NCBI GenBank assembly: GCA_022496185.1
Contig: WTXG01000092.1
Location: forward strand, 78,052 to 142,051
From: Multifurca ochricompacta
Taxonomy: Eukaryota; Basidiomycota; Agaricomycetes; Russulales; Russulaceae
DNA length: 64,000 nucleotides
Direction of reading: 5' to 3'
Part shown: in pieces, positions 1-64,000 of the stretch
How positions within the stretch are numbered: position 1 is the first letter of the stretch
How the letters are laid out: the number at the start of each line of letters is the position of its first letter
Notes under the pieces: model-generated
What the model was told of the DNA's origin: nothing
The model's database searches: none
What the model saw: the letters and a program-made list of their open reading frames with translations, nothing else
Translations under genes and position numbers: made by a program

Positions 1-37
1 ATAATAGTTACTTCTTGAAAAATGGAAGCATACCTGT

Positions 38-340
38 TGTTGAGATGGGCTGGTAGCGAGGGCTCCTGATCTTATGATTATGATAAGATAATCTAAAGTG
101 CGTCAGATAATTGATTCAGAGACATTGCACACAACGCATTCTTTCTGTCTTGTCACATTTAAATAACTATATTTATTCTACTTATTGTTGTGCTCCTCTG
201 AGCAGTATAAAAGGTTGCTACTCTGTATGCATTCACTTCAGCTTTGACCACATTGAGTATTAGTTAATTAATCTTATCTCATATTTTTACCATATTTAGC
301 TAACACTTATCTGCTATCTAAATAGGTAAAGATACTATAG
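38..340 (+). repeat. LTR fragment, family F (copy F1)
   Basis: It begins with TGTTGAG, carries a TATA-like box (GTATAAAAGG) near 205 and, downstream of it, the stem half CTTCAGCTTTGACC seen in other copia-type LTRs of this window. It resembles the F2 copy at 35669-36110 in order of motifs but is cut short at its 3' side. No terminal CA or target duplication could be placed, so the right edge is approximate. Confidence 0.45.
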
Positions 341-344
341 TGGG

Positions 345-565
345 GGAGTTTTGGTGGCTTAATGACAAGATTAAAGCTCATTCAGTCAATGCTGTCCATG
401 CTGTCTAATGCCATCTATGGCCATCTTTTTGATGGTTTGGATGGCATTTTCCATACCTGTCCACCGTCCATCTCGACATTGACTTAAGCTCGGTATGGCA
501 CAGGTACGGCAACCATACTATGGACTTGTCCATACCATGAGGTACAGGTATGGTGCGCAGCCCTA
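345..565. mobile_element. Right end of a hAT-like element
   Basis: The stretch is full of short inverted motifs (CCATACCTG / GGTACAGGTATGG) and stops with GCAGCCCTA, which read from outside is a TAGGGCTGC terminus. Subterminal repeats of this kind are usual in hAT elements. It abuts, and seems to truncate, solo LTR E1. The left end lies outside the window or is lost, so the 8-bp target duplication cannot be tested. Confidence 0.3.
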
Positions 566-1711
566 AGCTGCACCAGGCCTTCTTAGCATCAGAAGGGAGA
601 AAATCTGCACCATAACCAGGTGCTGAGGGAGATGGGAAGAGTCAGTCAAAGGGAGCTAATCCCCTCTGACTGTTAAGCTGGAATCAGGCTTAGCTGCAGT
701 GCTAGAAGCACACCAAGCAGACTAAAGCCAAAGGGAATGAAGGGGAAGGGGACAGGTTTAAAGGGAAAGGTGCACACCCATTGCCAGAGGCAATGGGGTC
801 CCTTCAGGGAGGTCAAAAAGTGTAAAGGGGCAAAGGGTGCAGTGGATTTCCAAATCAGAGATATCTAGGCTGAAGGTACAAGATGTCAAGTCTGGGGTTC
901 TACTGACTGTCTACAGGGTCTTAAGTACTGTATCAGAGATCTGGTACTGTAGATAATCAAGTCCTTATCATCCAATAGTAGCTAAGAGGTCCAGATATAG
1001 TCCATGATAAGGATAAGCCTTATCAGAAGCATAATCATGTGGGGCAGCCCCACAGGAGTCATATCAGTGTGGGAGGATTCCCACCAGGGTCAGGGGCAGA
1101 TGGGGCAATGACAGGTCCCACAGGAGTCAGATCAGTGTGGGAATACTCCCACAGGAGTCAGAGAAGAGGGTCAAGTGATTGATGGGTCAGATGATCTAAG
1201 GGGTCATGATCAAAGCCCAAGGTCACATGGTCAAAGGGGTCACATGGTCTGAGGTCATGTGGTCAAGGGTCACATGACAGGTCATGGCTTTGAGTCCATG
1301 TCATGTGCCTACAGGTCATGTGGTCTGGAGAGGCAAATGCAAGCCAAAGTCATCTTGTGTGCAGAGTCAGGTTTGGCAGGGACAGTGTCAGAGATTCCAT
1401 GGGTGTCAGCCATAGGGATAGGGTACAGATGCTGGCCAAGACAGAGGCCAAGCATCAGGGGAAAGGGGAATGCAGCCATCAGCACAGTAGCTGAACTATC
1501 AGTGAGTCAGGTGCAGGTATCAAGGGTAAGAGGTCCTGTGAGCATCATGTCACAGGCATCAGGGTAAGGTCCCAAGGCAGCAAGCCAAGGGCATCAGGTC
1601 AAAGGTCCTAGGCACAAGGCCATAGACATCAGAGTGTAGAGTTGCAAAGCCAAGGGTCAGGAGATGGTGTAGTGCCAAGGAGAGACCAGAGAAAAGAGTG
1701 GGGTCATAACA
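566..1711 (-). repeat. Solo LTR, family E (copy E1, truncated)
   Basis: Reverse-orientation copy of the LTR at 16946-32807 (E2). Its outer terminus reads TCATAACA at 1711 (TGTTATGA on the minus strand). It is inserted in the integrase frame of gypsy G2, which resumes at 1712. About 170 bp of the other end are missing next to the hAT-like end. It holds three copies of a motif CCCACAGGAGTCA..TCAGTGTGGGA (about 1045-1160) and a cluster of GGTCAYRTG words at 1200-1330. Confidence 0.7.
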
Positions 1712-2690
1712 TGATTGCTCTAAAGCAGTGCTGTTCATACCCTGCAATGAGTCCATTACAGCAGAAGGAGTAGCCAAGCTCTACCTGGACCACGTCTACA
1801 GACACTATGGCCTACCTGAAAAGATCATCTCAGACCGAGATCCACACTTCACTTCAACATTTGCCCAAGCCCTCTGTAAAACACTGGACATAACCCAGAA
1901 CATCTCAACAGTCTATCACCTGCAGACTGACAGGCAGTTGGAAAGAACAAATCAATGGCTGGAACAGTACCTTTGATTCTGGGGCAATGGATGACAAGAC
2001 AACTGGGCAGACTGGCTGGCAACAGCGGAGTTTGCACATAATTCATGGCCCAACAGTACTACTAAAGTCTCCCCATTCTCACTTATCATGGGATGGACAC
2101 TGTGGACCACATGGGCTCACAAACCCACAAATGTCCCATCAGCTGCACAATGTATTGACCAATGGGAAGAGATTAGGAAATTGGCCAATGAAAACCTGTT
2201 GAAGGCACAAAAGACCCTGTCAGAAAGACCCTTGAGCTTCACACCTTATCGAGCCAATGATCTTGTATGGTTGGAGGGAAAGAACATTCACATGTCACAC
2301 CCAACAGCCAAGTTAGCACCCCAACATCATGGACCATTCATGATAACAAAGAAGCTGTCAGATGTGTCATATGAACTCAGACTCCCACCTACATGGAAAA
2401 TTCATCCAGTCTTCCATGCCAGACTTCTGATGCCTTACAAAGAAACATCCCTGCATGGGGAAAACTTCCCAAGACCCCCTCCTGAATTAATCGATGGAGA
2501 AGCAGAATGGGAAGTGGAGCAGATTCTAGATTCCTCACGTAAAGGCCGAGGGCGTAAACTGCATTACCTAGTCAAATGGAAGGGATTCCCAGACTCTGAC
2601 AACTCCTGGGAACCAGCTGGGAATATCTTTGCTCTGGTCCTTATCTCGCAGTTCCATATCCAACACCCAGAAGCACCCAGAGACAGTTAA
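1712..2690 (+). pseudogene. G2 integrase C-terminal half and chromodomain
   Basis: Encodes the integrase core second Asp region (SDRDPHF), the AERTNQW-type motif (here LERTNQW) and then the chromodomain ([19 protein letters not shown], about 2553-2610). It runs in one frame to TAA at 2688-2690. In-frame stops at 1974-1976 and 1992-1994 break it. The second is TGA where G3 keeps CGA at 29363-29365, which is a direct CpG-to-TpG change. The chromodomain itself is intact. Inferred role in the parent element: DNA strand transfer and targeting of integration to chromatin. Confidence 0.85.
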
Positions 2691-2730
2691 AAGGAAATGG
2701 TTTCCAGACCCTGATTGAACTCCCCAGTAC

Positions 2731-3963
2731 ATGCTCTCCCAGCAACATTCTAACACCATACAATCCATCATGTCTTTTGTCACTGCCAATGCTGCTGTCA
2801 ATGCCTTCACCTCCACTGTTGTAACTGTCGAGAATTTCCCTGCTGCTCACCCTTCTATGCATCCTTCCTCCCCGATTGATTATGAAGCTGCTGAGATGCG
2901 GGTCAAGAACCAGTCTCCCAACCCCAACAATGACTTCAACCATTGTGAAGAGCCACACCCAAATGATCTGTTGGGCATGGAGTTAGATGACAAAGTCCCA
3001 GAATTCCCCTTCTTTACGAATAACCCAAACTCCTCAATGTACTTCCCACTCGAAATCACTATGGTGGATGGGATGACTGCCATAGCTAAGTACATCTTTT
3101 ATACCAATGGAGGAATGGATGTCGCAGGATGCATGAAGAAGAATGGCCCCATCTATGGGGCACCAGTTTACTTGGAGGAGAGATACACAGGCCGCCTCCA
3201 TCACACAATGAGTGATGAACAGCTCAGGCATCTAGCTGCCGAGGACTCCTGAGCCTTTGCCATCGACGAAGTACTGAATGACATGCACCTTCTGCATCTC
3301 AAAGCTGAGGTAATGAGACTGCAGAAGAACTTGACATTGTGCACCATGTTGAACAAACAGTACTGGGAATATGCGAGGCAGATGTCAAGGCTGACCAGTG
3401 GGATGTTCCAGGTGGAACAGGAGTTGACAGAGATTAGGAAAAGATTGGAGATAGGGGACACATATCAGACCATTGCAGAAAGGTATGCTGACACCTATGC
3501 GCGACCCCTCCCTCCACAATTGCTGGGAGCTGCCCCGACATTGCTACCAAATCGATTCAAGATGCCACATCTGCATGAGAACCCTCATGGAGAAACATGT
3601 TGGCAGTGTGACAGTAAGTACCACATTAGCTGGAACTGTCCCCTCAACCGCAAGTGGTGTTGCCACTGCCACAGCAATCTACATTGGAGTCAATTCTGCA
3701 TCTTCTGCCGAGTAGGGGTAGCTCTGACAATCATCAATCCATCAGGATGGTGCAGCAAGTGTCTCCGTCACAACACAGGGCACTGCAAGTTGGATTGCCC
3801 TATCCATGATCTGTGCCACCCATGTGGTCAGCATGGCCCTTATGGGTTCCTTTGGACCCATCAATGCCCCCAGGAGTTGGAGGATGAGACCCAGGACAAT
3901 CGTAATGTAGCTGATGATTACTTGGAGTTGGTACAGGATGATGACGGTATGAGTTGTTTCTAG
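2731..3963 (+). pseudogene. G2 ORF3: coiled-coil, multi zinc-knuckle protein
   Basis: A third sense frame between pol and the 3' LTR, 411 codons in one frame with a single internal stop (TGA, 3250-3252). The start equivalent to that of G3 is the Met at 2770. It has an acidic, Pro/Asn-rich N-terminal third, a middle helix-rich part (LKAEVMRLQKNL onward) likely to form a coiled coil, and a Cys/His-rich C-terminal third. That last part has two perfect CX2CX4HX4C knuckles (CWQCDSKYHISWNC and CCHCHSNLHWSQFC) followed by two looser ones (CSKCLRHNTGHCKLDC and CHPCGQHGPYGF...). CCHC knuckles are nucleic-acid binding modules of retroelement nucleocapsids. A second such protein at the 3' end is not part of the standard gypsy layout. 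No known family recognised. Confidence 0.75.
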
Positions 3964-3994
3964 CTGGGTCTGCTAGAACCAGAAGAGGGGGTGA

Positions 3995-4560
3995 TGTTAC
4001 AATCCTTACCGAGCAACCCCATTTTCTTTACCCTCCCCAATGAGGACCCTTCTCTACCACCTACTCTCCACTTTATGATTATGTCCCCTTCCTACAATCC
4101 ATCACATGCTCTGCTTCCCTCCCCATGACCTTATCTGTTCATGCTTACATATTTGACTCGTTATCTCCTTATCTTTAAGACTGGACACTTACTTAATTCC
4201 CTATCAGAAGCTAGGCTTTACGCCCTCCACTTTCAAATATTCGGGCCCACTTGACTCCGTGATCCTTATCTCATAGATGCCCATCAGATTACATATATAA
4301 GTCTGCTGTAGCTACACTGTAGACCTCAGACTCGACTTATTGAATACATCAGTGTTCATCTTCTGGACTCCCCTTTGAAACTCTTTGACTCATCTGTCTC
4401 AGTGCTTTCAGCACTTCTCTGCTCAACATTGTCTCAGGGAACAGCCCCTTTGACTTTGACTCACCCCATCTACTCCAAGAAGCCTTATTGGTTTCTTACC
4501 CGAACATACAAGTAATGCTGTTGCACCAGTCATGCAGAATGCCTAACACCGGGCGTAACA
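3995..4560 (+). repeat. 3' LTR of gypsy G2
   Basis: 566 bp, starts TGTTACAATCC directly after a purine tract and ends GGGCGTAACA. It aligns along its length with the G3 LTRs, including the TATA region ACATATATAAGTC near 4290. It is a useful outgroup: it keeps the bases that are missing from the G3 5' LTR. Confidence 0.9.
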
Positions 4561-4872
4561 CTCTCTGAGGCTGCAAATCAGGCTGCGTGGTATAGGACTT
4601 TTATGGAGGAATTAGGGTATGAGGTATCCTCCCCTATACTACTCCACTGTGACAATAAGGGTGCAGTAGATCTAGCATTAAACCCTGTCACAGGAAGGCA
4701 GTCAAAGCACATACCCATCAAGTACCATGCCATTAGGGGATACATTGAATTGCACATAATTGACTTAGTGCGAACTCCCACTGGTGAGATGCTGGCAGAT
4801 GGCTTTACCAAGTCTCTACCTAGAGCATTGTTTGAAACCATGGTATATGGACTTGGATTAGTGCTGGAATGA
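4561..4872 (+). pseudogene. C3 copia RNase H C-terminus
   Basis: The frame reads EAANQAAWYRTFMEELGYEV and on through HCDNKGAVDLALNP to GLVLE and a TGA at 4870-4872. It is about 85% alike to the C-terminus of copies C1 and C2. Only the last hundred codons of Gag-Pol remain, because G2 interrupts the rest. It includes the HCDNKGA segment around the last acidic residues of copia RNase H. Confidence 0.85.
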
Positions 4873-5171
4873 AAAGAGCTGGAATTTGGAGACTTTGTAT
4901 ACCAGTCTCACTTTCCCACCAGTCAACATGAGTATATTCTCGACCTCAAGAGTGATGCAAGTGGTGTGTATGCCAGAAGTAGGCATTCAAATATGCCAAG
5001 CATTCAGCTTGCATAAGCGAATCTACAACTCATATGCAAAACTCACAAACTGCGCTCCTTGTCAACTCATTCTCAACCTAGTTGGCTGGTGACATGTTCA
5101 TTCAATTGTAATGGCAGTGTGCTCATTCAACTCATTTCCATCTATGACCAGATGCCTTCAGCATGGAGGGA

Positions 5172-6204
5172 TTATGAACACAGGATGTGTTCAGTGATGC
5201 TTCAGGCATCAGGAGATTAGATTAGCTACTTAGTGGACTAGAGTAGATATCAGAGTTTTGGACTATTTACCATATCATTATTACTTTCTTTCTCACATTC
5301 CACAGTAGCTGACTGATGTACCTTAGTAATGATGTACAAGCATGTGATTCCCTACTGGCCAATTGTCACAGTTAGGTGCGGAACTGTGTCGGGGATCGTG
5401 TGGGAGCTAGCCTCCCAAGTCGCGTCAAGATAAGTCAAGGCTCTAGGTCACAGCAAAGTCAAGTTCTGGTCAAGCCCATGATGAAGTCAGAGGGCACACG
5501 TGTGAGATTCGAGGTCGACGGCAGAGACTCTAAGTCCTGCAACAAGTTCAAGATGATGAAGGCTCTCCAAGTCACATCTTGGAGAGTTCAAGTGGGGCTC
5601 TAACTGAGAGGATTCGATGAAGTCCGAAGCACCTTTGATTGAACACAAGAGAACAGACTTAGGTCTGTCTCTCTACTTTACTGTACTTTAAATACAAGTA
5701 GTTCTAGCTATGTCATAGTAAATAGAAGGTTCTAGGACTATGACATAGTATCTAAATGGTTGTGCAGTGGAGTGAGCTAGAACTAAGGAGAATTAGGAGG
5801 GGTTAGGCCCTCAGTAAGCAAAACACCAGTGAAACACAATGTCAAGTCATTAGTAACATCGCAGGGAGAATTCTGTCACACCAATGGCCTTTATCCCTCT
5901 AGTTTATTGTCCAGCACTTGAGGACTTATTCCCAGTGTGCACAGACCAATTCCCTTGGCCCCCATGGGTATATAAGGGTGTCTGTTTCATCTCTTACACT
6001 TCAGAGTTTTCTTCAATCTCTGAAGTGTAAGTCCTATCTACTCTGCTTACTACCTTACCAATAACTAACCATCTCTTGTAGATAACTTGTTCTAGGTGTG
6101 TAGTATAGCAATATAGAGTTTTCTTCAATCTCTGAAGTATAACTTGTTCTAGCTTAAACCACTAACTTCACAGTCAGTATGCTGCACCTCATGCCTGTTC
6201 GACA
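5172..6204 (+). repeat. 3' LTR of copia C3 (LTR family C)
   Basis: 511 bp once the nested LTR H (517 bp plus a 5-bp duplication) is removed, which matches the 510-bp family C solo LTR at 13326-13835. The start has decayed (TTATGAAC for TGTTGAAC). It shows the double stem module ACTTCAGAGTTTTC...TCTGAAGT at about 5998-6028 and again near 6115-6140, downstream of a TATA box (GTATATAAGGG, 5968). Confidence 0.85.
5364..5880 (+). repeat. Solo LTR H inside the C3 LTR
   Basis: 517 bp, TGTCACAG...TTCTGTCACA, flanked by a perfect 5-bp duplication CCAAT (5359-5363 and 5881-5885). The termini form an 8-bp inverted repeat. No other copy of this family was found in the window, so its superfamily is unknown. 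Confidence 0.85.
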
Positions 6205-6519
6205 CCACTGTAGCTTCTGCAATGCAAGCTGTTTTCTTTGGGCAAAATCAAGACATATGCCCCTGTGCCCAGCAGTGGAAGCAGTGCCCTTCCTTCATAA
6301 GGGTTTTCTTCTCGTCATCTGTAAGTGCTGCTCAAGCTTTAGTTCAGTCTGCCAAGGTATCCATGGCATTGGGGTCTCGTGGTGTAGTGGGCTTTACCCT
6401 GAATGCCACCTTCCATTGTTCTCGGGTTTTACCCTTCTTAGTGTCTATGCCAAAGTGCATCTGGAAGTCAAGGTAATCCTGCTGCTGTCTCCTAGCAGTG
6501 TTTGTCCACTGGTTCCATG
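6205..6519 (-). pseudogene. G1 gypsy gag, C-terminal piece
   Basis: Minus-strand reading gives ARRQQQDYLDFQMHFGIDTK and DPNAMDTLAD, matching G3 Gag around residues 340-400. It then runs towards a zinc-knuckle region that is frameshifted. It is cut on one side by C3 (6204) and on the other by B1 (6520). The flank repeated across B1 is GTTCCATG. The other pieces of the same gene are at 12845-13117, 14168-14345, 15462-15932 and 33699-33838. Confidence 0.85.
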
Positions 6520-6643
6520 TAGTGATTGTCAAGGGTTTTCATACCCATGCAGGTAAGTGCCATGGGTTTTGCCAGGTACGGGTATGGGTATATGGCTCCC
6601 AACCCATGGAAACCTGTACCTGCACAGCGGGTTTGGCAGGTAT

Positions 6644-7155
6644 TGTCAAACAATCATGCTGCTGGTTATACTGACTGTGGTTAGTAGTGGTTAGGCTAGA
6701 AAAGACAAGTATACTTCAGAGGTTGAAGAAACTTTATATTATTATTCTATTGATCTAGAAAAGACAAGTATCTACAAGAGACGGTTAGTCAAAGGTAAAG
6801 TAGAAAGTATAGTAGAACTTACACTTCAGAGGTTGAAGAAACTCTGAAGTGAAAGAGATGAAACAGACACCCTTATATACCCATGGGGGCCAGGGGAAAT
6901 GGTCTGTGCGCACTGGGAATAAGTCCACAAGTGCTGGACAATAAACAGAAGAGGGACAAAGGCCATTGGCCAAAGAGATATCACATGCCTACTGCACATT
7001 ACTAAGTTCATCACCAATCAGCTGAGTAAGGGAGGAAAGAAATGTAATAAAGATAACATAAAAAGTCCAATACTCCGAAATCTAATCTAATCTTATCTAC
7101 AGCTGAAGCGAACCTCAGATGCCTGAAGCATCTCCAGACATGTCCCATGTCAACA
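6644..7155 (-). repeat. 3' LTR of copia C2 (LTR family A)
   Basis: 512 bp, TGTCAAACAATC...GTGTCAACA on the plus strand. It contains the two copies of the CTTCAGAG...CTCTGAAG stem (about 6715 and 6825-6848) and the TATA motif (CTTATATACCC near 6870, read in reverse). Confidence 0.92.
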
Positions 7156-7437
7156 TCCCTCCATGGTGAAGGCATTGATCATTAGTGGAAATGAGTTAAA
7201 TGAGCACACTGCCATTCAAAATTGAATGAACATATCACCAGCCAGAGATCCAACTTCTCTAACTCTCAAGCGCAGTTTGTGAGCTTTGCGTGCGAGTTGT
7301 AGATTTGCTTATGCAAGCTGAAATGCCTACTTCTGGCATGCTCACACCACTTGCATCACTCTTGAGGTCGAGAACATGCTCATGTTGCATGGTGGGAAAG
7401 TGAGACTGGTGTACAAAGTCTCCAGATTCCAGCTCCT

Positions 7438-10400
7438 TCATTCCAGCACTAGTCCAAATCCAGTTACCATGAGATCAAAAGATGATCTAGGCAGAGACTT
7501 TGTAAGGCCATCTGCCAGCATCTCTCCAGTGGGAGTTCGCACCAAGTCAATCTGGTGTGATTCTACATACTCCCTAATGGCATGGTACTTTATCGGTATG
7601 TGCTTTGATCGCCTTCCTGTGACAGGGTTTAATGCAAGATCTACTGCACCCTTATTGTCACAATGCAGTTGTATGGGTGAACTAACTTCATATCCCAATT
7701 CCTGCATGAACGTCCTATACCATGCAGCCTGATTTGAAGCCTCAGCAAGGCTCATATACTCGGCTTCTGTGGTGGACTGTGCTACTGTCTTCTGTTTCCT
7801 GGAGCACCAACTAATGGCTCCATTAGCAAGGAAAAAGACATAGCCAGAGGTGGAGTGACAGTCCTCTTGATCTCCCCATGAGGAATCCACAAAGCCATGA
7901 AGGCCAACTTCACCATTCCCTCCAGAATAGCACAACTTGTAGTCTTTTGTAGCATTTAGATAGGCTAAGACATACTTTGCTAGTTGCATGTGCTGCTGGG
8001 AAGGGTTGGAAGCAAATTGACTAAGGCGTGCAACAGCAAAACTAATGTCAGGTCTGCTTCCAATCTGCACCCAGAGCAGAGACCCCATTAACTGCTGATA
8101 CCTCTTAATTTCAGAGGTAGATGCCTGGTCTTCAAACTTGACCAAATGAACATCCATGCCAGAGGGTAGAGGAGTATATACTGGGTTGGAATCCCCCATT
8201 CCAAACCTCTCAACTATTGAGGATACATAGGCTGTCTGGTCGATATCCAGTGTCTTGTTAGGACAGTCCCTGGTGATGTTAACTCCAAGGTAGGACTGGA
8301 TTTCGCCAAGATCGGTCATCTCATATCGGCTAGATAGAGAGTCCTTCAGCCATTGAATCTTCTTAGTAGAGGACCCAAGTATAGTGATGTCATCAACATA
8401 TAAAATGACAAAAAGTGAACCATCCCCCTCTTGGTGATGATACACATATACTCCTGCATCAGAGTACGTCCGAGTAAAGCTCAGTTCATTGAGAACTGCA
8501 TGGAATTGTAAGTTCCATGCTCGGGAAGCTTGTTTGAGGCCATACAGAGCCTTCTGTAGCCTACAAACTTTGGACTCTTGTCCAGCAATGATGAAACCAA
8601 CAGGTTGCTCCATATAGATCTCCTCATCCAGATCGCCATGTAGGAATGCCAATTTGACATCCATTTGGTGGATTTCCCAATCCTCAAGCGCAGCCAACGC
8701 TAATAACAGTCTAAGAGACTCAAATCTGGTGACTGGGGAGAAAGTTTCATTGAAGTCCACCCCCTCTATTTGGGTGAACCCTTTTGCTACAAGCCTAGCA
8801 TGAAAGCATCCATCTGCTTTCAATTTAAAGACCCACTTGGACTTTACAGCCTTTCTACCTTCAGGAAGGTCTTCAAGGTGCCACACTTTAAGTTTTTCTA
8901 AGGCATCAATTTCATATTGACATGCCTCAAGCCAATCACTGGCATTATCAGACTCCATTGCTTCTTTAAAAGTAAGAGGATCCCTATAAGGCAATCCTGC
9001 AGCATTGAGTAGATCCATCTGACCAAGTCTGGAAGAACCCTGCACAAACTCTGCATTATCCTTGTTGTAGAAGTGAGGATTCAGACGACAACTCCGATTG
9101 GGACGTGCAGTATCCAAGTCTAAATCTTCTTGGATTGCCCTATCTTGTCGTTCAGAGCATGGACTTGTCCTCTGAAAGTTGGGTTGAGGAAGTCTGCCTG
9201 CAATCCTTTCTGATTTTCTGATTGCATGGGTTCTTTTGGGAGGGGAGGATGGTTCCATGACTTGTGATGGAGGGGTCTGATATATAGTCTGAGGTTGTGT
9301 GGTGTCCACATTATGTGTGGGTGTGGTAGGTGTTGACACAGGACGTGTCTGGAGATGCTTCAGGCATCTAAGGTTCGCTTCAGCTGTAGATTAGATTAGA
9401 TTAGATTCCGGAGTATCGGACTTTTTATGTTATCTTTATTACATTTCTTTCTCACCTTACTCAGCTGATTAGTGATGGACTTAGTAATGCGCAGTAAGCA
9501 TGTGATATCTCTTTGGCCAATGGCCTTTATCCCTCTCTGTTTATTGTCCGGCACTTGTGGACTTATTCCCAGTGCGCACAGACCATTTCCCCTGGCCCCC
9601 ATGGGTATATAAGGGTGTCTGTTTTGTCTCTTACACTTCAGAGTTCTTCTAACCTCTGAAGCGTAAGTTCCTTCTACTTTACTCTCTACTACCTCTAGAC
9701 TAACCTTGTATATAGACTTGTCTTTTCTAGGTCAGTAGTGTAGTAATATCAGAGTTCTTCTAACCTCTGAAGCACTTGTCTTTTCTAGCCTAACCCGCTA
9801 CTAACCACAGTTAGTATAACCAGCAGCATCATTGTTTGACAGTAGGCTGTGGTGGTAATTGAGGAGGTACGATGTCCTCCTGTTCCTCTTCCAGGTCTTC
9901 CTCATCTTGAGGAGCCTCAGGAACATGTGTAGCAGTTGCTGGTGGTGGCTGGACTGAGCCACCAGGTAAAGTAAATGAGCCACCTTCACTAGGTTGCTCT
10001 ATAGGTTTATCTGCTCTGCTGTCCTTCACAGAGCAGGATGGAAAGGATCTCTCATCAAATGTAACATCTCTTGAAAAGATGAGAGACCGGGTATGACTAT
10101 CCCAAAGTGTATAGCCCTTAGAAGTGGGCTCATACCTGACAAAGACGGCTTCCCTGGCTTTGGGATCTAACTTATGCTGCTTGCCCTCTGGAACATGATA
10201 GTAGGCTTTGCAACCAAAGACCTTAAAATACAAGACATCTGGTTTGTTCCCAACCAGAAGCTCAAGCGGAGTTTTCCACTTATTAGAACAGATGGGAGTT
10301 CTGTTATATATATGACATGCTGCCTCGACAGCACACTCCCAAAAACCAAGAGACAGGCCAGCATTGTGCAGCATGCTAGTGCCTTTTTCCATAATGGTTC

Positions 10401-10446
10401 TATTGAACCTCTCGGCCCTTCCATTCTGTTGTGGACTATATGGCAT
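7438..10446 (-). pseudogene. C2 copia pol (integrase end, RT, RNase H)
   Basis: The reading begins at MPYSPQQNGRAERFNRTIME (integrase third acidic residue) at 10446, continues to about 9842, is interrupted by a solo LTR (9331-9841) and resumes at 9330 down to 7438. The long second part is open for over 600 codons. It carries the reverse transcriptase YVDD box (FVILYVDDITILG) and the RNase H segments DSSWGDQEDCHSTSGYV and HCDNKGAVDLALNP. It differs from C1 mostly by changes that fit CpG decay (for example Arg in C1 against Cys or His in C2). With no gag or protease it cannot be autonomous. Confidence 0.9.
9331..9841 (+). repeat. Solo copia LTR (family A) inside C2 pol
   Basis: 511 bp, TGTTGACACAGG...ATTGTTTGACA, in plus orientation, with a perfect duplication GTAGG (9326-9330 and 9842-9846). 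It shows the family hallmarks clearly: TATA (GTATATAAGGG, 9604), stem 1 (TTCAGAGTTCTTCTAACC and CTCTGAAG, about 9638-9662) and stem 2 (about 9750-9772). Each stem is followed by the word CTTGTCTTTTCTAG. Confidence 0.92.
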
Positions 10447-10448
10447 TG

Positions 10449-11384
10449 TGAGTTGTTAATAAGTGATCCTGGTTCCAAGGAGCAGTTAGAACCAGTGCCC
10501 AGGTCTCGCTTAAGAGTGCCACCCCATACTGTGGTGCTATGCTTCAGAACCTAAGAAGGTCCTGCCTCTGTTGTGTGACTTTCTAGGTATAGTAAAGCTG
10601 TCTAGCGCAATCCTGCAACTAGACATAAGCTCTGGTAGACTAGCCAGAGTGTCTAGTGTAAACAAGACTGGGAGTCATGTCATGGAGGAGCCAACCACAA
10701 GTTCCATTAGAGACAAAGGGTGTATAGCCCTTCCTCTAATGCTGGTGGTGGAGTCCATGATTAAGCCCTAGATGATTGGGGCCATGACTAAGTAGATGTC
10801 TAGTCTGTCTCTGGTAGGGCGTGGTTACCCTACAAAGGCAACGGATACTTATGCCCAGAGATGAAGACTATATCTACTATGTATAGACTATAGTAGTGCA
10901 GCCTACTTGTATCGAGCCCAAGCATCATGGGAGTGACTACCCATGCCTTGTTCTAGACCCTAAACTCCACATGCAGGTCACTAAACCCAGCTTACAGATA
11001 GAGCCAAGCATTGACTGGACTTAAAGCCACAAGCTTCTGGCTATAGGCCTACTAAGACTATCTATGGGACAAAAATCCAGCTACAACTATGAAGTTACTA
11101 ATACCTAGTGCGCACTCAAGGAGCTCAAGGTGTTTCACCCGCTTAGGGTCCCTCATCACCTTTTGCAAGAACCCTGAAGGGCTAGCCAAACAGTTCAGGA
11201 TGAGCAGTAAACTGTGTCATCCTGTGGGGTGTTAAGGTGCACAGACTGTAAATAAGAAAGCTCACAGAAAAAAGCTTGTGGGAAAGATTTTGAAGCTTTT
11301 GAGAGCTTTGTGTGCGAAAGTGAGTTGGGCTGATTATGAACAAAGGGAATTAATCAGTCAGTATGAGCAGCAGGGCCCATAACC
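10449..11384 (-). other. Copia untranslated leader (C2)
   Basis: About 935 bp between the 5' LTR and the deletion point, collinear with 23600-24538 in C1. It opens next to the LTR with GGTTATGGGCCC on the minus strand (candidate primer-binding site). No long reading frame is shared by the two copies. Conservation of such a long leader suggests packaging or translation signals, but that is inference. Confidence 0.7.
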
Positions 11385-11896
11385 TGTCAAACAATCATGC
11401 TGCTGGTTATACTGACTGTGGTTAGTAGCGGTTAGGCTAGAAAAGACAAGTATACTTCAGAGGTTGAAGAAACTCTATATTACTATTCTACTGACCTAGA
11501 AAAGACAAGTATCTACAAGAGACAGTTAGTCAAAGGTAAAGTAGAAAGTATAGTAGAACTTACACTTCAGAGGTTGAAGAAACTCTGAAGTGAAAGAGAC
11601 AAAACAGACACCCTTATATACCCATGGGGGCCAGGGGAAATGGTCTGTGCGCACTGGGAATAAGTCCACAAGTGCTGGACAATAAACAGAAGAGGGATAA
11701 AGGCCATTGGCCAAAGAGATATCACATGCCTACTGCACATTACTAAGTTCATCACCAATCAGCTGAGTAAGGGAGGAAAGAAATGTAATAAAGATAACAT
11801 AAAAAGTCCGATACTCCGAAATCTAATCTAATCTTATCTACAGCTGAAGCGAACCTCAGATGCCTGAAGCATCTCCAGACATGTCCCGTGTCAACA
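11385..11896 (-). repeat. 5' LTR of copia C2 (LTR family A)
   Basis: 512 bp, same ends as the 3' LTR. Differences between the pair are few and mostly C/T or G/A at CpG (for example AGTAGCGG here against AGTAGTGG at 6685). Confidence 0.92.
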
Positions 11897-12844
11897 GGTA
11901 TAGGTGCCAATCATGCATTGACAAGATCAGTAGAAATTCTAAGATAAAACACATCTGCAGCCACAAAAATAAAAGATCTCATCTGATGTATGCTATAGGG
12001 TATCTTTAAATATGTTCTAGTATTATTATATAAAATATCAAAGCAGATTAACGGTGCAATGTAAAATAAAAGTGTTATCAGTGATCCACTTCTTGAAAAT
12101 CATGATGCACCTGTTTTATCAACATGCAACCAATTCTGCCAGTCTGGCACTATCTAAAATACTCTCTAGACTACTTTAGACTATAATATAATCTAATTAT
12201 CAAATTAGTTTACTGAAAAAAGGCCCACGTGTATCTACAAGCTGCATGGGGCAGCGACTACATTGCATCACATGGTGGTCTGACCTCCTTCCTATTAAGG
12301 AAGGTTGACTTAAATGCACAAGGACAGTTGCACTTGTATGAAATGAAACCAGAATAATAAAATAATAATGTAAATAAAGGATCCTTTTAATCTTCTGAAC
12401 ATAAACCAACAATATTTGAGGGATCTTGAGTAGCCATAAATGAATGCATTGTGTCCAAGTGCTTATCTCCTTGACCAGGATGGCCTGGGCCACTTATCCG
12501 AAATGCACAGAAACACAAAGAACAGTCATGCTTGTATAAAATTGAAACCAGAATAATAAAATAAAAATGGAATAATAAATTATCTTAATCTTATGAATAT
12601 AAAATAGGAATTTTGAGGGATCTTGAGTAGCCATAAATGAATGCATTGTGTCCAAGTGCATATCTCCTTGACTGGGATGTCCTGGGCCGGATGTCTGAAA
12701 TGTGTGATGCAAGTAAAGAACTTGCACGCATTTTCATGGGTGACCTGCGGGTAACCCGCGGGTTACCCATACCTGTCACTATGGGTATGGGTACGGGTAC
12801 AGGTACCAACAAGGATACCCCAGGGTTACCCCTGCCAATCACTA

Positions 12845-13117
12845 GTTCCATGACTCAGGGTGATGGAATTGAATGATATTTTTCACCAGGGGATTGGGTA
12901 GTCCCTGGGAGAAGAGGTCAAGTGTGGCCTCTTTGTTCACATTGTACCCCACTCACTTAGCCAGATTGTGAAACTTGGCTACATATCCATCCAAGTTGCC
13001 TCTTTCCATTTTCAGAGTTTTTAACTCTCTGGCAGCCTTCTGTTTGGCCTGCCCATCTGTGAAGGTGTCTTTAAATCTTTGCGCCACTACATCCCACAGA
13101 TCTTCATCTGTGGTTCT
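12845..13117 (-). pseudogene. G1 gypsy gag, middle piece
   Basis: Minus-strand reading includes DVVAQRFKDTFTDGQAKQKA and YVAKFHNLAK, matching G3 Gag at about residues 255-310. It lies between B1 (left) and the TRIM (right), and the duplicated flank at the TRIM is GTTCT (13113-13117). Confidence 0.88.
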
Positions 13118-13196
13118 TGTTGACACAAGTGTAGTGCTGCACAATGCAACTCTCACATGACCTTGGTATATAAGGTTATGCTCCATGTAGAACCCA

Positions 13197-13271
13197 GGCC
13201 ATGTAGCTCAGTGGTTAGAGCGCTGGACCCGGATTGTCCAGAGGTCTTGGGTTCAATCCCCAACGTGGCCA
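13197..13271 (+). tRNA. tRNA-like gene in the TRIM 5' LTR
   Basis: 75 nt that fold as a cloverleaf. Acceptor arm is GGCCATG/CGTGGCC (one T-G pair). The D-arm GCTC..GAGC contains a box A-like TAGCTCAGTGG. Anticodon stem is TGGAC/GTCCA. T-arm is TTGGG/CCCAA with loop TTCAATC (box B GGTTCAATCCC). A T4 run (CCTTTTC) follows six bases later, the usual Pol III stop. The seven-base anticodon loop CCGGATT has C instead of the near-universal U at position 33, so decoding function is doubtful. A nominal anticodon GGA would be serine, but there is no long variable arm. It could serve as a Pol III promoter rather than a tRNA. Confidence 0.75.
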
Positions 13272-13325
13272 TTCCTTTTCTAGAGCGTGGGTTAGGGTCT
13301 TACTTAAGGTCCCTTTGCCGGAGTG

Positions 13326-13835
13326 TGTTGAACACAGGACGTGTTCAGTGATGCTTCAGGCATCAGGAGATTAGATTAGCTACTTTGTGGACTAGATTAG
13401 ATATCAGAGTTTTGGACTATTTACCATATCATTATTACTTTCTTTCTCACTTTCCGCAGTAGCTGACTGATGTACCTTAGTAATGATGCACAAGCATGTG
13501 ATTCCTTACTGGCCAATGGCCTTATTCCCTCTTGTTTATTATTTGGACTTTGTCTGGCACTTGAGGACTTATTCCCAGTGCACAGACCATCCCTTAGGAA
13601 GTATATAAGGGTGTCTGTTTCGTCTCTTACACTTCAGAGTTTTCTTCATCTCTGAAGTGTAAGTCCTCCCTACTCTACTACCTTACCTATAACTAACTGT
13701 CTCTTGTAGATAACTTGTTTCTAGGTGTGTAGTATAGTAATAGAGAGTTTTCTTCATCTCTGAAGTATAACTTGTTTCTAGCCTCACCCGCTAACCCTTC
13801 ACAGTCAGTATGCTGCACACCTTGCCTGTTTCACA
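13326..13835 (+). repeat. Solo copia LTR (family C) inside the TRIM 5' LTR
   Basis: 510 bp, TGTTGAACACAGG...CCTGTTTCACA, perfect duplication GAGTG (13321-13325 and 13836-13840). Same family as the C3 3' LTR and the LTR at 34011-35434. It has the TATA (AGTATATAAGG, near 13600) and the double stem module. Confidence 0.92.
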
Positions 13836-13854
13836 GAGTGCATGTGGGCCAACA

Positions 13855-13945
13855 TGGTAGCAGCATGTCATCTACTCTGTGCCTTTGACCCCCTAGAAAG
13901 GAAATTGGGAGAGTTTGCATGCACGGTTGCATGTGCGTGGGGGTG
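13855..13945 (+). other. TRIM internal domain with PBS and PPT
   Basis: 91 bp. The first ten bases, TGGTAGCAGC, touch the LTR and are complementary to the expected 3' end of a fungal initiator tRNA-Met. The last ten, CGTGGGGGTG, form a short polypurine tract before the 3' LTR. There is no frame longer than a few codons. Confidence 0.8.
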
Positions 13946-14167
13946 TGTTGACACAAGTGTAGTGCCGCACAATGCAACTCTCACATGACCTTGGTATATA
14001 AGGTTATGCTCCATGTAGAACCCAGGCCGTGTAGCTCAGTGGTTAGAGCACCGGACCCGGATTGTCCAGAGGTCTTGGGTTCAATCCCCAACGTGGCCAT
14101 TCCTTTTCTAGAGCATGGGTTAGGGTCTTACTTAAGGTCCCTTTGCCAGAGTGTGTGTGGGCCAACA
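13946..14167 (+). repeat. 3' LTR of the TRIM
   Basis: 222 bp, same length as the 5' LTR. The few differences are mainly CpG-type changes (for example GTGCCGCAC here against GTGCTGCAC in the other). It contains the second tRNA-like unit. Confidence 0.9.
14025..14099 (+). tRNA. tRNA-like gene in the TRIM 3' LTR
   Basis: Same 75-nt cloverleaf as at 13197. Acceptor GGCCGTG/CGTGGCC, boxes A and B unchanged, T4 stop after it. The closing pair of the anticodon stem is lost (CGGAC/GTCCA), leaving four pairs. The two copies differ at four sites, three of them transitions of the C/T or G/A kind. Confidence 0.72.
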
Positions 14168-14345
14168 GTTCTGGTTCCAGCTGTAACCCTATTGTTCAAC
14201 CACTTGATTTGTTCCATGGTCCAATCATCAATGGCATCTCCTCTAATTAATGAAAGGAAGGTGTTGGTGTGTTGGAAGGGGTTAACGATTTGTGGGACAT
14301 TGTGGTTGAAGTTTTTAAACATCTCAAAATCAAGCATAAACTTCT
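14168..14345 (-). pseudogene. G1 gypsy gag, capsid-region piece
   Basis: Minus-strand reading MLDFEMFKNFNHNVPQIVNP and FLSLIRGDAIDDWTMEQIKW matches G3 Gag just after its poly-Pro region. It is bounded by the TRIM and by solo LTR D. The flank CTTCT (14341-14345) is duplicated at 15462-15466. Confidence 0.88.
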
Positions 14346-15461
14346 TGTGATGATTCCAGGACTGGGTGAAGCATCAGAGATCATGTGTCCTTTTCTTATT
14401 TTTGATTGATTGTTGTGACTTGCTGATGGACATTAACTCCCATATGACATGCTTATGAAGGACCTATTACTATACTTTGATCTGCTTACTGATTTGCTTA
14501 CTGAGCTTACTAGTTTGCTTAGAGATCAACTTAGAGGGCACAACCCCTCTCCCTTCTTTATCATTCTGGGGTATTCTACTGTACAACCATTAGAATACCT
14601 AGCACATGTTCCAGTAGCTACCAGAATCTCCTTCATAGCATAGCACATGTATATAAATCCTAGTAACACCTGAACAAGACCTTAAGTCTATTCTTCTGTA
14701 TCCAATACAGGTGCTTTGGGACTTACTTCATTGTTTTTGAACATTCCACTTGAAACCTTTAAGCCACACCTTGAAGGAACTTCAACCCCTGAAACTTGTG
14801 GCAGGACTTAGCATCACTGCTCGACTTCACCTTGTGCCTGTGCCCTTTGACTGACATAACTGTCAAACAATCATGCTGCTGGTTATACTGACTGTGGTTA
14901 GTAGTGGTTTAGGCTAGAAAAGACAAGTAACTTCAGAGGTAGAAGGAACTCTATATTACTACACTACTGACCTAGAAAAGACAAGTACTACATAGAGCAT
15001 TAGTCTAAAGGAAGTAGAGAGTAAACTAAATGGGACTTACACTTCATGAAGTGTAAGAGACAAAACAGACACCCTTATATACCCCAAGGGATGGTCTGTG
15101 TGCACTGGGAATAAGTCCACAAGTGCCAGACAATAAACAATGAGGGACTAAGGCCATTGGCCAACAAAGAGTCACATGCTTACTGCGCATTACTAAGTAC
15201 ATCACTAATCAGCTGAGTAAGGTGAGAAAGAAATGTAATAAAGATATCGTAAAAAGTCCAAAACTCCGGAACCTAATCTAATCTTATCTACAGCTAAAGC
15301 GATCCTTAGATGCCTGAAGCATCTCCAGACATGTCCTGTGTCAACAATAACTAGACTCAAGTCGACTTGACTTGATTAGCTTTGACTTGATAGAGGTCCT
15401 TGAACCTTGCCAGATGACCTGGACCCTGAATCTCAACACAGCAGCACACCTTGCTGTGACA
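14346..15461 (+). repeat. Solo LTR D with a nested copia solo LTR
   Basis: TGTGATGATTCC...TGCTGTGACA, 625 bp without the nested LTR, with a perfect duplication CTTCT (14341-14345 and 15462-15466). It holds TATA-like TGTATATAAATCC near 14648. This is the only copy seen in the window. Orientation is inferred from the TATA box. Confidence 0.82.
14861..15346 (-). repeat. Solo copia LTR (family A) inside LTR D
   Basis: 486 bp, TGTCAAACAATC...GTGTCAACA, perfect duplication ATAAC (14856-14860 and 15347-15351). It is about 25 bp shorter than its relatives because part of the stem 1 region near 15045 is deleted (the stem is reduced to ACTTCATGAAGTG). Confidence 0.9.
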
Positions 15462-15932
15462 CTTCTTGCTCTGAGAGTGATCCCCAGCAAAGGTTGTTGG
15501 CAGGACTCCCAAAAGGTGTCCTGATGGTGGAGGTAGGTTCTGAATTGGAGCAGGGGGAGTGGGGTCAGGCAGTTGTGCTGCAATGGTAGACATGGTCAGG
15601 TAAACAATAGTCAGGGTGTTGGAGGTCTGTCATGTAATCTGGGGAGATACCAAAGCAGCTCTACTGAACATGGTGATCTCAGGTGCAACTGTTGGAGCTG
15701 TAAAACTAGTGGCTATGACTCATGTGTCTTTGCTGTTTTCTTTGATGTATTCTTCAGGTTCTGAGTCTGTGACAATGGCTAGAGGATTCTCTCTCCAAGG
15801 TCCTAAGCTGTACTCTGGTGGGGCAGGTCCTGTGGTGACCCAGGAACAATGGCTTCTAGAGTAACAGATACAGTACCAAACCCATTTCTGTTTGTTGTAT
15901 TCAACTGGCTGGTACTGGTCATCATGATAGAT
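15462..15932 (-). pseudogene. G1 gypsy gag, N-terminal and Pro-rich piece
   Basis: Minus-strand reading recovers WVTTGPAPPEYSLGPWRENP, LAIVTDSEPEEY and, further on, MSTIAAQLPDPTPPAP and SGHLLGVLP, in the same order as G3 Gag residues 75-200. Several frameshifts and stops are present. It is bounded by LTR D and by MITE A1. The 8-bp flank TGATAGAT (15925-15932) recurs at 33699-33706, where the first 45 codons lie. Confidence 0.87.
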
Positions 15933-17950
15933 TAGTGATGTGCCTGGCCTGGCTCAAAGCTGGAAGCCAGGCCAAGCCAGGCCATTGTGACAGCCCAGCA
16001 AGGGCTTTGGCCTGGCTCAGAGAAACTAAAAGCCAAAGCTGCCAGCTCAGGCCATGGCTTTCAACAGCACATACAAGTGCAATAGCAATCATCAAAATCA
16101 GTAGAAATCTGATCACAAAGTGGTTGATTTGGGTCATGTGATCATGTTTATCATGGCATTTCAAACTATTTCTTCAATATAGCTTTGTGATATGTAACAC
16201 ACTAAGTCAGATTTGGATTAGCTGAACTATAACTACTGGTTATATGTCATAAAATTTTCTCTGCCAAAAGCCATGGCTTGGGCCAAGCTGTCTGTGGTGG
16301 CTTTGGCTTGGCCCAGACTTCAGGAAAGCTGGAGCCACCTCAGGCCAAGCCAAAGCCATGGCTTTTGGGCCAAGCTGGGCCTAGTGATTGGCAGGGGTAA
16401 CCCTGGGGTATCCTCGTTGGTACCTGTACCCGTACCCATACCCATAGTGACGGGTACAGGTAACCCACGGGTTACCTGTGGGTCACCTGTGAAAATGTGT
16501 GCAAGTTCTTTACTTGCATCATGCATTTCAGATACCCAGCCTGGGACTTCCTGGACCAAGAAGATACACAACACATTCATTTGTGGCTGCTTAAGATCCC
16601 TCAATGACTCTTATTCTATGTTCAGAAGATTAAGATAATTCATTATTCCATTTTTATTTTATTATTCTGCTTTCAATTTTATACAAGCACAACTAAAATA
16701 CAGTATACAGAGATGATTAGATAGGATGTTATAGAACATTGGTGAAAAGCCTGTCAGATAACCACACAGAATGCAAAATAATTTGATGAACACATAGCAA
16801 TTTGCAGGGGTAACCCCTGGATAATTGTTTTGATACCTGGGTTACCCATAAAATGAAATGCATGCAAGTTCTTTACTTGCATCGCACATTTCAGACATCC
16901 AGCCTGGGACATCCCAGTCAAGGAGATATGCACTTGGACACAACGTGTTATGACCCTACTCTTTTTCCTGACCCTGCACACCATGCCTTATTCTTTGCAC
17001 CATCCTTGACTTTCCCCTTCTCTGGACCACTCCCTGATGCCCTTGGTATGCTGCCTTGGGACCTTCCTGATGCCTGTGGCCTGTGTGCCCAGGACCTTAC
17101 CCTGATGCCTGTGACCTGCTGCTCACAGGACCAACCTCCCTTGCCACCATTTACACCTAACCTGATGGTAGTTCTGCTGCTATACTGTTGGATGTACATC
17201 ACCCTTCCTTATTGCCTTGGCTTATGCCTTGGCCAGTACCCCTGTCCCTGTGCTTGACACCCATAGGATCTCTGACACTGTCCCTGCCAAACCTGACTCT
17301 GCACACAAGACAACTTTGGCTTGCATTTGCCCCTCCAGACCACATGACCTGTAGGCACATGACATGGACTCAAAGCCATGACCTGTCATGTGACCCTTGA
17401 CCACATGACCTCAGACCATGTGACCCCTTTGACCATGTGACCTTGGGCTTTGATCATGACCCCTTAGATCATCTGACCCATCAGTCACTTGACCCTCTTC
17501 TCTGACTCCTGTGGGAGTATTCCCACACTGATCTGACTCCTGTGGGACCTGTCATTTCCCCATTTGCCCCTGACCCTGGTGGGAATCCTCCCACACTGAT
17601 ATGACTCCTGTGGGGCTGCCCCACATGATTATGCTTCTGATAAGGCTTATCCTTATCATGGACTATATTTGACATCTTATCTGCTATTGGATGATAAGGA
17701 CTCTGACCCTGTTCCTGATTAGCTACAAACCAGACCCTCATACAGTATATAAGACCCTGTAGACAGTTTGTACACCCCTAGATTTACCTCTTGGGCCTTC
17801 AGCCTAGAGATCTTAGACCCCAGATCTATCAAAGCCTTTTCCCCTTCTTTTGCCCTTTGAGATCCTACAGGGACCCCCATTGCCTCTGGCAATGGGTGTG
17901 TACCCTTCCTTTTGAACCTTCTGCCGCTCTATAGGGCTTCAGCCACTCAG

Positions 17951-18504
17951 TGTTATGAACAGGCCTAGCAGCCCTATTTCTTCACTCTTCCAACAGGGAT
18001 CCCACTCGTCCACCAACACTCCACTTCCTCATTACATCTCCATCCTGGGACCCCTCACATGCATTGCTTCCGTCCCGTGATCATTGTTTGGACCTATGTA
18101 CTTATGTTTGCTTATGATTGCCCGTTCTTATCTCTTATCTCTACAACCGGACACTTACTTAATTCCCTATCAGAAGCCAGGCTTTACGCCTCCGCTTTCG
18201 TATCTTCGGGCCACTTGACTCCGTTACCGTTATCTATACGCCGCCCATTTACATATATAAGTCCGTCCTAGCTACACTGTAGACCTTAGACTCGACTTAT
18301 TGATACATCGGTGTTGTCTTCTGGACTTCCCCTTGAACCTTGACTCAAACATCTCAGTGCTTTCGGCACTTCCGCTTAACATTGTCATGGGAACAGCCCC
18401 TTGACTCTGACTCATCCATTCGAACTCAAGAGGTCTATTGACTTCTTATCTACAAACGTACAAGCTGTCGACAAGTCATGTGGAACGTTACACCGGATGT
18501 AACA
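17951..18504 (+). repeat. 5' LTR of gypsy G3 (with many 1-base gaps)
   Basis: 554 bp against 579 bp for its 3' partner. Otherwise the two are nearly alike. The 25-bp shortfall is spread as single-base gaps in runs (for example CTATTTC for CTATTTTC, CGTCCCG for CGTCCCCG, GCCTCCG for GCCCTCCG). G2 keeps the longer form at comparable sites. Copia C1 is inserted two bases past its end. Confidence 0.88.
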
Positions 18505-18506
18505 TC

Positions 18507-19015
18507 TGTCAAACAATGATGCTGCTGGTTATACTAACTGTGGTTAGTAGCGGTTAGGCTAGAAAAGACAAGTGCTTCAGAGGTTAGAAGAACTCTGATA
18601 TTACTACACTACTGACCTAGAAAGACAAGTCTATATACAAGGTTAGTCTAGAGGTAGTAGAGAGTAAAGTAGAAGGAACTTACGCTTCAGAGGTTAGAAG
18701 AACTCTGAAGTGTAAGAGACAAAACAGACACCCTTATATACCCATGGGGGCCAGGGGAAATGGTCTGTGCGCACTGGGAATAAGTCCACAAGTGCCGGAC
18801 AATAAACAGAGAGGGATAAAGGCCATTGGCCAAAGAGATATCACATGCTTACTGCGCATTACTAAGTCCATCACTAATCAGCTGAGTAAGGTGAGAAAGA
18901 AATGTAATAAAGATAACATAAAAAGTCCGATACTCCGGAATCTAATCTAATCTAATCTACAGCTGAAGCGAACCTTAGATGCCTGAAGCATCTCCAGACA
19001 CGTCCTGTGTCAACA
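18507..19015 (-). repeat. 3' LTR of copia C1 (LTR family A)
   Basis: 509 bp. Identical to 24539-25049 apart from AGCGGTTAGG for AGCGGGTTAGG and AGAAAGAC for AGAAAAGAC, by eye comparison. Two CTTCAGAG stems lie at about 18572 and 18686. Confidence 0.93.
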
Positions 19016-19279
19016 TCCCTCCATGGTGAAGGCATCGATCATTAAGATGGAATGAGTTAAATGAGCACACTGCTGTTCACAATTGAACGAACATATCGCC
19101 AGAGATCCAACTTCTCTAACTCTCAAGTGTAGAGAGAGGACCATGGTGTTCAGAGGCATATTGAGTTAGATTCTCTTATGCAAACTGAAACCACACCTCT
19201 TGCATCACTCTCGAAGTCGAGAATTTGCTCATGGTGGGAAAGTGAAACTGGTATACAAAGTCTCCAGATTCCAGCTCTC

Positions 19280-22200
19280 TCATTCCAGCACTAGTCCAAA
19301 TCCAGTTACCATGTGATCAAAAGATGATCTAGGCAGAGACTTTGTAAGGCCATCTGCTAGCATCTCTCCAGTGGGAGTTCGCACCAAGTCTATCTGGTGT
19401 GATTCTACATACTCCCTAATGGCATGGTACTTTATCGGTATGTGCTTTGATCGCCTTCCTGTGACAGGGTTTAATGCAAGGTCTACTGCACCCTTATTGT
19501 CACAGTGCAGTTGTATGGGTGAACTAACTTCATATCCCAATTCCTGCATAAATGTCCTATACCACGCAGCCTGATTTGAAGCCTCAGCAAGGCTCATATA
19601 CTCGGCTTCTGTGGTGGACTGTGCTACTGTCTTTTGCTTCCTGGAACACCAGCTAATGGCTCCATTAGCAAGGAAAAAGACATAGCCTGAGGTGGAGTGG
19701 CGGTCCTCTTGATCTCCCCATGAGGAATCCGCAAAGCCATGAAGGCCAACTTCACCATTCCCTCCAGAATAGCGAACTTGTAGTCTTTTGTAGCATTTAA
19801 ATAGCTAAGACATATTTGCTAGTCGCATGTGCTGCTGGGAAGGGTTGGAAGCAAATTGGCTAAGGCGTGCAACAGCGAAACTAATGTCAGGTCTGCTTCC
19901 AATCTGCACCCAAAGCAGAGACCCCATTAACTGCTGATACCTCTTAATATCAGAGGTAGATGCTTGGTCTTCAAACTTGACCAAATGAACATCCACGCCA
20001 GAGGGTAGAGGAGTATATACTGGGTTGGAATCCCCCATTCCAAACCTCTCAACTATGGAGGATACATAGGCTGTCTGGTCGATATCCAGTGTCTTGTTAG
20101 GACGGTCCCTGGTGATGTTAACTCCAAGGTAGGACTGGATTTCGCCAAGATCGGTCATCTCATATCGGCTAGATAGAGAGTCCTTCAGCCATTGAATCTT
20201 CTTAGTGGAGGACCCAAGTATAGTGATGTCATCAACATATAAAATGACGAAAAGTGAACCATCCCCCTCTTGGTGATGATACACATATACTCCTGCATCA
20301 GAGTACGTCCGAGTAAAGCTCAGTTCATTGAGAACTGCATGGAATTGTAAGTTCCATGCTTGGGAAGCTTGTTTGAGGCCATACAGAGCTTTCTGTAGCC
20401 TACAAACTTTGGACTCTTGTCCAGCAACGACAAAACCAACAGGTTGCTCCATGTAAATCTCCTCATCCAGATCGCCATGTAGGAATGCCGATTTGACATC
20501 CATCTGGTGGATTTCCCAATCCTCAAGCGCGGCCAACGCTAATAATAGTCGAAGAGACTCAAATCTGGCGACTGGGGAGAAGGTTTCATTGAAGTCCACC
20601 CCCTCTACTTGGGTGAACCCTTTTGCTACAAGCCTAGCACGAAAGCGTCCATCTGCTTTCAATTTAAAGACCCACTTGGACTTTACAGCCTTTCTACCTT
20701 CAGGAAGGTCTTCAAGGCGCCACACTTTAAGTTTTTCTAAGGCATCAATTTCATATTGACATGCCTCAAGCCAATCACTGGCATTATCAGACTCCATTGC
20801 TTCTTTAAATGTAAGAGGATCCCTATAAGGCAATCCTGCAGCATTAAGTAGATCCATCTGACCAAGTCTGGAAGAACCTTGCACAAACTCTGCATTATCC
20901 TCGTTGTAGAAGCGAGGATTCAGACGACGGTTGCGATTGGGACGTGCAGTATCCAAGTCCAAATCTTCTTGGATTGCCCTATCTCGTCGTTCAGAGCGTG
21001 GACTCGTCCTCTGAAAATTGGGTTGAGGAATTCTGTCTGCAATCCTTTGTGATTTTCTGATTGCCTTGGTTCTTTTGGGAGGGGAGGATGGTTCCATGAT
21101 TTGAGATGGAGGGGTCTGATATATAGTCTGAGGGTGTGTGGTGTCTACATTACGTGTGGGTGTGGTAGGCTGTTGTGGTAATTGTGGAGGTACGACGTCC
21201 TCCTGTTCCTCTTCTAGGCCTTCCTCATCTTGAGGAGCCTCAGGAACATGCGTAGCAGTTGCTGGTGGTGGCTGGACTGGGCCACCAGGTAAAGTAAAGG
21301 AGCCACCTTCAGTAGGTTGCTCTATTGATTTGTCTGCTCTGTTGTCCTTATCAGAGCGGGATGGGAAGGATCTCTCATCAAATGTAACATCTCGTGAAAA
21401 GATGAGAGACCGGGTACGACTATCCCAAAGTGTATAGCCTTTAGAAGTAGGCTCATACCTGACAAAGACGGCTTCCCTGGCTTTGGGATCTAGTTTATGC
21501 CGCTTGCCCTCTGGAACATGGTAATAGGCTTTGCAACCAAAGACCTTAAAATACGAGACATCTGGTTTGTTCCCAACCAGAAGCTCAAGTGGAGTTTTCC
21601 ACTTGTTAGAACGGATGGGAGTTCTATTATATATATGACATGCTGTCTCAACAGCACACTCCCAAAAACCAAGAGATAGGCCAGCATCGTGCAGCATGCT
21701 AGTGCCTTTTTCCATAATGGTTCTATTAAATCTCTCGGCCCTTCCATTCTGTTGTGGGCTATACGGCATCATAAGTTTATGCTCTATGCCATAATCTTCA
21801 AGCGTTGCCTTCAGCGCCTTGTTCACATACTCGCCACCACGATCTGTATGAAGACACTTGATTTTATGATTGAATTTATTTTCAAGTAGTGTCTTCAGTT
21901 TATTAAAAACTGGTGTGAACAGATCTTTTGACTTCATTGGAATGATTAAAGCGTATCTGCTAAAGTCGTCCAAGAAGGTGGCAAAGTAAAGATTCCCTTG
22001 TATTGAACTGCACTGCAAGGGACCTACAAGATCACTATGAAGGATCTCAAGGGGGGCTGATGCACGCTTTGAAGATGGGGGAAATGGAAGACGATGGGAC
22101 TTGCCCATTTCACAGCCATAACATGGCTTGTCTTCCACTTGGCTATTATTTATTTTGAGGCCTTTTACCGCCTCAGGAGCATATCTCTTTAGGGCTTCTT

Positions 22201-22612
22201 TAGACATATGGCCCATTCTTTGATGCCAGATTTCTAGTGAGGCAGATGCAGTTGTATGGATACTATTTAGGACGTGTTTGCCTAGTACCCAATACAATTT
22301 GCCAAACTTCCATGCTTCCGCTATAATGTTATCGCCATATTTTATTGTTGCCTTCTTATTATCAAAGAACACAGTTGCCCCTTTTTCTACTAGGGCACTG
22401 GCGGAGATTATTTTATGTCCTCCAGGCATATGGAGTACATTGCTCAATTCCAAGTCGTAACCTTGATCAGTCCTGATGATCACGGTGCCAACTCCATTTG
22501 TTTTGACTATGGAGTTGTCGCCTAGTGATACTTCATGGGTTCTGTCGACTTCATATGTATCGAAGTCTTCAAGGTTGGGACTGAAATGAGCCGTTGCTCC
22601 ACTATCAAGCAT
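19280..22612 (-). pseudogene. C1 copia Pol (protease, integrase, RT, RNase H)
   Basis: Open from 22612 to 19805 (935 codons), then shifted, with the last 105 codons at 19597-19280. Order: aspartic protease at the very start (LDSGATAHFSP), GAG-pre-integrase zinc region (HQRMGHMS..., CYGCEMGKSH), integrase core with D (HSDLVGP), D (LHTDRGGEY) and E (NGRAERFNR), a Pro/Ser-rich linker, reverse transcriptase with VKSAFLHGDLDEEIYMEQP and YVDD, then RNase H (ADSSWGDQED expected in the shifted zone). Against C2, three single bases are missing at about 19740-19830 and cause the break. It reads in the same frame as gag above it, and the two are separated by one TGA. Makes the replication enzymes of C1. 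If the gaps are sequence errors, this Pol is intact. Confidence 0.93.
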
Positions 22613-22663
22613 CCAATAATCTGAGTTGATATCCAGATTATAGGTGTGAACATAAAGGCGAAT

Positions 22664-23599
22664 TCAAGGTGCTTCATGCACCTCCTCTATTTTGCCACTA
22701 CCATTAACTACAGTGGCTATAGTATTTACATGTTGGGCCTCAGCCCTCTTCTTGTTCCCTGCCTTGCCCTTTTTGGCATTCTCCAGGTCCTTTTTCTTCT
22801 TTGCGCAAGCATTGGACTTGTGTCCAGGCTTTTGACAATAGAAGCAGACCACCCCTTGTGAACCAGGGGCAGCAGCGGGAAGTGGTGATAAATTTGTAGG
22901 TTTTTTAGTTTTGACAGGTGCAGCCTTAGATAGGACTGCACTACCACTTCCCGAGGGACCTGCCAGGCGACTTTCCTCATTTAGGAACCTCTGCACAAGG
23001 TCCTGAGGAGAGAGCCGCTCTGGATCGCCAGAGGCCAGTATAGAGCCGGCAATGGCACTGTAGGATTCAGGGAGAGCTTTCAGCAATATGAAGCTCATCT
23101 GGAGGTCATTGACCTCCATCCCATTCTCCCTAAGGGTACTCCTGGCATCCAGGACCTTTTGTAATTGGGTCCTGAATGTCTGTCCTTCATCAAGACGGAA
23201 GGACACCAGGGCAAGCCACAAGTTATATGTGGCCATGCTACCTACAGAGCCATAAAGCCGCTCCAACTTATTATACTTCTCACTAAGAGAAGGATAATTG
23301 GCATCAGAGGCTACTTGGGAGTAGACCTCTTGGGTGACGTTAAGAAAGAGGAGCCCAATTAGCATTTCCTCTTCTCCCATCCATTCCCTGAGGATGGGAT
23401 CAATGACTTCCTTCTGCATTTTCTCCTTTTCCTCCTTGTCCTCTGGGAGGAGGGGCATATCAGGGTAAGGCGTAAGAATGTGCCTCCTGAGCCCATTCAT
23501 CCTCAAAAGGGCATTGAAGTTGGCAGACCAGACCTGCCAGTTGGAGCCATCAAGGCGCTCCATCTTGGAGGAGGGAGGGAAGACAATTGAAGACGGCAT
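22664..23599 (-). CDS. C1 copia Gag
   Basis: 311 residues. The front part has the copia-type capsid pattern (LDGSNWQVWSANFNALLRMN at about 15-34, then helices). A Ser/Gly/Lys linker leads to one CCHC knuckle, CFYCQKPGHKSNAC, at 252-265 and a Lys-rich tail. The frame runs on into Pol: after the TGA at 22666-22664 the next 17 codons lead without shift to the protease. In copia elements gag and pol normally form one polyprotein, so this TGA is best read as a decayed CGA or, less likely, a readthrough stop. Forms the virus-like particle and binds element RNA. Confidence 0.9.
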   Translation of the reverse strand: MPSSIVFPPSSKMERLDGSNWQVWSANFNALLRMNGLRRHILTPYPDMPLLPEDKEEKEKMQKEVIDPILREWMGEEEMLIGLLFLNVTQEVYSQVASDANYPSLSEKYNKLERLYGSVGSMATYNLWLALVSFRLDEGQTFRTQLQKVLDARSTLRENGMEVNDLQMSFILLKALPESYSAIAGSILASGDPERLSPQDLVQRFLNEESRLAGPSGSGSAVLSKAAPVKTKKPTNLSPLPAAAPGSQGVVCFYCQKPGHKSNACAKKKKDLENAKKGKAGNKKRAEAQHVNTIATVVNGSGKIEEVHEAP

Positions 23600-24538
23600 T
23601 TTGAGATGTTATAAGTGTTCCTGGTTCCAAGGAGCAGTTAGAACCAGTGCCCAGGTCTCGCTTAAGAGTGCCACCCCATACTGTGGCACTATGCTTCAGA
23701 ACCTAAGAAGGTCCTGCCTTTGTTGTGCGACTTTCTAGGTATAGTAAAGCTGTCTAGCGCAATCCTGTAACTAGACATAAGCTCTGGTAGACTGGCCAGA
23801 GTGTCTAGTGTAACCAGGATTGGGAGTCATGTCATGAAGGAGCCAACCGCAAGTTCCATTAGAGACAAAGGGTGTATAGCCCTTCCTCTAATGCTGGTGG
23901 TGGAGTTCATGATTAAGCCCTAGATGATTGGGGCCATGACTGAGTAGATGACAAGTCTGTCTCTGGTAGGGCGTGGTTACCCTACAAAGGCAATGGATAC
24001 TTATGCCCAGAGATGAAGACTATATCTACTATGTATAGACTATAGTAGTGCAGCCTACTTGTATCGAGCCCAAGCGTCATGGGAGTGACTACCCATGCCT
24101 TGTTCTAGACCCTAAACTCCACATGCGGGTCGCTAAACCCGGCTTACAGACAGAGCCAAGCATTGACTGGACTTAAAGCCACAAGCTTCTGGCTATAGGC
24201 CTACTAAGACTATCTATGGGACGAAGACCCAGCTACAACTATGAAGGTTACTAATACCTAGTGCGCACTCAAGGAGCTTAAGATGTTTCACCCGCTTAGG
24301 GTCCCTCATCATCTTTTGCAAGAACCCCGAAGGGCTAGCCAAACAGTTCAGGATGAGCAGTAAACTGCGTCATCCTGTGGGGTGTTAAGGTGCACAGACA
24401 GTAAATAGGAAAGCTCACTGGAAGAAGCTGGTGGGAAAGACTTTGAAGCTTTTGTGAGCTTGGAGTGCAAGAGCAAGTTGGGCTGTTTATGAACAAAGGG
24501 AATTTAAACAGTCAGTATGAGCGGCAGGGCCCATAACC
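23600..24538 (-). other. Copia untranslated leader (C1)
   Basis: About 940 bp from the 5' LTR to the gag ATG, starting with the putative primer site. It is collinear with 10449-11384 in C2. It has several short palindromes and no long frame. A spliced or structured leader is possible, but no splice pair could be fixed. Confidence 0.7.
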
Positions 24539-25049
24539 TGTCAAACAATGATGCTGCTGGTTATACTAACTGTGGTTAGTAGCGGGTTAGGCTAGAAAAG
24601 ACAAGTGCTTCAGAGGTTAGAAGAACTCTGATATTACTACACTACTGACCTAGAAAAGACAAGTCTATATACAAGGTTAGTCTAGAGGTAGTAGAGAGTA
24701 AAGTAGAAGGAACTTACGCTTCAGAGGTTAGAAGAACTCTGAAGTGTAAGAGACAAAACAGACACCCTTATATACCCATGGGGGCCAGGGGAAATGGTCT
24801 GTGCGCACTGGGAATAAGTCCACAAGTGCCGGACAATAAACAGAGAGGGATAAAGGCCATTGGCCAAAGAGATATCACATGCTTACTGCGCATTACTAAG
24901 TCCATCACTAATCAGCTGAGTAAGGTGAGAAAGAAATGTAATAAAGATAACATAAAAAGTCCGATACTCCGGAATCTAATCTAATCTAATCTACAGCTGA
25001 AGCGAACCTTAGATGCCTGAAGCATCTCCAGACACGTCCTGTGTCAACA
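24539..25049 (-). repeat. 5' LTR of copia C1 (LTR family A)
   Basis: 511 bp, promoter LTR of the element: on the minus strand TGTTGACACAGG...TGTTTGACA. TATA is GTATATAAGGG near 24773. Stem 1 follows (about 24716-24742) and stem 2 is at about 24606-24630. Confidence 0.93.
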
Positions 25050-25071
25050 ACATCAAGTCAAGTCTCTCACA

Positions 25072-26582
25072 GTGGCTTCCAGCCGCAGTCAGACCCTCTT
25101 CCGGGAAGAACTCATCGAACACAGAGACGAGAATAATCTTTCACAGCAAGTACTTGGCTCTGCCACCTGGAAAGACTTTGAGTCCGAGTTTGGATATTAC
25201 GTCTATCACAACGGAAGATACCAACCGGTAGAATATGACGACAAAAAGAGAGTTTGGTATCGCATCCGATACTCGGACAGCCAACACTCTTGGGTCACTA
25301 CAGGACCTGCCCCACCCAAATTTGGACTAGGCCCATGGAGAGAGAATCCCCTGGCCATTGTCACGGACTCCGAACCAGAGGAGTATGTAGAAGAACCCAG
25401 TGAAGAAGCACCGGCATTAGCAGCAACTACGTTTCCAGTTGCACCCACAGTTGTCACGTTCAGAGCACCTGCTTTGACAACTCCCCAGATATCGACACAA
25501 ACCACCGACACTATTACCCCATCCCGTCCACCCATGTCTACCATTGCCGCCCAACTTCCGGACCCTGCTCCACCAGCCCCCGTGGCACCACCTCCAAACA
25601 TCCCCCCCCTTCTGGACATCTGTCAGGAGTGTTACCCCAAACGTTCACCGGGGACCGCTCACAGAGTAAAAAGTTCATGTTGGAGTTCACAACCTTCAAG
25701 AACTTCAATCATGATGTTCCACAGATTGTCAATCCCTTCCAATGTGCCAATCTGTTTCTCTCCCTGATCCGAGGGGATGCAGTGGATGACTGGACGATGG
25801 AACAGTTGGAATGGCTGAACGAGCAGGTTGAGAGTGGGCGTCGAACCACAAGCAAAGGTCTTTGGGAGACCATAGCCGAGAGGTTCAAGGACGCCTTCAC
25901 AGATGGGCAGGCCAAACAGAAAGCAGCCCGAGAATTAAAGTCCCTCAGAATGGAAAAGGGAGAACTTGACGCATATGTGGCCAAGTTCAGAAGTCTAGCC
26001 AACAGAGCCGGCTATGATACAGACGAGGAGGCCACACTGGACCTCTTTTCGCAAGGACTACCCAACCTGCTAGTCAAAAACATCATACAGTTTCACCACC
26101 CCCATGATTGGGACACTTGGGTCGATGCTGCACGCCGGCAGCAGCAGGACTATCTGGACTTCCAGACACGATTTGGAGTCGATACTAAAAAGGGAAAGAC
26201 CCGAGACCAGTGGAAGGCCACCTTCGGAGTAAAACCTGCCCAGCATACCCAGCGGGATCCAAATGCCATGGATACCTCTGCAGATCAAGCTCGAGCTCAG
26301 GCAGCACTCATGGAGGATGAGCGGCAGGCATTAATGAAGGAAGGGCGATGCTTTCGCTGCAGAGCATTAGGACACATGTCTCGAGACTGTCCCAAGAAGG
26401 GGGTGCGCGTCGCCATGGCAACCGTCACATCAGAAAGCCCCGCTCAGAATAACCCAACCACTGTGGACAAAAGATCGAAAGAGGAGAAAGCCCAGGATAT
26501 ATGGGCTAATATGATGAAAGAGAGTGAGGAAGTATGCGCCATTTTGGTAGAGAAGGCGTTTGCGAAAAAGGATTTTTGTTAG
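25072..26582 (+). pseudogene. G3 gypsy Gag
   Basis: About 500 codons. The N-terminal part (MASSRSQTLFREELIEH...) reads in one frame to the poly-C run at 25602-25609, after which the rest continues one frame over (MLPQTFTGDRSQSKKF...). One extra C restores the order seen in the old copy G1 (PPPSGHLLGVLP), so the run has probably lost a base. Pro/Thr-rich linker at 110-190, capsid region at about 195-400 (FMLEFTTFKNFNHDVPQIVN, WTMEQLEWLNEQ), then one CCHC knuckle CFRCRALGHMSRDC (about 26350-26391). It ends at TAG 26580-26582, inside the start of the protease frame. Forms the particle shell. Confidence 0.9.
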
Positions 26583-29500
26583 GCTCAAACCCATCGGCCT
26601 GGGCAAGAGCACTCCATGTCACCTCTGTGTATGCTAGTCGATTCAAATCGTTAAAAATACCAGTTCATTTTGAAACTACACAGAGGATGGCCAACCGAGA
26701 TATTTTAGTGGACTCTGGAGCCATGGACAATTTCATTCACCCACGACTAATCAGAACAATGGGTCTGGGAAGGCTGGCACTTCCCCAGGAAAAGAACATT
26801 TGGAACATTGATGGAACAGCCAATCGTGCTGGAAAGATTACCCACTACACAGACCTGAAAGTCCAGGTTGGGGAAACAACAAAAGTCATCCACTTCTTAA
26901 TTACAGATCTAGGAGATGAAGATCTCATCCTGGGATATCCATGGCTTGCCGCTTTTGAACCAAAGATTAACTGGGCTGATGCGACCATGGATAAAGACTC
27001 ATACCCAACCATTATCACATCACTAGGTTATGATTATGCGATCAGACATCCAGTAGTCAGGACTACATGAACGGAGGAAGGGGATGACCCTGGTCAAGGT
27101 TACGTCACCAAAGCATCAGAACTGGCCCAGAAGGCTGTGCAGGGGCAAGTTGAAAAGACCTACCAAGATATAGTGCCAAGTGCCTATCAGTGGCACTGGA
27201 GAATATTCTCTGAGGAAGAGTCGCATCGCTTTCCCCCAGAGCGACCATGGGATCATGCCATAGAACTCCTCCCAGATACGCCGGTTGCTATAGACTGCAA
27301 AGTCTACCCACTGTCCCAGACGGAGCAGGTGGCACTTACTGAATTCCTCGAAGAGCATCTAGCCAAGGGATACATTCGCCCATCCAAGTCACAGTATGCC
27401 TCACCTTTCTTCTTCATCAAGAAGAAAGACAGCAAGTTGCGACCAGTCCAGGACTACCGAAAAATTAATACGTATACTGTGAAGAACACCTATCCCCTGC
27501 CCCTTATTTCCGAACTCATTGACACCATGCAGGATAAGTCCCTCTTTTCAAAAATGGACGTACGTTGGGGATACAACAATGTCAGAATCAAGGAGGGCGA
27601 CCAATGCAAGGCGGCATTCAAAACGAACCAAGGATTGTTCGAACCGAATGTCATGTTCTTTGGGCTTACAAATTCACCGGCAACATTTCAATCCATGATG
27701 AATCACATCTTCCGAGACCTTATCCTTACCGGCGAAGTGGTGGTTTACATGGATGACATCCTGGTTGCCACTACCAATGATCTGAATCACCATCGAGAAC
27801 AAGTCCATCAGGTGCTGGATATATTGCACAAGCACGATTTGTACCTCAAACCCACAAAGTGCTCCTTTGAACAGCAAAGCGTCGAGTACTTGGGAGTGAT
27901 TCTGGAGGGAGGACAAGTGCGCATGGACCCTGTCAAGGTACAAGGAATCAGGGAATGGCCAATGCCAACTTGCGTCAAGGACATCCGATCCTTTATCAGA
28001 TTTTGTAACTTCTATTGGCGTTTTGTCAAAGGATTCTCAGGTATAGCATGACCCTTGAACGACCTCCTGAAAAAGGACATGCCCTGGCATTGGAATGCCG
28101 AACAACAATGAGCATTTGAACAGATTAGAGCTCTGGTTGGCTCTGAACCAGTACTTACCCAACCTGACCTGAGCCGCCCCTTTGAGCTAGAAGTGGACAC
28201 CTCCCACTTTGCGAATGGGGCGGTGTTGTATCAAAGAGACAGTCTGCAAGTGCTTCACCCAGTGGCCTACTATTCAGAAACCTTTTCATCTGCCGAGCGA
28301 AATTACGATATTTGGGACCAGGAACTCCTAGCCATAGTCAAAGCGCTACGGCATTGGCGGCCATACCTTGCCGGGAATCCCCACAAAACGGTCATCTACA
28401 CGGATCATTCTAACCTGTTGTACTGGAAAGAGCCCCACAAAATCAGTCAGCATGTAGCACGAGAGGTCTTAGAGCTCGAGGAATATGACTTTACCCTGAA
28501 GCACATCGCAGGAAGTCAGAATGCGTGAGTGGATGCATTATCACGAAGACCAGACATGCATACAGGGGGAGACGACAATGACCATGTAACTGTCCTCACA
28601 GAAGAAGTGTTCGCAAAAACAGCTGTAGTCAGCCTTCATGATATGGACCTATGGGCACAAGTCTCCCAAAACATGAACCCAGAACTATGCCGCTCATGGG
28701 CTGACGCACACAACCTGAAAGAGATCAACAGTCTTTGGTGGAAAGATGGAGATCGACTCGTTGTCACCGGTGGTGACAACATTAAGAGGGGGGTGATCCA
28801 TTTTCACCACGATCTCCCCTCTGCCGGTCATCCAGGCATTGCCAACACTTACGCCCTCGCCAAATGAGACTACTGGTGGCCCAACATGAAAAAGGATGTT
28901 GAAGACTACGTGAAGGGATGTGCAGACTGCCAAGCTAATAAAGTAAACACACACCCGCATCCTCCAGCGATGCTTCCCATCACTCCCACTATGTCTCTAC
29001 CATTCCAGACGATTGCCATGGATTTCATAGTCAAACTGCCCAACTCTAGAGGCTTTGACTCTATTCTAACCATCACAGACCATGACTACTCCAAAGCAGC
29101 GCTCTTCATACCATGCAAGGAGTCTATCACAGCTGAAGGAGTGGCCAAACTCTATCTCGACCACATCTACTGACATTATGGCCTCCCAGAAAAGATCATC
29201 TCTGACCGAGACCCACGCTTCACCTTGACATTCGCCAGAGCATTATGCAAGGTTCTGGACATACAGCAAAACATCTCAACAGCCTACCACCCCCAAACAG
29301 ATGGACAGTCAGAGCGTACCAATCAATGGCTGGAGCAATACCTCCAATTCTGGTGCAATGGACGACAGGACGACTGGGCAGACTGGCTGGCAACAGCAGA
29401 GTTTGCGCACAACTCCTGGCCTAACGGCACGACAAAGACCCCCCATTTTCCCTTATCATGGGCTGGGTACCATGCACCACATGGACTGATAAGCCAATGA

Positions 29501-30670
29501 ATGTTCCCATGACCTCACAGCGACTTAACCAATGGGACAAGATCTGGAAATCCGCCAATGAAAACCTGCTAAAGGCACAACGAACCTTATCGGATAAGCC
29601 TTCCAAATTCACACCTTATCAAGCCAATGAACAGGTTTGGCTGGAAGGGAAGCACATCCATACGTCACACCCCACAACTAAATTAGCACCCCGACATCAC
29701 GGACCCTTCAGAATCACGAGGAAGTTATCGGACGTGTCATATGAACTCGAACTCCCCCCTACATGGAAGATCCACCTGGTCTTCCACGCGAAGCTCCTGA
29801 CACCATACAAGGAAACATCCATTCATGGGGAGAACTTCCCAAGACCTCCACCGGAATTAGTTGACGGAGAAGCAGAATGGGAAGTGGAGCAGATTATAAA
29901 CTCCGTGTTACGAACTACCCAGCGTACCAAACAGACGGCAAGACGAGGGGGCTACATCAGCAGTAGCAGTGACAGTAGCCGCGCGGGGTCTGCAAGGACA
30001 TCGCCGGCTTAGTCATGATGTCCCACGCCGAAGTCCAGAAGACAGATACGGCATGAGGTACAGAAGCAGATCACGTGACAGTAAGGTTTGATGCCTCGTG
30101 TACAGAAGGACCCTGAACCTTAGTTGACGTGGGAAGACGGTGGCACTGGTTCTGATGGAAGGTTCCATAGTCACACGTCCAGAACCACAAGCGTCTAGAT
30201 AAGCCTGATAAGAACGGATGACTAAGTTAGTACCAGCATGTATATATACCCTAGCTAGTCTCGCTCAGATGTTCCCCATCTTGAGCTCCTGTGACAATCA
30301 GTAGCCTTGTGGACCTTTAACTTCCTTCCTTGCGTCTCACCACCCGAACTCGTCCCTTTGGTACTCGTCCTCTGTGACTTGTACACTGAGCCTGTGACTC
30401 TGGTAGACCCTGCGTCGGACTTATTGTCTTCCGCATCGACCCAAGATCGTCCCGACCTTGTCTCTGTGACCTAGCCGCCCGCACTCGACCGCGTACGCCC
30501 CTCTGAGCGTAACACTCCACCTATCGAGGCCGAGGGCGCAAACTGCATTACCTGATCAAGTGGAAGGGATTCCCAGACTCTGACAATTCGTGGGAACCAG
30601 CCAGGAATATCTTCGCCCTGACCCTGATCACGGAGTTCCACTTACGGCATCCCCTGGCGCCCAAGAGTAG
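26534..30670 (+). pseudogene. G3 gypsy Pol with chromodomain
   Basis: Lies in the -1 frame relative to gag, overlapping its last 48 nt. Protease ILVDSGAMDNFIH (about 26703). RT from 27137 with KMDVRWGYNNVRI and the catalytic YMDD (about 27749). RNase H with EVDTSHFANGAVLY (28191) and TDHSNLLYW. Integrase zinc part HHDLPSAGHPG (28810) and CADCQANK, core D (AMDFIVKL), D (SDRDPRF) and E (QSERTNQW). Chromodomain [19 protein letters not shown] (30540-30600). In-frame TGA stops at 27068, 28049, 28109, 28526, 28865 and 29171. One base is missing near 29440 in a C run. A solo LTR (29906-30514) splits it before the chromodomain. The enzymatic sites themselves are kept, which points to recent decay. 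Confidence 0.92.
29906..30514 (+). repeat. Solo LTR inside G3 pol
   Basis: 609 bp, TGTTACGAAC...GAGCGTAACA, flanked by CTCCG (29901-29905) and CTCCA (30515-30519), one mismatch of CpG type. Removing it joins integrase to chromodomain as in G2. TATA-like GTATATATACCC lies near 30240. The family is different from the G3 LTR. No other copy was seen. Confidence 0.82.
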
Positions 30671-30745
30671 TTAAAAGGAGAGCAGGCTCCCGACTTTCCT
30701 CCCCAGAACAACGCTTCACCAGCAATGTCCTAATCACTAACCAAT

Positions 30746-31939
30746 ATGTCTTCTTCCTTCATCGCTGCCTCTGCTGCCATCGATGCCTTCGCTGCTACTG
30801 CTGTCATTGTAGAAGCCTTTCCCTCCGCTCATCCCTCCACTCGCCCCTCCTCTCCCATTGATTATGATGCCGTGGAAGAATGCATCAAGAACCAGTCACC
30901 CAATCCCAATGACGACTTCACCCACTCTGAAGAACCCCACCCAAATGACCTCCTCGACATGGAACAAGATGATGATGTACCCGAGTTCCCATTTTTCACC
31001 AACAACCTGAATTCCTCAATGTACTTCCCCCTTGAAATCACCATGGCCAATGGAGAAAAGGTCATAGCTAAGTACATATTCTACACCAATGGAGGAATGG
31101 ATGTTGCAGGGTGTATGAAGAAGGATGGGCCTGTCTATGGGGCCCCGGTCTACTTGGAAGAACGGTACACAGGTTGTCTCCACCACACCATGAGCGATGA
31201 ACAGCTGGGACACCTTGCAGCTGACGACCCCCGTGCATTCGCCATCGACGAGGTGTTGAACGACATGCGGCTCCCGCGTCTCAAAGCCGAAGTAATGAGA
31301 CTGCGGAAGACCCTCACGCTTCGCACCACGCTCAACACCCAGTACAAAGAATATGCAAAGCAGATGACGAGACTCACGAGGGGCATGTTCCAAGTAGAGC
31401 AGGAATTGACAGAGATTCGGAAAAGGTTGGAGATAGGGGATGCGTATCAGACAATCACGGAGAGGTACGCTGACACTTATGCATGACCTCTCCCCCCATG
31501 ATCACTAGGCGCGGCACCACAACTGCTGCCGAATCATTTTGAGATGCCACACATGCACGAGAATCCCTGAGGAGAGACTTGCTGGTGATGTGATAGTAAG
31601 TATCATATCAGCTGGAATTGCCCCCTTAACCACAAATGGTGCCGACACTGCCAGAGCAACCTCCATTGGAGTCAGTTCTGCATCTTCCGGCATTTAGGTG
31701 TTGCCCCCACCATTGTCAACCCTTCAGGATGGTGTGGGAAATGTCTGCGACACAACGCAGGACATCATGAGCTCGACTGTCCAGTGTACGACCTGTGTTG
31801 CCAGTGCGGACGACATGGCCCATACGGCTTCCTGTGCACACACCAATGCGCAGAAGAAGAAACATACACCATAGGGGATCAAAATCTGGCAGACGACTAT
31901 GTGGACTTGGTGCAAGATGATGATGGTGCGCGTTTCTAG
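30746..31939 (+). pseudogene. G3 ORF3: coiled-coil, multi zinc-knuckle protein
   Basis: 398 codons in one frame ending at TAG 31937-31939. The first 246 are open, followed by several TGA stops (31484, and others near 31499, 31568 and 31586). At 31484 G2 still has CGA (3502-3504). Same layout as G2 ORF3: acidic Pro/Asn-rich start, EIRKRLEIGDAYQTI-type helical middle, Cys/His-rich end. It lies 75 nt after the pol stop and 31 nt before the 3' LTR. Since both copies keep frame and cysteine spacing while decaying only by C-to-T changes, the parent clearly coded for this protein. Function unknown; RNA or DNA binding is inferred from the knuckles. Confidence 0.8.
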
Positions 31940-31970
31940 CTGGGTCAGCTTGAGCCAGAAGGGAGGGTGA

Positions 31971-32549
31971 TGTTACAAACAGGGCCTAGCAGCCCTATTT
32001 TCTTCACTCTTCCCAACAGGGATCCCACTCATCCACCAACACTCCACTTCCTCATTACATCTCCATCCTGGGACCCCTCACATGCATTGCTTCCGTCCCC
32101 GTGATCGTTGTTTGGACCTATGTACTTATTGTTTGCTTATGATTGCCCGTTCTTATCTTCTTATCTCTACAACCGGACACTTACTTAATTCCCTATCAGA
32201 AGCCAGGCTTTACGCCCTCCGCTTTCGTATCTTCGGGCCACTTGACTCCGTTACCGTTATCTATAGACGCCCGCCCATTTACGTATATAAGTCCGTCCTA
32301 GCTACACTGTAGACCTTAGACTCGACTTATTGAATACATCGGTGTTTGTCTTCTGGACTTCCCCTTGAAACCTTTGACTCAAACATCTCAGTGCTTTCGG
32401 CACTTTCCGCTTAACATTGTCACTGGGGAACAGCCCCCTTGACTCTGACTCATCCATTCGAACTCCAAGAGGTCTTATTGACTTCTTATCTAACAAACGT
32501 ACAAAGCTGTCGCACAAGTCGTGCGGAACGTCTCACACCGGATGTAACA
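31971..32549 (+). repeat. 3' LTR of gypsy G3
   Basis: 579 bp, TGTTACAAAC...CGGATGTAACA, preceded by a purine tract. TATA region is ACGTATATAAGTCC (32280). Confidence 0.92.
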
Positions 32550-33698
32550 CTCAGCTTGGCCCTGTTCCCACTCAACAGCCTTAGGGGATTAGCTCCCTTT
32601 GGCTCACTCTTCCCATCTTCCTCTGTGCTTGGTTATGGCACATTTTCCTATCCATCCTGAAGCTAAGAGGCTAGCCCTGTTGTGCTAGGCCTGTTGTAGA
32701 TCCCAGACCCACAGTGTTGGGTGCCACGGATGTGGCTGACTAGTGCCGGACTAGTGGACTCAAGCTGATCGGTGCATGTTGCACAGAATGCTCCACTGAG
32801 TGTTACACAACACATTCATTTATGGCTACTCAAGATCCCTCAAAATTCCTATTTTATATTCATAAGATTAAGATAATTTATTATTCCATTTTTATTTTAT
32901 TATTCTGGTTTCAATTTTATACAAGCATGACTGTTCTTTGCATTTCTGTGCATTTCAGATAAGTGGCCTGGGCCATCCCAGTCAAGGAGATAAGCACTTG
33001 GACACAATGCATTCATTTATGGCTACTCAAGATCCCTCAAATATTGTTGGTTTATGTTCAGAAGATTAAAAGGATCCTTTATTTACATTATTATTTTATT
33101 ATTCTGGTTTCATTTCATACAAGTGCAACTGTCCTTGTGCATTTAAGTCAACCTTCCTTAATAGGAAGGAGGTCAGACCACCATGCAATGCAATGTAGTC
33201 ACTGCCCCATGCAGCTTGTAGATACACATGGGCCTTTTTTCAGTAAACTAATTTGATAATTAGATTATATTATAGTCTAAAGTAGTCTAGAGAGTATTTT
33301 AGATAGTGCCAGACCGGCAGAATTGGTCACACGTTGATAAAACAGGTGCATCATGATTTTCAAGAAGTGGATCACTGATAACACTTTTATTTTACATCAC
33401 ACTGTTAATCTGCTTTGATATTTTATATAATAATACTAGAACATATTTAAAGATACCCTATAGCATACATCAGATGAGATCTTTTATTTTTGTGGCTGCA
33501 GATGTGTTTTATCTTAGAATTTCTACTGATCTTGTCAATGCATGATTGGCACCTATACCTGCCAAACCCACCATGCGGGTATGGGTTTCCACAGGTTGGG
33601 AGCCATATACCCGTACCCATACCTGGCAAAACCTGTGGCACTTACCCACATGGGTATGAAAACCCTTGACAATCACTAGCTGGGCCAGAACATCACTA

Positions 33699-33838
33699 TG
33701 ATAGATGTAGTATCCAAACTCAGTCTCAAAATCTTTCCAGATGGCAGAGCCAAGGACCTGTTGTGAAAGATTATCCTCATCTTGGCAGTTGATGGGTTCT
33801 TCAGTGTGCAAGGTCTGGCTTTGGCTAGATGAAGCCAC
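33699..33838 (-). pseudogene. G1 gypsy gag, first codons
   Basis: Minus-strand start MASSSQSQTLHTEEPINCQD at 33838, followed by GSAIWKDFETEFGYYIYHS, which matches the first 47 codons of G3 Gag. It is cut by MITE A1. The rest of the gene resumes 17.8 kb away at 15932. Confidence 0.9.
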
Positions 33839-34010
33839 AGTGAGGGAGACTCAACTTAATGTAACACCTGGTGTGGGTGTTCAGCACAACATGTGACTTA
33901 GTCATGTAGCATAACTACAAGTTCAAGTGCACACTGTGTTTCAAGTGTACAGAGTCAAGTGAGAAGTCAATACCAAGGAGTTAATCCCTCAGTACTGGTG
34001 AGTGGAGAAG

Positions 34011-35434
34011 TGTTGAACAGGCATGAGGTGCAGCATACTGACTGTAAAGTTAGTGGGTTAGGCTAGATGAGACAAGTTACTTCAGAGGTAGAAGAAACTC
34101 TATATTACTATACTACACACCTAGATGAGACAAGTTCTATATACAAGAGTTAGTCTAAAGGTGATGAAGATAGTAGAGAGGATGATGTCACAGCTCTATT
34201 TTATTTTTCCTTTTGTTTTCTCCCTCTTGGATCACATGACTGTGGGAAGATTACCCAGCAGTCTCAACATGTGATCATGGGAATGTAGTTGTGACATGGA
34301 TCATGTGACCGAGTCACATGTAATAGTCACATGTTGCTTAGTCAGCACAAGAGCCACTCAAGAATTACAAGTCGACTTTCTATTGTGTTTACCACAATAA
34401 GCAGAGGCCCCACAGTCTAGATGGTTCTAGACCAAGTGGAGCTGCTATCAAGATAAGAGGAGTCCAGCCTAGAAGGTTCTAGGTAAGTGGAGCTCTAGAT
34501 AAGGGCCCAGGTTGGGCCATGGCCAATTTTAGCACAGAATCACATGTATCAGTAGATAGATGTGTTCCAGACCAAAGGGCCAGACTACATATCAGTTATC
34601 TACTCCACAGTGACGTCATTATGACATCACACTGTGGAGCATGATCAGTCAGCAGAGTAAAGCAGCTTACGAATCACAAAGATAAGGCTCAATCAGCAAT
34701 ACAGCTGACTGATACTTGCTGATTCTTGCTTACACCCACTGCTTACCTCGTTACACTGAGAAATGTATATAAGACCCCCTGTAACAGCCTGTAGCCCCCA
34801 TCTTGTCCTCTTGGGGCTGCAGGTGAGTAACTGTCTACACGAGTTTGATACATAGTGCTAATGGTATACTGCCTCCCTGTGTGACTCAATCCTTTGGATC
34901 TTGTCCTCTTGGGGCTGCAGCTTCTTCCAGTTTCAGAACGCCGTCATCGTGGTTGAATAAACCACAGTGGGTGACACAGTTCCTGGTCATTGCTTGATGC
35001 GTGACGTTTGCCTCCACGGTATGCCCAACGACTTAGGTCACCAACCTTTGCCCTTCTTTGTTACTAAGTGTACACGGAGCTTCACCCGTTACAGACGACT
35101 TACACTTCAGAGGTAGAAGAAACTCTGAAGTGTAGAGGATGAAACAGACACCCTTATATACCCATGGGGGCCAGGGGAAATGGTCTGTGCACACTGGGAA
35201 TAAGTCCACAAGTGCCAGACAATAATCAAGAGGGATAAAGGCCATTGGCCAGTAAGAAATCACATGCTTGTACATCATTACTAAGGTGCATCAGTCAGCT
35301 ACTGCAGAGTGTGAGAAAGAAAGTAATAAAGATATAGTAAAAGTCCGAGACTCCGGAATCTAATCTAATCCACAAGGTAGCTAATCTAATCTCCTGATGC
35401 CTGAAGCATCACCGAACATGTTGTGTGTTCAACA
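34011..35434 (-). repeat. Solo copia LTR (family C) with a nested LTR
   Basis: TGTTGAACAGGC...GTGTTCAACA, perfect duplication AGAAG (34006-34010 and 35435-35439), about 511 bp without the nested LTR. The stem module is at 34080 and 35100-35125. Confidence 0.9.
34186..35093 (+). repeat. Solo LTR I inside the family C LTR
   Basis: 908 bp, TGTCACAGCTC...CACCCGTTACA, flanks GATGA (34181-34185) and GACGA (35094-35098), one CpG-type mismatch. TATA-like TGTATATAAGACC (34766). It contains TCTTGTCCTCTTGGGGCTGCAG twice, about 90 bp apart (34801 and 34899; only the first 20 bases of each were compared). Orientation is inferred from the TATA box. Confidence 0.82.
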
Positions 35435-35668
35435 AGAAGTGCCAGAAGCACTGAGACAATTCAAGAGTCAGGTCTTAGAGATCACCCAGAAGGTAATGCA
35501 CCAAGTCAATTAAGAAGTTGAGTCTAAAGCATACAGGCTATCTAGGCAGGCCTTATATATGTAATAGAAATTGGAGTCTAAATTGGAGTAAGGTACTCAG
35601 TGTATCAACAAAGTCGCAATATAACTACAAGGGGAAACAGAGCAAAGGTGGGCCAGGTGAGAATATAT

Positions 35669-36110
35669 TGTTGAGCCGGTAATGGATCAGAGTTGGCTGG
35701 ACCAGATCAGAGGTGACTGGAGTTGCTGGTACAAGATGGAGTTAAGTGGACATTGTAATATACCTACTGACATTCCACTTGTTTACTATGATTACTTATG
35801 ATTAAAGATACAATCCTTTATGACCATAGCACAGCACACTCTTTACAGTATTTAAGGACATTATTTCTGTGTTGTACACTTCAGTTTTGACCTTTCACAA
35901 ACTGAAGTGAGTATTTACTTAGATTATCTTTACCATGTGTATAGCTAACATTACTCATGTAGTTATCTTGCTACCCATTTAGGTAAAGACTAATTAATGT
36001 ACAGTTTTGACCTTTCACAAACTGAATTATCTTGCTACCTGTTTAGGTAGTGCTTATCTAACCTCAGCTGCATTCAATATATATGTAGATGTATCCAGTA
36101 TAGTTGCAAT
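35669..36110 (+). repeat. LTR fragment, family F (copy F2)
   Basis: Begins TGTTGAGCCGG. TATA-like ACAGTATTTAAGG lies near 35847. The stem module CACTTCAGTTTTGACC...AAACTGAAGTG (35877-35909) recurs at 36001-36027, each followed by a CTACCYRTTTAGGTA word. The exact right end and target duplication could not be set. Confidence 0.5.
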
Positions 36111-36298
36111 TCTGGTGGGAAAATATGTAAGAGTCCTGATGTAAAGTATGAGTCATAGATAAGCACAGCCTGAGTCAAAGATAAGGAACAAACAAGTGCA
36201 AAGGAAGGCATAAGTGTAATCAACAAAGGTCAAGCAGGGCCAAACAATGAGTCATGTGGCATGAAAAGGAAAAAGACAATGTAGCAGGGTTTGTAACA

Positions 36299-36317
36299 TT
36301 ACCCCTGCCAATCACTA
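36299..36317. mobile_element. Terminus of a third hAT-like B element (B3)
   Basis: TTACCCCTGCCAATCACTA is the same terminus as the right end of B1. The rest of B3 would lie on the other side of G1, outside the window, so G1 apparently inserted a few bases inside its end. This makes B3 the oldest layer seen. Confidence 0.6.
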
Positions 36318-36401
36318 CCCACATGGAGAGGCACAGGAGGGAATCACCAGAGGCAGAAGTGCATTGGAGGAAGCATCCAATGTGGACAGTAAGAGCATGA
36401 C

Positions 36402-36883
36402 TAGTGATGTTCCAGCCCGGCTTGGCCCAAAAGCCACGGCTTTGGCTTGGCCTGAGGTGGCTCCAGCTTTCCTAAAGTCTGGGCTGAGCCAAAGCCACCA
36501 CAGATGGCTTGGCCCTGGCCTGGCTTGGCCCAAGCCATGGCTTTTGGCAGAGAAAATTTTATGACATATAACTAGTAGTTATAGTTCAGCTAATCCAAAT
36601 CTGACTTAGTGTGTTATGTATTGCAAAGCTATATTGAAGAAAAAGTTTGAAATGCTGCAATAAACATGATCATGTGACCCAAATCAACCACTTTGTGATC
36701 AGATTTCTACTGATTTTGACAATTGCTATTGCACTTGTATGTGCTGTTGAAAGCCGTGGCCTGAGCCGGCAGCTTTGGCTTTTAGCTTCTCTGAGCTGGG
36801 CCAAAGCCCTTGCTGGGCCATCACAACAGCCTGGCTTGGCCTGGCCCAGCTTCCAGCTTTGAGCTGGGCCAGGCACATCACTA
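36402..36883. mobile_element. hAT MITE A2, intact
   Basis: 482 bp, TAGTGATGTTCC...GGCACATCACTA, perfect 8-bp duplication AGCATGAC (36394-36401 and 36884-36891). The outer 150 bp on each side are GGCTTGGCC-rich and mutually inverted. The middle is AT-rich. No frame. Reverse copy of A1. Confidence 0.92.
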
Positions 36884-36891
36884 AGCATGAC

Positions 36892-37337
36892 AGTAAGAAT
36901 CATCATCCTCAGGGTGAGCCTCACTGGCAGCTGTCATGCCATCATAAAAGTATGAGACTGCCTCAGTGAGGAACTGAGCAGTAGAAAGGGGGGGGGGGAA
37001 GGGGCTCAGCAAGAGCAGCAAATTGGTTTGACATTGGAGGGATGATTATTGTTTTGTAATGATATTTTGTTGATCAACAATTGATAACTTTCCTTTTTAA
37101 AATAATGTCTACATGTCACATGACTTTGATTTGTAATGATATTTTCAATAATTTTCCTTTTTAAAATAAATATAATTACAAATCTGAGTCGTGTGACAAG
37201 ATTACCACTTTAGGGATGTCAGCGGTGGGAGAGAGTTGGGTGAGCTTCTCCACATCCCGAGCTAACTTTCCACAAGGCTTGATCACTCTCTACTTCTGAC
37301 ATAAGCAAGGCACTGTGCCCATTACATCCTGTGTCAA
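36892..37337. other. Intergenic, no gene seen
   Basis: Contains a G11 run (about 36989) and an AT-rich part with repeated TTTGATTTGTAATGATATTTT (only 20 bases compared) at 37045 and 37127, plus TTGTTGATCAACAA near 37068. A related copy lies in the spacer at 41310. It may be a small MITE, but ends could not be fixed. Confidence 0.4.
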
Positions 37338-40300
37338 CACGAGCCCCAATGATAGGCTGCAGCAGTACTACATGCATGATCTTGTGAAGATAGCCAATTG
37401 GCCGCTGATCAGCGTTTCGGGACAATGACACAGTTCAGAATTCAATTTTAACATGGCCCCTCCCTAAGACATTACATAACTAACAAACAAAACACTGATA
37501 CATTGGGGATCCAAACAAAAAAGATACCATTTCTCCCCTACTCGCCATCAGTAAGGTGTACCCCGCTCCGTATAGCAACTGAGAACCCTCCATTAGTTCA
37601 TATTAGCACAATGGGAGCGTACATACACTCATGGAGCAATCCTGGCATGGGTTACACTTTACTTCGATAATAGTTGCGCAATTTCCTCTTTTCCATTTGC
37701 TCTTGCTACTTGGAGCGCGGTCTGGTCGCGGTTATCTTGTATAGATATATTTGCACCACGGTCTAAGAGCAGCCGTACAAATGCTAGATCGTATTTCCCG
37801 AGGGATGCATGGTGAAGTAGAGTCTCTCCAAACCTATTCTGGTGATTCACATTGGCGCCGCGCTCGACCAGTAGTTTTACAACTTCCAAATGGCCCTTCC
37901 GCAATGCCACACCGATTGGATTGTCTTGATCCGTAATCCATGTATTTACGGTTGCGTTCCCTTGAAGGAGGAGCGCTACGATCTTCTGATGACCATGTTC
38001 TGACGCCGAATATAATGCGTACCGGCCGTCTGGATACTGGGTGGATAAATATGAATTTCCACCATGCCGCAGTAGTGTCTGCAAAACATCGTAATGTCCT
38101 TTTGCACATGCTGCGATCATCGGGGTCCCATAGTGACCAGAAATGTCACCAAAATCGTAATGTCTTCTGGACAACAACCATTGAACTATGCCAAGACAGT
38201 CGAACTGAGAGGCGTAGTATAAGGGGGTCGCTTGTGGCGGTGATGGAGTCTCTGACGTCATGGATTCTCCCGACTTTTCATCCACGTCGTATATCCAAAT
38301 CCACGTAGCAAAGTGCGGTTTACTTGGGTCAAAGAGGCACTTCAGTGCCTCTTGTATATACTCATCGGCAGGCCTACTTGGGGAATGAATGAGCACGGAC
38401 TGGGCGGCATAGACGGCAAGAGGGTAGTCGGCGATGCTTTTTTTGTTGATCTGTCCGTCTAGCTGGAGTAGAAGGCCCAGGCAGACCTCCGCGACTTTAA
38501 TATTGGCGGTATTGAGGGAAAGGTGAGGGTGAGGGACACCCCCCGTTGCTGCCGCGAGGCGGCTCGATAATAAAAACTGCTTCACAGAGAAGTGGGAAAA
38601 TTGAACAACTGCGGAGCCATCTGTGTTGACAATCACAATCAAACTAGAGCAAGTGGACAGCAAGGCATCTTCTGGATCTTCAGGGCGCCATCCCGCCTCA
38701 AACACAGGTAGTTGATTTGGCCGGAAATCCCACGTGAGGAACTCTGCAAGTTCCGAAGCGCGAAGTGGGCGAGAAGCCACGGCCAAGAACTGAAAGAGAT
38801 GGAGGGCACGCGTCCATCTTTTCTTGTCGATATCCTGCAATATGCGTTCGTATGCTTCTTTCAAGGTCTCGGGGAATTCGTTTAAAGTGTGTCGAATACT
38901 TTCACGAAGACATCGGCGCAGCTGGTCCAATTGGCAGAACACCCATCGAAATCTGTACCAACACGTGAATAAGTCTCGCGTAGCGCAGAGAAAGGCGACA
39001 CCATACATTCCCCCAGCTTCTTCTGACAGCTTATTGATGACAAAATCCTTATCTTCCTTTCTCCACTTTTTCATTTTCAGATCTGAGCCAACGAAAAAGT
39101 TAATGTAGTCATTGATATCCTCGACATGTCCCATCTCATCATGAAGGGACACTATCTGAGATGCCAAGGGCTGAAGAACTTCTCGGATGTCCGTCTCAGC
39201 ACAGCTGGAGACGCAAATACGCAGATTAGAACCGCGTAAGTTGACAAGCCATTCCACAAGCTCCAGGATACTTTCTCTTTTGGATGGCGTGCCAGAGCTT
39301 TTAGGGGATTCGTCTAGACCATCCAAGATGATATAGATTGGGCCTTGTTCAGGAAGCGCGAGCATATCCTTCAAGCATTCTAGGAGTGCGTTAATACGTG
39401 GTTGCCTCGAGCCCGCGGCATGTGTCGAATATAGGCGAGAAAGAATATCGGAACAAAGATCGGACTGCTCGCATAGTTGGACAAGAAGAGAAGAGAGTAG
39501 GCCGCGGGAGTCTTGCTTCGCCCTGTCCCTGAAATCGAAGTAAAAGTACGCCATGGAGGCTAACCCAGCTTCGCGCATTGCTGTGATGTCTTCAATTATG
39601 GTTGAGCTATTCGACAATGACGTCAGTGAGCTGACGCAAGAAACGCTGACGGAGTTTGCATACCAAAGGACGCTCTTTCCTGATCCCGCTATGAAACAGA
39701 GGCGATTTTTATGTGGAAAGGAAAAGAAGAACAGGAAATACGTACGCTTGCCATGAATCCACAACAGGGAACCCGTCTTTTTCCATTCAGAGAAGGTGTG
39801 ACCTTGAATGAACCACGCTGCCGTTCCGGGGTGATGAGCCTTGCGCGCCATGTCGTGGCTTTCAGACGGATCCGTGGGAGATAGCCAGACTTGTACGTCC
39901 TTCACCAGCTGGTCACCTGCGTATGAGGTAGTCTCAGTTTAAGAATGGCGCTCTCAAGTGGATAACGAACGCTTTGACTTGTCTATTATGTCAGTCGCCA
40001 GTCTCTGTACGATAACTGGTACCCATGGTCGGTTATCATGACCCATGTCTAAAGCGAAACATACCGAGAGCATATTTGATATCATCTGTTGACGCTTTTC
40101 CATCTAAATAAGATGCACCAGTTTAGTATAGCGTAGGAAACCGATTGAACAAGTATCGATTACCGTCCATAAGTGTCTTCATGTTCTGGACAAGACCGTA
40201 AATAATCTCTAGGGCCTGACCCGCGGCTGTCCGAGACTCATTCTGGGAGGTATTTCCCAGCCTCTGCAGCACCGCTTCGACATCATTATCTCCCAAGAGC

Positions 40301-41190
40301 ATTTCTCCAAGCCCCTCTGCGTGACCTTGAGCCAGAGCAGCACATCTATCAATGAGAAGGACCTACCCAGCCTCCCTTGGTTAACTTGTTGTGTTGCAAG
40401 GCCGAGAGTAGAGAGAAGTTGAAGCAATATTTTCACTATTGTCTCCGTCATAGCATTCGTAAGAGGGATCTTGAGGTGAGTATTGAGACGTTTGAGAAAG
40501 GCTTCGAGAGATCTGAAAAGATCGATGAGCATGTCGTAGTTCATGCTAACTTGAGAGCCATCAATGGCCTGTGGTGATAGAGGTTACAAGGATTTCATGA
40601 AGGAATTCAACCATATTCGTACTATGAGAAGGACACCAAGTCCAGCAAAAAACGCTTTGTCGAGAGGGAAAGCCTGAAGAATAGGCGTTATGGCATAGAT
40701 AGAAGGACGTGGAAGGCCACATTGAGCGTACCAGAGATGTAACTGTGTTGCCGAGAACTCCTTTGGCAGAGAGCGGGTGTGAGAGACGGACGATCCGCTT
40801 AAGCCACTTCATAATTGTTGCGGCATCATCGCCACGGAGTTTGTTTAACACTTGAATTTGGTTTCGAAATGTGGCAACGATGGATTCAGTGGTGTCGCAA
40901 TTATTGAGATAGATGGCGAGATGGTGTTCAACTAAATTGATCCCTGTCCGCTTCTCATAATCGCTGAAGGTGGTGTCGAAAAGTGACCTGAGTTCAGATG
41001 AGGGGATAAAGTCGCAGAATGTGGTTGATCTGTCATCTCTCTCTTAAACTGAGGGAAGGCAAAAGGCCAGTGACTCGCCAGCGACTGCCCCGTTATCGTT
41101 CCATCCTAATATCCATCCTGATATATGGCGATCCCACGCAGGTTAGGTAATAGAAAGCTCCCACTCCTATGAAGGACCTGGACCGTGCTT
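37338..41190 (-). repeat. Left arm of a 3.85-kb inverted duplication
   Basis: Reverse-complement match to 41735-45584. It covers all of gene NLR1 plus about 155 bp of promoter and 320 bp of 3' flank. The outer edge is near CGAGCCCC (37338). Differences are scattered substitutions and 1-base gaps. Confidence 0.88.
37659..41036 (-). pseudogene. NLR1: Goodbye-NACHT-ankyrin receptor
   Basis: Mirror copy of NLR2 with the same nine-exon plan. The start ATGACAGATCAACC is at 41036, but four instead of five bases in the run at 41002-41005 shift the frame after about 11 codons; otherwise it would be intact. N-terminal Goodbye-like helical domain (41036 to about 40170). Linker exon starting MKDVQVWLSPTDPSESHD (39905). 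P-loop HGKPGSGKSVLC formed across two introns (39745-39690 and about 39662-39605). Walker B IYIILDGLDE. Winged-helix-like part FRWVFCQLDQLRRC (38945). About six ankyrin repeats at the C-terminus (for example HLEVVKLLVERGANVNHQNR), stop at 37659. Predicted STAND signal NTPase that senses a ligand through ankyrin repeats and triggers incompatibility or defence-type death. Whether the missing base is real decides between gene and pseudogene. Confidence 0.85.
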
Positions 41191-41734
41191 CGAGTTGCTG
41201 GCATCACCACGTGCTGAACTATTGATTTGAAGAGTACAAGTTTAACGTGTTACACTCTGAAGTCACCTTACTCTCCCTCCACGCTGATATTCCTAAAGTG
41301 GTAATATTGTCACATGACTTTGATTTGTAATAATATTTTATAATAAAGTTGGAATAAGATCACATAAGGATTAGATAAGAACTTTGGCATTCTTGCGCAC
41401 AGTAGCATCCATTGCAGTTAACCTCATTTATCCTCTACCCAGGTCTTACTTTGGTATTGAAATCTCTACCTACACATCCTTTTGACCATCCCACAGTAGC
41501 TATTATGTCCCTGTGGTAGCTGCATGATTTAGGCGCTTGACCTTGCAAGCATGTAATAAAGTTGAATTCAAAAAAAAAATTGAATCAACTACCATTCTAG
41601 GTAGTTCCACTTATCCCACCACCTCAGGCTGCATTGATCAGATGGGATTCTCAACACCTTGTGTTAAGTACAGTCTTGACCTAGACTTGATCCTTTTTTT
41701 TCAAATAAATTGTTCAGCACGTGGCGATGCTGGC
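41191..41734. promoter_or_regulatory. Spacer between the divergent NLR genes
   Basis: About 545 bp between the arms, with no coding sign. It has an AT-rich segment like that at 37127. The two start codons are 824 bp apart, and the inner 70-150 bp of each promoter are shared between the arms (CCTAATATCCATCC at 41105 and its inverse near 41795), so both genes probably have like control. Confidence 0.55.
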
Positions 41735-44700
41735 AGCTCAGGTCCTTCATAGGAGTGGGAGCTTTCTATTACCTAACGCGCGTGGGTATATTAGGATGTG
41801 GATATTAGGATGGAACGATAACAGGGCAGGCAGGCCCTTTGCCTTCCCTCAGTTTTAGAGATGACAGATCAACCACATTCTGCGACTTTATCCCCCTCAT
41901 CTGAACTCAGGTCACTTTTCGACACCACCTTCAGCGATTATGAGAAGCGGACAGGGATCAATTTAGTTGAACACCAGTTCTTCACCATCCTAAACAGTTG
42001 TGACACTGCCGACTCTATCGTTGCCACATTTCGAAACCTAATTCAAGCGTTGAATATACTTCGTGGCGAGGATGCCACAACAATTGTGGAGTGCCTTGAG
42101 TGGATCGTCTACCTTTTGCACCCATTGTCCGCCAACGGAACTCTCGGCGGCGTAGGTGCTCAACTGGTACGCTACATTGCCGTTTTCACTTTCTTCAAAC
42201 TGTGTCGTAACGGTTATCTTGCAGTCTTTCTCACTTGATAAAGCAATTTTCGCTGGACTTGGTGTCCTTCTCATAGTACGAATATTATTAGATTCCTTCA
42301 TGAAATTCTCGTGACGTCCATCGCCACAGGCCGTCGATGGCTCTCAAGTTAGCATGAACTACGACATGCTCATCGATCTTTTCAGATCTCTCGAAGCCTT
42401 TCTCAAGCGCCTCAATACTCATATCAAGGCCTCACAAACAACTACGACGACGGTGCCAGTAGTGAAGATCTTGCTTCAACTTCTCTCTACTCTCGGCCTT
42501 GCAACACAACAAGTTAACCAAGGGAGGCTGGGTAGGTCCTTCACATTGATAGATGTGCTGCTCTGGCTCAAGGTCACGCAGAGAGGCTCGGAGAAATGCT
42601 CTTAGGAGATAATGATGTCGAAGCGGTGCTGCAGAGGCCGGGCAATATCTCCCAGAATGAGTCTCGGACAGCCGCGGGTCAGGCCCTAGAGATTATTTAC
42701 GGTCTTGTCCAGAACATGAAGACACTTATGGAAGGTACTCAATACTTGTTCAATTGGTTTCCCATGCTGTACTAAACTGGTGTATCTTATTTAGATGGCA
42801 AAGCGTCAACAGATGATATCAAATATGCTCTCGGTATGTTTCGCTTTAGACATGGGTCATGATAACCGACCATGGGTACCAGTTATCGTACAGAGACTGG
42901 CGACTGACATAATAGACAAGTCAAAGCGTTAGTTATCCCCTTGAGAGCGCCATTCTTAAACTGAGACTACCTCATACGCAGGTGACCAGCTGGTGAAGGA
43001 CGTACAAGTCTGGCTATCTCCCACGGATCCGTCTGAAAGCCACAACATAGCGCGCAAGGCTCATCACCTCGGAACGGCAGCGTGGTTCATTCAAGGTCAC
43101 ACCTTCTCTGAATGGAAAAAGACGGGTTCCCTGTTGTGGATTCATGGCAAGCGTACGTATTTTCTGCTCTTCATTTCCTTGCCACCTACAAATCGCCCCT
43201 CTGTTCTGTAGCGGGATCAGGAAAGAGCGTCCTTTGGTACGCACGCTCCGTCAGCTTCTCTTGTGTCAGCGTACTGACGTCATTGTCGAATAGCTCAACC
43301 ATCATTCAAGAAATCGCAAAAATGCGCGAAGCCGGGTTAGCCTCCATGGCGTACTTTTACTTCGATTTCAGGGACAGGGCGAAGCAAGACTCCCGTGGCC
43401 TACTTTCTTCTCTTCTTGTCCAACTATGCAAGCAGTCTGATCTTTGTTTCGACATTCTTTCTCGCCTGTATTCGACACATGAGGGAGGCTCTGTACATCC
43501 TAGTGATGAAGCACTCCTAGAATGCTTGAAGGATATGCTCGCGCCTCCTGAACAAGGCCCAATCTATATCATCTTGGATGGTCTAGACGAATCCCCTAAA
43601 AGCTCTGGCACGCCATCCAAAAGAGAAAGTATCCTGGAGCTTGTGGAATGGCTTGTCAACTTACGCGGTTCTAATCTGCGTATATGCGTCTCTAGCTGTG
43701 CCGAGACGGACATCCGAGAGGTTCTCCAACCCTTGGCATCCCAGATAGTGTCCCTTCATGATGAGATGGGACATGTCGAGGATATCAATGACTACATTAA
43801 CTTTTTCGTTGGCTCAGATCTGAAAATGAAAAAGTGGAGAAAGGAAGATAAGGATTTTGTCATCAATAAGCTGTCAGAAGAAGCTGGGGGAATGTATGGT
43901 GTCGCCTTTCTCTGCGCCATTCGAAATTATTCACGTATTGGTACAGATTTCGATGGGTGTTCTGCCAGTTGGACCAGCTGCGCCGATGTCTTCGTGAAAG
44001 TATTCGACACACTTTAAACGAATTCCCCGAGACCTTGAAAGAAGCATACGAACGCATATTGCAGGATATCGACAAGAAAAGATGGACGCGTGCCCTCCAT
44101 CTCTTTCAGTTCTTGGCCGTGGCTTCTCGCCCACTTCGCGCTTCGGAACTTGCAGAGTTCCTCACGTGGGATTTCCGGCCAAATCAATTACCCGTGTTTG
44201 AGGCGGGTTGGCGCCCTGAAGATCCAGAAGATGCCTTGCTGTCCACTTGCTCTAGTTTGATTGTGATTGTCAACATGGACGGCTCCCCAGTCGTTCAATT
44301 TTCCCACTTCTCTGTGAAGCAGTTTTTATTATCGAGCCGCCTCGCGGCAGCAACGGGGGGTGTCCCTCACCCTCACCTTTCCCTGAATGGCGCCAATATT
44401 ACAGTCGCACAGGTCTGCCTGGGCCTTCTACTCCAGCTAGACGGAAAGGTTAACAAAAAAAGCATCGCCGACTACCCTCTTGCCGTCTATGCCGCCCAGT
44501 CCGTGCTCATTCATTCTCCAAGTAGGCCTGCCGATGAGTATATACAAGAGGCACTGAAGTGCCTCTTTGACCCAAGTAAACCGCACTTTGCTACGTGGGT
44601 TTGGATATACAATGTGGATGAAAAGTCGGGAGAATCCATGACGTCAGAGACTCCATCACCGCCACGAGCGACCCCCTTATACTACGCCTCTCAGTTTAAC

Positions 44701-45584
44701 CGTCTTGGCATAGTTCAATGGTTGTTGTCCAAGTCACACTCTAGTTTCAATAACGTCTCTGGTCACTATGGGACCCCGATGATCGCGGCATCTGCAAAAG
44801 GACATTACGATGTTTTGCAGACACTACTGGGGCATGGTGGAAAGTCATATTTATCCACCCAGTGTCCAGACGGCCGGTCCGCATTATATTCGGCATCAGA
44901 AAATGGTCATCAGAAGATTGTGGCGCTACTCCTTAAAGAAAACGCAAACGTAAATACCTGGTTTATGGACCAAGATAATCCACTCGGTGTGGCATTGCGG
45001 AACGGCCATTCGGAAGTTGTAAAATTACTGGTCGAGCGCGGCGCCAATGTGAATCACCAGAATAGGTTTGGAGAGACTCTACTTCACCATGCATCCCTCG
45101 GGAAATACGATCTAGCATTTGCGCAGCTGCTCTTAAACCGTGGTGCCAAAAAATCTATACAAGATAACCGCGACCAGACCGCGCTCCAAGTAGCAAGAGC
45201 AAATGGACAAGAAGAAATTGCGCAACTATTATCGAAATAGAGTGTAACCCATGCCAGGATTGCTCCATGAGTGTACGTACGCTCCCATTTGGCTAATATG
45301 AACTAATGGAGGGTTCTCAGTTGCTATACGGAGCAGGGTACACCTTACTGATGGCGAGTAGGGGAGAAATGGTATCTTTTTTGTTTGGATCCCCAATGTA
45401 TCAGTGTTTTGTTTTGTTAGTTATGTTATGTCTTAGGGAGGGGCCGTGTTAAAATTGAATTCTGAACTGCGTCATTGTCGCGAAACGCTGTATTTAAAAA
45501 AAAATCTGATCAGCGGCCAGTTGGCTATCTTCACAAGATCATGAATGTAGTACTGCCGCAAGCCTAATGTTGGGGCTCGAGAGA
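41735..45584 (+). repeat. Right arm of the inverted duplication
   Basis: Counterpart of 37338-41190. It includes NLR2 and about 340 bp beyond its stop, ending near GGGGCTCGAG (45580). Confidence 0.88.
41861..45240 (+). CDS. NLR2: Goodbye-NACHT-ankyrin receptor, intact
   Basis: Nine exons, all with GT-AG introns: 41861-42166, 42225-42275, 42330-42531, 42582-42734, 42795-42833, 42982-43152, 43212-43236, 43294-43893 and 43947-45240, giving 946 residues without a break. Residues 1-190: Goodbye-like N-terminal domain (LFDTTFSDYEKRTGINLVEH, then AIFAGLGVLLI). About 250-310: linker typical of this family (VWLSPTDP, HHLGTAAWFIQGHTFSEWK). NACHT from about 310: HGKPGSGKSVLC, MAYFYFDFRD, Walker B IILDGLDE, and VSSCAETDIR, where relatives have SRPETDI. 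Then FRWVFCQLDQLRRC and about 200 residues of winged-helix/superhelical region. The last 200 residues hold about six ankyrin repeats. A STAND NTPase. In fungi such genes act in non-self recognition and programmed death, but its ligand is unknown. Confidence 0.9.
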
Positions 45585-45734
45585 CTTATCTGCCTCAAAA
45601 GCAAAGACGTTTTTGAGCATTTTTTCCAAAGGAAAGCCATGTGCTTAAAAATGGTGACAAAAGTGGCGAGGATGGGAAGAACCACAAATAAAGGCATCAA
45701 TCAACTATGAGAGCAGCACTACACGCCACCACTT
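45585..45734. other. Intergenic, no gene seen
   Basis: 150 bp between the right arm of the duplication and the stop of the membrane-protein gene. No motif noted. Confidence 0.5.
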
Positions 45735-48036
45735 TTATTTGACTTCCCACGTCCGTTTCCGCGCAGTACTGACCGACTGCATACGTCTCTGTCTCAATGC
45801 CCGTCGCGCCTCCTTCTCCTTCTCGGACAGCCGCGCCCAGCGAGCTATCAAAGCGCCACCACTTCCTGAGGCTCGGGACATGTCAGATCCGACTGAAGTC
45901 GCTGACGATACCATCGACGATGACGACGATGACAAGTGTCGATGGCGCGAACCATGCTGTCTCTTCGTAGACGTTGTACGACGGCCTCCAACGCCAATGC
46001 GCGGGACCTGTGGCGTCGGTGGGAGGTGTGGTAGGCGCGGCGGTATTAGGGATGATGAGGGCAGAGGCGACGGCAGAGGCGACGACAGAGACAGCGGGGC
46101 GGCACGGATGCCTACGGAGGTTGGGACCAGGACTTTGGTAATTCCGAAACTATTACTACTGGTGTGGGTGGTAGGCGGAGCGAAGGAATCCGGGACCCCG
46201 CGGAAGTGCACGATACCCGCACCCTCGCGCGTCTCTTCGAGCGTCCATGGCTTCGAGGCCATTGATGCCATCGATGCGGCGCGGGAGATGGCCGGCACGG
46301 TAGTTTGCCAATCGTAAGTCGCCGCTAGACTGGAGCGGTCGCGGGCGCGGGCGCTTAAGGGAGCTCCAGTCGTCAATACGCCGAGGGCGCTCGCAAAGTT
46401 ATTCCGTAACGAGTTGCGCCAGGTTTCAATTTGTCCTCTTTCGGAAGAACGCTCTAGGCGTTCTTTCCATCGATTATTATTCAACGGTGCTGTGGTGGTG
46501 ATAGGGGCTGGCGGGGGCCGAGGGAGAGGTAGCTGGGGAGGAGGTTTGGAATGCGGCTCTGGAGGTGGCGTCGGCACAATCCAAGGTACGTCGAGACCGG
46601 ATCCATTCAGGCTCAAGTACCGCGGCTTAAGCATCGCACTGGACTGAAGAGGGGTGCCAACGTGGTCAAGCGCCGTTGGTGGTCGACTCGACTCGTCTCC
46701 AGAAGTGAGGATGTCGCCAGCGACGAGATTAGCGACTCGCAATGAACCAACGTCTTGCATGAGGCCAGGCACGCTCGTGTCGGAATGACGCAATTCCAAC
46801 GGAAGTGGACGTACGGTAGGGTATGGACCATGCGTAAACGGAGACATGAGTGCCAGCTCCGGGAGGTGGGGCTGTTTGACCGCTCCATGTGATGAAAGAA
46901 AGTTGGTCGTGCTGCGCCGCGGCTCGCCAACGTCTCTATCGCCCACTGGCTGCCACCAAGACGCAGATGCCCCAGGGGACGAAACGGCCTCATCTGGAAA
47001 TTTTAAACTTTCTGCCCGCCCCCACCTCCAACCTGACTCCCATGGACGCCTATAGGTGCGCGAGCGCACGCGGAACCACCATATGAACAGCGTGATGAGG
47101 GTGGCAATTCCAGCGATACCTAGCAGAGCAATCCCAGCCCAAAAAGAGGCACCATGGGTACCAGCGGAGTTGCTTACCGCAGCTGCTGGCGCGACAGCCG
47201 ATATTGATGATACCGGGGCACCGGAAGCACTAGTTGACAAAGCAGATGTTGGAGAATCTGTGATCGCCACATAATCTGAAGATGTTGGTGGGCTAGGGCC
47301 AAGTGGAGATAACGACGACGACGAGAGAACACTCCCGGTCGGCTATTAAAAAAAAAATCAAAATCAAATCATTGTAGAAACAACAAACACGTGTCAAAAC
47401 AACAACAAGCTTACCGAGATGGAAACAGACGGCTATAGAATTCGGTCAGCTCGCATAATTCGAGCGGAGTAAAGAAATGGAATACTTGTACCGGAGGCGG
47501 AGCTGACGTGGAAGGTTTCAAATCCGATCCCGTTAGAGACCCAGTCGGGGAGCTGAGCGGTGCGATAGAAGGCGATGATGAAGGGGCTACAGAACTGCCA
47601 TGAGGGGTCACGGACGCGAAGATGGAAGAACTGCCGATGGCGCTTGAATCGGCTGGGGGAGAGCCATCGTGAGCTTGCCCCGGGATAGCCTGAGGAACTT
47701 GACCGTTCCCGATGACCTCGTACCCAGGTCCTAGAACAAGGCTATTTCCATCACTAGAAGAGTCGACGCCTAGAATAGCGTTCTGAGGAATAACTGCATA
47801 CAAATTGCGGAGCTCGCGAGGAAAGGCACGCATAACAAAAATCGGGGAGGGGCAAATAAAAAATAAAATAAAATAAAAAATAAAAAAAGCGCGCCTAGTC
47901 GCAACACAGAGGGTATCAAGCGCTTCCAGAGCAAACAGGATATCGGGAGTAAGGTCGCGGGTTCCATTGTTTATAGTGGAAAGGACATGAAAACTGTCGG
48001 ACGAGAATTGAATGGAATACCACGCGATTCTCTAAA
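45735..48036 (-). CDS. Ser/Pro-rich single-pass membrane protein
   Basis: Last exon 47331-45735 with TAA-type end after KRTWEVK. An intron at about 47414-47332 keeps frame to the exon above (RELRNLYAVIPQNAILGVDS..., Ser/Thr/Pro-rich linker, FTPLELCELTEFYSRLFPSR). The same frame is open up to about 48036 (WYSIQFSSDSFHVLSTINNG, DLTPDILFALEALDTLC), where an acceptor TTTGCTTTAG lies. The T-rich part at 47850-47885 may be an unrecognised intron. The true start is not settled. One membrane segment FWAGIALLGIAGIATLITLF follows the Ser-rich outer part. The tail is basic (RVRSRTYRRPWESGW) and then about 400 residues of Pro/Ser-rich disordered chain with an Arg/Lys-rich end. The layout (N-glycan site NGT, Ser-rich stalk, one TM, long cytosolic tail) suits a cell-surface sensor or anchor protein. 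No family recognised. Confidence 0.7.
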
Positions 48037-48095
48037 GCAAAGAACAAAGGGGAGAGTTTGAGTTAGCCGCCAACGACTACCACAATCGACTGCAG

Positions 48096-49402
48096 ATGAC
48101 GCTTGCTGAGCATCACGTCCCAGGATCTGTGGATACCTATTACATCCCCAACTTTGTGACCGCAGATGAGGAGTCCTACCTATTGCGTAAAGTGAGCCTC
48201 TCCGCTGAGCTGATCGTCACAATCACAACCTGACCACTCATAACGAACAGATTCAAGAGACTCCTCAACCAAAGTGGAAGCAGCTTTCAAACAGGAGGTG
48301 CTTTCATACTAATTGCTCTCATAACTTAAATAGTACCAACGAATATGCATCAGACTTCAAACTTGGGGTGAGTCTTATAAACCCCCTACGTGCATGTCTC
48401 CACGGCCTTTCGAATGAACCGAGCGAACTTCACCTGCAATATCCGCAAATATTCCAATATCTGACATTCTACCTTCTTGTCATTCACACAGGAGGTGACC
48501 TAACCACGAAAAACGTTCTTTTGACGCAGCCACTCCCGCCTTTCATATGCAATTAGTGAGTAGAAGGATCTTTTTAGTATGTATATCCCCCCAAACCCTC
48601 GCCAATCTATCGGCCTGTCTTAAGCCCCGATTTGATATCCCGTATCGCATCTACGGGCGCATTTGATGAGTCGCCACACCAGCGCCCAAACCATGTCATA
48701 TTGAACGAGGTACGTACTCAGACGTCGGAAGAGAAAAAATACCGTTCGGCAATCTTACTTCCCACTCTTCCCGCCCCACGCACGGCTTTGGCTATGCTTT
48801 TGCAGTACCATCCAGGTCAGGGTATCATGGTTCGTGTTTCCCCCCTTTCATCCCCAGAAGAGAAAAAAAAAAAGAACACAAACAAATGGGACCATCGGTC
48901 CTCTAATAACCCACTCAACTTACCCTTTTCATTTTGCCTTGCTTGTTAACAGCCGCACCAAGATGGCCCCGCGTACCACCCGGTCGTGGCGACACTCTCA
49001 CTCGGGAGTCACACGGTGATGCACTATTACGACCTGCCCGCTCACGAGCGCGAGCCCATTCTCTCCCTCCTGCTCGAACCGCGCAGTCTTGTCATCACGA
49101 CGCGTGAGCAATATACTGCGCGCGCGCATGGCATTGATGTCGTCATGGAGGACCGAATCAGGGATTTTGAGTTGGCAAACGCGGCGATGCTTAGTAGTGG
49201 TGATGATGGCGATGGTGGTGATGATGATGATGATGATGATGATGATAATGATGATGATGGTGATGGTGTTGGTGTAACTCTGTTCCCTGCGGAGGGCGAA
49301 GTGTTGCAGCGCCGGACGCGGTATAGTCTGACTTGCCGGGACGTCGCGCGCGTGATGAACGTCGGGATTGAGACTCGCTTCTGCAGGGAGAGAAAGTTCT
49401 GA
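48096..49402 (+). CDS. ALKBH6: AlkB-family dioxygenase, ALKBH6 type
   Basis: Seven exons with GT-AG introns (48096-48191, 48251-48297, 48354-48367, 48492-48555, 48625-48709, 48806-48829, 48953-49402) give 259 residues. The start region YYIPNFVTADEESYLLRKIQ and WGGDLTTKNVLL are typical of ALKBH6. The iron site is HQD in PHQDGPAYHPVVATLSLGSH (written in part), the distal His is in ARAHGI, and the 2-oxoglutarate Arg is in RTRYSLTCRDV. AlkB proteins are Fe(II)/2-oxoglutarate dioxygenases that remove alkyl groups from nucleic acids. The substrate of ALKBH6 is not well settled. Between the distal His and the Arg motif a run of GAT/GAC codons (49198-49265) encodes an acidic Asp/Gly loop. Its 5' end lies about 60 bp from the divergent membrane-protein gene, so a shared promoter is likely. 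Confidence 0.92.
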
Positions 49403-51860
49403 TTTGTAGTATGGGGGGAATATGTCATTGTGATAATCGGCGGAGTATCGTCGTACTACGCACCAAACGTCCCCCCCCCCTTCCTCCCACAAAAGACTAC
49501 TTCGATGTTGCTGCTGCTGCGCGTGCCGAAACGCAGCATCACGAGATCGCGAGTTAAACCGCAGCTTCAGAAAACCCTCCCACATAGAAATGTGTTTTTT
49601 TTAATCCATCAAAGTTATCATGACGTGCACAGTTTAAAAATGAGGCCAATCAGCAGAAAATCTGTAGCCAAAGTGTTGTGTCCGCCCCTGCTGCGGCAGA
49701 AGACGGGCAACGTGGATTGCTGCGCTGTGCTGTGGGTATTGGGTATTGGAGCGCGAATGCCGTCAAAAATACTAGTAGGCCCGTCGTCGCGTCGCATGGT
49801 TCTCTGCGCAGCATGGACCTCGGTAAGCGCAGTACTTCAGGATGCGCAGCAATCGTGAGGGTCTTCGCCGTTACAGTAGAGCAAGACTCGAGAAATTGTC
49901 CAATAGTGTTGAATTGTCAGAACGTCAACATCAACATCTGTTGATATGGTCCCCCTTTCACACTGATTCAGGGGCGTTATGTTCAAAATTGTGCTGCGCA
50001 CAACAATCCCAGGTGGACAGTATAGCAGTCTTGTTAAAATGGAGGTTTGGAGCTTGAAGGAAAGGTGTGCGGAAAAGGATGGTAGAGATGGCGATTTCCA
50101 GAGTAGTAAAAGTATACATTAAGAATGCCTTTCGCGCCTTCGAAGGGGTGTGGATGAGGCATGAGGCAATAACGCAAGTTGTGAACCGGCCGGGATGTCG
50201 GAAGAAAGGTACTTGCAGCAGCAATGAAACCGGATCTGATGTGGATCCGAAATTCCGATTTGATTTGATATTTGTACGTACCCCCATGTGGTCATGGATA
50301 CAAGGACGACGGGGATGTAACTGGATGGACTGGTAATCAGGTACAAAGAGTGCGAGAGAGAGAGAGAGAGAAGAGAAGAGGATGATTCTGCGATTACGCG
50401 TCATCACTGAACGAGCCCCCATCAATCGCACTTCTGTGCAAGAATGAGATTGGGTATTGCAAGCGCTGACGCTATAACGTTTTTATTCTCAGTCGTGTGT
50501 CATCTAGGCCATCAGGGCGCTCCCTTGCTTGCCTTTTCCACCCTCAGCGTGTAGGGAAATAGCTCCCCACGGTTCAAAGCTTAAGCTTACCATTACCATA
50601 AACCTGGAACTTCGCAGCATCAGGTACCGCAGCAGCCAGTGATGCAACCTTTTTAGAGCGAGCCGGAGAGAGGGAGGGGGGAAGGGGTATTCTTGTTGAT
50701 GGCTGACGGTTGCCCTGTCTCTCGCTCGCTCGGAAGTGCCAAAACGTTAATCTAGATCGACAGACAACTCGGAAGAGATAGATCTTACTTACCTTTTCCT
50801 TACCCCTCCCACTCCCTCCCTCCCTGAACAGGGTCGTCTCTATCAAGCATCAAGCAATATTCCTACTAGTGATAAAGAATATAACAGCGCTCACGAGGGC
50901 GCGCTTTAAAGGATCACAGCCTCCTCCGCATGATTAGCGCTGGGGCAGGTGGATGAGGGTTAACAAGTTACACATTGTAGAAGTACGTCTTTTTCAGTGG
51001 TCCGCTCCGTTGTAAACGGAGGAGTTTGCACTTAAATTGCTCACCGCACCGAGGAGAGGAGAGGAGAGTTCACCGAAATCGAAATTGAAATCGAAATGAT
51101 CGTCAATCGTCAATCGCTTGGGGGTCTCAGGTCTATCAATCAATACACTATGTAAGAAAAAGCGCAGGCGCAGTTTAAACTAGTTGCGCGTTCATTTTAG
51201 ATTAGATTCATTCATCATCAGAAAAAAATATAATGGATGAGGATGAGGATTGGGATGAAGATGGATGAGATAGTCTGAGTCACACTTATTGAAAACCTTA
51301 GGTAAACGCCAAGCAGAGAAGCGTATAGCGGTATGACTAAATGATGCCGCTATCCTCCGCCCCGATCCCCCTACCATTTCTTCTCTCTCTCTCTTCCCAT
51401 ATTTTCATCATTTCTCACCCCATCTACTCTTCATTAAAAAGTATCCTTTTTTTCTTTCCTTTCTTTTTATTCTGACCATAGCGATCAAGACCCGACGCTA
51501 AATTATTGTGAGCCTAACCGCGAACAAACTGGCCACCTTTTCATTTGGTTTCAGCACTAACCCCTCCCCCCTTCCCCCCCGTCCGCCCTCTTTCAAAACC
51601 AGTTCCTTCGCATATCTACTTGCCGTGCCTCCCTCCGGGGACTTAGAATACCACGCTTGGATATTGATATTGGTGCGAGCGAACACCTCCTCTTTTGCGA
51701 TTAAACTTATCATACCAAGCAAAGTAGTAGTCATGTTTGCCACCCTCTCTTCATTTCTCCCATCGGCGCTCCAACAGGGTTCCCCTAACCCAGCCAATGG
51801 TTCAGCCAAGGTTCCGTCGCCCGTCAATCTTGAGGAACCTAAACCAGCGGAGTCGTAGTC
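49403..51860. other. Intergenic, about 2.4 kb, no firm gene
   Basis: Only short frames without family features. Holds a GA repeat (about 50352-50376), GAGGA-type repeats (51050-51066) and CT-rich tracts (51380-51480). A minus-strand piece ending in AAAVPDAAKFQVYGNG (about 50655-50595), followed by GTAAGC, could be an exon but has no partner. Confidence 0.5.
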
Positions 51861-53871
51861 ATGGATGATGTCGGCGTCAAGAAGAAGGAGAGGAGAACGA
51901 ACCATGAAGTATGTCCTGGTTCTAGATTACACCCCCTTGATCCTTTGGTGCACGCACTATGCTTATCTCCTTTTTGGGACTCAAGTCCTTCATAGTTGTT
52001 AGACCTCCACCCTCCAAGTCCAATCACCCCTTGAACCTACAGGTCCAGCTTGTTCCCCCACAATCTCGTGACCGCGACCGCACCCGCTCTATGGATATAT
52101 CGACATCCTCTCAGGACCAAGAAGATAATATCCTCAGTCGTACCACCTCTAACCGATCGGATGTCTCCATGTACTCCGGCTATTCCTCCGTCACTTCTTT
52201 CTCTTCGGTTGCCTCCACTTCTACGACATCATCCCGAAGAATGATTATTCCACTTTATAACCTACAGGCTCACAACGTCATGACAAATGTTATCGTTGAT
52301 GCTGGAACCGACGCCAAAGTGGCAAAATTCCAGAAACGGGGCTTGGAACTTCTGGGACTCGCCGTGCTCGAGCCTGTCGAAGTTTTTGGTTCCAATTCGG
52401 CTTTTCCTACCCATATCCATCCTCCTTCTAGCAATCGAACTAGCATTGACGAACATCATGACATCTTCCAGCACGCTACGCCACGAATCGGGGGCCCCGA
52501 TCATCATTTGCACACACCTGCTTCATCTGCTCTTTCGCTTTCATCTGGGGGCGCCGCCGAGATCGCACCCCCGTCTGTACCTATCATCACCCCGGCGCCG
52601 ACCAATGGTCCAAAAAAACTTTTTGGCAAGTTTTTTAAGAAGAAAGATAGTCAACCGTCAACGATTTCTCCTTCCTTGCTCTCTCCCACCAGTAATTCGC
52701 TCTTCCGCTTACCTCGCTCTCCTGTAGGGCAGTCACTGGCCGTCCCGTCCCAGGGAAATCCCGCCAAGCGAAATTCATTTCTAGGGTCTGCCGGCCCGAC
52801 GTCCTCCGGGCATCATGTGGAACCGCCGACCCCCAGTCCGACATCCAGCATAATTCGGGGGCCGCCTGCGAGCTCTCACTCTCATCTGCAACCAGCGGTC
52901 CTCGGAATTCATCCTTCATGTAGTTCACCTTTCTATCCTCCACAAGGACGGCCTCACAGCTACACTTGGATTGTGCGCAGATGGATCAAAGGCTCCCATG
53001 ACGGTCTTTTGAGTAACGTCATCGGACACATGAACCATCTTGGCCTGTCCGATGAACGACGACACCACTCACGGACCCCGACCGAGGAGGGCCCGGTCGA
53101 AGTTCGATTTATATGGACACGAGGGAAAAAGAAGAGAAGGTTACGAGGAGAGGGAGGAGGAGGAAATCAATCTGCCGGAGTGAATCGTAGGGCTAGCCTG
53201 ATGGGACGACCGCCGAAAAGGATGGCCTCGACGTCATCTTTACATCATTCGGGCCAACTGAAAGGGGAGGAGGAGGAGGAGGATCATCGTCTTCGTCTTC
53301 CGCCACCGCAGCTGAGAAACGGTTATCTATCGCATCGGGCCATAGTGTTTCTACTGGGAGCGAGGTCGGTAGCGCGACGGGTGGGCGCATGCGTACGGAT
53401 GATGATGGGGATGAGAGCGATCCGGAGGATTCGGAAACACCTTGGACATGTACCCTTGTCATCTCTCGACTCGGATTTGGGGTCGACGGTGGCGGGGGGG
53501 GGAGCGCGGACGGTGGTGGTGACTCGGCCGTGCGTGTACGCGTGGCCACCTTCTCGCCGACACCGCATCATCCAAAGGTGGTCGCATTATTGAAAGTTCC
53601 TTTCCCGCTACCGGACATCATCATCGATCGAATGCAGGTCTGTCGTCGGACCGTAAGCGCTCAGGGGATCGCAAGGCCGAATTGGAATATGGATTATTCA
53701 TCAATTTATTCTTCTTCGGATTCACCGAATTCGCCGGATGGGCTCGTGCTTACTGCCGAGGAGATCAAGGACATCATATCTTCGACCGGTCTTTGGCTCG
53801 TCGTGCGCGAGAGTATTGGTGGTGTTGGGAAGATTAACCGGAAAGGTGATGGATGGCGGATACGTGCGTAG
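51861..53871 (+). CDS. Conserved fungal protein of unknown function
   Basis: Exon 1 is 51861-51908 (MDDVGVKKKERRTNHE), intron 51909-52042 (GTATGT...CTACAG), exon 2 from 52043 in frame (VQLVPPQSRDRDRTRS). The frame is open to a purine repeat at about 53262-53285, where one base seems to be missing, and continues in the next frame to the TAG at 53869-53871. The total would be about 625 residues. Conserved-looking blocks: MIIPLYNLQAHNVMTNVIVD and DAKVAKFQKRGLELLGLAVL near residue 75-115, a Ser/Pro-rich middle with KKLFGKFFKKK, then TWIVRRWIKGSHDG and VEVRFIWTRGKKKR, and a C-terminal block VRVATFSPTPHHPKVVALLK, VPFPLPDIIIDRM and EEIKDIISSTGLWLVVRE ending KGDGWRIRA. The ends look globular and the middle disordered. 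No known domain identified. The frameshift may be sequence error. Confidence 0.78.
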
Positions 53872-54948
53872 AGCGAGAGACACAGAAACATATTGGAATT
53901 GGGAGGGAAATCCACGTACGCGTGGAGAGAAGTCATGACATGATTGATTTGGTTTTTTTGTTGTTTACTATCTACTACTACTACTACTACTGCTACTATC
54001 CTGCCTTTTTCTTTTCTTTTTTCGCTGCTCATCATCTCATACATATTTTTTGTTTTTTTGTTTGGTTTTTTTTCCCCTTTTTTTGTTTTTTTTTTCCTCA
54101 TCGTGCACATGCTTTGCTGGGGTCGTTATTCCCTCGTTATATGTTTTTTTTTTTTTCCACTTTAAGGAGTATATAATATATTCTTGGGATCTCCTTTTTT
54201 TTTTTTTATTGTATTAGTTGGGCCATGATTCGGGCTCGGATGCGAGAGGGCGGGAAGAGGAGGGAAGAGGGTTGGATTTGGGAATCGTGACACGAATACA
54301 TATGATATGTGTGTGTCCCCCCTCCGACCGAGGAAGGAGAGGGAAGATGGTTCAACTTTTCCCTTTTCTCCTCAGTTCAGTTAGTTCAATTTATTTTTAT
54401 TTTATTCAATTTTTCGCCGGTTTTTTTAAATCGTCACACGGGTAGCGAAATAAGGCAACGGAGCAAAGGCAAAATTAAAATTAAAATTAAAACCTCATTT
54501 CCGCGAGAATGTCGTCGTTTTTTTTATTCGTATTCTCTCCTGCCGCTCTCTCTCCCTCTCCCCCTTCCCCCCCTCCCAACCCCGTTCTCTATATCGCTAT
54601 CGCTATCTATATCGCTATCTATATCTATATATATACCACCACCATCAAAAACCGTCATCCGTTCCCGACTGTCACTCCTACCTACCTCGCCCCGGTTCCA
54701 AGGAACGAATGATGATCGATTCATTCAATTCGATCGATTGGCGGATTTACTAAATAGCCTAGCTTGCTTTTTTTCTTCGGCTATCTGGCGAAAGAGAAAT
54801 TCATGAATGAATGTGATGCTTGGCCAAAGCAAACCAAGTCACGTCGTCCGTCGTTCGTCGTCTGTCGTCAGATAATCAATGTGGGGGGAGGGGGAGGGGG
54901 GGGCACGTGTTTTATTTATTTATTTATTTGTTTGGTGCGCCAAGTACA

Positions 54949-54979
<31 letters not shown>

Positions 54980-55290
54980 TTTCCGAATTTCTTGCATATA
55001 CACACTGGTTTTCAACTTCCCGGATCATTTGACCCGACTGAATCTCTCTCTCCATAAAACACCCATCATTTCGAATGCACCCACAAATTACAGGACATTG
55101 ATGAAGGGAAAATTGCGTATATGCCCATCATCTCGACCCCCTTCGTATTCGTATCAAGCCAGAAAATTCTTCACTTTTTTGAGTCATTCACTTCCCACAC
55201 TAGTGACTGACTGGCCCGTGACTGGAAAAGCGCTCAGGCTCACGAAAGCCGTGCTTGTCTATCTATGCTATGGCTCCAACTTGAATTCGG
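53872..55290. other. Low-complexity intergenic DNA with microsatellites
   Basis: T-rich tracts follow the gene (53945-54200). There are CTA repeats (53971-53990), TATCGC/TATCTA repeats (54590-54640), TTTA repeats (54910-54930) and an A10(TA)n run (54951-54980). A T-rich stretch just after the stop may include its poly(A) region. No gene seen. Confidence 0.7.
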
Positions 55291-55479
55291 GGGGGGTTTT
55301 TTTTAAATCGAGTTTATAAGGCGCGTCAAGGCCTGGCGTGCACGTCTATCTAAATATAGATGTACTACAACTATACTAGATAACAGATAGGAGGGAAGAG
55401 AGTCAGGAGGAAAAAACCCCCGCAGCGCAGGGAGGAAATACAGGTGTACCGGGAAGAAGAGGAGCCCCTTAGAGACTCC

Positions 55480-56218
55480 AGTTGAGGGGAGGGAGGGCCG
55501 CATCAGAGGTCAGGGAGCTGGAAGGTTTGGGCTTCCAGCGACGAATCTGGCACATGGTCCATAAAGCATACAGGGTTTGTTGACTCAGAAGGTTCTTAAT
55601 GACAGCACCATCTCGGTCCTCGAAGGCAACCACCACTGACGAGTGCGCACCAGGGGTGTAGGAGCAGGGGGCGTGACCGGGGCAGAGAGTCCGGGAGGAG
55701 GCCTTTGAGGGGGAAGGTGTCAGCTTGGGGCCAGCAGTTAGCTTGTCCATCCTGGTGGACAACACTTTTATGGCCCCTTGGAGAGCTTGTCAAGGCTCGC
55801 CAGAACCGCAGAAGGCTCCTGTATGGCAGCCTGAGGGAGAGGAGGAGGGGCAAGAGGGGCTGAGAGCTTCTTCGTCACGTTGCCGAGCGACATGCTGAAG
55901 AATCAGTGAGCAAAGGAAGTGCCCCCAGGATGAGGGGGAATGGAGGAGATCCTAGACTGCATCACGGATACTGCGGCAGAGCAGGACGTCATCAGAGGGG
56001 TTGGCAGCCTCCGGAGCAACCATCTGGTCATAGAAACCCATAATGGCATCAGTGTAGGACGCGGAAAGGAGGTCAGAGTGAGGAGGATCCTCCACAGCCA
56101 AAGATGCAAAGGCATTGCGAGATGAGGGGGGTTGAGGGATAAGAGGGCATGGCGGTCGCTTTATTTCAGGCTGTGAGACAAGTTGTTGCTGAAGCTTTGG
56201 CGCAAATATTAGGAGCAC
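55480..56218 (-). pseudogene. Degraded coding relic, possibly retroelement ORF1/gag
   Basis: Protein-like readings in neighbouring minus-strand frames: NAFASLAVEDPPHSDLLSAS, MGFYDQMVAPEAANPSDDVL (about 56130-55955), then MSLGNVTKKLSAPLAPPPLP with LDKLSKG (55893-55780), and after a shift RMDKLTAGPKLTP and SSVVVAFEDRDGAVIKNLLS (about 55755-55580). At least two frameshifts and a stop break it. The Pro-rich, then charged composition recalls gag-like ORF1 proteins of LINEs, but there is no zinc knuckle and no RT nearby. Identity is a guess. Confidence 0.4.
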
Positions 56219-56638
56219 AGGTATAGGATTGGATGGCCAGACGCCATTCCAGATAGCATCGACATCGAGAGCTTGAGCTCTGAGCCTGAAACCATCTGCC
56301 TCGGCCCACTCCGGCTCGCTTTACCTTCTCACGCCCACTTTCTTTTGACTGTCACCACACTTTAGATCAAGTCCACCCACCAGTCAGCACCTATCCTCGT
56401 TTCAATTGGGGGGCGCAATGCTATCTGTTACAACCGAATCTTATCGTGTGTGCGTGGCATGAGCGTCTATCGCCCATATCAGGTCAGATCCAAGTCACCT
56501 GTTACACCTTCATAAGGCCATCTATCTGTCTGTACGTACATGAGGCACAGCATAACCACTCAAATCGTTCCCTTCTACCTCTCAACCACGAAATTACCCT
56601 CACACGCCCTCACGAAGTGGTTCCTTGTGACTGGTACC

Positions 56639-59600
56639 ATGTCACAGAGCTCACCAATGACCACTACACCCACTGCTCATTTTCAATCTATTTTCGATCA
56701 TGCATTGAAATCGTACAAGAATCAGACAAAGAGTGATCTTATCACACATCCGCTAGCTGCCAAATTGCAAACATGCGACTCTACTACCGCCGTCATGGCC
56801 GTGCTTCAGACCCAGGTCCAAGAGTTCAATCAATCCCGAGACAGTGACGAAAAGTGGAACAAATGGCTCAGCCCAACCATAAATGTACTCTATGCATTTT
56901 CTGCGACCCTCGGAGAGAGTGTTGGCCTAGTAAGTCTCAAGACGATATATACCTTCTAACCTTCGTGCTCAACTGTCTGCCCCGCAGGTATTCTCGCCCG
57001 CAAAAGTGATATTTTCTGGGATCGGCGTCCTCCTCTTGGTGAGCATCTCATGCCCTTTATATTATTCTGCATTCTGAAATCTGCTAGGCGGCAAAAGATG
57101 TGAACGGCAGCCAAGAAGCTCTCAGTAACCTGTTCGAGCGTGTAGAGAACTTTTTCAAACGCCTGGAGACTTATACGGAAGTACCTCCGACTGCAGCGAT
57201 GACAGATATAATCGTGAAGATCATGGTCGAAGTGCTTGGTATCCTTGCTCTGGCAACTAAAGAGATCAAGCAAGGATTAGCAAGTGAGTTTGTTTTCAGT
57301 GAGATATGACCTTTGACAGATTTTTGTTCAGAAAAATATTTGAAGAAATTGGCGGGAAGGACGGATATTGAAGATGCGCTTGGAAGGCTGGACAAATTGA
57401 CACACGACGAGGCTTGATGGCGACGGCGCAAGTACTGAAGATTTCGCACAACATTGAAAGCCAGGTGACGAGGGTTGATGGCAAGGTGACGGCAGTCGAT
57501 AGCAAGGTAAAGTTGATTATAGAAGGTAAGCAGAACATCTAAGCATATGGCAGATATTTTTTAACGGTGTGTGTGAATAGACGGCAAGGATGCAAAAACG
57601 ACTGCAAATGAAGCCAGAATAGTTATGCAACAGACTGCCAACGCCGTTGATCAAGTAAAGCGTTCGTATTTCCATTTGTCTCTCCGCTTTTTGTTGAAGG
57701 CGCTCAAGCTCATGCTCAGGAAGCCAAATGCGACAAGATCTTCGAAGATGGCTCTCTCCACCTGACCCATCTATTAATCACAACATCGCCCGCGGTACTC
57801 ATCATAGTGGAACAGCGTCTTGGTTCTTCGAAGGCAGTACATTCAACGAGTGGAAGTCATCTGAATCACTTTTATGGGTCCACGGAAAACGTACGTTCCC
57901 TTGAACGTTTCAGACTCGACTAGCCTTGATGGCCATCACATCTTTCTAGCGGGCTCGGGAAAGAGCATCCTCTGGTTCGTCAATCCGTGATTATCTTTTG
58001 TTTGAAGGAGCTTATTGTCGCCGATCAGTTCCACCATCGTCCAGGATATTGAAGTTATGTGCGAGGCAGGATTGGCAAATATGGCATATTTCTATTTCGA
58101 CTTTAGAGACACCGCCAAGCAAAGCCGCCACAATCTTCTCCTCTCCCTTCTAATTCAACTTTCTGCTCGTTCCGATCCTCGTTGCGACATTCTCTTCAGC
58201 ACCTTTTCCACACACGATAGTGGTGCGCGACAGCCCAGCGATGACATTTTGTTCCAGTGTCTGAAAGGGATGGTGTCACTGCCAAATGAAAACCCAGTCT
58301 ACATTGTTGTGGATGCGCTTGATGAATGTCCGAACACTTCTGGAATGCCAACGCCAAGAGAACAGGTCCTTGACCTCCTGAATGAACTCATTGGCCTTTC
58401 CCTCCCAAATCTTCACATATGTGTCACTAGTCGCCCAGAGACCGACATTAGATCTGCTCTTGAACCTCTGACATCTCTCCGTGTCTCACTTCACGATCAA
58501 ATTGGACAAAAGAAGGATATTATCAACTATGTTAGCTCTGTTGTCCGCTCAGACACAAAAATGCGAAGATGGCGAGAGGAAGATAAAAAACTCGTTGTCG
58601 AGACCCTAGCTGAGAGAGCCGACGGAATGTAAGTCAATAATTTACGCTCGTTATGCTTACTTAGAGATTGAAACAGGTTTCGATGGGTGTTCTGTCAGTT
58701 GGAAATTCTGCGACACTGTCTTCCACCAAGTGTTCGGCGTATACTCGAGGAATTACCAGAAACGCTAGATGAAACATATGAAAGAATATTGAATGATATC
58801 AACAAATCGAACAAGGATCACGCTCATCGTCTCTTACAATGTCTCACTGTCGCCTCCCGGCCGCTACATGTGAGCGAACTTGCGGAGGTCCTTGCAATTG
58901 ACTTTGGCGATGGGAATGGAGGAATTCCAAAGTTAAATCCGGATTGGCGATGGGAGGATCAAGAACAAGCAGTACTTTCCACGTGCTCCAGTTTGATAAC
59001 CGTTGAAGATGGCTCACAAGTGGTGCACTTTTCGCACTTTTCGGTCAAGGAATTCTTGACGTCGAGTCGGCTCGCGAGGTCGAGTAGAGACGCCTCGCGG
59101 TATCATATTCTCCTTGAGCCAGCTCACACCATCCTCGCGCAAGCTTGTTTAGGTGTTCTACTGCGATTGAACGATCGGGTTGAAACGGACGACATGGGGA
59201 GTAGCATTTCGTTGGCAGTATATGCTGCTCGACACTGGATTGATCATGCCCGGTTTGGGAATGTGTTGTCACGAATCAGTGAAGGGATTGACGATCTTTT
59301 TGACATGGATAAGCCACATCTTTCTGCATGGCTCCGGTTGCACAACATAGACCAAACCTGGACCCATTTCTTCCCTCCGGTGGACCTGTCCGAACCTGGA
59401 ATAGTTCCCTTATACTTTTCGGCACTGTATGGATTCCGTGACTTGTCAGAGCGCCTCATACTCAAGCACCTGGAGCACGTGAATGCTAGGTGTGGCCATC
59501 ACAGGACTCCGTTGGTAGCAGCCATCCAATGGCAACACATCGAAATTGCAGAATTACTGTATCAATACGGTGCTGACATTGATATTCGAGGCGTCGAAAA

Positions 59601-60075
59601 CTTCACTCTTCTACATGCAGCATCGTTAGATGGGCGTTTAGACACTGTCCGGTGGCTACTCGACCATGGAATGGATGTGAACACCCTTGATGACAAGGAC
59701 TACACACCACTGCATGTGGCGGTAAACAGTGGAGAGCTCGTCATTGTTCAGATGTTACTGGAGTGCAATGCACATATCGATGCCCGAAATGACGATGGCT
59801 TGACCCCATTGCATGGGGCATCAAATAATAATTACCCGAACATGGTACGGCTTTTATTGGAGCGCGGCGCAGACGTGAATGCCCAGGATAGGAAACTTGA
59901 AACCCCGTTACATCTCGCAGCAAGCTTTGGGGCGCTCGAGGTTGTACGCGTGCTGCTCGAGCACGGTGCGAAAGCAGACCTGAAAGACAGCGAAGATGAG
60001 ACCCCAATCCAGGTGGCGTTGGCAGTTGGACACCGCGAGACCGCGGACTTACTATCACACCATGGCGTCAATTGA
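56639..60075 (+). pseudogene. NLR3: Goodbye-NACHT-ankyrin receptor
   Basis: Clear canonical Goodbye domain: exon 1 56639-56929 (AHFQSIFDHALKSYKNQTKS, LYAFSATLGESVGL), exon 2 about 56988-57038 (VFSPAKVIFSGIGVLLL), exon 3 57088-57283 (NLFERVENFFKRLETYTEVP). In the next exon one base seems missing near 57415 (DEA then MATAQVLKISHNIE one frame over). The following exons give QDLRRWLSPPDPSINHNIA, SWFFEGSTFNEWKSSESLLW and P-loop HGKPGSGKSILC across two introns (ending about 57950 and 58019). NACHT: MAYFYFDFRDTAKQS, Walker B VDALDE and the standard VTSRPETDI. Intron 58630-58677, then FRWVFCQLEILRHC and about seven regular ankyrin repeats (59400-60070) ending DLLSHHGVN. If the gap near 57415 is an error, the gene is whole. 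A STAND receptor of the same class as NLR2 but only distantly alike. Confidence 0.87.
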
Positions 60076-61600
60076 GTACATACTCAGGTCAAGCCAAAAA
60101 AAAGGCAGAAATGTCGAGTTAATGTAGATTGTCAACGTCGCTTCAATATTGTGATTCTTCTGGTATTATGTTCCCACATACTCTGATATGATGTTGTAGT
60201 CAGCACTGTGAGATTACGAGTGTCGTCCCAAGGGGAATACGTAGACTTAGAAAAACTAGAATAGAATCAGTCAAAACGCAGGAAATTCGAGTAACGCTAA
60301 GACACTGAGAACGACTTAAGAGAAACTTAAAGATCACACGAGAGGCTTTCTGGAGGGCCGAACGGGCAAACAGCCCGGAACGCGCACATTCCGAATACTA
60401 ACTTGTAAGATGCCTAGTAAATCGCTCGTGCCATGCATCAATCGCAATTGTACTGTATCAGAGTCTGTCAAAAACTAAAAGTCAGATTAATGCCATAATT
60501 TTTGTTATCATGAAAGAGAGCGCAAACAGGTCCAGCGAGAAGTGGTGACGGTGGTTGAAAGCGTGACAAGGTTAGATGGGCCGGAAGGTTTAGGCCCCAG
60601 GCCCAGAGCTCAAGCTATCTTTACAACACTAACACTGTAATCCGAATATTGAATATCAAGAAAAGGTATTGTGGCTGTGGCCTCATGGATCTGAAGCGTA
60701 CGAGTTAGAGTGATAAGGAGTTGACCCTGGACCGAATCTTTTCGATTGGTACAAAATTACCGTGTCCGGCACCTTGGCCCAGGACCGTGCAATTGCAAGA
60801 GCATGGAGTTACTATCATTGGATCTGAGGTTACTAATTTCAACGTGCCGCTCACGGACTGCTAACAAGGCTCAATCTCGACCTAATGGGTATTGAGGTGG
60901 GGGTTAATGGTGCCCTGGATGCCTTTGCTGCTGCGTAAGTATGGCAGAGGCGGGCACTACTTTAGTAGTTTATCCAAGTCAACAAGATCGGGAGGGGGGG
61001 GGGGGGGAAGGGTTTCCTGACATCTGTTTTTGGCTGGGGTCAACACGCCAGGGACGCTGCACTCAGGCTCCACAAGTCAGCTGGTACAAGACAATTTCGA
61101 TTCAATTCTTCGCTTTTAAGTATTTGCTGCCAGTGCGCGGGCCAGACACCCATGGTCTGAAAGAAGGATGCCGGTCCCGGTCAGCTTGAGAAAGCCTGGC
61201 CCCGGTCAATGTGGTCAACCAGAAGATGAACAATATAAGGGAGCGGAAAGCAAAAGCACACACCTCAAGAATAGAGGGGTGAACCCATTGGATAAATTAA
61301 ACTCTAGCAACGCTCATATTGAGCATGACATGCCGTGTTTTACTGCATTGTATAAGCCAGGCGTGTCGTTCGAGTGTCTTTAAAGCGAAAGGTCGCAAAT
61401 TCACAATTGTGAGAAAAAGAACGACTTGATTGTTGATTGTTAGAGACGTAACAGCTACGTCGATTGTAACTATCAGGGAGGAAAATCATGAATCAACATC
61501 ACGTGGTTCAACATCGCACCCGCATATCTAGATCGGACATGAAACGGCACCACGGTTTCGTCAGCCTCGACCGCTGTAGACACCATCGCCGAATGAGGTA
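60076..61600. other. Intergenic, no gene seen
   Basis: About 1.5 kb with short unsupported frames, and a G12 run at about 60995. Nothing recognisable. Confidence 0.5.
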
Positions 61601-62035
61601 TCAATTCCTGTATGTTGTCATCATCAGGCTGGCCAGTAGTGCTCGCATCGGACGGGGATTTCGAGTGGACGACGGCTGATTCGCGTCACGCACGGCGTTG
61701 CTGCGCAGCAGGTCGTACACTTTGCGGCGCACGTCGTCGGGTGGGGTGGCCAAACCGAGCTTGTAAGGCCTGTCTCGGGAATGACGTCCTGTCCCAAAAA
61801 AAAAACAAAACAAAAATAGGTAAGTAAGGGGGAGGTGGTGGACTGGGATATATACCGTTTCTGTATTGAGGAGGACGCTTGGGAATGAGTGAAGCAGGTC
61901 GTACCACGGTGAGACGAGAACCGCCCCGGCTGGAGCTGGAAGTCCGGAGTCACGGATCAAGTAACGCAATCGCCAGTCCTCCACTGGCCGAGTCACCTCC
62001 AATCACAACATATTGCTTGGGTGGACTGGACGGTG
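61601..62035 (-). pseudogene. Alpha/beta-hydrolase relic
   Basis: Minus-strand reading [17 protein letters not shown] (about 62017-61970) carries the GDSAGG-type nucleophile elbow of alpha/beta-hydrolase fold-3 esterases. One frame over it runs on as [20 protein letters not shown] and [16 protein letters not shown], as in that family. A likely intron (about 61850-61793, GTATAT...GGACAG) is followed by a weak remainder ([11 protein letters not shown]) to about 61601. The N-terminal half with the HGGG oxyanion motif is absent. A fragment with a frameshift, so probably a pseudogene next to NLR4. Family membership is inferred from the motif and its sequel. Confidence 0.65.
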
Positions 62036-62464
62036 ACCGGCTCCCTCGGGCGGTCTAATGAGGAACAAGTCTGAGAAAAAAGGAATAGTCTCAGTGTGAA
62101 ATACAAACTTAGGACGCATAAGATTGCTCTTTCTAGCCTTGACATTAATTCATCTTTAGTTTCAGACAGACTCTGATATTCCAAAAGGGTCTCTTGGTGT
62201 TCGTGCAGAAATAACTTCATTGCAACCAACCAAACATAAAGGCATGTCCCTTCCGGTACAACTCGATGCATAAACCTTCCTTCACTCGAGGGCAATGATA
62301 TCCATCGGAGAAAGAAAACAGATAACAAATACAGGCTCCACCTCCACAACTGAACGAAGTGTTTGCGTCGCATTGATGGCTCGAAAACATAGAACTTAAC
62401 AACTACCGTCTGCAACAGAAATCGTGTGTTGGAAAGAACCTACATCTCTAGAAAGATAGGACGC

Positions 62465-64000
62465 TTACGTCGTCAACTGCAAGTCATCGTGGAGAGTCAC
62501 CAGTTGCGGAGCTCCCTCTGCACCATGTTCCAACAATAGTTCTACTACTTCATCGTGTCCTTCTCTGGATGCCACCTGGAAAGCCGTCTCTCCCCGTTTA
62601 TTCTGCGCATTTATATCCGCACCATGCTCTAGTAGTCCCCGTATAATATCTTGATTTTTATTTCGTGACGCTAGGTGTAGGAGAGTCTGGCCGTCTCTAT
62701 TGCGAGCGTTGACATCTGCGCCATGCTCGAGTAGAAGTCTAATGATTTCTTGATCTCCTTTCTTCAGTGCTTGACCAAATGGAGTCTCGACGTTAGCATT
62801 CCAGGCATTTGCGTCTGCTCCATGATCCAGTAGTAGCCGTACGATGTCCTTGTATCCTTCTTCTGATGCCGACAACAATGGTGTCCTACCTGTGGAACTC
62901 CTTGCATTCACATCCGCGCCAGATTCGATGAGCATCCGTGAAATTTCCAAATATCCTGTGTTCGCTGCCTCATGCAACGGAGTCCACGCCGAACTACCCT
63001 GCCCGTTGACATCTGCGCCATACTTCAGCAGCACCTTCGCCACATTGACGGAACCCCGCATGGACGCAACATATAATGGGAGCGAATTAAAGTCTCCGTC
63101 ATTCCGCAAATTCACATCCTGTGATCGCATGGTGATTAGCCATTCCGAAACGCCCCCAAGATCGCTTTCAGCGGCATAGAATAAAGCTGTTCCTTTCGGC
63201 CGAGGGGCAGCCCCTTCCAGTGTCGCACTCTCGTTTCTTTCCATACTTTTGACCCAAATCCACAATGCAAAGTGTGGTCCATCCGGGTCGAACAGCCGTT
63301 TCATCACATTATCTGTACGTGATGAAACATTCCCAAATTTCGCATGGTCCACCCAATGCTTGGCAGCATAACCAGCAAGTGGAAAGTGGTTAATAGGGTG
63401 TTTGTTGATGTGATCGCCAAGCTGCAGTAAAACCGCGAGGCAGGCTTGTGTGACAATCAGATGCGCGGATTCAAGGGGAATGTAGTAGCGTGAGATACGT
63501 CCTTTTGCTAATCGCTCCGACGTCAAGAACTCTTTGACAGAGAAGTGAGAAAATTGCACAACCTGAGAACCATCCGCGTTGATGACGGCGAGTAAACTGG
63601 AGCAGGTAGAGAGCACAGCATCCCTGCATTTTCAGGCCGCCAATCTGCCTCGAATATCGGAATTTCTTCGTCGTTGAAATCAAACGCGAGGAACTCTGCG
63701 AGCTCTTCGACACGGAGTGGCCGAGAAGCAACTGTGACGCATTGCAACAGACGATGAGCATATGCCCAATTTTCGTCGTCAATATCTTGTAAAGTCCGTT
63801 CGTATGTCTCATCCAGCGTCCCAGGTAACTCTTCGAGTGCACGCCGAATACGTCCTGGAAGACACCGACGCAATTTGTCCAGTTGGCAATACACCCATCG
63901 GAACCTGAACCATCACGTGAATAGGTTGTGGAAAACATCACGTCAAACAATGCCTCACATTCCATCAGCTTCTTCACACAACTTATTGATCACCAGTTCT
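62465..64000 (-). pseudogene. NLR4: NACHT-ankyrin receptor, 3' part
   Basis: Runs off the right edge, where the end of the NACHT domain (ELVINKLCEEADGM) is still visible. Intron about 63959-63902 (GTGAGG...GGTTCAG) is at the same position as in NLR2 and NLR3. Then RWVYCQLDKLRRCLPGRIRR and SRPLRVEELAEFLAFDFND. Near 63622 one base is missing (WRPENA then MLSTCSSL in the next frame). The downstream part VVQFSHFSVKEFLT leads to eight or so regular ankyrin repeats (63150-62490; for example GHDEVVELLLEHGAE), stop at 62465. Same class as NLR3, to which it is closer than to NLR1/2. The missing base may be an error. Confidence 0.85.

Follow-up and report, generated by a model that had tools for sequence, protein, structure and literature searches.

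The element at positions 13118–14167 of the window, a 64,000-nucleotide stretch of Multifurca ochricompacta DNA, is almost certainly a Helenus-type TRIM, i.e., a non-autonomous LTR retrotransposon, and each of its LTRs carries a tRNA-like unit. Based on a comparison of three related families in the same genome, this unit probably serves as a Pol III promoter; the between-family test favors promoter function over RNA structure.

The layout of the window element is given in Table 1. The two LTRs are near-identical direct repeats 828 bases apart that align over 211 bp at 97%, of which the final 3 bp are taken as a chance extension into a nested LTR. The first-pass annotation had described two 222-bp LTRs around a 91-bp core; the 3′ LTR and the core are confirmed, but the 5′ LTR is not contiguous and consists of two pieces. 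Without the nested LTR and the 5 bp duplicated by its insertion, the window copy is 535 bp long and gene-less, and the 5-bp duplication GTTCT at its ends is exact, as had been claimed. Likewise, a tRNA-like unit with box A, box B, and TTTT was found in each LTR, called by ARAGORN and, well above the cut-off of 29 bits, by Rfam (RF00005), and the motifs TAGCT...TGG and GGTTC are present in each LTR. The purine tract that had been noticed is there, but it is short.

Table 1. Features of the window element and of the solo LTR nested in it
Feature	Positions	Strand	Basis or remark
Left TSD, GTTCT	13113–13117	.	Read from sequence
5′ LTR, piece 1 (U3, R, most of U5; 208 bp)	13118–13325	+	Aligned to 3′ LTR
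TATATAA, 5′ LTR	13167–13173	+	Begins 30 nt upstream of tRNA-like unit
tRNA-like unit, 5′ LTR, 75 nt	13197–13271	+	ARAGORN; Rfam RF00005, 61.8 bits
Box A, 5′ LTR unit	13204–13214	+	
Box B, 5′ LTR unit	13250–13260	+	
TTTT, presumed weak Pol III terminator, 5′ LTR	13276–13279	+	Sequence
Nested solo LTR, Copia-type by resemblance, 510 bp	13326–13835	+	TSD GAGTG, 13321–13325 and 13836–13840
5′ LTR, piece 2 (final 14 bp of U5)	13841–13854	+	Sequence, alignment to 3′ LTR
Primer-binding site TGGTAGCAGCAT	13855–13866	+	11/12 to iMet 3′ end including CCA
Core, 91 bp	13855–13945	+	Sequence, core search
Short purine tract, GGGGG then TG	13939–13945	+	Other A copies have CG instead of TG
3′ LTR, 222 bp, TGTTG...CAACA	13946–14167	+	Sequence, genome search
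TATATAA, 3′ LTR	13995–14001	+	Sequence
tRNA-like unit, 3′ LTR, 75 nt	14025–14099	+	ARAGORN; Rfam RF00005, 51.8 bits
TTTT, presumed weak Pol III terminator, 3′ LTR	14104–14107	+	Sequence
Right TSD, GTTCT	14168–14172	.	Read from sequence

We read the insertion that splits the 5′ LTR as a solo LTR because it has its own GAGTG duplication and resembles Copia LTRs, matching those of a Copia element at 18531–25049 at 74% and other fragments in the window at 84–96%. It also contains perfect 14-bp inverted arms (13626–13639 and 13650–13663) and an internal 27-bp direct repeat. Because the window TRIM copy was later split in this way, it is probably dead. The copy itself is inserted into Gypsy-type gag sequence: when the host flanks are rejoined, a 121-codon open minus-strand reading spans the insertion site, and part of the gag ORF at 25404–26582 in the window (Pfam Retrotrans_gag plus zinc knuckle) matches the insertion-free host sequence across the site over 410 bp at 71%. 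Among the neighbors, the Copia element at 18531–25049 lies on the minus strand, has LTRs without any difference along 395 bp and another 72 bp, encodes integrase and reverse transcriptase domains in a 951-aa pol reading, and is probably recent. Similar NPHP3_N/ankyrin-repeat ORFs in both orientations (37659–39938, 43112–45240, 58006–60075, and 62465–63631) suggest a duplicated gene cluster; the domain check covered the ORF at 37659–39938, where NACHT itself was under its cut-off.

The 222-bp LTR has at least 52 matches in the 53.8-Mb assembly (40 of 293 candidates scored), which is well beyond chance, and a genome search with the core gave 19 matches, each adjoining A or B LTRs. Altogether, at least three related families (A, B, and C) are present as LTR-core-LTR units and solo LTRs. 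Family A is that of the window element. Family B is about 81% identical to A, and 47 matches to its LTR are at 95–100%. Family C has a 223-bp LTR with 42 matches, of which 21 span more than 160 bp with at least 97% identity, and a 97-bp core in both full copies seen; it has mainly the tRNA-like part in common with A (84% over 89 bp), together with the TGTTG...CAACA ends and a short U5 block. Diverged C-like copies are also found in the genome. We examined 15 full LTR-core-LTR elements, plus many solo LTRs with TSDs; full copies are 523–543 bp long (14 copies). After 11 of the 54 element rows examined had been excluded for broken or aberrant ends, perfect 5-bp TSDs were present in 41 of the 43 intact-end copies (the exceptions being C246 and C78), or in 40 of 42 independent ones because two A copies with identical flanks represent one insertion counted twice. 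These two are solo LTRs (C88:46873 and C335:122007) with the same 60 bp on either side, and the pair is a segmental duplication or an uncollapsed assembly haplotype. The first-pass annotation had proposed such a search with the LTR and the core, and its TRIM reading holds up, as the conserved LTR-core-LTR unit with 5-bp TSDs recurs in three families and is not limited to this locus.

The two LTRs of an element differ by 1–11 bases in seven A elements and by 0–2 bases in five of six B elements, with 11 differences in the sixth; they are identical in three of the six B elements and in one of two C elements, while the 60 ungapped differences of the second C pair come from an indel shift (98.7% by BLAST). 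Because the copies of B and C are nearly identical, these families are young. One A copy is aberrant (C122:35007–35602): its two A LTRs flank the core with U5 facing outward on either side, and one part of the core is present twice and inverted; the 5 bases outside each end are CACAT. Judged from this arrangement, it looks like a palindromic cDNA integrated via two U5 ends.

The initiator tRNA-Met (iMet) gene of this genome was located (C24) by a pattern of the T-loop plus CTGCTA, which gave 19 matches, one of them bearing the iMet T-loop. The gene starts with AGCAGCATGGCGCAG, has a short intron after CCATAA, and ends in GTGCTGCTA; ARAGORN as run misses this intron-bearing gene. Because of this gene end, the 3′ end of iMet plus CCA pairs with TGGTAGCAGCAC. 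Among 19 LTR-end-plus-PBS sites (10 A, 7 B, and 2 C), exactly this sequence, 12/12 to iMet, is present in 15 (8 A and 7 B), i.e., in 15 of the 17 A and B sites. The two remaining A sites, those of the window copy and of C122, have TGGTAGCAGCAT, with T at the last base, and both C sites have TGGTAGCAGGAC with one change; the match is 11/12 in all four. Thus, what the first-pass annotation recognized as a match to initiator tRNA-Met corresponds to the 3′ end of the iMet gene in this very genome, at 11/12 in the window copy. A Copia element of the window has the primer site GGTTATGGGCCCTG, the complement of the spliced iMet anticodon arm; the primer site of the Copia element at 18531–25049 is complementary to this spliced arm, and both Copia-type window elements examined use the iMet anticodon arm, unlike the TRIM PBS. 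Priming by the iMet anticodon arm is described as dominant in fungal Helenus (Kojima 2024, Biology 13:119, PMC10886601). In a search for an autonomous partner by the exact LTR-end-plus-PBS pattern, which would overlook elements whose LTR end differs or whose PBS is shifted, all 19 matches were A, B, or C copies, and the core search of the genome similarly gave A, B, and C copies only.

Among the real tRNAs scored, tRNA-Ile(AAT) has the body closest to the tRNA-like unit (72–77% for four units and 74% for the window 5′ unit), and the best non-Ile tRNA is Thr (68–71%); because 63 of 1851 candidates were scored, a parent other than tRNA-Ile is possible. Compared with tRNA-Ile(AAT), the anticodon arm is replaced. 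No other part of the unit diverges as much between families (0.33 for A-C), and the anticodon calls scatter across Ser, Ala, Arg, Trp, and Thr on a short-arm body (GGA/CCG/CCA/AGA in A, GGC/AGC in B, AGA/GGA in C, and AGC/AGT/AGA/none in diverged copies). The Ser label means little because the three real tRNA-Ser seen are 82, 93, and 102 nt long, any introns included. A C at position 33, which had been taken to suggest that the tRNA part is a promoter or RNA-binding handle and has no part in decoding, is found in most A and B units but is not fixed, as some A copies and family C have T. The calls in older C-like copies (Ala AGC, Thr AGT, and Ser AGA) coincide with some of the rust-fungus calls given by Kojima (PMC10886601), and this may mean that fungal Helenus elements share an ancestor. 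At 149 places in the genome there is a match, with at most one mismatch, to a 20-base pattern from the T-arm that is characteristic of the units, and only three of the matches listed are genuine tRNA-Ile genes. With so few genuine genes among the matches listed, automatic tRNA counts in such fungi would be inflated.

To compare regions, we calculated mean pairwise differences among 63 LTRs. These comprised 35 A LTRs, including both LTRs of C122 and the twice-present C88/C335 insertion but not the window 5′ LTR because it is split; 17 B LTRs, including the outlier C125 (92% to the B query); and 11 C LTRs. Between A and C, the differences are 0.61 in U3, 0.14 in the tRNA-like unit, and 0.62 in U5; between A and B, they are 0.28, 0.065, and 0.26, respectively. 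Within A, the corresponding values are 0.020, 0.040, and 0.052, arguing that the unit is not a mutational cold spot. The contrast between fixed and variable differences is clear for A-C (p=0.0005) and suggestive for A-B (p=0.08) and B-C (p=0.06), these p values being descriptive because the copies are related. Of the variable pair types within A, 20 of 30 are CpG transitions, and CpG decay fits as the source of the differences between copies. If active lineages depend on the tRNA-like block, its conservation from family to family is what one would predict. Its similarity could also stem from transfer of the unit among families; the shared ends and the shared U5 block make common descent the likelier cause. 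Among 21 chosen units, 16 of the 22 box A/B columns are invariant compared with 23 of 53 elsewhere (p=0.025), and the mean differences are 0.057 in box A and 0.025 in box B compared with 0.265 in the anticodon arm and 0.200 in the acceptor. This conservation of boxes A and B, while U3 and U5 diverge, supports the earlier suggestion that a tRNA-derived promoter is at work.

The first-pass annotation had also noted a TATA box upstream of the unit. TATATAA is indeed present, and in all 35 A LTRs, but it is confined to this family: it is changed in 17 of 17 B LTRs, and no TATA box lies upstream of the unit in any of the 11 C LTRs. The B and C LTRs rule out the TATA box as a general feature of these elements. 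Neither is it routine in tRNA genes here: a TATAWA-type box between −40 and −16 occurs in only 4 of the 29 real tRNA genes sampled. In contrast, each of the 63 LTRs has a single T-run of at least 4, namely the TTTT after the unit, a terminator weaker than most of those of the real tRNA genes sampled; the single TTTT is likewise present in 9 of 11 diverged stretches, and the remaining two, a near-identical pair, have none. Among the 29 real tRNA genes, 27 have a T-run of at least 5 within 30 nt; TTTT is the first T-run in seven, six of which have another run behind it, leaving a single TTTT and nothing further in one (L045). Two genes, L100 and L101, had been dropped from this sample (AT fractions 0.78 and 0.75, T-runs of 4, probably organellar); with both included, the count is 27 of 31. 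Elsewhere in the element, TTTT is not significantly rarer than expected (2 observed compared with 1.7–2.2 in shuffles for A and B and 0.6–0.8 for C). In yeast, weaker tracts give more read-through, and effective termination in vivo is reported to need >6U (PMC4937561). We infer that the TTTT would be leaky and permit full-length RNA.

Because the TATA box is confined to A and covariation is not above shuffles, we favor the view that the tRNA-like unit acts as a Pol III promoter and consider this likely. According to this model, boxes A and B of the 5′ LTR unit would form an internal promoter, and Pol III would at times pass the TTTT in the 5′ LTR and stop at that in the 3′ LTR. As judged from the layout, the resulting RNA would be about 400 nt long and carry the tRNA-like unit at both ends as the R region. 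The 3′ end of iMet, which matches the PBS, would prime minus-strand synthesis, and the reverse transcriptase and integrase of a Copia-type element, the partner suggested by Kojima (PMC10886601), may act in trans. The DNA would then be inserted with the 5-bp TSDs that are observed. RNase P and RNase Z might excise a well-folded tRNA-like unit from such an RNA. More tentatively, we speculate that the weak TTTT acts as a switch that decides whether a short tRNA-like RNA or the full genomic RNA is made, that the whole unit is the R region, that the anticodon arm decays to avoid excision by tRNA processing, and that the TATA box of A is a recent add-on; as a package, this has perhaps some chance of being correct but is doubtful. 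The TTTT is equally weak in the 3′ LTR, which counts against the proposed life cycle. If true, the switch would spell out how tRNA-bearing TRIMs complete a life cycle with Pol III, and the idea of a weak terminator suggests, in a simple and testable way, how full-length RNA can arise even though the internal Pol III promoter has a terminator behind it.

Other functions of the LTR can be proposed. The TATA box of family A would suit Pol II as well, and the element could be a conventional Pol II TRIM in which TATATAA drives transcription from the tRNA-like unit, itself a passenger. The position of TATATAA 30–24 nt ahead of the unit throughout family A agrees with this, as does the rarity of such boxes in the real tRNA genes sampled; however, B and C lack an intact box though both are young, conservation sits in boxes A and B, and the TTTT directly behind the unit is kept in every LTR. 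We therefore regard a Pol II TRIM as unlikely. Somewhat less likely still is that the unit persists for the sake of its RNA structure, with a part in packaging, processing, or the binding of proteins. A cloverleaf can be drawn for the units, with 93.2% of cells pairing compared with 36–44% when the drawing is slid, and a cloverleaf is also the fold obtained for the window 5′ unit (z −2.56). Nevertheless, neither pairing nor covariation exceeds that in column shuffles (93.2% compared with 92.9% paired; covariation 0.150 compared with 0.147), and the anticodon stem is the weakest helix, with 83.7% of cells paired and one pair broken in 7 of 18. Of four units folded, the cloverleaf was the minimum-energy structure only for the window 5′ unit, a weak point against structure because a genuine tRNA-Ile folded alongside was also without cloverleaf. 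Accordingly, covariation lends no support to the earlier idea of an RNA-binding handle.

Ordinary tRNA genes carried by chance in LTR elements and still decoding would account for Rfam and ARAGORN calls above cut-off, but they fit poorly with anticodons that scatter on a short-arm body (unlike the longer real tRNA-Ser) and with an anticodon arm that is the most diverged part between families, making this reading very improbable. That a lone tRNA or SINE insertion was duplicated by chance is refuted by the 15 full LTR-core-LTR elements and the many TSD-flanked solo LTRs, and we give it practically no weight.

Finally, tRNA-bearing TRIMs, those of fungi included, have already been described as Helenus (PMC10886601). 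As reported there, Helenus (TRIMp3) comprises TRIMs of 311–1263 bp with tRNA-like LTR sequence in fungi, animals, and plants; the fungal ones have 5-bp TSDs and iMet or other primers, with Copia as the likely partner by inference, and their Agaricomycetes hosts include Agaricus bisporus, Coprinopsis cinerea, and Amylostereum areolatum (PMC10886601). The M. ochricompacta element is like Helenus in TRIM length, the absence of genes, and the box A/B-containing tRNA-like unit in both LTRs; in its 5-bp TSDs, iMet primer, and the PBS and short PPT at the ends of the internal part; in the multiple families per genome, the inflated tRNA counts, and the Agaricomycetes host; and in anticodons at odds with the tRNA type (PMC10886601). 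Unlike in most fungal Helenus, the PBS corresponds to the iMet 3′ end, which is reported for only several fungal families (PMC10886601). In the text of that paper, the genus and family of the present host are not mentioned, and “Russul” does not occur, though Amylostereum is named; “TATA” is absent, and “terminator” is used once, for Cassandra (PMC10886601). In the literature searched from 2023 on, we found no further paper on Helenus TRIM retrotransposons, and three other papers that mention TRIMp3 are unrelated to judge from their titles. Among the papers listed in a search for M. ochricompacta, none contains the species name.

The parallel to plant Cassandra drawn in the first-pass annotation is borne out in that both have an LTR with a promoter derived from a Pol III gene and a methionine primer site; Cassandra differs in its 5S rRNA promoter and plant host, and for it, transcription from the 5S part has reportedly been demonstrated (PMC10853983, PMC10886601). 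Nemertean Ajax has the same TRIMp3 layout and 5-bp TSD but is 5S-derived, resides in an animal, and uses a tRNA-Leu primer (PMC10886601). For the trait of Cassandra and Ajax, i.e., 5S rRNA-derived LTR sequence, a search of the window with Rfam at gathering thresholds gave only RF00005 tRNA. SINEs derived from tRNAs are mobilized by non-LTR elements and have neither LTRs nor a PBS. A tRNA-derived Pol III head is what the element described here has in common with them (PMC10886601). Possible additions of the present analysis to the description of Helenus are the primer tRNA gene read in the genome that harbors the element, the short terminator, and the absence of both covariation and a conserved TATA box, as well as the host: with M. 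ochricompacta, a member of the Russulaceae harboring young families is added to the hosts of Helenus.
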